From the IMG/VR virus record IMGVR_UViG_3300030012_000508, positions 1 through 33,445 of that record: a stretch of 33,445 nt of DNA; one strand, 5' to 3'. Positions 1 through 33,445 of the stretch are shown piece after piece. Made by a program: the position numbers and the translations under genes. Origin of the DNA: a virus. Within the stretch, counting starts at the first letter, position 1. The number at the start of each line of letters is the position of its first letter. The notes under the pieces were generated by a model that saw nothing but the letters and a program-made list of their open reading frames with translations, did not search any database and was not told the DNA's origin.

Positions 1-23
1 CGACGACCTAAAAATTTTTTGCG

Positions 24-140
24 ACGTATAGATATGGATAGCTTTAGCTATACATTATTATTTTAATTATATATAACGTATATCTTTAGATATACATTTT
101 TATTTAATTATTTAATAACGTATAGATTTATCTATACATT
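24..140. repeat. Three 18-bp TT-centred palindromes with 42-bp spacing
   Basis: Palindromic sites lie at 36-53, 78-95 and 120-137. Sites 2 and 3 are perfect 8-bp inverted repeats around a central TT (GTATATCTTTAGATATAC and GTATAGATTTATCTATAC). Site 1 has one G-A mismatch. Each ends in TATACATT, starting at 49, 91 and 133, so the spacing is exactly 42 bp twice, close to four helical turns. ACGTATA precedes each site, displaced by 10 bp at site 1. The inner stem bases differ between sites but remain complementary. Binding sites for a dimeric protein, origin iterons or extruded hairpins are all possible; the function is inference. Confidence 0.8.
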
Positions 141-294
141 ACTTTTTATTTACTTTTTCTAACTTACTTTTTCTAATCTTAAAATGGTTTAGGGGGGTAT
201 ACCTGTATAAAAAAAGAAAGAAACACATACTAATATTTTTTTCTAAAATTTTTTAAAGTTTTTTGGATCGCTTACTAAGGCGGGTACTATAATA

Positions 295-462
295 TAGAGC
301 TCGGGATACTATATATACTATATACTATAATTACTATATATATATAATATATATATAATATATAATATATATAATATATAATATATATAAATACTATTAA
401 TACTATAAATACTATATATACTACTATACTATATATACTATAGTACTATTATAAAATTCAAC
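295..462. repeat. Low-complexity AT tract (ATACTATA-type), possible unwinding region
   Basis: About 165 bases consist almost only of A and T with scattered C, built from irregular copies of ACTATA, ATACTAT and TATAATAT. A TATAAT hexamer sits at 288-293 just before it, with no convincing -35 box. The tract lies between the palindrome array and the first rightward gene, in the only stretch of more than 300 bases without a gene. Such tracts act as DNA-unwinding elements or promoter regions in many replicons. No open frame of note runs through it, and nothing else in 141-553 is recognisable apart from the octamer GGTATACC at 196-203. Confidence 0.6.
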
Positions 463-553
463 CGGGCTAAATAGGGGGGATAGATAATATTATTATATAT
501 AGTTGCAACTTGTCAAGTTATTATTAAATTTAAATATGGAAAGAGAAAAAACA

Positions 554-772
554 ATGTTTGAAAAAGCTTTAATAGGTGACTATGAGATCAAGGATGTATT
601 CACTAACATTGAAAGATGTAAGCAGATATCCAGCCAGTTAAAGATCCTAGATCTTATTGAACCTAGGTCTAGAGATATTAGTTTAATAGCAGAGTTAGTA
701 TATCGGGTAAATAATATGCCTGAGTTAGAATTAATAGAAATAGACGATTATAGCTTAAACAACCCTAACTAG
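554..772 (+). CDS. Small hypothetical protein before terminase
   Basis: I do not recognise this roughly 72-residue acidic, probably helical protein. The ATG at 554 is preferred because GGAAAGAG lies 8-9 bases upstream. A TTG at 503 and an ATG at 536 are in frame but have no Shine-Dalgarno sequence. Its TAG stop overlaps the GTG start of the terminase small-subunit gene, so the two are probably translationally coupled. It is the first gene of the rightward virion operon, directly after the non-coding control region, so a packaging or early regulatory role is possible but not shown. Confidence 0.55.
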   Translation: MFEKALIGDYEIKDVFTNIERCKQISSQLKILDLIEPRSRDISLIAELVYRVNNMPELELIEIDDYSLNNPN

Positions 773-1530
773 TGGCACTATCAAGAAAGATAAAAGGAGT
801 CACGCACTATGCTTACGAAAGCGAGCTGGAGTTTCGTACGGCACATCCTACTGAAAAACTAATTAAAAACTGGAAAGAAGCCAAAAAAGGTCAGTGGTGT
901 ATTGCAGATGATGGTAAGATAGTGCAAATACTAAAAAGAAAGGCAATGAAAGGAAATAGAATAGAGCAATATTATGTGCGAACTGTTATTGGAATGGTTA
1001 CTATAAAAGATACTAGTACCTTAAAAGGAGAGATAACAGATAATATTTATCGCTTTATAAAGAAAAACACTTATGACTCTAGACTACATGGCGGTATGAC
1101 CAAACAAAAAAAGATATTCTCTAAATACATTGCAATGGGTCTAGATCCAGAGAGTGCTTACATCAAAGCATATCCTAAAACATCAAACTCTGATGATGCT
1201 AGACGTAAATCAAAACTATTATTAAAAAGTAAAACAGTGAGGGAGCAAGTGGATAAAGAAATAGAAGAACTAATGTCAGAAGTTGGTATTACCAAAAGAT
1301 ATTTACTAGAAAGCACTAAAGATGTTGTAGATAAAGTAGATGCCAAAGACAACGATAAACTTAGAGCATTAGAAACATTGATGAAGATATCAGGTATGTT
1401 AAATACAGAAAAGAAATCAGAGTCTATTGCACTGATACAAGAGTTTACTGGCTTCAGTAAAGAGAAACTGAAAGCATTTGAACAGGGCATGCTATCTGAA
1501 AAAAAGAAAGAACTTACCAGTGGTAATTAA
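772..1530 (+). CDS. Terminase small subunit
   Basis: This 252-residue protein is a likely small terminase, the subunit that recognises phage DNA for packaging. Residues about 109-165 fit the Terminase_2-type helix-turn-helix pattern: a helix, then GLDPESAYIKAYP, then a helix rich in K and V (KSKTVREQV). A helical segment for oligomerisation follows. The first 100 residues form a separate small domain (KKGQWCIADDGKIVQIL, YYVRTVIG), which as far as I recall occurs fused to such subunits in marine phages. The start is GTG, overlapping the previous stop by one base. The large subunit follows after one possible small gene, as expected for a ter pair. No DNA target can be read from the sequence. 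Confidence 0.75.
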   Translation: MALSRKIKGVTHYAYESELEFRTAHPTEKLIKNWKEAKKGQWCIADDGKIVQILKRKAMKGNRIEQYYVRTVIGMVTIKDTSTLKGEITDNIYRFIKKNTYDSRLHGGMTKQKKIFSKYIAMGLDPESAYIKAYPKTSNSDDARRKSKLLLKSKTVREQVDKEIEELMSEVGITKRYLLESTKDVVDKVDAKDNDKLRALETLMKISGMLNTEKKSESIALIQEFTGFSKEKLKAFEQGMLSEKKKELTSGN

Positions 1531-1660
1531 ATCAGTATTGGTAAAGGATACTTACTGGAATACACAAACTAGCTCTATTTGGAGCTATACTAGCCCTAAA
1601 ACGTTGCAAGTAGGTAATACTAGATACAATATATCATTTTCCAATAAAAACGCTAAATAA
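1520..1660 (+). CDS. Possible small protein between terminase genes
   Basis: An open frame of about 46 residues starts at GTG 1520 inside the end of the small terminase gene and stops 8 bases before the large subunit. A TTG at 1478 is an alternative start. The peptide (TYWNTQTSSIWSY, LQVGNTRYNISF) is polar and beta-prone, unlike a random frame. The gap would otherwise be one of few untranslated stretches in this operon. A weak purine run (AAAGAA) lies upstream of the GTG. There is no recognisable family, and it could be a chance frame. Confidence 0.4.
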   Translation: MVIKSVLVKDTYWNTQTSSIWSYTSPKTLQVGNTRYNISFSNKNAK

Positions 1661-1668
1661 CGTAAACA

Positions 1669-3261
1669 ATGGACAATTTTAATATTAATCCATCCCCATC
1701 TGAAATGAAAGAGCGAGATGAGGTACTAGCTAAGTCCTATAAAAGTCTTATTTACTTTGGTAGAGCTTTCTTACCAAATGACTTTCTTAAAAAGTCTGCA
1801 TCTCCAGCATTTCACTTTGATGTAGCAGATAAGTTGATATCATCTAAGCCCGGTAGTCGTAGTTGCATTATTATGCCTAGAGGGTTTGGTAAGTCTATAT
1901 TATCAAAAGCCGCTATCATGCATAAACTGGTATTTGCTAGAGAAGACGAACAACACTTTATTGCTTGGGTATCAGAAGAACAAAGTCAGTCTATTGATCA
2001 TTTAAAGTATTTGCGTAATCATTTTGAAATGAACAAAAGACTTCGTTACTACTTTGGCAATCTAGATGGGGGAGCGGCTGGGAAGCGTTGGACTGAAAAA
2101 GATATTGTAACTCCCAAAGGAGATAGATTAATAGCAAAGGGTACTTCTCAAAGACTTAGGGGTCGTGCAGAGGTAGATGTTCGTTATACTGGTATCATCT
2201 TAGACGACTTTGAATCAGAATTAAATACAAAAACACCAGAGCGTAGAGCTGATATTAAGAAATGGATCGTATCCACAGTATATCCAGCATTAGAAGAAAC
2301 ACCCGGTAGAGAAGGTTGGATATGGTTAGCAGGTACAATAGTTCACTTTGATAGTTTCTTACAAACTGTACTAGATGGTAGTAACAAAGCAAAAGAAGAA
2401 AATAGAGAATATCCTTGGAATGTAACATTCAAAAGAGCAATAGAAGATGGTAAATCTATCTGGAAAGAACAATTCTCCTTAAAAAAGTTAGAAGCAAAGA
2501 AAAGAGAGTTTATCGAAGCTGGTCTGGTAAACAAGTTTGCACAGGAGTATATGAATGATGCTAGGGATATATCCAATGCCGCATTTAAAATAGATAGAAT
2601 ACAATATTTTAATGGACAAGTAGAATGTCGTAACAAGTTTAATTATCTGATAGATGGTGAAGATGCTATACCAGTAAACATTTACATTGGGGTTGACCTA
2701 GCGGCTACAGCATCAGAGACATCAGACTTTCAAGTGATACTGGTTATGGCAATAGATTCTAACAACAACCGTTATGTCTTAGAATACTTTAGAGAAAGAA
2801 TACCTACATTTGACGTACCACAAGAAATTATCAAACTGGCAAATAAATATAATCCTGTAAGAAGAGTAACGATAGAAACAGTAGCGGCACAGGAAATGGT
2901 TAGAGATATGGTAACAAGAATGTCTGCTAGTGAGAAAAGATTGATGCCCGGAATCTTCAAAGGGGTTAAACCACCCGCTAGAATAAAAAAGCAAGATAGG
3001 CTCGAAACAAGCTTGGGAGTTATTGTCAATTCTAAAAAACTTTACATTAGAAGGGAAATGACAGAATTAGTAGATGAGTTCTTTGAACATCCCAAACCAA
3101 GAAACGATGATGTAATGGATGCGTTGTATTATGCAGACTACTTTGCCAAAGCTCCTAAGAGTACTAGAACAAAGCGAGAATCATTACTAAATGAAGAAGC
3201 TAGTCCTGTTAGAAGAATCAAAAAGAAAGCTTATAATTGGATGACTGGATCTCGTGCATAA
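1669..3261 (+). CDS. Terminase large subunit (packaging ATPase-nuclease)
   Basis: This 530-residue motor protein drives DNA into the prohead and cuts it. The ATPase half shows Walker A PRGFGKS (residues 70-76), Walker B GIILDDFE (175-182, D179/D180) and a coupling motif LAGTIVH (220-226). The nuclease half is RNase H-like, with acidic residues in YIGVDLA (D343), TIETVAAQ (E403) and NDDVMDALYYAD (D481/D484), so all expected catalytic acids are present. Length is normal for the family. It follows the small subunit and precedes peptidase, portal and capsid genes, the usual head-module order. The start has only a weak Shine-Dalgarno sequence. Confidence 0.95.
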   Translation: MDNFNINPSPSEMKERDEVLAKSYKSLIYFGRAFLPNDFLKKSASPAFHFDVADKLISSKPGSRSCIIMPRGFGKSILSKAAIMHKLVFAREDEQHFIAWVSEEQSQSIDHLKYLRNHFEMNKRLRYYFGNLDGGAAGKRWTEKDIVTPKGDRLIAKGTSQRLRGRAEVDVRYTGIILDDFESELNTKTPERRADIKKWIVSTVYPALEETPGREGWIWLAGTIVHFDSFLQTVLDGSNKAKEENREYPWNVTFKRAIEDGKSIWKEQFSLKKLEAKKREFIEAGLVNKFAQEYMNDARDISNAAFKIDRIQYFNGQVECRNKFNYLIDGEDAIPVNIYIGVDLAATASETSDFQVILVMAIDSNNNRYVLEYFRERIPTFDVPQEIIKLANKYNPVRRVTIETVAAQEMVRDMVTRMSASEKRLMPGIFKGVKPPARIKKQDRLETSLGVIVNSKKLYIRREMTELVDEFFEHPKPRNDDVMDALYYADYFAKAPKSTRTKRESLLNEEASPVRRIKKKAYNWMTGSRA

Positions 3262-3271
3262 AAAATATTAA

Positions 3272-3300
3272 TTGTCTTTTGTTTATGTATAACTTATATT
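3272..3300 (+). promoter_or_regulatory. Candidate sigma70-like promoter
   Basis: TTGTCT at 3272-3277 and TATATT at 3295-3300 are separated by 17 bases, a good match to a sigma70 promoter. It lies in a 54-base gap before the M15 peptidase gene, one of the few real gaps in the rightward block. An overlapping TATAAC at 3288-3293 and the downstream word TAAATTCAAA (3300-3309) recur at 22196-22222, so a phage-specific promoter is an alternative reading. Confidence 0.35.
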
Positions 3301-3315
3301 TAAATTCAAATCCAC

Positions 3316-3708
3316 ATGCCGAGATATTCTAAAAGATCAAAATCTAGATTAGCTACCTGTGATGAGCGTTTACAGGAAGTATTTAATGAAGTAATCAAGC
3401 ATGTGGACTGTTCTATTCTAGAGGGACATAGAAGCAAAGAAAGGCAAAACAAATTATATGATGAAGGTCGTACTAAGGTCAAGTATCCTAATGGTCGTCA
3501 TAACTCTAACCCTTCTAAAGCCTGTGATGTTACTCCATACCCTGTGGATTGGAAGGACAGGGAAAGACAGACCCTCTTTGCTGGTTTTGTTATTGGGGTG
3601 GCTAGGAGCATGGGCTATAATGTGAGATGGGGCGGTGACTGGGATATGGATTTTCAAGTAATGGACAATCGCTTCGATGATTTTCCCCACTTTGAGATTA
3701 GAGACTAA
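3316..3708 (+). CDS. M15-family D-Ala/L-Ala-D-Glu-type peptidase (endolysin-like)
   Basis: This 130-residue zinc peptidase should cut peptide cross-links or stems of peptidoglycan. The M15 signature is visible: EGHRSKERQN (about 36-45), zinc ligands H62 and D71 in GRHNSNPSKACDVTPYP, a WGGDW segment (105-109) and the final ligand H125 in PHFEI, with an acidic residue (D121/D122) just before it. There is no signal peptide or binding domain, so it is a stand-alone catalytic domain of normal length that would need a holin or delivery in the virion. It sits between terminase and portal, away from the small membrane-protein cassette at 16-18.6 kb. Its TAA stop overlaps the next ATG. Confidence 0.88.
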   Translation: MPRYSKRSKSRLATCDERLQEVFNEVIKHVDCSILEGHRSKERQNKLYDEGRTKVKYPNGRHNSNPSKACDVTPYPVDWKDRERQTLFAGFVIGVARSMGYNVRWGGDWDMDFQVMDNRFDDFPHFEIRD

Positions 3709-4802
3709 TGCCGGGTACGACAGACACAGTTAAAGCAATGTTAACTCCCGGTGAATTTGTTATTCGCAAAGAAGCTGTGGATATGATAGGAGTACCCATT
3801 TTGGAAAAATTAAATGATATGCCTGAGGCTGGTGGTCATTCTGAGATAGATAGACTGATAGCACAGGCTACACTAAAGAATATGACTGGCATGTATGGTG
3901 GCGGTATGGTTAATGCAAAGCAGTACATGGGCGGTGGTAAAGTTGATATGTATGGTCATGGTGGTAAAGTAAAGAATCAAATGATGATGAGCTACGAACA
4001 TGGTGGTGAGGCTCATGGTAATCTAAAACCAGTACCAGATGACAATCCCGGACTTACTAAACTACCTGAAAAGGTTAGAAATAAAATGGGCTACATGCAG
4101 GAGGGTGGATTATTAGGTATGATGAAAGGCGGTATGGCTAAAAAGAAGAAGAAATACGGTTATCAAGAAGGTGGCGAAATATTGGGGCTAAATATAACTC
4201 CTGAAAGTGTTTTTCAAGCAGTTTATCAAATGCCAACAGATGATGGTGATAGGTATTACTTAGGAGAAGCTCAAAGACCTTTACCTAATTTAAGTCGTAA
4301 GTTATCTATAAAAAGAGCTATGGATAAAGCTATGAACGCTCCACAAGATTCTATTACCTTTGATATGGCTCAACAAATATTAAACCCTGAAGAAGAAAAA
4401 AGTGGTTTTCTTAAAAAGCTATTAGGTATGCAAGAAGGTGGTGCAGTTCAAGATGATGCTATGATGCTACAGTACTTACAGTCTTTAGAAAATCAACAAG
4501 CTAATCCTTTCGTACCTTTTGATCAAAGACCTTCGAGCTCTGGTGAAATGATGTCACCAATACCAAGTGGTATGGAGCAAGGTGATATGATGAGAATCAT
4601 CAGAGATGAAAGAGAAGTATTAGATATGGAAGATGCTAATCTTCTTAGAAAAAAAGCTCAAAACGCTCTTATGAGATTTAAATTAGATTCTATTATGAAA
4701 GCAGAAGGGTTACAACCTGAAAGACTTGAAAGCATGCCAGCAGATACTTCTGAGTTTATGCCTAGTTCATTAATGTTTAGTCCTAGAGGTATGGGTATTT
4801 AA
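3708..4802 (+). CDS. Glycine/methionine-rich protein with tape-measure-type N-terminal motif
   Basis: The function of this 364-residue protein is unknown. It opens with GTTDTVKAMLTPGEFVIRKE (residues 3-22), closely resembling a motif usually found near the C-terminus of tail tape-measure proteins. The middle has many short glycine-rich elements (MYGGGM, MGGGKVD, HGGKVKN, MQEGGLLG, YQEGGEI, MQEGGAV) and a run of five lysines near residue 145. The C-terminal third is helical and acidic. Both ends overlap neighbours as TAATG (peptidase upstream, portal downstream), so it is tightly coupled to the head genes. A virion protein is likely; Q(E/T)GG elements also occur in the gene at 22234. Confidence 0.6.
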   Translation: MPGTTDTVKAMLTPGEFVIRKEAVDMIGVPILEKLNDMPEAGGHSEIDRLIAQATLKNMTGMYGGGMVNAKQYMGGGKVDMYGHGGKVKNQMMMSYEHGGEAHGNLKPVPDDNPGLTKLPEKVRNKMGYMQEGGLLGMMKGGMAKKKKKYGYQEGGEILGLNITPESVFQAVYQMPTDDGDRYYLGEAQRPLPNLSRKLSIKRAMDKAMNAPQDSITFDMAQQILNPEEEKSGFLKKLLGMQEGGAVQDDAMMLQYLQSLENQQANPFVPFDQRPSSSGEMMSPIPSGMEQGDMMRIIRDEREVLDMEDANLLRKKAQNALMRFKLDSIMKAEGLQPERLESMPADTSEFMPSSLMFSPRGMGI

Positions 4803-6832
4803 TGGATCAAGATCCAAGAGCAAAACAAAACGATGACTTGTATCGCCAGTGGCGAGATGCTCGTTCTGAATGGGATACAGAAGCTAGAAAAGATATAGAC
4901 TTTTACCTTGGTAATCACTTTACCAATGATGAGTCTGATGAACTAGCACAACGTAATCAAGCTGATATACCTATGGATAGGGTATCCTCAGCAATAGAAA
5001 AATTTAAAGCAGTATTAACATCTAGAGCTCCAGCATTTACAATCGTACCCAGAGAAGATTCTGATGTACAGGTAGCCAACTTATGGAGAACTATCATGGG
5101 ATATATATGGCAGAACTCTGATGGTGACTGGCAAATGAAACAAGCAATACAAGACTATGCTGTTACTGGTATGGGTTATATGTATGCTTATATTGATAGA
5201 GAATCAGATTTCGGTAGAGGTGATGTCAAGTTTACTTATTTAGATCCTTTTAGGGTTTACGCATCTCCCAGCTCAAGAGATCGGTGGTTCAGTGACTCGG
5301 ATGGTCTTATCCTTTCTACCATCCTTACTGGTGAACAGGTCGTCAACCTCTACCCTGAATTAAATGATAGTGTAGATCCAGCAACTGGAGAAGAGATACC
5401 CGGATTGATAAGACAACTATCTGGATTTACATACGATGAAGAAGATTACCCATCTTCTCAAAATAGAAACTCAATGAATGTATTTACTCCATCAGAAGTA
5501 AAGGATAAAGATTATTTTGAAGTTCAAAAGTATCAGATACTAGAACGCTTTTATAAAATAAAAGTTCCTTTTTATAGGGTAATAGATATGCAATCTCAAG
5601 AAGAAGAGATACTATCTCAAGAAGAATATGAAAAGTTTGCATTTGAAAACTCTGAAGCAATGGAGATAGGTGCATTTACAGCAATACAAGTATTACAGAC
5701 TAGGGTAAAGGTTTGTGCTAGTTTAGGTGAAGTAGTATTGTATGAACAGATTTTAAATACTGACGAGTATCCTATAGTCCCGCTACCGAATATCTGGACA
5801 TCTACCCCATATCCCAAGAGCGATGTATCCAGAGCTAGACCAATGCAGAGATTATTAAACAAGCTTTGGTCTTTAGCCCTTTCACATGCCCAAGCATCTG
5901 CGGGACTAAAACTTCTAGTACCATTAGGTAGTGTAGATGATATTGATCAATTAGAAAAGGACTGGGCAAATCCAAATGCAGTAATAGAAGTTGATTCATC
6001 ACAGGGTGAACCACACTATCCAGCACCACAACCATTAGCTGGTGAGTTCTATAGATTGATACAACAGTCAGAGTTTTACATAGATTTTATATTTGGTCTG
6101 CCAGAAATGATGCATGGCTTTGCTGATAAAGCTCCTGAGACAGTCAGAGCGACAGAAAGAATGATTGCACTAGGTAGTGAAAGACCTAAATCTAAATTAA
6201 GAGATGTTGAATTTAGTATTAACAAACTTGGTAAGGTTCTTTATAATTTATCCAAAGGACATTACACTTATAAAAAGATTTTTAAGTTAGCTCAACCTAA
6301 TAATAATATTACAGAGGTCATGGCTAATTTTTATACAGATGTAAGTGGTGCAGTTTTAGACCTTAAAAAAGATAGGCACTTACTTGATCAACATGATATT
6401 AGAATCGAATCCGGCTCTACTATGCCTTCTAATAAATATGCAGAACTTTCTGTATATCTTGAGGCATTTCAAATGGGCATTGTGGATCGCTATGAGGTTC
6501 TTAAAAAGAATCCAGAAATATTTGATAAGGAAGGTGTAATGCGTAGAACTGAAGAAAAGCAATTAATGCAACAACAAATGCAGGCTATGCAAGAACAGAT
6601 AAAGAATTTGCAAGGTGACTTGCAGACAGCCCAAAGAGAGTCTGTCAGTGATAGAAAAAGAGTTGAGGTCGAGAAGTTTAAATCTAGACTTAACGAAATC
6701 AATTCTGAATCTAAAGCTGATAGAAGGGTACAACGTAGCAAACTAGAAAACGAGGTGAAGCTCGAGGTGGAGAAATTAGCTGGTAATCTGAAAGATGTTC
6801 AGAGAGAAGTTAGTTCCACTCCAAAAGCCTAA
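4802..6832 (+). CDS. Portal protein (P22-type)
   Basis: This 676-residue protein would form the dodecameric portal at the capsid vertex through which DNA is pumped and the tail attaches. Its size and the N-terminal pattern of a helical wing followed by DIDFYLGNHFTNDES, DIPMDRVSSAIEKF and a TGMGYMYAYID segment fit P22-like portals. The last 130 residues are charged, Gln-rich and predicted coiled coil (RRTEEKQLMQQQMQAM onward), as in P22 portals with a helical barrel. The gene follows the glycine-rich gene by a TAATG overlap and is followed by scaffold and capsid genes, the expected order. Confidence 0.85.
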   Translation: MDQDPRAKQNDDLYRQWRDARSEWDTEARKDIDFYLGNHFTNDESDELAQRNQADIPMDRVSSAIEKFKAVLTSRAPAFTIVPREDSDVQVANLWRTIMGYIWQNSDGDWQMKQAIQDYAVTGMGYMYAYIDRESDFGRGDVKFTYLDPFRVYASPSSRDRWFSDSDGLILSTILTGEQVVNLYPELNDSVDPATGEEIPGLIRQLSGFTYDEEDYPSSQNRNSMNVFTPSEVKDKDYFEVQKYQILERFYKIKVPFYRVIDMQSQEEEILSQEEYEKFAFENSEAMEIGAFTAIQVLQTRVKVCASLGEVVLYEQILNTDEYPIVPLPNIWTSTPYPKSDVSRARPMQRLLNKLWSLALSHAQASAGLKLLVPLGSVDDIDQLEKDWANPNAVIEVDSSQGEPHYPAPQPLAGEFYRLIQQSEFYIDFIFGLPEMMHGFADKAPETVRATERMIALGSERPKSKLRDVEFSINKLGKVLYNLSKGHYTYKKIFKLAQPNNNITEVMANFYTDVSGAVLDLKKDRHLLDQHDIRIESGSTMPSNKYAELSVYLEAFQMGIVDRYEVLKKNPEIFDKEGVMRRTEEKQLMQQQMQAMQEQIKNLQGDLQTAQRESVSDRKRVEVEKFKSRLNEINSESKADRRVQRSKLENEVKLEVEKLAGNLKDVQREVSSTPKA

Positions 6833-6853
6833 CGAGACATCTAAGGAGAATAT

Positions 6854-7645
6854 ATGTCTACATTAGAACAACAGGAAGCAAGTATCGAAAGCGGAATACA
6901 AGGCGGTAATGAAGCCTTCGTGGAAGATATCGTCAATGAACAGTCCATCCAAGAAGAGGTGGATACAACTCAACAGGAGTTTCAAGAACAAGCCCCTGCT
7001 GTAGATTACGAAGCAGAAGCAAAGAAGTTTCAATCTATGTATGATCGTGCTCAAGCCGAAAATGCAAAGTTGCAACAAGGTGCTCAACTACTTCAACTGC
7101 TAGAGCAAAGACCTGATCTTGTAAAAACTCTTGAAGACGGTATAGCTAACCCACAGGGTCAAAACCAGAGCACTCAAGAAGTAGCTCCCGCTGTTGATGA
7201 CTTCAATCCTTGGGATGCCTTTACAAATGATAACTCTGAATCAGGTAAGTATGTTAATCAAAAGATTAATAGCAAAGTTGATCAGTTGGTATCTGAAAGG
7301 TTAGCCCAGCAACAGCAACAGATGCAGGCTGAGATGCAAATGCAAAATACGGTAAATGAATTACGAGGAACATATAAGTTGTCAGATAATGACATCCAAG
7401 ATTTCTTGCAGTTCACTACCCAACCAAAGGAGCAAGTAGGTTTAAATAACTTAGTAAAGCTCTGGCAGATGCAAAGCGGTAATTCTGTTGCGAACAACGA
7501 TACAATGGAAGCGGTAAATGCGGCTAAACAAGCACCCAGAACTGCTGGTGTACTTCAAGGACAAGCTCCTCAGTCTCCAAAGACTGATGCAGATAAAGTA
7601 TTTGATAGTATTATGAGTTCTGGCTCTGGAGCTACATTACCATAA
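6854..7645 (+). CDS. Capsid scaffolding protein
   Basis: This 263-residue, acidic, Gln-rich protein has the composition of head scaffolds. The N-terminal 60 residues are very acidic, a coiled-coil helix follows (about 50-90), and a second Gln-rich helix (QQQQQMQAEMQMQ) lies around 150-165. The C-terminus is low-complexity. Its place between portal and major capsid genes is the classic scaffold position. A strong Shine-Dalgarno sequence (AAGGAG) precedes the ATG. No protease motif is visible, so a separate or absent maturation protease is implied. The family assignment rests on position and composition. Confidence 0.75.
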   Translation: MSTLEQQEASIESGIQGGNEAFVEDIVNEQSIQEEVDTTQQEFQEQAPAVDYEAEAKKFQSMYDRAQAENAKLQQGAQLLQLLEQRPDLVKTLEDGIANPQGQNQSTQEVAPAVDDFNPWDAFTNDNSESGKYVNQKINSKVDQLVSERLAQQQQQMQAEMQMQNTVNELRGTYKLSDNDIQDFLQFTTQPKEQVGLNNLVKLWQMQSGNSVANNDTMEAVNAAKQAPRTAGVLQGQAPQSPKTDADKVFDSIMSSGSGATLP

Positions 7646-7671
7646 TAAACACATACTAAGAGGTATAAAAA

Positions 7672-9045
7672 ATGGCAATATCATATAACAGTGGAACACT
7701 AAAGTCCAGTGATATTACTGCTAGTACTTCCTCTGCTGGTGTTGGACAAGCCCCTGATAGAAGACGAATTTTTAATTTCGGTGACAGAGTTGCCGAATTG
7801 ACTCCTGAAGAGTCACCATTCTTCGTCTATCTAAGTAAGGTTGCTAAAGCACCAACAGATGATCCAGTATTTAGATACTTGGAAAATAGGAATAAAATCA
7901 GCTTCACAGATCGTTCTTTTCTAATTAAAGGAGCAGTTGGTACTGTTGCGGCAGGATCTTCGTATTCATTTACTGTAGATACTTCAGGCGGTGCGGCTGT
8001 AGAATTTTTATTAAAAGGAATGGTTTTCGTGGCTCAAACAGTTGATCGCACAGGCGATGCTGGTATTGGTCACGCTATTGTGAGAGTTGATTCAGCAGTA
8101 ACTCATGGAGCTAGTGATTCTTCATTCACAGGAAAAGTAATTGATCTTTCAAATAGTAACGTATCTGGATACAATTCAGTAGGAGATAACGATACTTGTC
8201 AGATCATTGGTACTTCATTTGAAGAAGGTTCTGGTTCTCCAGACGTTTGGTCAAGTGAATTAGAAGACAACTATGGGTATACTCAAATCTTCAAAACAGC
8301 GGCTGAGATGACAAACACAGCATACGCTACACGCTATCGTGGTTATCCCGATGAGTGGAGTCGTATTTGGGCTTCAAAGCTTCGTGAGCATAAGATTGAC
8401 ATTGAAAGAGCTATGCTCTTCGGTCAAAAAGCTCGTACTGGTGGTATTCAGTACACTGAAGGTTTGGTAGGGCACATTCTAAAGAACGTAAATCCAATCG
8501 TCAATACTGATGATTTCAGTTATAGTTCTGGAAGCTCATACTACAGAAGTGTAGCACAGTCTGAGATGACTTATGATAGATTACTCAGTGATCTTGAAGT
8601 AATTTTTGATCCGGCTCGTGGTGGTGCTTCTGATAAGTTAGTGCTTTGCTCATTACCAGTTATCACATACTTTAATAAGTTAGGTGATGGTAAATTCCTT
8701 GATGCTTCTATGGGGCATAGTAATAATAACTATCGTTATGATATGACTCAAAGACAAGGTGCTTTTGGTCATAGCGTGATGGTTATTGATACTATTCATG
8801 GAAGATTAAACCTAGTTAAAGAGCCTCTATTTAGAGGTATTGCGGCTGGTTTCATGCTAATGGCTGATATGAGTCAAGTATCTTACAGACCTTTAATTGG
8901 TAATGGTATTAATCGTGATACACAAGTAATGACTAACGTACAGGCGGCTGATGAAGATCTAAGAAAAGATATGATCTTAACTGAAGCTGGTCTTGAAGTA
9001 AGTCTTTCTGAGTCTCACGCTTTATTTAACCTAGAAAACGATTAA
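7672..9045 (+). CDS. Major capsid protein (SU10-like, HK97 fold inferred)
   Basis: This 457-residue protein should build the icosahedral shell. The N-terminal pattern RVAELTPEESPFFVYLSKV followed by DDPVFRYLENR is what I know from SU10-type (DUF5309-related) capsid proteins of marine phages. The later RYRGYPDEWSRIWASKLREHKIDIERAMLFGQK helix matches the long spine helix of such proteins. The gene has the usual position after the scaffold and a good Shine-Dalgarno sequence (AGAGGT). G+C is slightly higher than in its neighbours, as often seen in highly expressed capsid genes. Fold assignment is by family knowledge, not computed. Confidence 0.85.
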   Translation: MAISYNSGTLKSSDITASTSSAGVGQAPDRRRIFNFGDRVAELTPEESPFFVYLSKVAKAPTDDPVFRYLENRNKISFTDRSFLIKGAVGTVAAGSSYSFTVDTSGGAAVEFLLKGMVFVAQTVDRTGDAGIGHAIVRVDSAVTHGASDSSFTGKVIDLSNSNVSGYNSVGDNDTCQIIGTSFEEGSGSPDVWSSELEDNYGYTQIFKTAAEMTNTAYATRYRGYPDEWSRIWASKLREHKIDIERAMLFGQKARTGGIQYTEGLVGHILKNVNPIVNTDDFSYSSGSSYYRSVAQSEMTYDRLLSDLEVIFDPARGGASDKLVLCSLPVITYFNKLGDGKFLDASMGHSNNNYRYDMTQRQGAFGHSVMVIDTIHGRLNLVKEPLFRGIAAGFMLMADMSQVSYRPLIGNGINRDTQVMTNVQAADEDLRKDMILTEAGLEVSLSESHALFNLEND

Positions 9046-9056
9046 GGAGTTAGATA

Positions 9057-9485
9057 ATGAGAGCAGATGCTTTAAATAATAATAGTGGTGCTAGTGGAGC
9101 ACAGGCTAAATTTGGTATTATCAATTCAGCTAAGACCTTAACTGCTTCTGATTCTGGTATGGTTTATGGAGTACAGCAGGACTCTGCTTACGAAATAACT
9201 TTGCCATTAGCGGCAGATGCTGGTTCTGGTTGGAACGCTAAGTTTGTCTTAACTCAGGTAGCGGCTAACGCAGTTACAATCGCTAATAACACAGCGGAAG
9301 ATACTATTGTCGGAATGACAGTTGGTGCAGATGGTGGAGCTGGTAGTTCTGCTGAGTCTGCTGTTGATGAAATAGTATTTATCAGTGGTGCTCAGTTAGG
9401 CGATCAAGTTGAGATTCTTTGTGATGGTGTTAACTTCTATGCGAAGGCAACAGCACACGATGTAGCTCATATCACTATATCTTAA
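9057..9485 (+). CDS. Capsid decoration / head-associated beta protein
   Basis: This 142-residue, Ala/Gly/Val-rich beta protein has the pattern KTLTASDSGMVYGV...YEITLPLAADAGSGWNAKFVLTQ, common in small phage decoration and fibre proteins. It starts 12 bases after the capsid gene with a good Shine-Dalgarno sequence (AAGGAG) and is followed by a GC-rich stem-loop, so capsid and decoration proteins probably share a highly expressed segment. No catalytic motif is seen. It could instead be a head-fibre base; decoration is the simpler reading from size and position. Confidence 0.65.
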   Translation: MRADALNNNSGASGAQAKFGIINSAKTLTASDSGMVYGVQQDSAYEITLPLAADAGSGWNAKFVLTQVAANAVTIANNTAEDTIVGMTVGADGGAGSSAESAVDEIVFISGAQLGDQVEILCDGVNFYAKATAHDVAHITIS

Positions 9486-9519
9486 TCCGAATACATAAGG
9501 ATAACAGTCTATAGTACTG

Positions 9520-9548
9520 TGGGGAGGTTCAATAAAAGTTCCTCCCCA
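9520..9548 (+). terminator. GC-rich stem-loop after capsid genes (attenuator or RNA-stability element)
   Basis: TGGGGAGG (9520-9527) pairs perfectly with CCTCCCCA (9541-9548) around a 13-base loop, making an 8-bp stem in an A+T-rich genome. It lies in the 83-base gap after the capsid and decoration genes. No U-run follows (AAACTATAAA), so complete intrinsic termination is unlikely. Partial termination, or protection of the capsid mRNA 3' end, fits better. Confidence 0.6.
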
Positions 9549-9568
9549 AAACTATAAAAGGATTAATT

Positions 9569-9775
9569 ATGAAAAAGAAATGTATACATTGTAATCACCC
9601 TAATAAAGAAGGGTGGTTTTATTGTAAGAAGTGCGGTAAGAAAGCTTCAAAAAGTATATTTACTACAAATATGTATATGATGTCTACTATGGGTAAGCGT
9701 ACAGATGTAGAGCTTTCTACACAAAGCATTGATCAAAATGCAAAAGAAATGAGAAGTAGAGTATATGGCAACTAA
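9569..9775 (+). CDS. Small zinc-ribbon protein
   Basis: This 68-residue protein has one four-cysteine zinc ribbon at its start: CIHC (C5, C8) and CKKC (C19, C22) inside KEGWFYCKKCGKK. The remaining 45 residues are polar with Met- and Ser-rich segments and no further motif. Small zinc-ribbon proteins of this kind occur between capsid and connector genes in marine phages, as I recall, but no function is established. The start is supported by AAAGGA upstream. It is followed by an overlapping tiny Lys-rich gene. Confidence 0.75.
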   Translation: MKKKCIHCNHPNKEGWFYCKKCGKKASKSIFTTNMYMMSTMGKRTDVELSTQSIDQNAKEMRSRVYGN

Positions 9776-9863
9776 GAAGAAAGCAGTAAAGAAAAAAACT
9801 GTAAAGCCAATTAAGAAGAAAGATCCAGTAATGGAAGCTTTAAGAAAGCCAGTTAAAATATAA
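9765..9863 (+). CDS. 32-residue Lys-rich peptide
   Basis: This very short gene starts inside the end of the zinc-ribbon gene and its TAA overlaps the next ATG (TAATG), the same coupling used across this genome. The peptide begins MATKKKAVKKKTVKPIKKK, with about 40 percent lysine and an Ala/Pro/Val pattern like histone tails. It probably binds nucleic acid or another acidic partner; no family can be named. It would be missed by ordinary length cut-offs. Confidence rests on the overlap, the composition and the lack of any other use for this stretch. Confidence 0.6.
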   Translation: MATKKKAVKKKTVKPIKKKDPVMEALRKPVKI

Positions 9864-10966
9864 TGGCAACATTTGAAGCACAAGTAGAAGGTTTAACTGG
9901 TCTATCTATTGATGGTAGTAGTGCACCTAAACAAACTGAATTAACACAGTTTTTAACAGATGGTGCTAAAGAAATTTTAAATTCACTACCAAGAACTAGG
10001 CAAAGACTATTTACTACATCTAATGCATTAAATGCTAGTAGCCCTACTTTAACTTTAGGTGGTTCTGAAGTATTTAGTGTCGTTAGAAATGATGATACTA
10101 TTAATCAGCCTTGTAGAGAAATAGCACCTCAATTAGAGGGTAGAGTTAGAGATTCATCTGATATGTCATTTGCAACAGCTACAGACCCTGTATTTTTTAT
10201 AAGAGATAATGTATTAAATATTATTCCCACTCCTACAAATGCTCAAAGTGGAATTGTTCAAACATTAAATTATCCAGCAGTAGCTTATGGAGATTCTGCT
10301 ATTGCAAAATTTCCAGATGATGGAGAATATTTAGTTCCATTATATGCATCTATAAAGGCATTACAAAATGCATTATCTGCTAAATCAGGAAACTCAGATA
10401 TAACTATAGCATTAACTGCTATTAATACAGAATTAGATGAAACTCAATCTATTTGTGATGAATTAAATACTCAAGTAGATTCAGCTATAACTCAACTTGG
10501 AGAATCAGCAACTCAAATTGATGCTGATGTAGATACTGCTCTAGCGGCTATTAATACAGCGGCTGATAGAATTAATACAGCAGTTGCTTTAGCAAATACG
10601 CAATTTGATAGTGCAGTAACTTCTAATACGGCTGAAGATATTGAATTAGCATCTTCTCATGTAAATACTGGTAATGGTTTTTTATCAGAAGCTTCTTCTT
10701 CTGCTAGTGAAGCATCGGCTTATGCAAGCGAAGTCAATGCTAGAATATCTCAAGTAGGTGGATACAATCAAGTTGTTAGTGGATATTTAAATGCGGCTCA
10801 AGGATTTGCTAATGAAATCCAAACTAAAATACAAATAGCTCAGGGCTATGGTAATGAAGTTACTTTAAGATTAAATGTAATTAACACTGAGTATTCTCAA
10901 ATGGAAAAACAACAAGCTAAATTACAAGCTGATTATGATAAAGGTTTAGCACAGTTAGTGAGGTAA
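9863..10966 (+). CDS. Structural protein with N-terminal domain and long coiled coil
   Basis: In this 367-residue protein, residues 1-170 form a globular domain starting with QTELTQFLTDGAKEILNSLP and containing a beta stretch ending in TLNYPAVAYGDSAI, similar to adaptor-like domains in marine phages. From about 185 to 365 the protein is an Ala-, Asn- and Thr-rich heptad region (INTELDETQSICDELNTQVD onward) with GYxxxVxxxLNxAQGFANE repeats, suggesting a long helical bundle. It lies between capsid and connector genes and starts by TAATG overlap. A head-tail junction or fibre-linking protein is likely; the exact role is unknown. Confidence 0.6.
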   Translation: MATFEAQVEGLTGLSIDGSSAPKQTELTQFLTDGAKEILNSLPRTRQRLFTTSNALNASSPTLTLGGSEVFSVVRNDDTINQPCREIAPQLEGRVRDSSDMSFATATDPVFFIRDNVLNIIPTPTNAQSGIVQTLNYPAVAYGDSAIAKFPDDGEYLVPLYASIKALQNALSAKSGNSDITIALTAINTELDETQSICDELNTQVDSAITQLGESATQIDADVDTALAAINTAADRINTAVALANTQFDSAVTSNTAEDIELASSHVNTGNGFLSEASSSASEASAYASEVNARISQVGGYNQVVSGYLNAAQGFANEIQTKIQIAQGYGNEVTLRLNVINTEYSQMEKQQAKLQADYDKGLAQLVR

Positions 10967-10967
10967 T

Positions 10968-11330
10968 ATGTCACATTCAATACATACATTAACGGTAAAA
11001 CAAATTATAAGTAGAGTTAGGCAGGTATTTCCAGATGCACCTGAAGCATACATTATGTCTTTAATAAATGATGCTATAAATGAAATGGGTGAGTATTCAC
11101 AAAAGTCTATATCTGCTAAAGTAAATATTGTAGCAGATCAAATGTTTTATAATATTGGAGATAGTGCTACTGATTCTAGTGGTGAGCTATTAGGAATTAA
11201 TAAAATTTATCGTATTGACATAATGGACAATGAGGGAGATTATATTCAAATACCTAGAGTTTTAGATGGCGAACCACTTATGTTTGACATAACTTCAGAG
11301 AGTGCAGGAATTAAAGATCCGGGCGATTAA
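10968..11330 (+). CDS. Connector/adaptor protein, first of a pair
   Basis: This 120-residue protein begins with the helical pattern TVKQIISRVRQVFPDAPEAYIMSLINDAINEMG, typical of head-tail adaptor proteins, followed by a beta segment (FYNIGDSATDSSGELLGINKIYRIDIMD). It overlaps the following gene by TAATG. As I recall, the same two-gene arrangement occurs in other uncultured marine phages, so this is a normal pair and not a broken gene. It probably docks under the portal or forms part of the tail base. Confidence 0.6.
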   Translation: MSHSIHTLTVKQIISRVRQVFPDAPEAYIMSLINDAINEMGEYSQKSISAKVNIVADQMFYNIGDSATDSSGELLGINKIYRIDIMDNEGDYIQIPRVLDGEPLMFDITSESAGIKDPGD

Positions 11331-11758
11331 TGGCAAGTAATTTAAAATATCCAGAAGATTCAGTTTTATACTTTATAAGAGGTGACCAATTAGGTTTAGT
11401 TACAACTTTTTCTTCTAGTTCTGAAAGTAGAACTTCTAGGAAAGCGTATCAAGCAATAGACCATTCAGTTACAAATGGATTACTTATACATTACTATGGC
11501 AATCCTAAAAGAGTTACCGCAATTACAGATACTCCAGATGTGGATAATTTATTTCATTCCGCTATTGTAGATTATGTAAAGAAATGCTTATATATGGATA
11601 GGGCTGGAACAGCAACTGACGGCAATATAGCACAGGTTGCTATGGGTTTAATGGCACAACATGAAAGAAGTTTTAATAATGCCGTAAAGAAATATGGTAC
11701 AAGAAAAAGAAGTAAAACTGGTGGAACTAGAGCAGTAGTCCCAGCAGATTTTAAATAA
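11330..11758 (+). CDS. Connector/adaptor protein, second of a pair
   Basis: This 142-residue protein starts with a beta region (VLYFIRGDQLGLVTTFSS, KAYQAIDHSVTNGLLIHYYGNP), then a helical part (DNLFHSAIVDYVKKCLYMDRAG). It ends with the motif YGTRKRSKTGGTRAVVPADF, which I recognise from small proteins next to portal-proximal genes in marine phages. It is coupled to the preceding gene by TAATG. A head-completion or tail-adaptor role is inferred from position. Nothing suggests an enzyme. Confidence 0.6.
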   Translation: MASNLKYPEDSVLYFIRGDQLGLVTTFSSSSESRTSRKAYQAIDHSVTNGLLIHYYGNPKRVTAITDTPDVDNLFHSAIVDYVKKCLYMDRAGTATDGNIAQVAMGLMAQHERSFNNAVKKYGTRKRSKTGGTRAVVPADFK

Positions 11759-11807
11759 TAGTTAATTTGCCCTAGTGGCGGTGGTGGAGGAAGTCAAGGA
11801 GTAATCA

Positions 11808-14800
11808 ATGGCTGATATTAACAAGTTTACAACAAAAGAAGTATTAAATAAGGTACTTTTAGATTCATCTGGCAATTCAGTTGCCGCATTTTCACACACA
11901 ACCCAAGAAGCGTTAAACGCTGTATTAGATTCTACAAACAGTAGATTAAATGTATCACTAGTAGGTGGTACAATATCTGGCGATATGACTATAAGTGGTG
12001 ACTTAACTGTAACTGGTAGTACTGCAATAACAACTAACGAGGTTATTCAAGGCACATCAATAATAGATGTAACTAATACTGAAGCATTTCTAGTTAGAAA
12101 AAATTCTGATGCTGGAGATATACTTATAGTAGACACTACTAATAATGAAATAGAGATGTATAATAAAGTTGGTATTAACACAACACCAGATTCAACTTTA
12201 CATATAAAATCAAATACTGCTTCAGAGCCAATTGTTAAATTAGAAAATACAGGAGATAATGCTTTAGCTAATCAGTTAATATTTTTAACTAGCGGTGCGG
12301 CTAATGATAATGATGATTCAGGTGTAATTAGATTTAAAGGAATGAATGATGCTGGAACACCTGAAGAAATAGAATATGCGACAATATATGTAAATCACGA
12401 TGATGTATCTGATGGAACTGAAGATGCAACTATGTTTTTTAGAGTACAAGGAAATGGTACTTTAGGAAATAGACTTGTACTTGATGGTAACTCTCGGATT
12501 AGTCTATCTAATAATGCTGGTGGTAATAACAACACAGTATTTGGCAAATTAGCTGGAGCAGATTTAACCTCAGATGCTGACCACTCTGCTTTTTTTGGAG
12601 AACAAGCTGGAACAAATATATCAACAGGAGATTATAATACTGCTATAGGTTCATTATCTTTACATGGAAGTGATTCAACTGCACACACAGGAACAAATAA
12701 TACTGCTCTTGGATATAAAGCAGGTTTTAGTATACAAGGAGCGGCATCTAATAATACTTTTATTGGGTCAGATGCTGGTGCATCTATTAATCATGTCAAT
12801 GCAGATGATAACGTAATCATTGGTGCATTTGCTGGTACTGGTGGAGCTGGTCAGTTTTCAAATAATGTTGCTATCGGTTCTAATGCTTTAAATTCTACTG
12901 GTAGCACCGCTGTACAAAAAGTAATAGCAATAGGAAGTAATGCTTTAACTGGAGCTAATCACGCTAATGCTTCTTTTAGTGTTGGAATTGGACATCAAGC
13001 ATTATCAGCAGTTACACAAGGTAGTGCTAATTTTGGTGTTGGATATCAAGCTGTGAATAGTACAACTACTGGTAGCTTTAATACAGGAATTGGTAATAAT
13101 GCTGGTACTTTTAACATTACTGGAAACAATAATACTTATGTTGGTTATCAAAGTGGACTTGGAGCGTATGAAGCTGGTTCACAAAGTAACAATACTGCTG
13201 TAGGGTATCAAACTTTAAATGATGTAACAACTGGCTCTAGCAATGTTTCTATAGGTTCTTATAGTTTAGATGCTTTAACAACTACAAATAATATGGTTGC
13301 AGTTGGATATGAATCAGGTTCAGCAGTTAATCATGCTGGTGCAGAAGGTGGAACTTATATAGGATATCAAGCTAGTAAAGCAAACACAAGTGGTGGACAC
13401 AATACTTCGGTTGGATATCAAACCTTAACAACTAATAGTATATCGGCTTATAATACTGCTATTGGTTCTCAGGCATTAAAAAGCGTAACTGCAGAGTCTA
13501 ATACTGCTGTAGGTTATAGAGCTGGTTATGGAGCAACATCCAATGGCGGTAATACAGCAGTTGGTTACAAATCATTTCACAATGTTGGTAATGCAAGTGG
13601 TACTTATAATGTAGCTATTGGTTACGAAGCATTAATGGGTGGAACTGGAACTGCTACAGATAACGATGCTAATAGTAGTGTTGCAATAGGTTATAGAGCC
13701 TTACAAGATGTAGTAGATGCAGATCACAATATAGCTATTGGATATTTAGCATCAACAAACATTGTAGGTGGAGAATCTAATATTGCTATAGGTTCAAGTG
13801 CATTAACTGCCGCAACAGATAACACAAAAAACATTGCTATTGGATTGTCTGCTTTATCATCTGCTGATTCAGGCGAAAATTCAAATGTAGCTATTGGCTT
13901 TCAAGCTGGTAATGCTATAAACCACTCATCATCAGACCAAAATGTAATTATAGGAACAAACGCTGGAACTGGTGGAGCAAATCAATTCGACTCAAATATA
14001 GCAATAGGTTCAAATGCTTTGAATAGCACTGATAATAATGTTATGAGTGGTGCAGTTGCTATAGGATATAATGCTCTTACTTCTTTGACATCAGGTGCTT
14101 CTAATACAGCGATTGGATATGAGTCAATCAAGGATTTAACAACTGGAACTGCAAATACAGCACTAGGTAGAAAAGCATTGAACTCTGCCGATGGGGCAGA
14201 AAGTAATAATGTCGCTATTGGTTCTTCTGCAATGCAAAATGCTAATAATGATAGCACAATAAAAAATGTGGCAATCGGTGCAGATGCTATGTCAGGTGTT
14301 ACTAGTGGTAATGTAAATAGATGTATTGCTATAGGTTATGGAGCTATGGATGGCTCTGGTAGTATTGATGGACAGCAAAATATTTTTATTGGAGATGGAG
14401 CAGGTGGTGGAGCTTGGACAACAGCCGCTTCTAATTCAAATGTCGCTATAGGTGCTACTGCTATGTCAGCGGCTCTAAATGGTGCTTTAGGAAATACTGC
14501 TTTAGGACATGATACATTAAAAGCTCTTACAACTGGAGATAATAACGTAGCGATTGGAAGAGTTTCAGGTACTGCTATGACCACTGGAAGTAATACTACT
14601 TCAGTAGGGGCATACTCAGGAGATGCATTAACTGTAGGTGGGAATAATGTTTTAATGGGTTATTTTGCTGGTAGTGCAATGGTAGAAGATAGGCAATGTA
14701 CAGCAGTTGGTTATCTATCATTAGAAAATGCTAATGGCGGTGGCTCAGACGGCACTGCAACAGATACAAATAATACTGCAGTAGGAGCAAATACTGGTAG

Positions 14801-15347
14801 TACATTAACAAATGGTGTAAATAATGTTATATTAGGTGCGAGTGCAAATGTTTCAACTTCAGCCGCTGTAAATCAAATTGTAATCGGTAAAGGTGCTACT
14901 GGAACAGGAAACAATGAAATTGCTTTAGGTGATACAAGTATATCAGCTATTAAAGCACAAGTTACAAGTATTACTGCATATTCTTCTGATGAAAGAACAA
15001 AGAAAGATATAAAAGATTATGATTTAAAAGGAGTAGACTTTGTAGATGAGTTACAATTAAAAACATATATTTACAAAAATCCAGCAGATTTTCCAGATGA
15101 AATAAGAAGTTCAAAGTGGGATGAAGATGGTGCTGAAAGACCAGAAGATCCAACTGAAGTTCAGGTTGGATTAATTGCACAAGAAGTAGAAGCGGCTCTT
15201 TCAAAGCATGGAATTAGCAATACAGAAACTTATGCCCCTACTCAAGAAAGTGGTATAAAAACTTTAACTTATGGAAATCTTATTTTTCCTTTAATTAAAG
15301 CAGTTCAAGAATTATCTGCAAGAGTAAAAGAATTAGAATCAAAGTAG
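11808..15347 (+). CDS. Tail fibre with YadA-head-like repeats and S74 chaperone domain
   Basis: This 1179-residue trimeric fibre should contact the host surface. Residues 1-60 are a short attachment segment. Next come GGTISGDMTISGDLTVTGS repeats of a beta-spiral. Residues about 243-1045 hold roughly 45 copies of a beta-roll unit with core (V/I/T)AIGxxA(L/G), mean spacing about 18 residues, as in YadA-type adhesin heads. The C-terminus (about 1059-1179) is a Peptidase_S74 intramolecular chaperone with the SDERTK motif, catalytic dyad S1060 and K1065 and a final coiled coil; it should trimerise the fibre and cut itself off just before S1060. A good Shine-Dalgarno sequence (AAGGAG) precedes the ATG. 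Confidence 0.9.
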   Translation: MADINKFTTKEVLNKVLLDSSGNSVAAFSHTTQEALNAVLDSTNSRLNVSLVGGTISGDMTISGDLTVTGSTAITTNEVIQGTSIIDVTNTEAFLVRKNSDAGDILIVDTTNNEIEMYNKVGINTTPDSTLHIKSNTASEPIVKLENTGDNALANQLIFLTSGAANDNDDSGVIRFKGMNDAGTPEEIEYATIYVNHDDVSDGTEDATMFFRVQGNGTLGNRLVLDGNSRISLSNNAGGNNNTVFGKLAGADLTSDADHSAFFGEQAGTNISTGDYNTAIGSLSLHGSDSTAHTGTNNTALGYKAGFSIQGAASNNTFIGSDAGASINHVNADDNVIIGAFAGTGGAGQFSNNVAIGSNALNSTGSTAVQKVIAIGSNALTGANHANASFSVGIGHQALSAVTQGSANFGVGYQAVNSTTTGSFNTGIGNNAGTFNITGNNNTYVGYQSGLGAYEAGSQSNNTAVGYQTLNDVTTGSSNVSIGSYSLDALTTTNNMVAVGYESGSAVNHAGAEGGTYIGYQASKANTSGGHNTSVGYQTLTTNSISAYNTAIGSQALKSVTAESNTAVGYRAGYGATSNGGNTAVGYKSFHNVGNASGTYNVAIGYEALMGGTGTATDNDANSSVAIGYRALQDVVDADHNIAIGYLASTNIVGGESNIAIGSSALTAATDNTKNIAIGLSALSSADSGENSNVAIGFQAGNAINHSSSDQNVIIGTNAGTGGANQFDSNIAIGSNALNSTDNNVMSGAVAIGYNALTSLTSGASNTAIGYESIKDLTTGTANTALGRKALNSADGAESNNVAIGSSAMQNANNDSTIKNVAIGADAMSGVTSGNVNRCIAIGYGAMDGSGSIDGQQNIFIGDGAGGGAWTTAASNSNVAIGATAMSAALNGALGNTALGHDTLKALTTGDNNVAIGRVSGTAMTTGSNTTSVGAYSGDALTVGGNNVLMGYFAGSAMVEDRQCTAVGYLSLENANGGGSDGTATDTNNTAVGANTGSTLTNGVNNVILGASANVSTSAAVNQIVIGKGATGTGNNEIALGDTSISAIKAQVTSITAYSSDERTKKDIKDYDLKGVDFVDELQLKTYIYKNPADFPDEIRSSKWDEDGAERPEDPTEVQVGLIAQEVEAALSKHGISNTETYAPTQESGIKTLTYGNLIFPLIKAVQELSARVKELESK
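12534..14940 (+). repeat. Coding repeat array of about 45 beta-roll units
   Basis: This segment of the fibre gene encodes tandem units with core xAIGxxAL and period of about 14-25 residues. DNA copies are diverged, so the array is old or under recoding pressure. A longer unit, xINHxxxDxNVIIGxxAGTGGAxQF ending in AIGSNALNST, occurs twice about 1.13 kb (376 codons) apart, near 12778 and 13906, showing a segmental duplication. Length variation by recombination between units is plausible. Confidence 0.85.
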
Positions 15348-15377
15348 ATTTTAACTAACAAACAAAGGAGCTAAATA

Positions 15378-15611
15378 ATGGCTAAAAAAGAAAAAGAACA
15401 AAAGCCTGTTTTAACTTTCGATGACAAAGAGTATATCATTGAAGATATGACAGATGAACAAAAAGCACTTCTTAACCACATTAATGACTTACAGAATAAG
15501 ATGAACTCAATGCAGTTTAACTTAGACCAAGTAAGTGTTGGTAAAGATGCGTTCATAGAAAAACTTCGTGAATCTCTTGCTGAAGATAAAAAAGAGGAAG
15601 CTGAAGCGTAA
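15378..15611 (+). CDS. Small DUF6447-like coiled-coil protein
   Basis: This 77-residue, highly charged protein contains FDDKEYIIEDMTDEQKALLNHINDLQNKM, the pattern I associate with DUF6447: a short beta hairpin followed by a helix that assembles as a coiled coil. It follows the fibre gene after 30 bases with a strong Shine-Dalgarno sequence (AAAGGAG). In related phages such proteins sit beside tail fibres, but no function is known. It may be a fibre assembly partner, by position only. Confidence 0.65.
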   Translation: MAKKEKEQKPVLTFDDKEYIIEDMTDEQKALLNHINDLQNKMNSMQFNLDQVSVGKDAFIEKLRESLAEDKKEEAEA

Positions 15612-15614
15612 ACT

Positions 15615-16052
15615 ATGATTATAAGGAAGTGTAGTCAAGGTAAACGAATCAGGTTACATCGTAACACAACTCCTAATGCTGTACGCACTAAAACGTATGC
15701 TGATGGGACTGTCGAAACCTTGACTTACCCTTCTGCTGGTTATGATTACTTTGTTGAAGTAGATGGTAATGTTGTAAAGCGTTCTGATAGTTTTAAAAAT
15801 ATAGAAGAATACTATGTATCTCAATGTGAAGATAATTGTGGGTATACTCATGGTAGGGTAGTAATAGGTAAACACCAATTAATAGGTGGTATTGCTACGT
15901 TACAATCTGAGTTTCCTGATGAATCAAATACTAAAGCAGAAATAAAAGCATGGTATGATGTTCGTAGTATTACATATAGTGATAGTGAAACTAAAGCAGA
16001 ATTACTATCTAGAATTGTAGAGAACTTTGGTGCAAAACATATAAAGAAATAA
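15615..16052 (+). CDS. Hypothetical protein with C-terminal HeH/SAP-like motif
   Basis: The N-terminal 100 residues of this 145-residue protein are beta-rich (YADGTVETLTYPSAGYDYFVEVDG) and unrecognised, with two cysteines at 71 and 75 (CEDNC). Residues about 106-136 (TKAEIKAWYDVRSITYSDSE and TKAELLSRIVENF) closely follow the HeH/LEM-type helix-extended-loop-helix motif, which binds nucleic acid or protein in phage and Rho-like proteins. The gene lies between the fibre-associated gene and the membrane cassette with 3-base gaps. DNA binding is an inference from that motif alone. Confidence 0.6.
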   Translation: MIIRKCSQGKRIRLHRNTTPNAVRTKTYADGTVETLTYPSAGYDYFVEVDGNVVKRSDSFKNIEEYYVSQCEDNCGYTHGRVVIGKHQLIGGIATLQSEFPDESNTKAEIKAWYDVRSITYSDSETKAELLSRIVENFGAKHIKK

Positions 16053-16053
16053 T

Positions 16054-16347
16054 ATGAAAAATCCCTTAGAAACATTTTACGGATGGCAAGTTAGTTCAGG
16101 TGCATTAGATGGATGGACATCTTATCATATAGCCGCTGGTTTATTTATAGCAAAAGTAGCACAATGGTTAGGTGCATCAGATCTATGGGCTGTTTTATGG
16201 GTTGTTATAATTGGCATAGCTTGGGAAATATTTGAGGTGTATGTAGAAGGTACAGAAGAAACATACGGTACAAAACAACGATGGGCAATAAATACAGCAT
16301 CAGATCTTTTTGTAGAAATAGGTGCGGCTTGGTGGATGGTAATATGA
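16054..16347 (+). CDS. Small multi-spanning membrane protein, DUF2585/VanZ-like pattern
   Basis: This 97-residue protein has about three hydrophobic stretches (25-38, 43-60, 83-97). Polar residues sit at spaced positions inside or next to them: H25 (SYHIAAG), E58 and E61 (AWEIFE), N80 and D84 (AINTASD). The order HxxxG, then AWExxE, then YG and (I/V)NxxSD recalls DUF2585/VanZ-like integral membrane proteins, though it is shorter than those families. It overlaps the next small gene by ATGA. A holin-like or envelope-modifying role is possible; the buried His/Glu/Asp pattern is unusual for a plain holin. Confidence 0.55.
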   Translation: MKNPLETFYGWQVSSGALDGWTSYHIAAGLFIAKVAQWLGASDLWAVLWVVIIGIAWEIFEVYVEGTEETYGTKQRWAINTASDLFVEIGAAWWMVI

Positions 16348-16433
16348 ACGAAGACTGGAAAGATTACGTTTCTATAATAGCATTTTTAGTTATAGTACTA
16401 GGTGGTTTAGTACTTCTTGGAAGTTGTGTATGA
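16344..16433 (+). CDS. 29-residue single-span membrane peptide
   Basis: This tiny gene is joined to both neighbours by ATGA overlaps (start inside the stop at 16345-16347, stop overlapping the next ATG at 16430), the best evidence that it is translated. The product has a polar head (MNEDWKDYVS) and one transmembrane helix (IIAFLVIVLGGLVLLG) ending SCV, with cysteine as the penultimate residue. The LGSC tail resembles a lipobox, but almost no mature chain would remain. It may be a small lysis or membrane-anchor protein; no family is recognisable. Confidence 0.6.
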   Translation: MNEDWKDYVSIIAFLVIVLGGLVLLGSCV

Positions 16434-16768
16434 GCAATGAGAAGAATTACGATCCACAGACAGCGAGAAGTTACAAAACAGGATTGGTGGATGATAACCT
16501 TAGTATCCATCTTAACATTAAGTGGCTTATACAAATTTGTGTTGCCATTTCTGGTGTTGTTTATGGATACTTACAAATTACAAATAGAATTGGAGATCTT
16601 GAACGAAGAATGGAACTCGCTGATACCAACATTGAAGAATTGGTAGAAAAACATATTGCTCAGGAAGAAATAAAAATAACACAAATGCAAGAACAATTAA
16701 AATGGTACGAGGAAGAATTAAATTTAAACCCTTTAAGTTGGGGAAAGAGAAAGAAAAAAAGAAAGTAA
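16430..16768 (+). CDS. Membrane protein: one span plus coiled coil (paralogue A)
   Basis: This roughly 112-residue protein has a polar N-terminus (about 25 residues), one transmembrane helix (LIQICVAISGVVYGYLQI) and a heptad helix (RIGDLERRMELADTNIEEL) that ends with a Lys/Arg-rich tail. ATG 16430 overlaps the preceding TGA and is preferred over ATG 16424. The region LIQ...GYxQ...NRIxxLE...IEE aligns with the gene at 17137, so the two look like tandem paralogues. The layout fits inner-membrane lysis components (holin or i-spanin-like), but no lipoprotein partner is obvious. Function is inferred only. Confidence 0.65.
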   Translation: MSNEKNYDPQTARSYKTGLVDDNLSIHLNIKWLIQICVAISGVVYGYLQITNRIGDLERRMELADTNIEELVEKHIAQEEIKITQMQEQLKWYEEELNLNPLSWGKRKKKRK

Positions 16769-16833
16769 TCTTAACGGAAGAGGACTTTAATCACAACTAT
16801 TTTATCAATCGTGAAGTGCGGAGAAAAAGATAA
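16702..16833 (+). CDS. 43-residue basic peptide overlapping paralogue A
   Basis: A short gene in another frame starts at ATG 16702 within the 3' end of the preceding gene and stops at TAA 16831-16833, whose last A begins the ATG of the next gene (TAATG). The peptide is strongly basic at both ends (MVRGRIKFKPFKLGKEKEKK, then REVRRKR) with a polar centre (EEDFNHNYFIN). The coupling and the otherwise empty 64-base gap support it. It is too short for ordinary gene finding. A role in nucleic-acid binding or antiholin-like control is possible, without evidence. Confidence 0.5.
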   Translation: MVRGRIKFKPFKLGKEKEKKKVILTEEDFNHNYFINREVRRKR

Positions 16834-17150
16834 TGGAATTTATGGAAGTGTACGCAGAAGGGGGTATGATCGCTGTCGTAGGGCTTTTGCTAGTGTATAT
16901 GGTATTCTCTATGAACAAAAGAGGGTTGGAGCAGGCAGAAAGTTTGCAAGACCTGAAAACAGAGAACAGGGGTCAGAGTGAAACACTTGAGAACATGGAA
17001 GGTATGGTTATTAAGCTTATTGGGAGGTGGAATCAGAGTGACGACAAGCTTGACAGAAAATTTGATTCGCTTACGAAGGAGATTAATGATTTGGACAATC
17101 AAGTATCGGAAATAAAAGGTATTATAAGTAGGTTAAATGGAAAAAACTAA
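16833..17150 (+). CDS. Membrane protein: N-terminal span plus coiled coil (BhlA-like)
   Basis: This 105-residue protein has a short N-terminus (MEFMEVYAEGG), a transmembrane helix at about 12-28 (MIAVVGLLLVYMVFSM), then a charged coiled coil to the end (LQDLKTENRGQSETLENME, KLDRKFDSLTKEINDL). This is the layout of BhlA/UviB-type small phage holins. It is coupled by TAATG to the preceding peptide and overlaps the following gene by 14 bases. It is the best holin candidate in the window, though its partner peptidase is 13 kb upstream. Confidence 0.6.
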   Translation: MEFMEVYAEGGMIAVVGLLLVYMVFSMNKRGLEQAESLQDLKTENRGQSETLENMEGMVIKLIGRWNQSDDKLDRKFDSLTKEINDLDNQVSEIKGIISRLNGKN

Positions 17151-17427
17151 ACCAATATCAGATGCTAGTAGCCTTAATATAAGCTTGCCAATGCTTATAC
17201 AAGCAGTGGGCTTGATCGGTGCTATGGTATGGGGTTATGGTCAACTAAACACTCGCATATCTTTTTTAGAATATCAGGTAGCTATTAATGAAGAGCATAT
17301 TGAGCGTATGGAAGAACAAGCTTATGAAAATCAAAACGCTGAAATACCTGCTGACATAAGACAAAATCAACGCATTGATTATATAGAAAAGGAATTAGAT
17401 AGGCTTAGAGATACAGGAGAGATGTAA
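17137..17427 (+). CDS. Membrane protein: one span plus coiled coil (paralogue B)
   Basis: This 96-residue protein has a polar start, a transmembrane helix (MLIQAVGLIGAMVWGYGQL, about 19-37) and a coiled-coil tail (RISFLEYQVAINEEHIERM). The segment matches the gene at 16430: LIQ, a Gly-containing hydrophobic core, GYxQ, RIxxLE and IExxEE in register, which suggests duplication. It overlaps its upstream neighbour by 14 bases and the downstream DUF6321-like gene by TAATG. A lysis or membrane-scaffold role is plausible. Confidence 0.65.
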   Translation: MEKTKPISDASSLNISLPMLIQAVGLIGAMVWGYGQLNTRISFLEYQVAINEEHIERMEEQAYENQNAEIPADIRQNQRIDYIEKELDRLRDTGEM

Positions 17428-17738
17428 TGCCAAAAAAGAAAGATCCAAGATTAGCTAGAGCAGGAGTATCTGCATATAATAAACCCAAGAGAACTCCCGG
17501 ACACCCTAAGAAGTCGCATGTAGTTGTGGCTAAAGTAGGTGATAAAGTAAAGACAATTCGTTTTGGTCAACAAGGTGTAAAGACCAATCAGACAGCAGGG
17601 CAACGTAAGGCTTTTAAGAGTCGCCATGCTAAAAATATTGCAAGAGGTAAAATGAGTGCGGCTTACTGGGCAAACAAAGTTAAGTGGAGTCCTAGTAAAA
17701 CTAAATCTAAATCTATGAAATGGAAAAAGGGTAGTTAA
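17427..17738 (+). CDS. DUF6321-like basic protein
   Basis: This 103-residue, strongly basic protein matches the pattern I know for DUF6321: GVSAYNKPKRTPGHPKKSHV, then VVAKVGDKVKTIRFGQQGV, then KAFKSRHAKNIARGKMSAAY and WANKVKWS. These are common in cyanophage and other marine phage genomes, and the function is unknown. The conserved order of aromatic and basic residues indicates a folded protein, not merely a polycation. It starts a run of four basic genes (17427-18414) joined by overlaps or direct abutment. Confidence 0.8.
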   Translation: MPKKKDPRLARAGVSAYNKPKRTPGHPKKSHVVVAKVGDKVKTIRFGQQGVKTNQTAGQRKAFKSRHAKNIARGKMSAAYWANKVKWSPSKTKSKSMKWKKGS

Positions 17739-17894
17739 ATGAATAAAAAAGTAAAAGCACCAAAAGGTTATCACTGGATGAAATCTGGTAGAGGTTTTAA
17801 GTTAATGAAGAATCCTAGTGGTGGATATAAACCACATAAGGGTGCTAGTTTAATGGCATCATTTAAGGTACAAATGAAACATAAAAAGAAGTAA
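17739..17894 (+). CDS. 51-residue basic protein
   Basis: This gene starts directly after the stop of the DUF6321-like gene, and its TAA overlaps the next ATG (TAATG). The peptide contains KAPKGYHWMKSGRGFKLMKN and GGYKPHKGASLMASFKVQMK, rich in Lys, Gly and aromatic residues, with five methionines. The GYHWMKxGxGFKLM pattern looks like a real small fold. The family is not recognised. Position in the basic cassette suggests nucleic-acid binding or packaging with the genome, as inference. Confidence 0.7.
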   Translation: MNKKVKAPKGYHWMKSGRGFKLMKNPSGGYKPHKGASLMASFKVQMKHKKK

Positions 17895-18016
17895 TGGCTA
17901 GAAAAGTAAGTTGGATGTGGGGTGGTAAGAAGCACTACGGCACACTAATAAGAGAAACTAAAACACATAAGTTTGCCAGAACAAAAAATGGTAAAGTAAA
18001 AAAGATAAAAAAGTAA
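17894..18016 (+). CDS. 40-residue basic protein
   Basis: TAATG overlaps join this gene to both neighbours. The peptide has a beta-like core (SWMWGGKKHYGTLIRETKTH) and a basic tail (RTKNGKVKKIKKK). The short duplicated style GTL(I)RETKTHKFA resembles ribosomal-protein-like or small stress-protein beta hairpins, but no family can be named. Net charge is strongly positive. It probably works with the adjacent basic proteins. Confidence 0.65.
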   Translation: MARKVSWMWGGKKHYGTLIRETKTHKFARTKNGKVKKIKK

Positions 18017-18414
18017 TGGCTAAAACAGCAAAAAAGACTAACGAGAAAATGTGGAAGAGTATTGTAGCTTCTGTGAAAGCTGGTAGCTCTGGAGGAAGAC
18101 CGGGGCAGTGGTCTGCTCGTAAGGCTCAAATTGCCACAAAGCGTTATAAAAAAAGAGGTGGTGGGTACAAAGGTGCTAAATCATCTAGTAATAGATTATC
18201 TAAATGGTCAAAACAGAAATGGGATTATGTCAGTAAGGGAGATGAAAAAAAGCCAAGAGCTAAGAGAGGTCGTTATTTACCTGAATCAGTTAGGAAGAGT
18301 CTCAGTGCCTCAGAGCGTGCGGCTACCAATAGGAAGAAAAGACAGGCTTCTGCCAAGGGTAAGCAAAGAGCTAAATACAGTAAAAAAGTAGCTAGGAAAG
18401 TCAGGAGAGCATGA
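18016..18414 (+). CDS. DUF5872-like basic protein
   Basis: This 132-residue, strongly basic protein fits the DUF5872 pattern: KMWKSIVASVKAGSSGGRPG followed by QWSARKAQ, then RYKKRGGGYKG and SNRLSKWSKQKWDYV. A second part contains RGRYLPESVRKSLSASERAA and a Lys/Arg-rich tail. The family occurs in marine phages and large DNA viruses with unknown function. Its ATG overlaps the stop of the preceding basic gene and its TGA overlaps the next ATG. DNA condensation or virion association is a reasonable guess from charge. Confidence 0.8.
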   Translation: MAKTAKKTNEKMWKSIVASVKAGSSGGRPGQWSARKAQIATKRYKKRGGGYKGAKSSSNRLSKWSKQKWDYVSKGDEKKPRAKRGRYLPESVRKSLSASERAATNRKKRQASAKGKQRAKYSKKVARKVRRA

Positions 18415-18629
18415 AGCTAAATACAAACATATCTGTTGAGAATATTATTACAATACTTACAATGATATGTGCGGTGACACTAGCATTTGGTTTTATGAAG
18501 TATGATATAAATGCACTAAAGACACAGTTAAATGCAAAGGCAGATAAAGAATTAATAGAATATAAATTAGATGTAATGATGGAAGACATTGCAGAAATAA
18601 AAGAAATACTAAAGGAGAAAAAACAATGA
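18411..18629 (+). CDS. Small membrane protein: one span plus coiled coil
   Basis: This 72-residue protein has a transmembrane helix at about 12-29 (IITILTMICAVTLAFGFM) followed by a charged helix with heptads (INALKTQLNAKADKEL, MMEDIAEIKEIL). The architecture is the same as in the genes at 16430, 16833 and 17137, but sequence similarity is weak. ATGA overlaps join it to both neighbours. With the others it makes four span-plus-coil proteins within 2.2 kb; holin or spanin-like roles are candidates. Confidence 0.6.
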   Translation: MKLNTNISVENIITILTMICAVTLAFGFMKYDINALKTQLNAKADKELIEYKLDVMMEDIAEIKEILKEKKQ

Positions 18630-18859
18630 GTAAACTAATATTAGCAGAAATTATAGATAAGGCTAAAGATCAAATTGTAGAAAAGTATGCAGATGGTATG
18701 GTTGAGCATGTGCAGTCTGATGACTTTAAAGAAAAGCTTGCTACTAAAATAAATAAAAAAATTGATATCCCTTTTGTTAGTGAAGAGAAAGAACAGATAT
18801 TCTTTGAGAAATGTGTTGATCTTGTTACTGATGTTATAGAAGGATTGATAAAAAAGTAA
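18626..18859 (+). CDS. Small helical hypothetical protein
   Basis: This 77-residue protein is all-helical in pattern (LAEIIDKAKDQIVEKYADGM, then KLATKINKKIDIPFVSEEKE), ending in an amphipathic helix (CVDLVTDVIEGLIKK). There is no transmembrane segment. It follows the membrane protein by an ATGA overlap and precedes the GTG-started tail hub gene by 3 bases. A cytoplasmic partner of the small membrane proteins is possible; no family is recognised. Confidence 0.55.
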   Translation: MSKLILAEIIDKAKDQIVEKYADGMVEHVQSDDFKEKLATKINKKIDIPFVSEEKEQIFFEKCVDLVTDVIEGLIKK

Positions 18860-18862
18860 TCA

Positions 18863-21472
18863 GTGCCAAAGAGATTATATCAAATAAAAGATTTTTCAGG
18901 GGGACTGAATAATCTAAAAGACCCTGCCGACATAGCAGATAATGAAGTTGCAGATGTATCTAATCTAACCTTTACTAAACAAGGTGCGATTGGTGGTGCA
19001 TTTAATATGAAGACTTCTAGTAATTATCTAGGGGATGCTTATCAAACAGCCGCTGGTGATCATATAGATCATTTAGAAGCTGGTTATGGATTGGGTTATT
19101 TTGAGACAGATCATGCTGTTGCAGACAGTATTACTAGATCTTTAGATATAACTGGTAATAGTGGAAGCGGAGGTCAAGGATTTACTTTTGTTTATGTAAC
19201 ATCAACTCAAAGAATTCATTTAGTTGCTCATAGTGATGGTAGTGTGAAGCAAGATCCTGATAGTGGTAGTAATGCAAGTGCTGGTACTGCGATTAATTTA
19301 GCTAATTGGTTTCCTATTGGTACTGAAATATTAATATCTGGTTCTGAAACAGGTGGTGGCGGGGGAGTTGCAACATCAATAACTGCTGGTTCTATGGATG
19401 GTATATATACAGTTGTCGGTGCTAGTGGTTCTTCTGTAATAAATTTAAACAGACCTCCAAATAATATGATTTCCACTGCTTTAGGTGGTCTTGGAGAAGA
19501 TAATGGTGGGCAAGTATTTTACGCAACAGCTACAATAACAGGTATTCCTTCTGGGGATCAAGTCTTACTACTTGCTCACCCCGATGAGCATAAAATAGAT
19601 ATTTACTCAACTAAAAAAGGAGGGTGGACAACTGATGTTATTACATTACAAAACTATACTGATGATGATAATAATAGTAAAGTTTTATATCATAGATCAG
19701 AAGATTCTATACGATGTTTTGATACTAATTTAGACACTAATGGTAGGGTTAAATGGTATGGCTGGATATCTAGACAACACTTTGCATATCCGGGTAATCA
19801 ATATACTTATGAGTATAGTGGTTATTACGCAAAAGATAACGACCTTAAACCACCTTCATTTGGTCAATATGAAAAAGATAGCGGTACTTCTTTAGCTTAT
19901 CCTACTGCTGGGCTAGGATTTAATTTAAAATGCTTTTCATCTAGTAATGAGGGATTGATAGAAGAAAAAACATACGAATTTGCACAATCATTTGTGTATG
20001 ATGGTAATCAAGAAAGTTTATTAAGTCATTATAATAAACTAGATAATTCACCTGTATCAACTCTAGATACAACTTTATCAGCTACTGCATTTAAAAGCCT
20101 AAGCGTACAAATAGGAGCTAAGGGAGCTTATGACCCTAGAATATCTGGTGGTAGAATATACATTAGAGAGTCGGGTACTGATGATGAATTTAACCTGTTA
20201 TTAGATATTGACCTTACAAAAGGTGCAAGAACAGATCTATCTGGAGATTTTACACCTTGGAAGTATGCATCTAACAATTCTGAGTTTTATATTGGAAGTT
20301 CAGTAACGACATATTTAGATGTTCATTCTTTAAGTTTCTTAACGTACGAAACCATAAATGGTTATCCATCTAATATTTTTTCAAATCATATTGGTGGTAT
20401 TGGTGAGACATATAAAGATTCAGTAGTGTCAAATAATAGGGTATTTGTTTGTAATACTAGAGTTAAAGATGAAAATAAGGGACAACATAATATATCAGGA
20501 TTAGCTGGTGAAGCAGATGTTACTCATTTTCCTGATAGGATTATGTATTCTATGCCCAATAGATTGGATACTTTTCCTTCATTTAATTTTATAGAAGCGG
20601 CTAAAGGAGATGCTGATTCGTATACAGCTATACAATCATTTGCTGATAGGTTATTAGCTTACAAAAGAAGAAGCTTAGATATTATAAATATATCTAGTCC
20701 TAGCGATGCTAATTGGTTCTTAGAAGATAGTAAGAACTATATGGGGGTAGAGTTTCATGGTGCAGTTGTAAAGACTCAATATGGTGTAGTCTGGGTAAAT
20801 AAACAAGGGTTGTATTTTTATGATGGTTCACAAATAAGAGATCTATCTGAGAATAAAATAGATGACAATACTTGGTATAGTTTTGTATCTACTAACTCAA
20901 TGATTATATATGACGAAGCTACTAGCTTAATATATGTAGTTAAGAATTGTGGTGGTGATGGTGATACTTATATGTATGATTTAAAAAAAGGTAACTTTAC
21001 ATTTTTAAAAGATTTTGCACATGACAACATTACAAATGTAGTAGATACTAGTTTTACTGACACTCCAAATGCTTTAGTGGGTACTATAGAAGACTCAGGT
21101 GGAAATCGTACAAGATTCTATCAATTACATAGATCTTTTCAAGCTGTATCAAATGCATTGTTTCAAACAAAAGATTTTGATTTTGGTAACGCATCTAGAG
21201 TAAAAAAAGTATATGCAGTATATGTTACTTATAAATCAAATAATGCATTAACAGGTTATTTTACTTTGGAAGAAGATGATGGTACATCACATGCATTAAG
21301 TGGTACTGTAGCTACAAATGCTACTAATTATGCTACGGTAAAACTAACTCCTAGTTCTCCTATTACTTGTAATAAGATATCTGTAAAGCTTAATACTAGT
21401 TCAAACTCTAGGAATGTAGAGATAAACGATATAAGTATTGAGTACAGAGAAATATACAAAAGATCTGGCTAA
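18863..21472 (+). CDS. Large tail hub / stabilisation protein
   Basis: This 869-residue, beta-rich protein starts with YQIKDFSGGLNNLKDPADIA, a signature of marine phage stabilisation proteins that resemble T7 tail tubular protein B and beta-propeller tail hubs. Repeating segments such as RLLAYKRRSLDIINISSPSD, GVVWVNKQGLYFYDGSQIRD and LIYVVKNCGGDGDTYMYDLK look like propeller blades. The start codon is GTG. It likely sits between connector and tail tip and guides DNA exit. The following receptor-binding-like gene overlaps by TAATG. The exact fold is inferred. Confidence 0.7.
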   Translation: MPKRLYQIKDFSGGLNNLKDPADIADNEVADVSNLTFTKQGAIGGAFNMKTSSNYLGDAYQTAAGDHIDHLEAGYGLGYFETDHAVADSITRSLDITGNSGSGGQGFTFVYVTSTQRIHLVAHSDGSVKQDPDSGSNASAGTAINLANWFPIGTEILISGSETGGGGGVATSITAGSMDGIYTVVGASGSSVINLNRPPNNMISTALGGLGEDNGGQVFYATATITGIPSGDQVLLLAHPDEHKIDIYSTKKGGWTTDVITLQNYTDDDNNSKVLYHRSEDSIRCFDTNLDTNGRVKWYGWISRQHFAYPGNQYTYEYSGYYAKDNDLKPPSFGQYEKDSGTSLAYPTAGLGFNLKCFSSSNEGLIEEKTYEFAQSFVYDGNQESLLSHYNKLDNSPVSTLDTTLSATAFKSLSVQIGAKGAYDPRISGGRIYIRESGTDDEFNLLLDIDLTKGARTDLSGDFTPWKYASNNSEFYIGSSVTTYLDVHSLSFLTYETINGYPSNIFSNHIGGIGETYKDSVVSNNRVFVCNTRVKDENKGQHNISGLAGEADVTHFPDRIMYSMPNRLDTFPSFNFIEAAKGDADSYTAIQSFADRLLAYKRRSLDIINISSPSDANWFLEDSKNYMGVEFHGAVVKTQYGVVWVNKQGLYFYDGSQIRDLSENKIDDNTWYSFVSTNSMIIYDEATSLIYVVKNCGGDGDTYMYDLKKGNFTFLKDFAHDNITNVVDTSFTDTPNALVGTIEDSGGNRTRFYQLHRSFQAVSNALFQTKDFDFGNASRVKKVYAVYVTYKSNNALTGYFTLEEDDGTSHALSGTVATNATNYATVKLTPSSPITCNKISVKLNTSSNSRNVEINDISIEYREIYKRSG

Positions 21473-22182
21473 TGATTAGAGAAGCAAGAAGAACACAAAA
21501 TTCTAAACAAGATAAGATACAGGTAGTAAAATCACAACCATCTGTTAATTCACTTAGAGAAGGGCAAGAAGTCATATACATATCTAAGTCTAATAGATTA
21601 GAGAGATATAGGAAAGAACAGGGTAGGCTATGGACTTCTTATATGTATCCAACACAAGACGAAACAGTTGATAGAGATTTAATTATTGGTAGGAATATTA
21701 TATCTAACAATAAAAAAATAGATCCTACAAAACTTGGTGTATTTTATCATAAAATATATGATGATAATACTGCCAGCGGTGTAAATACTAGTAATACAGG
21801 TTTTAGTAATACAGCTAGTGATAAGGATATGTTTGAAAACCTACCTTCAGGAACATATATATTTATATTATCAGCAAATGTTGAAGTTGATACAGATGGT
21901 GTTGAAGGTATTTTAAAAGTAAGAACACATACTGCAAATACTGCAATTAGCGGAGCTTCTGACATTCCGGGTGGTTTAAGAATACATACAGGTACAGATA
22001 CTACAGCTTATGATTCTAGTAATGGTACAGATTCTTTACAGTTTATGGTTGATATGCAAGTTGTAAATTTAACTGATAATAAAGACATACACATGCAATT
22101 TAAAAGGCAAGCTGGCAGTGCTAGTGGAACTGTTACATTTAGCGATATTAATTTAGTTGCAATATTAATAGGAGGACATTAA
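21472..22182 (+). CDS. Tail-tip or receptor-binding-like protein
   Basis: This 236-residue protein has a basic, polar N-terminal 35 residues, then a short module (NSLREGQEVIYISKSNRLER, GRLWTSYMYP) that in my experience recurs at the start of small phage tail proteins. The C-terminal 150 residues are a beta sandwich pattern (LPSGTYIFILSANVEV, then ILKVRTHTAN, DIHMQFKRQAGSASGTVTFS, NLVAILIGG) like TNF/C1q-type knob domains. It probably forms a short spike attached to the tail hub. Confidence 0.55.
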   Translation: MIREARRTQNSKQDKIQVVKSQPSVNSLREGQEVIYISKSNRLERYRKEQGRLWTSYMYPTQDETVDRDLIIGRNIISNNKKIDPTKLGVFYHKIYDDNTASGVNTSNTGFSNTASDKDMFENLPSGTYIFILSANVEVDTDGVEGILKVRTHTANTAISGASDIPGGLRIHTGTDTTAYDSSNGTDSLQFMVDMQVVNLTDNKDIHMQFKRQAGSASGTVTFSDINLVAILIGGH

Positions 22183-22195
22183 TAATACTGTGCGT

Positions 22196-22222
22196 TATAA
22201 CATATTTATTATTAAATTCAAA
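22196..22222 (+). promoter_or_regulatory. Recurring TATAAC...TAAATTCAAA intergenic motif, possible promoter
   Basis: TATAAC at 22196-22201 is followed by TAAATTCAAA at 22213-22222 in the 51-base gap before the next gene. The same two words occur at 3288-3309 in the gap before the M15 peptidase, with 6 rather than 11 bases between them. A related TATAAAATTCAAC lies near 450. A poor -35 (AGGACA) sits 17 bases upstream. A phage promoter is one explanation. Confidence 0.3.
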
Positions 22223-22233
22223 GGACTTTTACC

Positions 22234-23508
22234 ATGAACAATCCAAATAATTTATTTAACATGATGCAGACTGGTGGCTTAACTAGCTCTGCTGGTGGTA
22301 GTGCTCTTGCTAGAGCCTTACAAATGCAATCAGATAGGAAGAGACTGGAAGAGCAACAAAGAAAAGAAGCTAAAAGGCAAAAGAGAGGTGGTTTATTTGG
22401 TAGCCTTGGTAGTCTTGCTGGTGGTTTATTGGGTGCGGCATTATCCCCTTTTACAGGCGGGTTAAGTTTAGCGTTAGCCGCTGGTGTAGGTTCAGCGGCA
22501 GGCAAAAGGATTGGTGAAGGTTTAGGTGCTGGTAAGTCTAGAAAGTACGATAGAGAAGGAACTGTGTTTGGACAGAAATCTTTTAGAGATGTTGAACAAG
22601 CTAGTCGTGATTATACTAGAGGTATGGGCGAGAGAGCCTTATTGTCTGGTCTTCAAACAGCTTTAACTGCTGGGTTTGCTCCCGGTGGTGGTATTTATGG
22701 TAAGGTAGGTGGTAAGCTTAGAACATTACCTGTAACAGGGGGAGTAGCTCCAGTAGCCGCTTCTGTAGCTGATACGAGTTCTTTATTTTCTGATTTAGGT
22801 GCAAGCCCACAATCAAGTAGTTTATTTAGTATACCAGAATCTTCCTTTGTACCTGCGGGGTATGGATCATCTCCAGTTTCTAACTTTACTGGCGGTTCTC
22901 CTCAAATAGGGTATAATCAACCATTATTAGATTTTTTTGAAGATGGTGGATATACAGGTTATCAAACTGGTGGGTTTACTGCTCGAGATGTTTTACAACA
23001 GCAAGGCTTAAAACCAACGTCACAACAATTAAAGTTATTTCAACAGTTTGATCCTACGCAAATACAACAAGCTAAAACAGATGCAGAGCAAAGTTTAATG
23101 TCAATGACTGGCGGTATGGGTCTTTCTAGCATGGGTGGTGGTTTTGGTGCAAGACAGAGAGCAACAACTTCAGCGATAGGTAGAGGTGAAGATTTAATTG
23201 GTGATACTATAACACAGGAACAAAAAGCGTTTGAATCTCAAACTTTAGGTACAGCGGCTGACTTAATAGCAGGTGGTGCTGAAATTGAACAAACTAATAC
23301 GCATAATTTATCAGACCCTGATAATAAGTTTTTTCCAAATGCAAGTTGGTTTAATCAAACTGGTGCAGATGGGAGAGTTTATAATTGGGATCTTGCTACT
23401 AGAACATGGATTCCTGTCCAAAGTGCAGAAGAATTTTTTAGTAATGTTCCTGATACCAGCACTAGCTCTGACCCTGATGGAACTTCTGGTAACTATGGTG
23501 GTAGTTAA
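22234..23508 (+). CDS. Glycine-rich virion protein with membrane-active-looking segment
   Basis: This 424-residue protein has a basic amphipathic helix (ALQMQSDRKRLEEQQRKEAK) near residue 35. It is followed by a 45-residue glycine/alanine hydrophobic stretch (LFGSLGSLAGGLLGAALSPF, then GLSLALAAGVGSAAGKRIGE), resembling glycine-zipper or membrane-inserting segments. Later parts are low-complexity with DGGYTGYQTGGFTARDV, related in style to the QEGG elements of the gene at 3708. The C-terminal 60 residues end with TRTWIPVQS. Position before the large internal proteins suggests an ejected or tail-associated protein that helps cross the envelope. A Shine-Dalgarno sequence (AAAGGA) is present. Confidence 0.55.
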   Translation: MNNPNNLFNMMQTGGLTSSAGGSALARALQMQSDRKRLEEQQRKEAKRQKRGGLFGSLGSLAGGLLGAALSPFTGGLSLALAAGVGSAAGKRIGEGLGAGKSRKYDREGTVFGQKSFRDVEQASRDYTRGMGERALLSGLQTALTAGFAPGGGIYGKVGGKLRTLPVTGGVAPVAASVADTSSLFSDLGASPQSSSLFSIPESSFVPAGYGSSPVSNFTGGSPQIGYNQPLLDFFEDGGYTGYQTGGFTARDVLQQQGLKPTSQQLKLFQQFDPTQIQQAKTDAEQSLMSMTGGMGLSSMGGGFGARQRATTSAIGRGEDLIGDTITQEQKAFESQTLGTAADLIAGGAEIEQTNTHNLSDPDNKFFPNASWFNQTGADGRVYNWDLATRTWIPVQSAEEFFSNVPDTSTSSDPDGTSGNYGGS

Positions 23509-23996
23509 TGATTTGGCAATATGGAAATTATAAATTTGATTGTCAATTACAACCACCAACTTTAAATAAATTTAAAATATGGAAAGATAAATTTTTTAAA
23601 CTAGATAATGTTAGTAAGTATGATGTATGGCTTACTGGTGGATTTGTAGAAGAATGGAATACTAAAGATATAGATATAGTATTAAACAATAAACCTATAT
23701 ACAATGAATTACAAACTATAATGTCAGAAGCGATTAAAATAGGAATTGATAATAATATTTTTGTTGATATATGTCATTTAAATATGAAGCCTTTAGACTA
23801 TACTAAAACAAAAAAATCAGTGGAGGTAGTTAAAACTGTTGTTGGTAATAAGATTATACAAGATGGTAAAATGATTACAGATTGGACTAACTCTATAGAG
23901 GTGTATCCTAATTTATATCAATTTAAAAAAACGTATCCAACTAAAAAACAAATGAAAAGAATTTATAAATACAAACCAATTTTATTAAAGAATTAG
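23508..23996 (+). CDS. Minimal nucleotidyltransferase-fold protein
   Basis: This 162-residue protein carries the hallmark of the DNA polymerase beta-like nucleotidyltransferase superfamily: GG at residues 44-45 in WLTGGFVEEWNTKDIDIVL, the D-x-D pair at D54 and D56, and a third acidic residue D87 in NNIFVDICHLN. All three metal-binding acids are present, so it is probably active. The C-terminal half is basic (KKTYPTKKQMKRIYKYK). It sits inside the virion operon, joined by TAATG to the previous gene and followed at once by internal-protein genes. Substrate is unknown; transfer of a nucleotide to RNA or protein (host takeover after ejection) is one possibility. Confidence 0.75.
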   Translation: MIWQYGNYKFDCQLQPPTLNKFKIWKDKFFKLDNVSKYDVWLTGGFVEEWNTKDIDIVLNNKPIYNELQTIMSEAIKIGIDNNIFVDICHLNMKPLDYTKTKKSVEVVKTVVGNKIIQDGKMITDWTNSIEVYPNLYQFKKTYPTKKQMKRIYKYKPILLKN

Positions 23997-23997
23997 T

Positions 23998-25680
23998 ATG
24001 TCTAGAAGAAGTATATATAGTAGAAGACAATCAATGCCAGCGGGTACTTATGACAATCCCTTAGCTGATTTTCTTGATGCATTACCACAATATATTAATC
24101 AGTATCAGCAGAATCAATTAGCTCAAAAAAGATATCAAGATGAGATAGATTATAGAAATGAAAGAAATAGAATAGCTGATGAGAGGTATAATCAAGAGCT
24201 GGCATATAATATTAGTAGGCAAGAAGCTTTAGACGTTGAGAGAAAAAATAAAGAAAAAGAAGCGTTAGCAAAAACAAAAAGAGATGAAGAATATAGAGAT
24301 ACTAAATTAGTAATAGATTCTTTACCACCATTACAAAGAATTGACTATTTAATAAATCGGGGATTATCAGATGGAGTTGGTGTTGGTGATTTAACAAAGG
24401 TTCGTGAAGATTATAAGTCATTTAACGATGAGTTGCGTGATATTTTAAATATACAAACTGCTGGTAATCCTAATACTATTGCAGAAAAACAACTTAAAAT
24501 AAAAGATTTTAATATTAAGAATAGAGACAATCCACTATATACAACAGATTCAAATGCTTTTATAGAGGTTAATAGAATAAATAATAAATTAACATCTAGA
24601 CTATCTCAAATTTCTACTAATGGTTATGTAAATCCTAAATTTTGGGAAATAGTTAATCCTAAAGATGGTGCTACTGCTAAAATTGTTTATGATAAAAAAA
24701 CAGAAGAAATTGAAGCTTTAATACAGCAAGCAGGGATGACCGATAATAAAGTTAGGAAAGCAGAATTAAGAAAAGATATTGATGCTTTAGTTAATCAACA
24801 AAATAAATTAAAAGAAGAGTTTAAAGTAAAAACTGTTGAAGATATTGAATCTGAAAACCTCAGAGCTTTTGGGGACAAAAATATGCCCGATGCTTTAAGT
24901 AAGTTACAAAGCTTAATGCAAATGAATCCTGCTGGTGCACAGTCTATGGCTAGTGCAGTTTCTTCTGTTCCTTCAGATATAATTCCAGATCAACCAGCTA
25001 TAACAGATAGTGAAATGGATGATGTATCTAATCAAATAGCGATGAATCAAAAACAAGTAGAAGATAATTTAGCTATAATTAATGAGGATGTACCAGTTGT
25101 GGTTGATGCACAACAGCCAGTTCAATCTCCTGAAATTATTAATGAAATACAGGATACAAATGAATTACAGGATTTACCACAAGATACAGGATCTAATTTT
25201 ATTTTAGATAGAGTATTACCAGATAGAGTATCTGCTACAGAGTCTGTAGATGGGGATGAATCATCTTTACCACCTCTAGATATGGGTTTAGAAGATGATA
25301 TGACTGAGCAGATAGAGCCTATACAAAAAGAAGTAAAGCAAGTATCAGAGTTTAAATCTAATAAAGCTAAGAATAATCCTGCGGCATTTGCATCAGATTT
25401 AGGATCGAGTAGAAACTCTTTAGTCAAGAAATTATTTAACCTACTATCTGAGTATGAAAAAGCAGATCCAAGTAAGCAATCAAGAAGATTAAATAGTTTA
25501 AGCAAAAGCATACAGCAAACAAGTAAAAATTTAGCTAATAAGATTGGTGATTTTATTGATCCTCAAACTGGTGATTTTTCAGATAGTAATTATACAGATA
25601 AATTTTATACACAGCTATCAAGAGATACTGGTGTTTCAGTAAGTAAATTAAAAGATACTTTAAAAAGATTAGCCTCTTAA
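23998..25680 (+). CDS. Internal virion-type protein, coiled-coil rich
   Basis: This 560-residue hydrophilic protein has a basic N-terminus (MSRRSIYSRRQS), long charged helices (residues about 40-110, 230-290), a Gln- and Asp-rich acidic middle (about 330-440) and a helical Lys/Ser-rich C-terminal region. There is no catalytic motif. Composition and position directly before the 1345-residue protein recall the medium-size internal (ejection) proteins of podoviruses. Four bases separate it from the next gene. Confidence 0.55.
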   Translation: MSRRSIYSRRQSMPAGTYDNPLADFLDALPQYINQYQQNQLAQKRYQDEIDYRNERNRIADERYNQELAYNISRQEALDVERKNKEKEALAKTKRDEEYRDTKLVIDSLPPLQRIDYLINRGLSDGVGVGDLTKVREDYKSFNDELRDILNIQTAGNPNTIAEKQLKIKDFNIKNRDNPLYTTDSNAFIEVNRINNKLTSRLSQISTNGYVNPKFWEIVNPKDGATAKIVYDKKTEEIEALIQQAGMTDNKVRKAELRKDIDALVNQQNKLKEEFKVKTVEDIESENLRAFGDKNMPDALSKLQSLMQMNPAGAQSMASAVSSVPSDIIPDQPAITDSEMDDVSNQIAMNQKQVEDNLAIINEDVPVVVDAQQPVQSPEIINEIQDTNELQDLPQDTGSNFILDRVLPDRVSATESVDGDESSLPPLDMGLEDDMTEQIEPIQKEVKQVSEFKSNKAKNNPAAFASDLGSSRNSLVKKLFNLLSEYEKADPSKQSRRLNSLSKSIQQTSKNLANKIGDFIDPQTGDFSDSNYTDKFYTQLSRDTGVSVSKLKDTLKRLAS

Positions 25681-25684
25681 TAAT

Positions 25685-28600
25685 ATGTCTGCTAAACCAG
25701 AACAATACGATCTTTACGATAAGACGTTAGACATATTATTTAAAAACCCACAATTAGCAACAGATAATATCCTACAACAGGTAGATGCTACTGGTGACTA
25801 TCTAGAATCTTCTTATGATGTTGATGATTCATTTGACCCTTTAAAGTTTATATCAGAAAGAGATTCTGAAATAGAAAAGCTTAGTACTTCTAGTCAGGAT
25901 GAAACTATATATGGGTATCAGCCTCCTAGTTGGATGCCAGACTGGGTAAAAGCTGGATATCAAAATAGTATTACAGGACTTACAGAGAGAGTTAAGAATG
26001 GACAGCCCATAAAAAATTATGATTTAAATTTACTGGAAGATGTTGGTGCTACGTTAATTTCTTTTTTACAACCATTAGACCTTGCAACTATGGTAGCTGG
26101 TGGTGGTATAGGTGGCTTTGGAGCTAGGACTGCATTGAAAGAAGGTGCAAAGCAAGCTATTAAACAAGGATTGAAAAAGACATCTACTAAAAAATTAATT
26201 GCAAATAAGATAGATGATAAAGTAGCAATGCAAGTATTGGGCAGTGCTCCCGATCAAGCTATAAAAGCAATGATAAAAGCAGAAATACCTGAAGCTACAG
26301 CTAGGAGAGCAGTACAAAATGCCGCTCCTAGGGTGGTTCATAAAGCATTGATACAGGGTGCAGGTGGTGGTGTAGGGTTAGGTTTTTATAGTGGTTTATC
26401 AACTGCGTTAGCTACAAAGATAGAGCAGGGTGATGTAGATGAAGTAGTAGCCCTAAAAGAAGGTTTGAAAGGTGCTGTACTTGGTGCAGTTACAAGTGGT
26501 ACACAACCAGTGTCAAGAGCTTTTTTTAATAAATTAAAACCTGCAACAACTAAGGCACAAAAAATAGTACAGGAAACAGCAGTTAAGGCAATAGAAACAG
26601 CAGAGTTTGGTACAATAGCACCAGTTCTTAGTGGTGAAGATATTAATGTAGAAGGATATGTACATGCGGCGGCTACTATAGGTGGATTAACAGCACAGAG
26701 GTATGCATTTGGAGCGGCTAAAAAAGGTTACAATGCAATGCGTACTAAAAAATATGATAGTATTCACGATGCTGAAACTGCCGCTAGATATGCCATGGAG
26801 CAAAGAGGTGGTCAAAGAGGAGAGTTATCTCCACAAAGAAATATTATAGAACTAGAAGAAGTTTTTGTAAATAAAAATGGAACTAGATATGATAAATTAA
26901 AATTCGATGATAAAAATAAAAGAGTTACTTTAAGAAATAAAAAAACCCAAAAAGAAGAAACTGTTTCTTATGATAGTTTTAATAGAGTAATGTTTAGAAG
27001 GGAGAGCTCTGCTCAGACACCAGAGGGTTTGGCTAGAGGTAGAAATACTAAGATATCTAAATTGCAAAAACAATTAGGTTTTAGTGATGAAAAAATAAAA
27101 GAGTATGCTGGTGTTGTAAAAATAGAAGGAACTATAGATAAAAAAGATCCAAGGGGATTAAAGGGTTTAACAGCAGTTGAACAAGTAAAGTTACTAAATG
27201 AATTAAGACATGAGAAAAGAGTTTCTGATTTAAAAGATTTTTTTGTAAAAGCTGGATGGGAAGGGGATTTATTACCTAAAAAAAGATTTTTAGATGAGTT
27301 AATGCCAACACTACCTAAAGTTTGGAGACAGACAAAAAATAGAGTATCTACTCAGCTTGGAAATCTTGTTATAAAAGAATTAAATAAAGCTGATGCTTTA
27401 GAGTTAACAACATTAGGAACATTTTTACAAGAATTAAAAGCGACTGGGCTTTTAGAAGGAGGTTTGTTTAGAAAGAAAAAACAGGCTAAAAGAGCAAGTG
27501 AGATAGCTGATGCATTAGAAGACCCTAGGTATAATCCAAATAATACTAAACTAGGTAGGCAACTTCCACACTTTGATGAAGTAATAAAGATAAAGAAAGT
27601 GCTAAAAAATATATGGGATAGAGCTGAAGAAGCTGGTATTGATCTAGGTAGGTATGAAGAAAATTATTTTCCTCACATGATAAAACCTGAATTTTTAGCA
27701 AAGTTTACTAAGGATATAGCAAAGATTGGTTCTGAAAATCCATCTATAATTTTTGACAATCCATCAACTACTCAACGAAAATCTTTTCAAGATCTTGTTG
27801 TTAGTTATATAAAAAATAAAAAATTAGACCCTAGTACGATAGTAGTATTAGAAGATTTGGGAAATGTAAAAAAGAATATAAAGAAAGACTCAAGAGGTAA
27901 TGTAATAAGCGAAACTATTACAGACAAACCTAGGGATTATGCTAGAAAAGTATCTCAAGCACTTTATGAATTAAGTCAAAATGTTACTGTTGAGTACCAT
28001 AATGTAGCTAAAAATGCAGAGATATCTAGGACTGCTGAAAAAATACCTAAAGCATTTTTAGAAAGAGATGCTAGACTCGTGCTTGCTAGATACACTAAAC
28101 AGTTAGCTAGAAGAATATCATTTGTTGAAATGTTTGGAAGGAATGGTGAAAAATTATATGGTAAGATAGCTGGATTAAGAAAAGCCTCTAAAGATCAGGT
28201 TACTCAAAATTTAAAACTTTCAAAAAAATTAGCAGAAGAAGCTAGGTTGTTAGACCAATTATTTAAATCATACACTAATCAAATAGAAATAGATCCTACT
28301 TATAACTGGAAAACTCCTACTGCAAGAAAGTTTTGGAGTGATGTTGTCAATTTAGAAATAGGTACAAAGATAGGATTGGGTTTTGCTGTAGTTCCTAATA
28401 TAACTCAGTTGTTTATATCTACAGCAGTTAAGACTGGTTATATGCCTATAATAAAGGGTACATTAAAAATGGCTATGCCAACTAAAGAAGGTAAAAAATA
28501 CAGAGATGAGATAAGAAAGTCTGGTGTATCTAATTTAAGTGTATTTCAACTTATTGCTGGGCTTGAACCATCAGAGGGGTGGACTTCTACATTTGCTAAT

Positions 28601-29722
28601 GTAACTACAAAGGCTACAGGGTTTCAGTTTGCTAATAAAATAAATCAATTAGTATCAGCGGCGGCGGCTAAAGAATGGATATCCGCATTACAGAAAACAG
28701 CTAATAATAAGAGTTCATTGGTAGATATAGGAATACCATCTATTTTTGGAGGTAGAAGAATTAACAGAAGGCAATGGGCTATTGATAATTTAAAGGCATT
28801 AGGTATTGAGAATAGTAAAGTTAATTTTAATTCTAAAAAGGGAAAGCAGTTAGAATTAGAAGCTATGTATAGATTTTCAAGAGATAGTCAGTTACAGAGA
28901 AATGTAATTAACGAAGCATCAGCTATGCTTGATCCTCGTTGGCGACCATTCTTTTTGTTTAAAAAGTTTGGTTACAAACAATTTAATTGGATGAGAGAAC
29001 AATTAACTATGGAACTAAAGCGTGGTAATATATTCCCTATGTTAAGACTAGCGGCGGCTGGTATGGCTGGTGGAGAAATGGTTACTTGGGCAAGAGATTA
29101 TTTAGCAGAGTACATATCAGGTAATAAAGTATATGATGACAATAGATTTTTATTGTTTAAAGATTTGCCAGAGGCAGTTCCTATGACATCTCAAGGTATG
29201 AGTCAAGATGTTGATATGAGAAACTTTACAACAAATGATTTTATAGATAGGTTTGCTTCTGTTGGTGCATTTGGTGTGATTGGAGATATTGTAGCAAATG
29301 AAAATAGAATAAGGGCATTAGAGTTTGCATTTAAACCAGCGGTAGTTCAAGACTTTGATAAGATATGGAGTGCTTTTACTAGAACATTAAATGATTCAAA
29401 AGATTATGGTATAGGTGCGGCACTAAGAGCTCCTAAATATATTGCACCATTATTAGGAACTATACCAAGGAGAGGATTAGAAAGATTTGAGAGAAAGCTT
29501 GCACCCGGACAGAGAGAATCTTATGTTAAAAGAATAAAGCAAATAAGACTACCTGAGATTAAGCAAGCTATTATAGATGGGGATAGTGATAAAGCTTTTA
29601 GAATTATTCAAAATTATAATAATGCTTTTGGTAATGAGAATCCAATCTTACCAGAGGACTGGAGTCCTACAAAAATAACAGATTACATGATTAATAAAAT
29701 AAAAAAGAAACAAAGACCTTAA
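25685..29722 (+). CDS. Giant internal virion / ejection protein
   Basis: This 1345-residue protein is the largest in the window. It has hydrophobic Gly-rich stretches near 115-145 (SFLQPLDLATMVAGGGIGGF) and 218-240. A Lys-rich helical middle contains the motif ENYFPHMI (near residue 660), which I know from large phage internal and polyvalent proteins. The C-terminal half has conserved-looking LGFAVVPNITQLFIS and FFLFKKFGYKQFNWMREQ. No lysozyme or transglycosylase motif was seen. Podoviral proteins of this kind are ejected before the DNA and form a channel across the envelope. The gene ends the rightward block; its stop overlaps the stop of the leftward operon. Confidence 0.65.
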   Translation: MSAKPEQYDLYDKTLDILFKNPQLATDNILQQVDATGDYLESSYDVDDSFDPLKFISERDSEIEKLSTSSQDETIYGYQPPSWMPDWVKAGYQNSITGLTERVKNGQPIKNYDLNLLEDVGATLISFLQPLDLATMVAGGGIGGFGARTALKEGAKQAIKQGLKKTSTKKLIANKIDDKVAMQVLGSAPDQAIKAMIKAEIPEATARRAVQNAAPRVVHKALIQGAGGGVGLGFYSGLSTALATKIEQGDVDEVVALKEGLKGAVLGAVTSGTQPVSRAFFNKLKPATTKAQKIVQETAVKAIETAEFGTIAPVLSGEDINVEGYVHAAATIGGLTAQRYAFGAAKKGYNAMRTKKYDSIHDAETAARYAMEQRGGQRGELSPQRNIIELEEVFVNKNGTRYDKLKFDDKNKRVTLRNKKTQKEETVSYDSFNRVMFRRESSAQTPEGLARGRNTKISKLQKQLGFSDEKIKEYAGVVKIEGTIDKKDPRGLKGLTAVEQVKLLNELRHEKRVSDLKDFFVKAGWEGDLLPKKRFLDELMPTLPKVWRQTKNRVSTQLGNLVIKELNKADALELTTLGTFLQELKATGLLEGGLFRKKKQAKRASEIADALEDPRYNPNNTKLGRQLPHFDEVIKIKKVLKNIWDRAEEAGIDLGRYEENYFPHMIKPEFLAKFTKDIAKIGSENPSIIFDNPSTTQRKSFQDLVVSYIKNKKLDPSTIVVLEDLGNVKKNIKKDSRGNVISETITDKPRDYARKVSQALYELSQNVTVEYHNVAKNAEISRTAEKIPKAFLERDARLVLARYTKQLARRISFVEMFGRNGEKLYGKIAGLRKASKDQVTQNLKLSKKLAEEARLLDQLFKSYTNQIEIDPTYNWKTPTARKFWSDVVNLEIGTKIGLGFAVVPNITQLFISTAVKTGYMPIIKGTLKMAMPTKEGKKYRDEIRKSGVSNLSVFQLIAGLEPSEGWTSTFANVTTKATGFQFANKINQLVSAAAAKEWISALQKTANNKSSLVDIGIPSIFGGRRINRRQWAIDNLKALGIENSKVNFNSKKGKQLELEAMYRFSRDSQLQRNVINEASAMLDPRWRPFFLFKKFGYKQFNWMREQLTMELKRGNIFPMLRLAAAGMAGGEMVTWARDYLAEYISGNKVYDDNRFLLFKDLPEAVPMTSQGMSQDVDMRNFTTNDFIDRFASVGAFGVIGDIVANENRIRALEFAFKPAVVQDFDKIWSAFTRTLNDSKDYGIGAALRAPKYIAPLLGTIPRRGLERFERKLAPGQRESYVKRIKQIRLPEIKQAIIDGDSDKAFRIIQNYNNAFGNENPILPEDWSPTKITDYMINKIKKKQRP

Positions 29723-29979
29723 TCATCATACTTATCATCCATCATTTGCAACGCTTCTTCAGCGTAGCTATCCTCACCAACACTTCTCCAAAACTCAGCT
29801 AGTCTTCTGTAATATTCATTAGTACTTATAACTCTATTCATACACATACCAACCAACTTAGTAAGTTCTTTTCTTTCATAGTCTTTAAGTTGCTCACTAT
29901 CAGGTATGATCGTATCATCACTAAAGTAATTCCACTTTATACTTTTTCTTTCTTGTGGGTAATCATCTAATATATCCAT
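29719..29979 (-). CDS. Small acidic hypothetical protein
   Basis: This 86-residue, acidic, helical protein (KDYERKELTKLVGMCMNRVI, NEYYRRLAEFWRSVGEDSYA) has a tetratricopeptide-like feel but no assignable family. It is the last gene of the leftward block. Its stop shares the palindrome TTAA (29719-29722) with the stop of the rightward giant gene, so no terminator separates the two operons. It starts immediately before the end of its upstream neighbour with a good Shine-Dalgarno sequence (TAGGAGTTAG). Confidence 0.6.
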   Translation of the reverse strand: MDILDDYPQERKSIKWNYFSDDTIIPDSEQLKDYERKELTKLVGMCMNRVISTNEYYRRLAEFWRSVGEDSYAEEALQMMDDKYDD

Positions 29980-29980
29980 T

Positions 29981-30220
29981 CTAACTCCTATTTGTTTTTA
30001 ATATTTGATATTCTTCTCTTTTAGCTTTGGTAAAATTATTTCTTTTACCTTTAGACATCTTCATCCAGCACTCATCTAATGCTTCTACCCTAGTATCAAA
30101 CCCTGATGACACACCACAAAACAATCTATCTGTATCATCATAATCTTCAATATATGGATTCCACTTAGATTTAGTACAAAAAGCACATACTTTGTTTAAT
30201 ATCGTACAAAATTCAAACAT
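29981..30220 (-). CDS. Small cysteine-containing hypothetical protein
   Basis: This 79-residue protein has Cys at 5, 12, 15, 35 and 50 (MFEFC, VCAFCTK, LFCGV, DECWMK) and a C-terminal basic helix (KGKRNNFTKAKREE). The pattern could bind zinc, but spacing does not fit a named ribbon. It lies downstream of a clear leftward terminator, so it should have its own promoter in 30221-30303; I see no convincing one. The ribosome binding site is weak. Confidence 0.55.
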   Translation of the reverse strand: MFEFCTILNKVCAFCTKSKWNPYIEDYDDTDRLFCGVSSGFDTRVEALDECWMKMSKGKRNNFTKAKREEYQILKTNRS

Positions 30221-30303
30221 TGAAGAAAAAAAGTGTTCCTAGGATGCCGTATTTAGCCATAAAAAAAGTTTTTTGATATAAGTATCGCTTAATTATTTTA
30301 TTA

Positions 30304-30328
30304 ATAAAAAGGGGGCACTAGCCCCCTC
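30304..30328 (-). terminator. Rho-independent terminator of the leftward recombination operon
   Basis: On the minus strand AGGGGGC (30327-30321) pairs with GCCCCCT (30316-30310) around a 4-base loop, followed by a U-rich run (TTTTTATTAAT). The stem is 7 bp and almost pure G-C in an A+T-rich genome. It sits 24 bases after the stop of the DUF736-like gene. The plus-strand side lacks a T run, so it acts on leftward transcription only. Confidence 0.9.
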
Positions 30329-30351
30329 ATTATTAAACAAGACTGAAAACC

Positions 30352-30564
30352 CTAGAAAGGGCTGTCTTTTTTCTTGTAAGGCTCACTGATAGACCCAGAT
30401 AAGTATCTTTTTCCATTCTTATCTTCATTAATCCACATAGAGACTTGTTTTTCTTCTCCATTGATTAATCCAGTACCAGTGTAATCAGGCTTCTTATCGC
30501 CTTCCTTTTTGTAATCATTCTTCCAAAGCTTGAAAGACTGATCTTTTTGTTTGTATTCAGCCAT
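30352..30564 (-). CDS. DUF736-like small protein
   Basis: This 70-residue beta-rich protein has the order KLWKNDYK, then KPDYTGTGLINGEEKQVSMW, then KNGKRYLSGSI, resembling DUF736 and related small phage proteins found beside replication genes. Many such proteins are adjacent to single-strand-binding or nuclease genes; the function is unknown. It is the last gene before the terminator and has its own strong Shine-Dalgarno sequence (AAGGAG) downstream of a 100-base structured leader, so it may be expressed separately from the genes upstream. Confidence 0.65.
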   Translation of the reverse strand: MAEYKQKDQSFKLWKNDYKKEGDKKPDYTGTGLINGEEKQVSMWINEDKNGKRYLSGSISEPYKKKDSPF

Positions 30565-30583
30565 GCTGTTTTCTCCTTATTAT

Positions 30584-30665
30584 GAGATGGTCTACCTTAT
30601 CTTTAGTTCGCCAACCAATTTCATTTAAAAGTCTCTCATTTTAAATTTATAAAGTAGACCACCTC
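30584..30665. repeat. Long nested inverted repeat in the leader of the DUF736-like gene
   Basis: Bases 30584-30600 pair with 30649-30665 over 17 positions with only two A-C mismatches; the core is GGTCTAC/GTAGACC. Inside is a second perfect 8-bp pair, ATTTAAAA (30623-30630) with TTTTAAAT (30639-30646). No U-run follows on either strand, so this is not a simple terminator. It fills most of the 113-base gap between two leftward genes and would be transcribed as a structured 5' leader just before the Shine-Dalgarno sequence. Confidence 0.75.
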
Positions 30666-30677
30666 GTTTGTTAACAA

Positions 30678-31004
30678 TTAGTCTGCCATCTCTTTCATTA
30701 TAGATAGCATATTTAAAAAGTATTCATAGTCTAATACGATATAAGGCTTACCTCTATCTTCTCTAACTACAACTCCTTCTTCTTCTTTTTCAGGCTTGAG
30801 CCATTGAGCAATGCGAGTTCTTCTTTTGCATCCATACCAATGACCTTCAATCTCTATGTCGCCTTGCTCATGTTGTGCACCACCCCTATCACGATTAAAT
30901 GCCTCTAGTCCTAAATCTTTTGCCATGCGTACAGCTTGCCTTTGTAGTTCTGCTCCACGCTGTCTCGCCCTTCTACCTCTTCTTACATTTTCTTTATTCT
31001 TCAT
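30678..31004 (-). CDS. PD-(D/E)XK/Hjc-like nuclease with atypical active site
   Basis: This roughly 108-residue basic protein looks like a phage Holliday-junction-resolvase or VRR-type nuclease: RGAELQRQAVRMAKDLG with E19, NRDRGGAQHEQGDIEIEG with D49, then HWYGCKRRTRIAQWLK with K60. In the PD-(D/E)XK pattern the residue two before the lysine should be acidic; here it is glycine (G58; codons GGA TGC AAA), so activity may be altered. The start at 31004 is chosen because the ATG overlaps the upstream TGA and GAGG lies 7 bases before it; ATG 31010 is too close to that site. Confidence 0.65.
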   Translation of the reverse strand: MKNKENVRRGRRARQRGAELQRQAVRMAKDLGLEAFNRDRGGAQHEQGDIEIEGHWYGCKRRTRIAQWLKPEKEEEGVVVREDRGKPYIVLDYEYFLNMLSIMKEMAD

Positions 31005-31261
31005 TCGCATACCTCACATACTTCACCATATATTGTAGAAGTTTCTTGATGTTCTCTATTTAACATTGCTTCTTCTATCTTATTCTTCATATTAGATTTA
31101 ATCTTTTTTAGATCTTTTAATAACATCTCATAAGGCTTTCTCCAGTCAGCACTATCCTGAAATGGTATCTCTATCCTGATTAAGTTTTCTAATGAGTTTA
31201 TCATAAGCTCTACTTCTTGCAGTGAGAATTTAATATTTGCTACACACTTTTGTTTCTTCAT
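31001..31261 (-). CDS. Small helical hypothetical protein
   Basis: This 86-residue, mostly helical, basic protein (SLQEVELMINSLENLIRIEI, KPYEMLLKDLKKIKSNMKNK) ends in a Cys-Glu tail (EVCEVCE). It has ATGA overlaps on both sides, so it is translated together with the two nuclease genes around it. No family is recognised. The short CxxC at the end could bind a metal only as part of a complex. A regulatory or accessory role for the nucleases is possible. Confidence 0.55.
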   Translation of the reverse strand: MKKQKCVANIKFSLQEVELMINSLENLIRIEIPFQDSADWRKPYEMLLKDLKKIKSNMKNKIEEAMLNREHQETSTIYGEVCEVCE

Positions 31262-31710
31262 AATATGTCATCCTTAACTAGTTCTTTTATTTTATTACTA
31301 TACATATATAAATCTTTTTTAGGTACTAAGTAAGCTTGTTTGCTTATCTCATCACCTTCACCAATAAATTCTACCAGATTATAATCTTCAAACTCTACCA
31401 TTTCTTTTAATCTTTCTAATGTGATCCACACTATTTCTGTTTCATCTAAATGAAATACCCACCAATCAGCAGTGGTAGTCTGTAAGCCTGATGGTCTATT
31501 GTTCATTTCCATTTCTATAACTACGTTGCCAGTATATTGTGATTTAAAATCTTTCTTTACTTCTATTGTTTTATTTATCTCAGGTATCATTATATCATAT
31601 TCTTTATGATACCCTTCTTTGATATATGCTTTAGGATATTTATTCTGCACCATTTTTAATATAATATTTTCAGATTGCTTACCGCTTGATAAAGACTCAT
31701 TGAACTTCAT
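31258..31710 (-). CDS. PD-(D/E)XK nuclease
   Basis: This 150-residue protein has an intact PD-(D/E)XK active site: E14 in GKQSENIILKM, D39 in KEYDIMIPE, and E50-x-K52 in KTIEVKKDFK. Conserved-looking NRPSGLQTTTADWWVF follows, as in phage nucleases that resolve or trim DNA. The C-terminal part is helical. It is linked by TAATG to the likely DNA-binding gene before it. A recombination or repair endonuclease is likely; the precise substrate is not shown. Confidence 0.75.
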   Translation of the reverse strand: MKFNESLSSGKQSENIILKMVQNKYPKAYIKEGYHKEYDIMIPEINKTIEVKKDFKSQYTGNVVIEMEMNNRPSGLQTTTADWWVFHLDETEIVWITLERLKEMVEFEDYNLVEFIGEGDEISKQAYLVPKKDLYMYSNKIKELVKDDIL

Positions 31711-32186
31711 TAGAATGGCACTTCCGCAGGTTTCTGTAATTGAATTGTTCTACATACTGGATAAGCTATTTCAGAATCCAAATCATTTATAAAACGTTTT
31801 ATAAATACATCTATCAATACAACAGCACCTTTTATATCATTTAGGTATAGGAAAGGCAGTTGCCCACCTTCCCTATCCTTTTTGCGGAGTCCCATTACGG
31901 ACAAGAATTTTGCAAAGCCCCAGTTTTTACTATGGTCGTATAAAGAATCGCCTACCTTCTTATATCTGAAAATGCCATTATCTATCACAGAGCAACCATC
32001 ATATTGGGGATGACTTTCTTTGTCAATAGCATACACTGGTTTAAATACATCAGCAATATGTTTGCCGAACCTGACATTCTCAGATATAGAAAGATCTGTT
32101 ATCACAGCAGTATATCTGCCTTTTGGTACAGAAAGTCTATTATCATCCAAATCACTTGGATAGTAAGCATCCCCAATGTCAACCAT
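31710..32186 (-). CDS. Probable single-strand DNA-binding or recombination-associated protein
   Basis: In this 158-residue protein a beta-rich central part (VPKGRYTAVITDLSISENVR, GKHIADVFKPVYAI) has the look of an OB fold. Later LNDIKGAVVLIDVFIKRFIN is compatible with another beta-helix unit. It follows the small helical gene by a few bases with a good Shine-Dalgarno sequence (AAAGGAT) and is coupled to the nuclease downstream. Phage nucleases in this setting usually pair with ssDNA-binding proteins, so that role is favoured; no motif proves it. Confidence 0.45.
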   Translation of the reverse strand: MVDIGDAYYPSDLDDNRLSVPKGRYTAVITDLSISENVRFGKHIADVFKPVYAIDKESHPQYDGCSVIDNGIFRYKKVGDSLYDHSKNWGFAKFLSVMGLRKKDREGGQLPFLYLNDIKGAVVLIDVFIKRFINDLDSEIAYPVCRTIQLQKPAEVPF

Positions 32187-32187
32187 A

Positions 32188-32592
32188 CTATCCTTTCTTC
32201 AGTACTTCTATTCTGTCTAGGCACGCTTGTAGGTTCTCTGTATTAATTTTACCATCCCTGAGTCTAGCCATAACGATGTTCTTATTCTTTCTGTCAAGAC
32301 CAACAGCCGCTTTTTCTATCGCATCTGTAATGTACTTATCGGTGTCTACTTCTTCACCATCAAAGGTGTCTTTAACCTTGTCTATAGTCTGTTGCTCTGA
32401 CATTGTTTCTTTATGTGCATCTAACTTCTCTTTGATACCATCGTAACCATGTATTACAAATTGTACCCATCTTTCCATAGTTCTCATGTTATCAGCATTG
32501 AGTTCCATGCCCTTACTGAAAGCTTCTACGGCTATACCATGCCTTATCTTACCCTCAGTTATTTTATCCCAATCGGGTTTGTTTTCACTCAT
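32188..32592 (-). CDS. Helical protein of the recombination block
   Basis: This roughly 134-residue, acidic, all-helical protein opens with DWDKITEGKIRHGIAVEAFS, a pattern I have seen in small proteins beside RecB-like nucleases of marine phages. The ATG at 32592 overlaps the TGA of the upstream nuclease gene and is preferred over the longer frame starting at 32628. The helical region VDTDKYITDAIEKAAVG and the final helix suggest a dimer. Probably a partner of the Cas4-like exonuclease. Confidence 0.55.
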   Translation of the reverse strand: MSENKPDWDKITEGKIRHGIAVEAFSKGMELNADNMRTMERWVQFVIHGYDGIKEKLDAHKETMSEQQTIDKVKDTFDGEEVDTDKYITDAIEKAAVGLDRKNKNIVMARLRDGKINTENLQACLDRIEVLKKG

Positions 32593-33314
32593 AGGTCTGT
32601 TCCCTTTCCTTTTAATCCACCCCCACACACTTCATAGAAGTTGCAGTATTTGATATTGCACTCCCAATTATATACTGGTGCAATCCCAAGTTCTATAGGT
32701 GGGTTTCCTTTTTTAAAACGTTTCTTTACATCATACCAATATTCTTTAGCTTTATCTATGTATGATATCGGTATGACCTTTTCTCTCATTCTACTATTAT
32801 CTTTGTTATAATATAATAACGCAAGCTTTTTTATTTTGTTCCCTGATTCTTCTTCATACCACCAAGCGTAAGTTCCTAATTGTAAAAAGTAATTAATAGC
32901 AGGATTTGGATCAGGATTTCTACCAAACAACCCTCTCCATTTCCAAGCATTGCAAGTCTTTATATCAATCATTGCACCATTTTCTACTAAAAGTAAATCA
33001 AAAAAACCCCTGACATTTACTTCAGGTATAGTTATTTCTTTTTCTATCATTACCTGTGCACCATTTTTATCTGCATATTCTCTTACTGCATCTTGTATAT
33101 CTCCATGAACCAAATCTCCTAGTCTAAATAATCTCATAGTATCATCACTAACTGGCTTAGGTTTTATACCTGCTATATGCTGAAAATAATGTTTACGCAT
33201 ACACATCCCTGATGCTGAAGCATGAAACCATTCTTCTTTACCCTCATATCTTTTTCTGTAATGTAAGTCATTCTCAGAACGCAACCATTCGTCATAAACT
33301 TTTTGTATATCCAC
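32589..33314 (-). CDS. Cas4/RecB-like exonuclease with Fe-S cluster cysteines
   Basis: This 241-residue nuclease has a full PD-(D/E)XK set: H70, D106 in RGFFDLLL, D117-x-K119 in MIDIKT, and the Q145/Y149 motif in YFLQLGTYAWW, as in RecB-family nucleases. Cysteines C38 (GMCMRK) and C219, C224 and C230 (WECNIKYCNFYEVC) fit the four-cysteine Fe-S cluster of Cas4 and AddB-type proteins. It probably resects phage DNA ends in recombination. The start is GTG (33314) with AAGGAT upstream. It is the most upstream leftward gene in the window and overlaps the next by ATGA. Confidence 0.85.
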   Translation of the reverse strand: MDIQKVYDEWLRSENDLHYRKRYEGKEEWFHASASGMCMRKHYFQHIAGIKPKPVSDDTMRLFRLGDLVHGDIQDAVREYADKNGAQVMIEKEITIPEVNVRGFFDLLLVENGAMIDIKTCNAWKWRGLFGRNPDPNPAINYFLQLGTYAWWYEEESGNKIKKLALLYYNKDNSRMREKVIPISYIDKAKEYWYDVKKRFKKGNPPIELGIAPVYNWECNIKYCNFYEVCGGGLKGKGTDL

Positions 33315-33341
33315 TATGTTTTATCCTTTGGTATGTGAGGA

Positions 33342-33425
33342 GAAGGGGATAGCCTATACATGACGTTGTTTAAGAGAGGTTGGTAAACAAGAAGGACAAT
33401 AAAACCAACCAAAACTATCCCCTTC
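33342..33425. repeat. Long nested inverted repeat at the right end
   Basis: GAAGGGGATAG (33342-33352) pairs perfectly over 11 bp with CTATCCCCTTC (33415-33425). Inside it GGTTGGT (33378-33384) pairs with ACCAACC (33404-33410) around a 19-base loop. The two stems are separated by 25 bases on one side and 4 on the other. It lies just upstream of the Cas4-like gene, 20 bases from the window end. Neither strand shows a terminator U-run. It may be a structured leader RNA, a DNA cruciform or part of an origin. Confidence 0.8.
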
Positions 33426-33445
33426 GTTATCATTATAATAATACT

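Follow-up and report, generated by a model that had tools for sequence, protein, structure and literature searches.

What does a short series of palindromes at the left edge of a phage contig do, and does the pairing of its bases matter as well as their identity? The window studied here, by which we mean the whole stretch of DNA that was analysed, is a linear viral record of 33,445 bases and represents a P22-like podovirus contig of an uncultured phage. The following genes could be assigned:

772-1530 (+): terminase small subunit (terS; PF03592, PHROG 51), first gene of the late operon
1669-3261: terminase large subunit
4802-6832: P22-like portal
7672-9045: SU10-type major capsid protein
11808-15347: tail-spike protein with peptidase S74 chaperone

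A leftward gene block at the window's right end encodes a PD-(D/E)XK nuclease, a RusA-like resolvase and a single-strand-binding-like protein. Pfam and PHROG scans of most proteins, many of which have no family, recognised no replication initiator, loader or polymerase, and no integrase was recognised among the scanned proteins. The phage collection searched has nothing close to this lineage: among 50,697 phage records, the large terminase has distant relatives only (about 26% identity for the best among the matches listed). A late protein of 1345 aa, encoded at 25685-29722, is probably an internal virion protein; neither the phage records nor PDB contain a match to it, and no Pfam family was accepted. 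The GC-skew switch in the window coincides with gene direction and, being confounded with it, is by itself no mark of an origin.

Results

The original prediction had described three 18-bp palindromes, which are found at the following positions:

36-53 (+): hairpin/dyad 1, GGATAGCTTTAGCTATAC; GGATAGC-TTTA-GCTATAC, with one G-A mismatch
78-95 (+): hairpin/dyad 2, GTATATCTTTAGATATAC; GTATATC-TTTA-GATATAC
120-137 (+): hairpin/dyad 3, GTATAGATTTATCTATAC; GTATAGA-TTTA-TCTATAC

Their predicted coordinates were correct and the dyads are well beyond chance. With up to one mismatch, GTATANNTTTANNTATAC matches three times in the window compared to 0.05 expected, three matches were obtained in 0/100 shuffles, and 0/2000 dinucleotide shuffles of bases 1-180 contained three hairpins (7-bp stem, 4-nt loop) at equal distances, with all distances of 25-60 allowed. 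Start-to-start distances are exactly 42 and 42 bp, as had been claimed for the window. The description of the unit itself needed revision: ends of TATAC are present at sites 2 and 3, but the left end of site 1 reads GGATA, and the resulting G37-A52 mismatch renders this site an imperfect palindrome. What had been taken for a TT centre is better read as a TTTA loop on a 7-bp stem, the outer part of which is fixed. The two inner stem pairs vary among the three dyads, always as complementary pairs. Taken one by one, the hairpins have little stability as DNA (-2 to -3 kcal/mol); hence, a cruciform would need supercoiling or protein.

The dyads are surrounded by further elements:

1-9 (+): first GCGACG(A) box, incomplete, with the contig starting one base into it
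21-27 (+): GCGACGT box, 15 bp before hairpin 1, start to start
150-294 (+): non-coding block with a G-run and ACACATACTAATATTTTTTT, ending in GGCGGGTACTATAATA
301-460 (+): AT-rich tract of TATATACTATA-type repeats

That the array appears to open the non-coding region is thus partly an artefact, as the contig starts inside the first box and the DNA of a relative (L012) continues leftwards, with the box complete (GCGACG at 4610, 22 bp before the second box). Aligned array genomes have one GCGACGT box 15-16 bp before the first hairpin and usually a second box 18-24 bp further left, and some distant array-less relatives retain a TTTGCGACGTATA box in the same region. To the right of the array, relatives show a constant order of conserved block, AT-rich tract, small gene and terS. 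Alignments revealed the block at 150-294 in array-bearing and array-less relatives alike; it is probably the core of a late promoter or control region. The counterpart of the AT-rich tract in L012 falls to 5-11% GC. In distant relatives (L187-L227), an inverted repeat, TACTATA-tatac-TATAGTA, is conserved in this tract about 346 bp upstream of terS.

With the terS product as query, we obtained 40 related loci; for the terS alignment, the best 80 of 141 relatives were kept. A search of related contigs had been proposed to find the same array, and indeed 17 relatives carry it. Together with the window, this amounts to 18 genomes and 42 copies with six cores:

GGATAGC/GCTATAC: 23/42 copies
GTATAGA/TCTATAC: 10/42 copies
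GTATATC/GATATAC: 6/42 copies
GAATAGC/GCTATAC: 1/42 copies
GTATAAC/GTTATAC: 1/42 copies (AC/GT inner pairs; L027)
GTATAAT/ATTATAC: 1/42 copies (AT/AT inner pairs, 3-nt loop; L041)

Two or three 18-bp dyads are present in 17/18 array genomes and a single copy in L032. The TTTA loop is found in 41/42 copies, the remaining one (L041) having 3 nt, and a mismatch of the type seen at site 1 recurs in 23/42 copies. The claim that inner bases change as pairs holds throughout this set: the variable pairs are complementary in all six cores, including the AC/GT and AT/AT pairings that are additional to those of the window and were seen only in relatives. Among 17 distinct aligned copies, 94.1% of the stem cells were paired and both sides had changed in 10 stem cells compared to 2.5 in shuffles (0/500 as high), whereas slid-alignment controls yielded 14-56% paired cells. 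All pairing changes in the core stem are full Watson-Crick swaps without G-U. For the five half-sites seen, the probability that random right-hand pairs give five matches is about 3 in 10,000. As independent changes are few, with about five pair types, we regard the covariation as strong but not overwhelming. Part of it could arise if two half-sites are held similar, or if quasi-palindromes are corrected by template switching; the conserved G-A mismatch disfavours the latter. Since the relatives keep the pairing while the letters change, the array is a real working site. The pairing is thus kept in related genomes, but the exact 42-bp spacing is not general: copies are 41, 42, 43, 44, 45 or 47 bp apart, and the argument that a 42-bp phase places all sites on one helix face fails with this drift.

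Outside the family, the first hairpin gave eight scattered matches in the genome collection, judged unrelated from their contexts and offering no prophage or host clue. Among the matches listed for the general pattern in other viral contigs, most were single sites judged to be chance or unrelated, and four pair matches looked unrelated as well. None of nine pattern-bearing contigs checked for window proteins had any, and two further DUF932 scans returned no additional array genomes.

The left end of the window falls inside the element; in relatives, the array lies between a DUF932 gene (PF06067) and the late operon. This gene points towards the array in L012, L036 and others and is divergent in L020 and others. 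Examples of the slot in either orientation are L012 3493-4542 (+), L036 4141-5187 (+), L020 1761-2702 (-) and L008 4237-5172 (-); identity between alleles can be as low as about 26-30%, and the flanks are conserved. A separate family of promoters serves the leftward early genes (GGAACT, 17 bp, TATA(A/G)T-like, frequently with CG before it); as a -35 box for a housekeeping sigma factor, GGAACT is unusual. Such promoter-like sites are located at 1632, 1929, 2598, 2881 and 3159 (-) in L012 and at 2397, 3435, 3729 (-) and 4108 (+) in L036, in which DUF932 carries a copy on its own strand. Other hairpins were noticed in this neighbourhood. One, without T-run, lies just downstream of the DUF932(+) stop codon (L011, L012, L033-L039, L041), its arms changing in step (GCTTGGG/CCCAAGC, GCTGGAG/CTCCAGC, GCTGGGAA/TTCCCAGC). 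A second hairpin, about 650-900 bp upstream of terS in L190, L200, L220, L221 and L223 and there probably in the leader of a divergent DUF932 gene, has the paired changes CTACATA/TATGTAG, CCTCATA/TATGAGG, CCCTATA/TATAGGG and CCTTATA/TATAAGG.

The array is only the right half of a module, the left half of which carries direct repeats of the ACGTGCACAA type. On the left of DUF932, array genomes carry either these repeats or a related element with GCGACGT, and the array-less close relatives L008, L009, L013 and L028-L030 have TCCTCCGT-type repeats instead. About four TTTCCTCCGTNNAGTTGT-type direct repeats take the place of ACGTGCACAA in L008 (~4000-4130) and L028 (~3570-3700); these may represent the same module with another specificity. 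Comparing the left element with the right GCGACGT box at 37 loci, we found both at 18, neither at 14 and only the left element at five. The right box was therefore always accompanied by the left element (18/18) and occurred in 0/14 loci devoid of it, a coupling to which the physical linkage of the halves adds and for which the left-motif pattern was partly chosen after seeing the data. Among phylogenetically independent pairs, 4-5/6 agree with the coupling and none opposes it (p 0.06-0.13), such pairs being too few.

Comparison of L036 with L028 illustrates how the module moves: to the right of the array, and once more in the stretch from -2337 to -2109 (counted from terS), the two match at about 96% identity, and between these flanks nothing detectable is common to them. 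On the terS tree, presence of the array requires seven changes, at least five of which are forced by supported branches. We conclude from both observations that the module is exchanged as a cassette. DUF932 can also be exchanged alone with both sides kept (L023/L020, L036/L032); in L023 and L020, it differs in allele and orientation between common sides. What the array does must be replaceable, given that close relatives lack it despite near-identical late genes. No strictly array-specific early gene was found within about 5 kb upstream.

Several candidates were rejected. A TerS binding site (pac/cos) as the main idea is contradicted by L004 and L005, which lack the array and have a TerS 97% identical. 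A fixed genome end does not agree with family contigs that break at differing places and run across the region (L012, L222, L227). DUF932 as binding factor was discarded since both cis halves persist through changes in its allele and orientation. A structural model of DUF932 (mean pLDDT 73) gave no convincing match in PDB, the best hits being E 0.08 with Foldseek and, with VIA-align, Z 4.9 at an rmsd of 4.3 over 102 residues.

Discussion

Why should a phage keep paired bases in a short array that close relatives can do without? We infer that the array is a cis-acting element operating as DNA rather than as RNA, since it is retained whether DUF932 is divergent or faces it. Judged from sequence comparison, it is most likely of phage replication-origin or operator type. 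The earlier suggestion of an origin or operator array beside an AT tract is the best fit, now extended by the boxes, the direct repeats on the left and the early/late junction.

Between these two, we tentatively favour a lambda-type replication-origin array, with protein binding as part of the proposal, because palindromic sites, initiator-like boxes, far-side direct repeats, an AT-rich tract and the early/late junction together fit an origin best. In this reading, the two or three (once one) palindromes, which have the leftward early genes on one side and the rightward late operon on the other, would be sites of protein recognition. A putative initiator would bind the GCGACGT boxes and the palindromic iterons, the resulting strain would help to open the adjoining AT-rich DNA, and formation of a hairpin or cruciform would likely be part of recognition.

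The closest rival, which we consider somewhat unlikely, is an operator or enhancer array in which a dimeric regulator encoded by phage or host would bind the palindromes and control the switch between early (leftward) and late (rightward) transcription. The position between divergent transcription units, the operator-like look of 18-bp dyads at about four-turn spacing, the early promoters (GGAACT, 17 bp, TATA) that adjoin the element in divergent groups (L020 2842), and a modular exchange resembling regulatory-region swaps all agree with it. However, half-sites of operators usually vary independently, whereas 0/42 copies here have an asymmetric core at the variable inner pairs, and the centre is among the most conserved parts of the dyad. 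Spacing is not kept in phase either, and no regulator gene was recognised, with none strictly array-specific in the ~5 kb upstream.

Covariation and a fixed loop are classic signs of RNA, and the array could be transcribed, as the 3' part of a DUF932 message or as a leader, into tandem hairpins serving processing, stability or as a protein or sRNA target. We judge this to be quite unlikely. The same hairpins are more stable as RNA (-3.9 to -4.9 kcal/mol where the loop is TTTA), many genomes have the array behind a DUF932 gene of the same strand, and other hairpins in the phage family show paired changes by eye. Yet the array is also kept upstream of a divergent DUF932 promoter (L019-L021, L024, L032), where no promoter for it is apparent; positions 1-540 of the window contain no terminator-like site or intrinsic terminator, and the core stem is free of G-U. 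The window has no gathering-level Rfam match, and only two sub-threshold matches, neither over the array, were obtained for L012 2800-5500.

Quasi-palindrome correction can yield paired changes without selection. The array might thus have no function and be a tandem duplication of a 42-bp unit, with palindromes perfected by template-switch mutation, as the copies are clearly tandem duplicates of variable number (1 to 3). This is improbable: the element persists, within a drifting spacer, in genomes with TerS proteins of as little as about 70% identity; copy 1 retains its G-A mismatch instead of having it corrected; and the coupling of boxes, array and left repeats is maintained. DNA hairpin promoters of the N4 kind, extruded and read by a phage RNA polymerase, share the pattern of fixed plus covarying pairs but are very improbable and already close to refuted, given loops of 4 nt (one of 3 nt), sigma-type promoters of the early genes' own, and largest proteins (1345, 1179 and 869 aa) without an RNA polymerase family, the longest being far shorter than the ~3,500-residue N4 enzyme.

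Returning to the origin reading, it would provide a sequence handle on replication in a lineage without recognisable replication genes and a reason why the region is swapped so often. A more far-reaching view, which we regard as doubtful, is that of a swappable two-sided replication or control module whose tandem DNA hairpins are read by their shape, the fixed TTTA loop and the pairing of the stem, with no N4-type polymerase involved. Phages would then trade the left repeats and the matching right hairpins as a set, irrespective of the gene enclosed by them. In any case, covariation as evidence of selection on base pairing itself is uncommon for a phage DNA element, and the array could serve as a natural test case, outside N4, for the recognition of hairpins in duplex DNA.

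Among known systems, the pT181-type plasmid origin, for which initiator-enhanced cruciform extrusion is cited in PMC3176155, also has an inverted repeat at the (here putative) origin. It differs in having one hairpin instead of several short ones, and no rolling-circle initiator was recognised here. Lambda-type OR/OL operator arrays likewise place serial palindromic sites between divergent transcription units; in contrast to them, half-sites here change only in matched pairs, the centre is strongly conserved and no repressor is recognisable. N4 has three early promoters with hairpins that extrude at physiological supercoiling and whose non-conserved stem bases matter only for pairing (PMC4496689). 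Our array resembles them in its three short hairpins with conserved fixed bases and other stem bases that need only pair; it differs in the TTTA loop compared to a loop of 3 nt, in sites only about 42 bp apart with sigma-type early promoters elsewhere, and in that no giant T7-like virion RNA polymerase was recognised. Lambda origin iterons are 19-bp imperfect inverted repeats beside an AT-rich tract, in 4 to 6 copies (PMC7466680). Differences to the lambda origin are that no O-like initiator or loader was recognised here, that the array lies outside any initiator gene, that inner stem pairs covary, that the spacing is about 42 bp, and that a second direct-repeat set is found beyond the DUF932 gene. 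What both have in common are a tandem series of short, imperfect inverted repeats, 19 bp long in lambda and 18 bp here, that are centred on A/T (PMC7466680), a variable copy number and an adjoining AT-rich tract, here at 301-460 with a putative role in unwinding.
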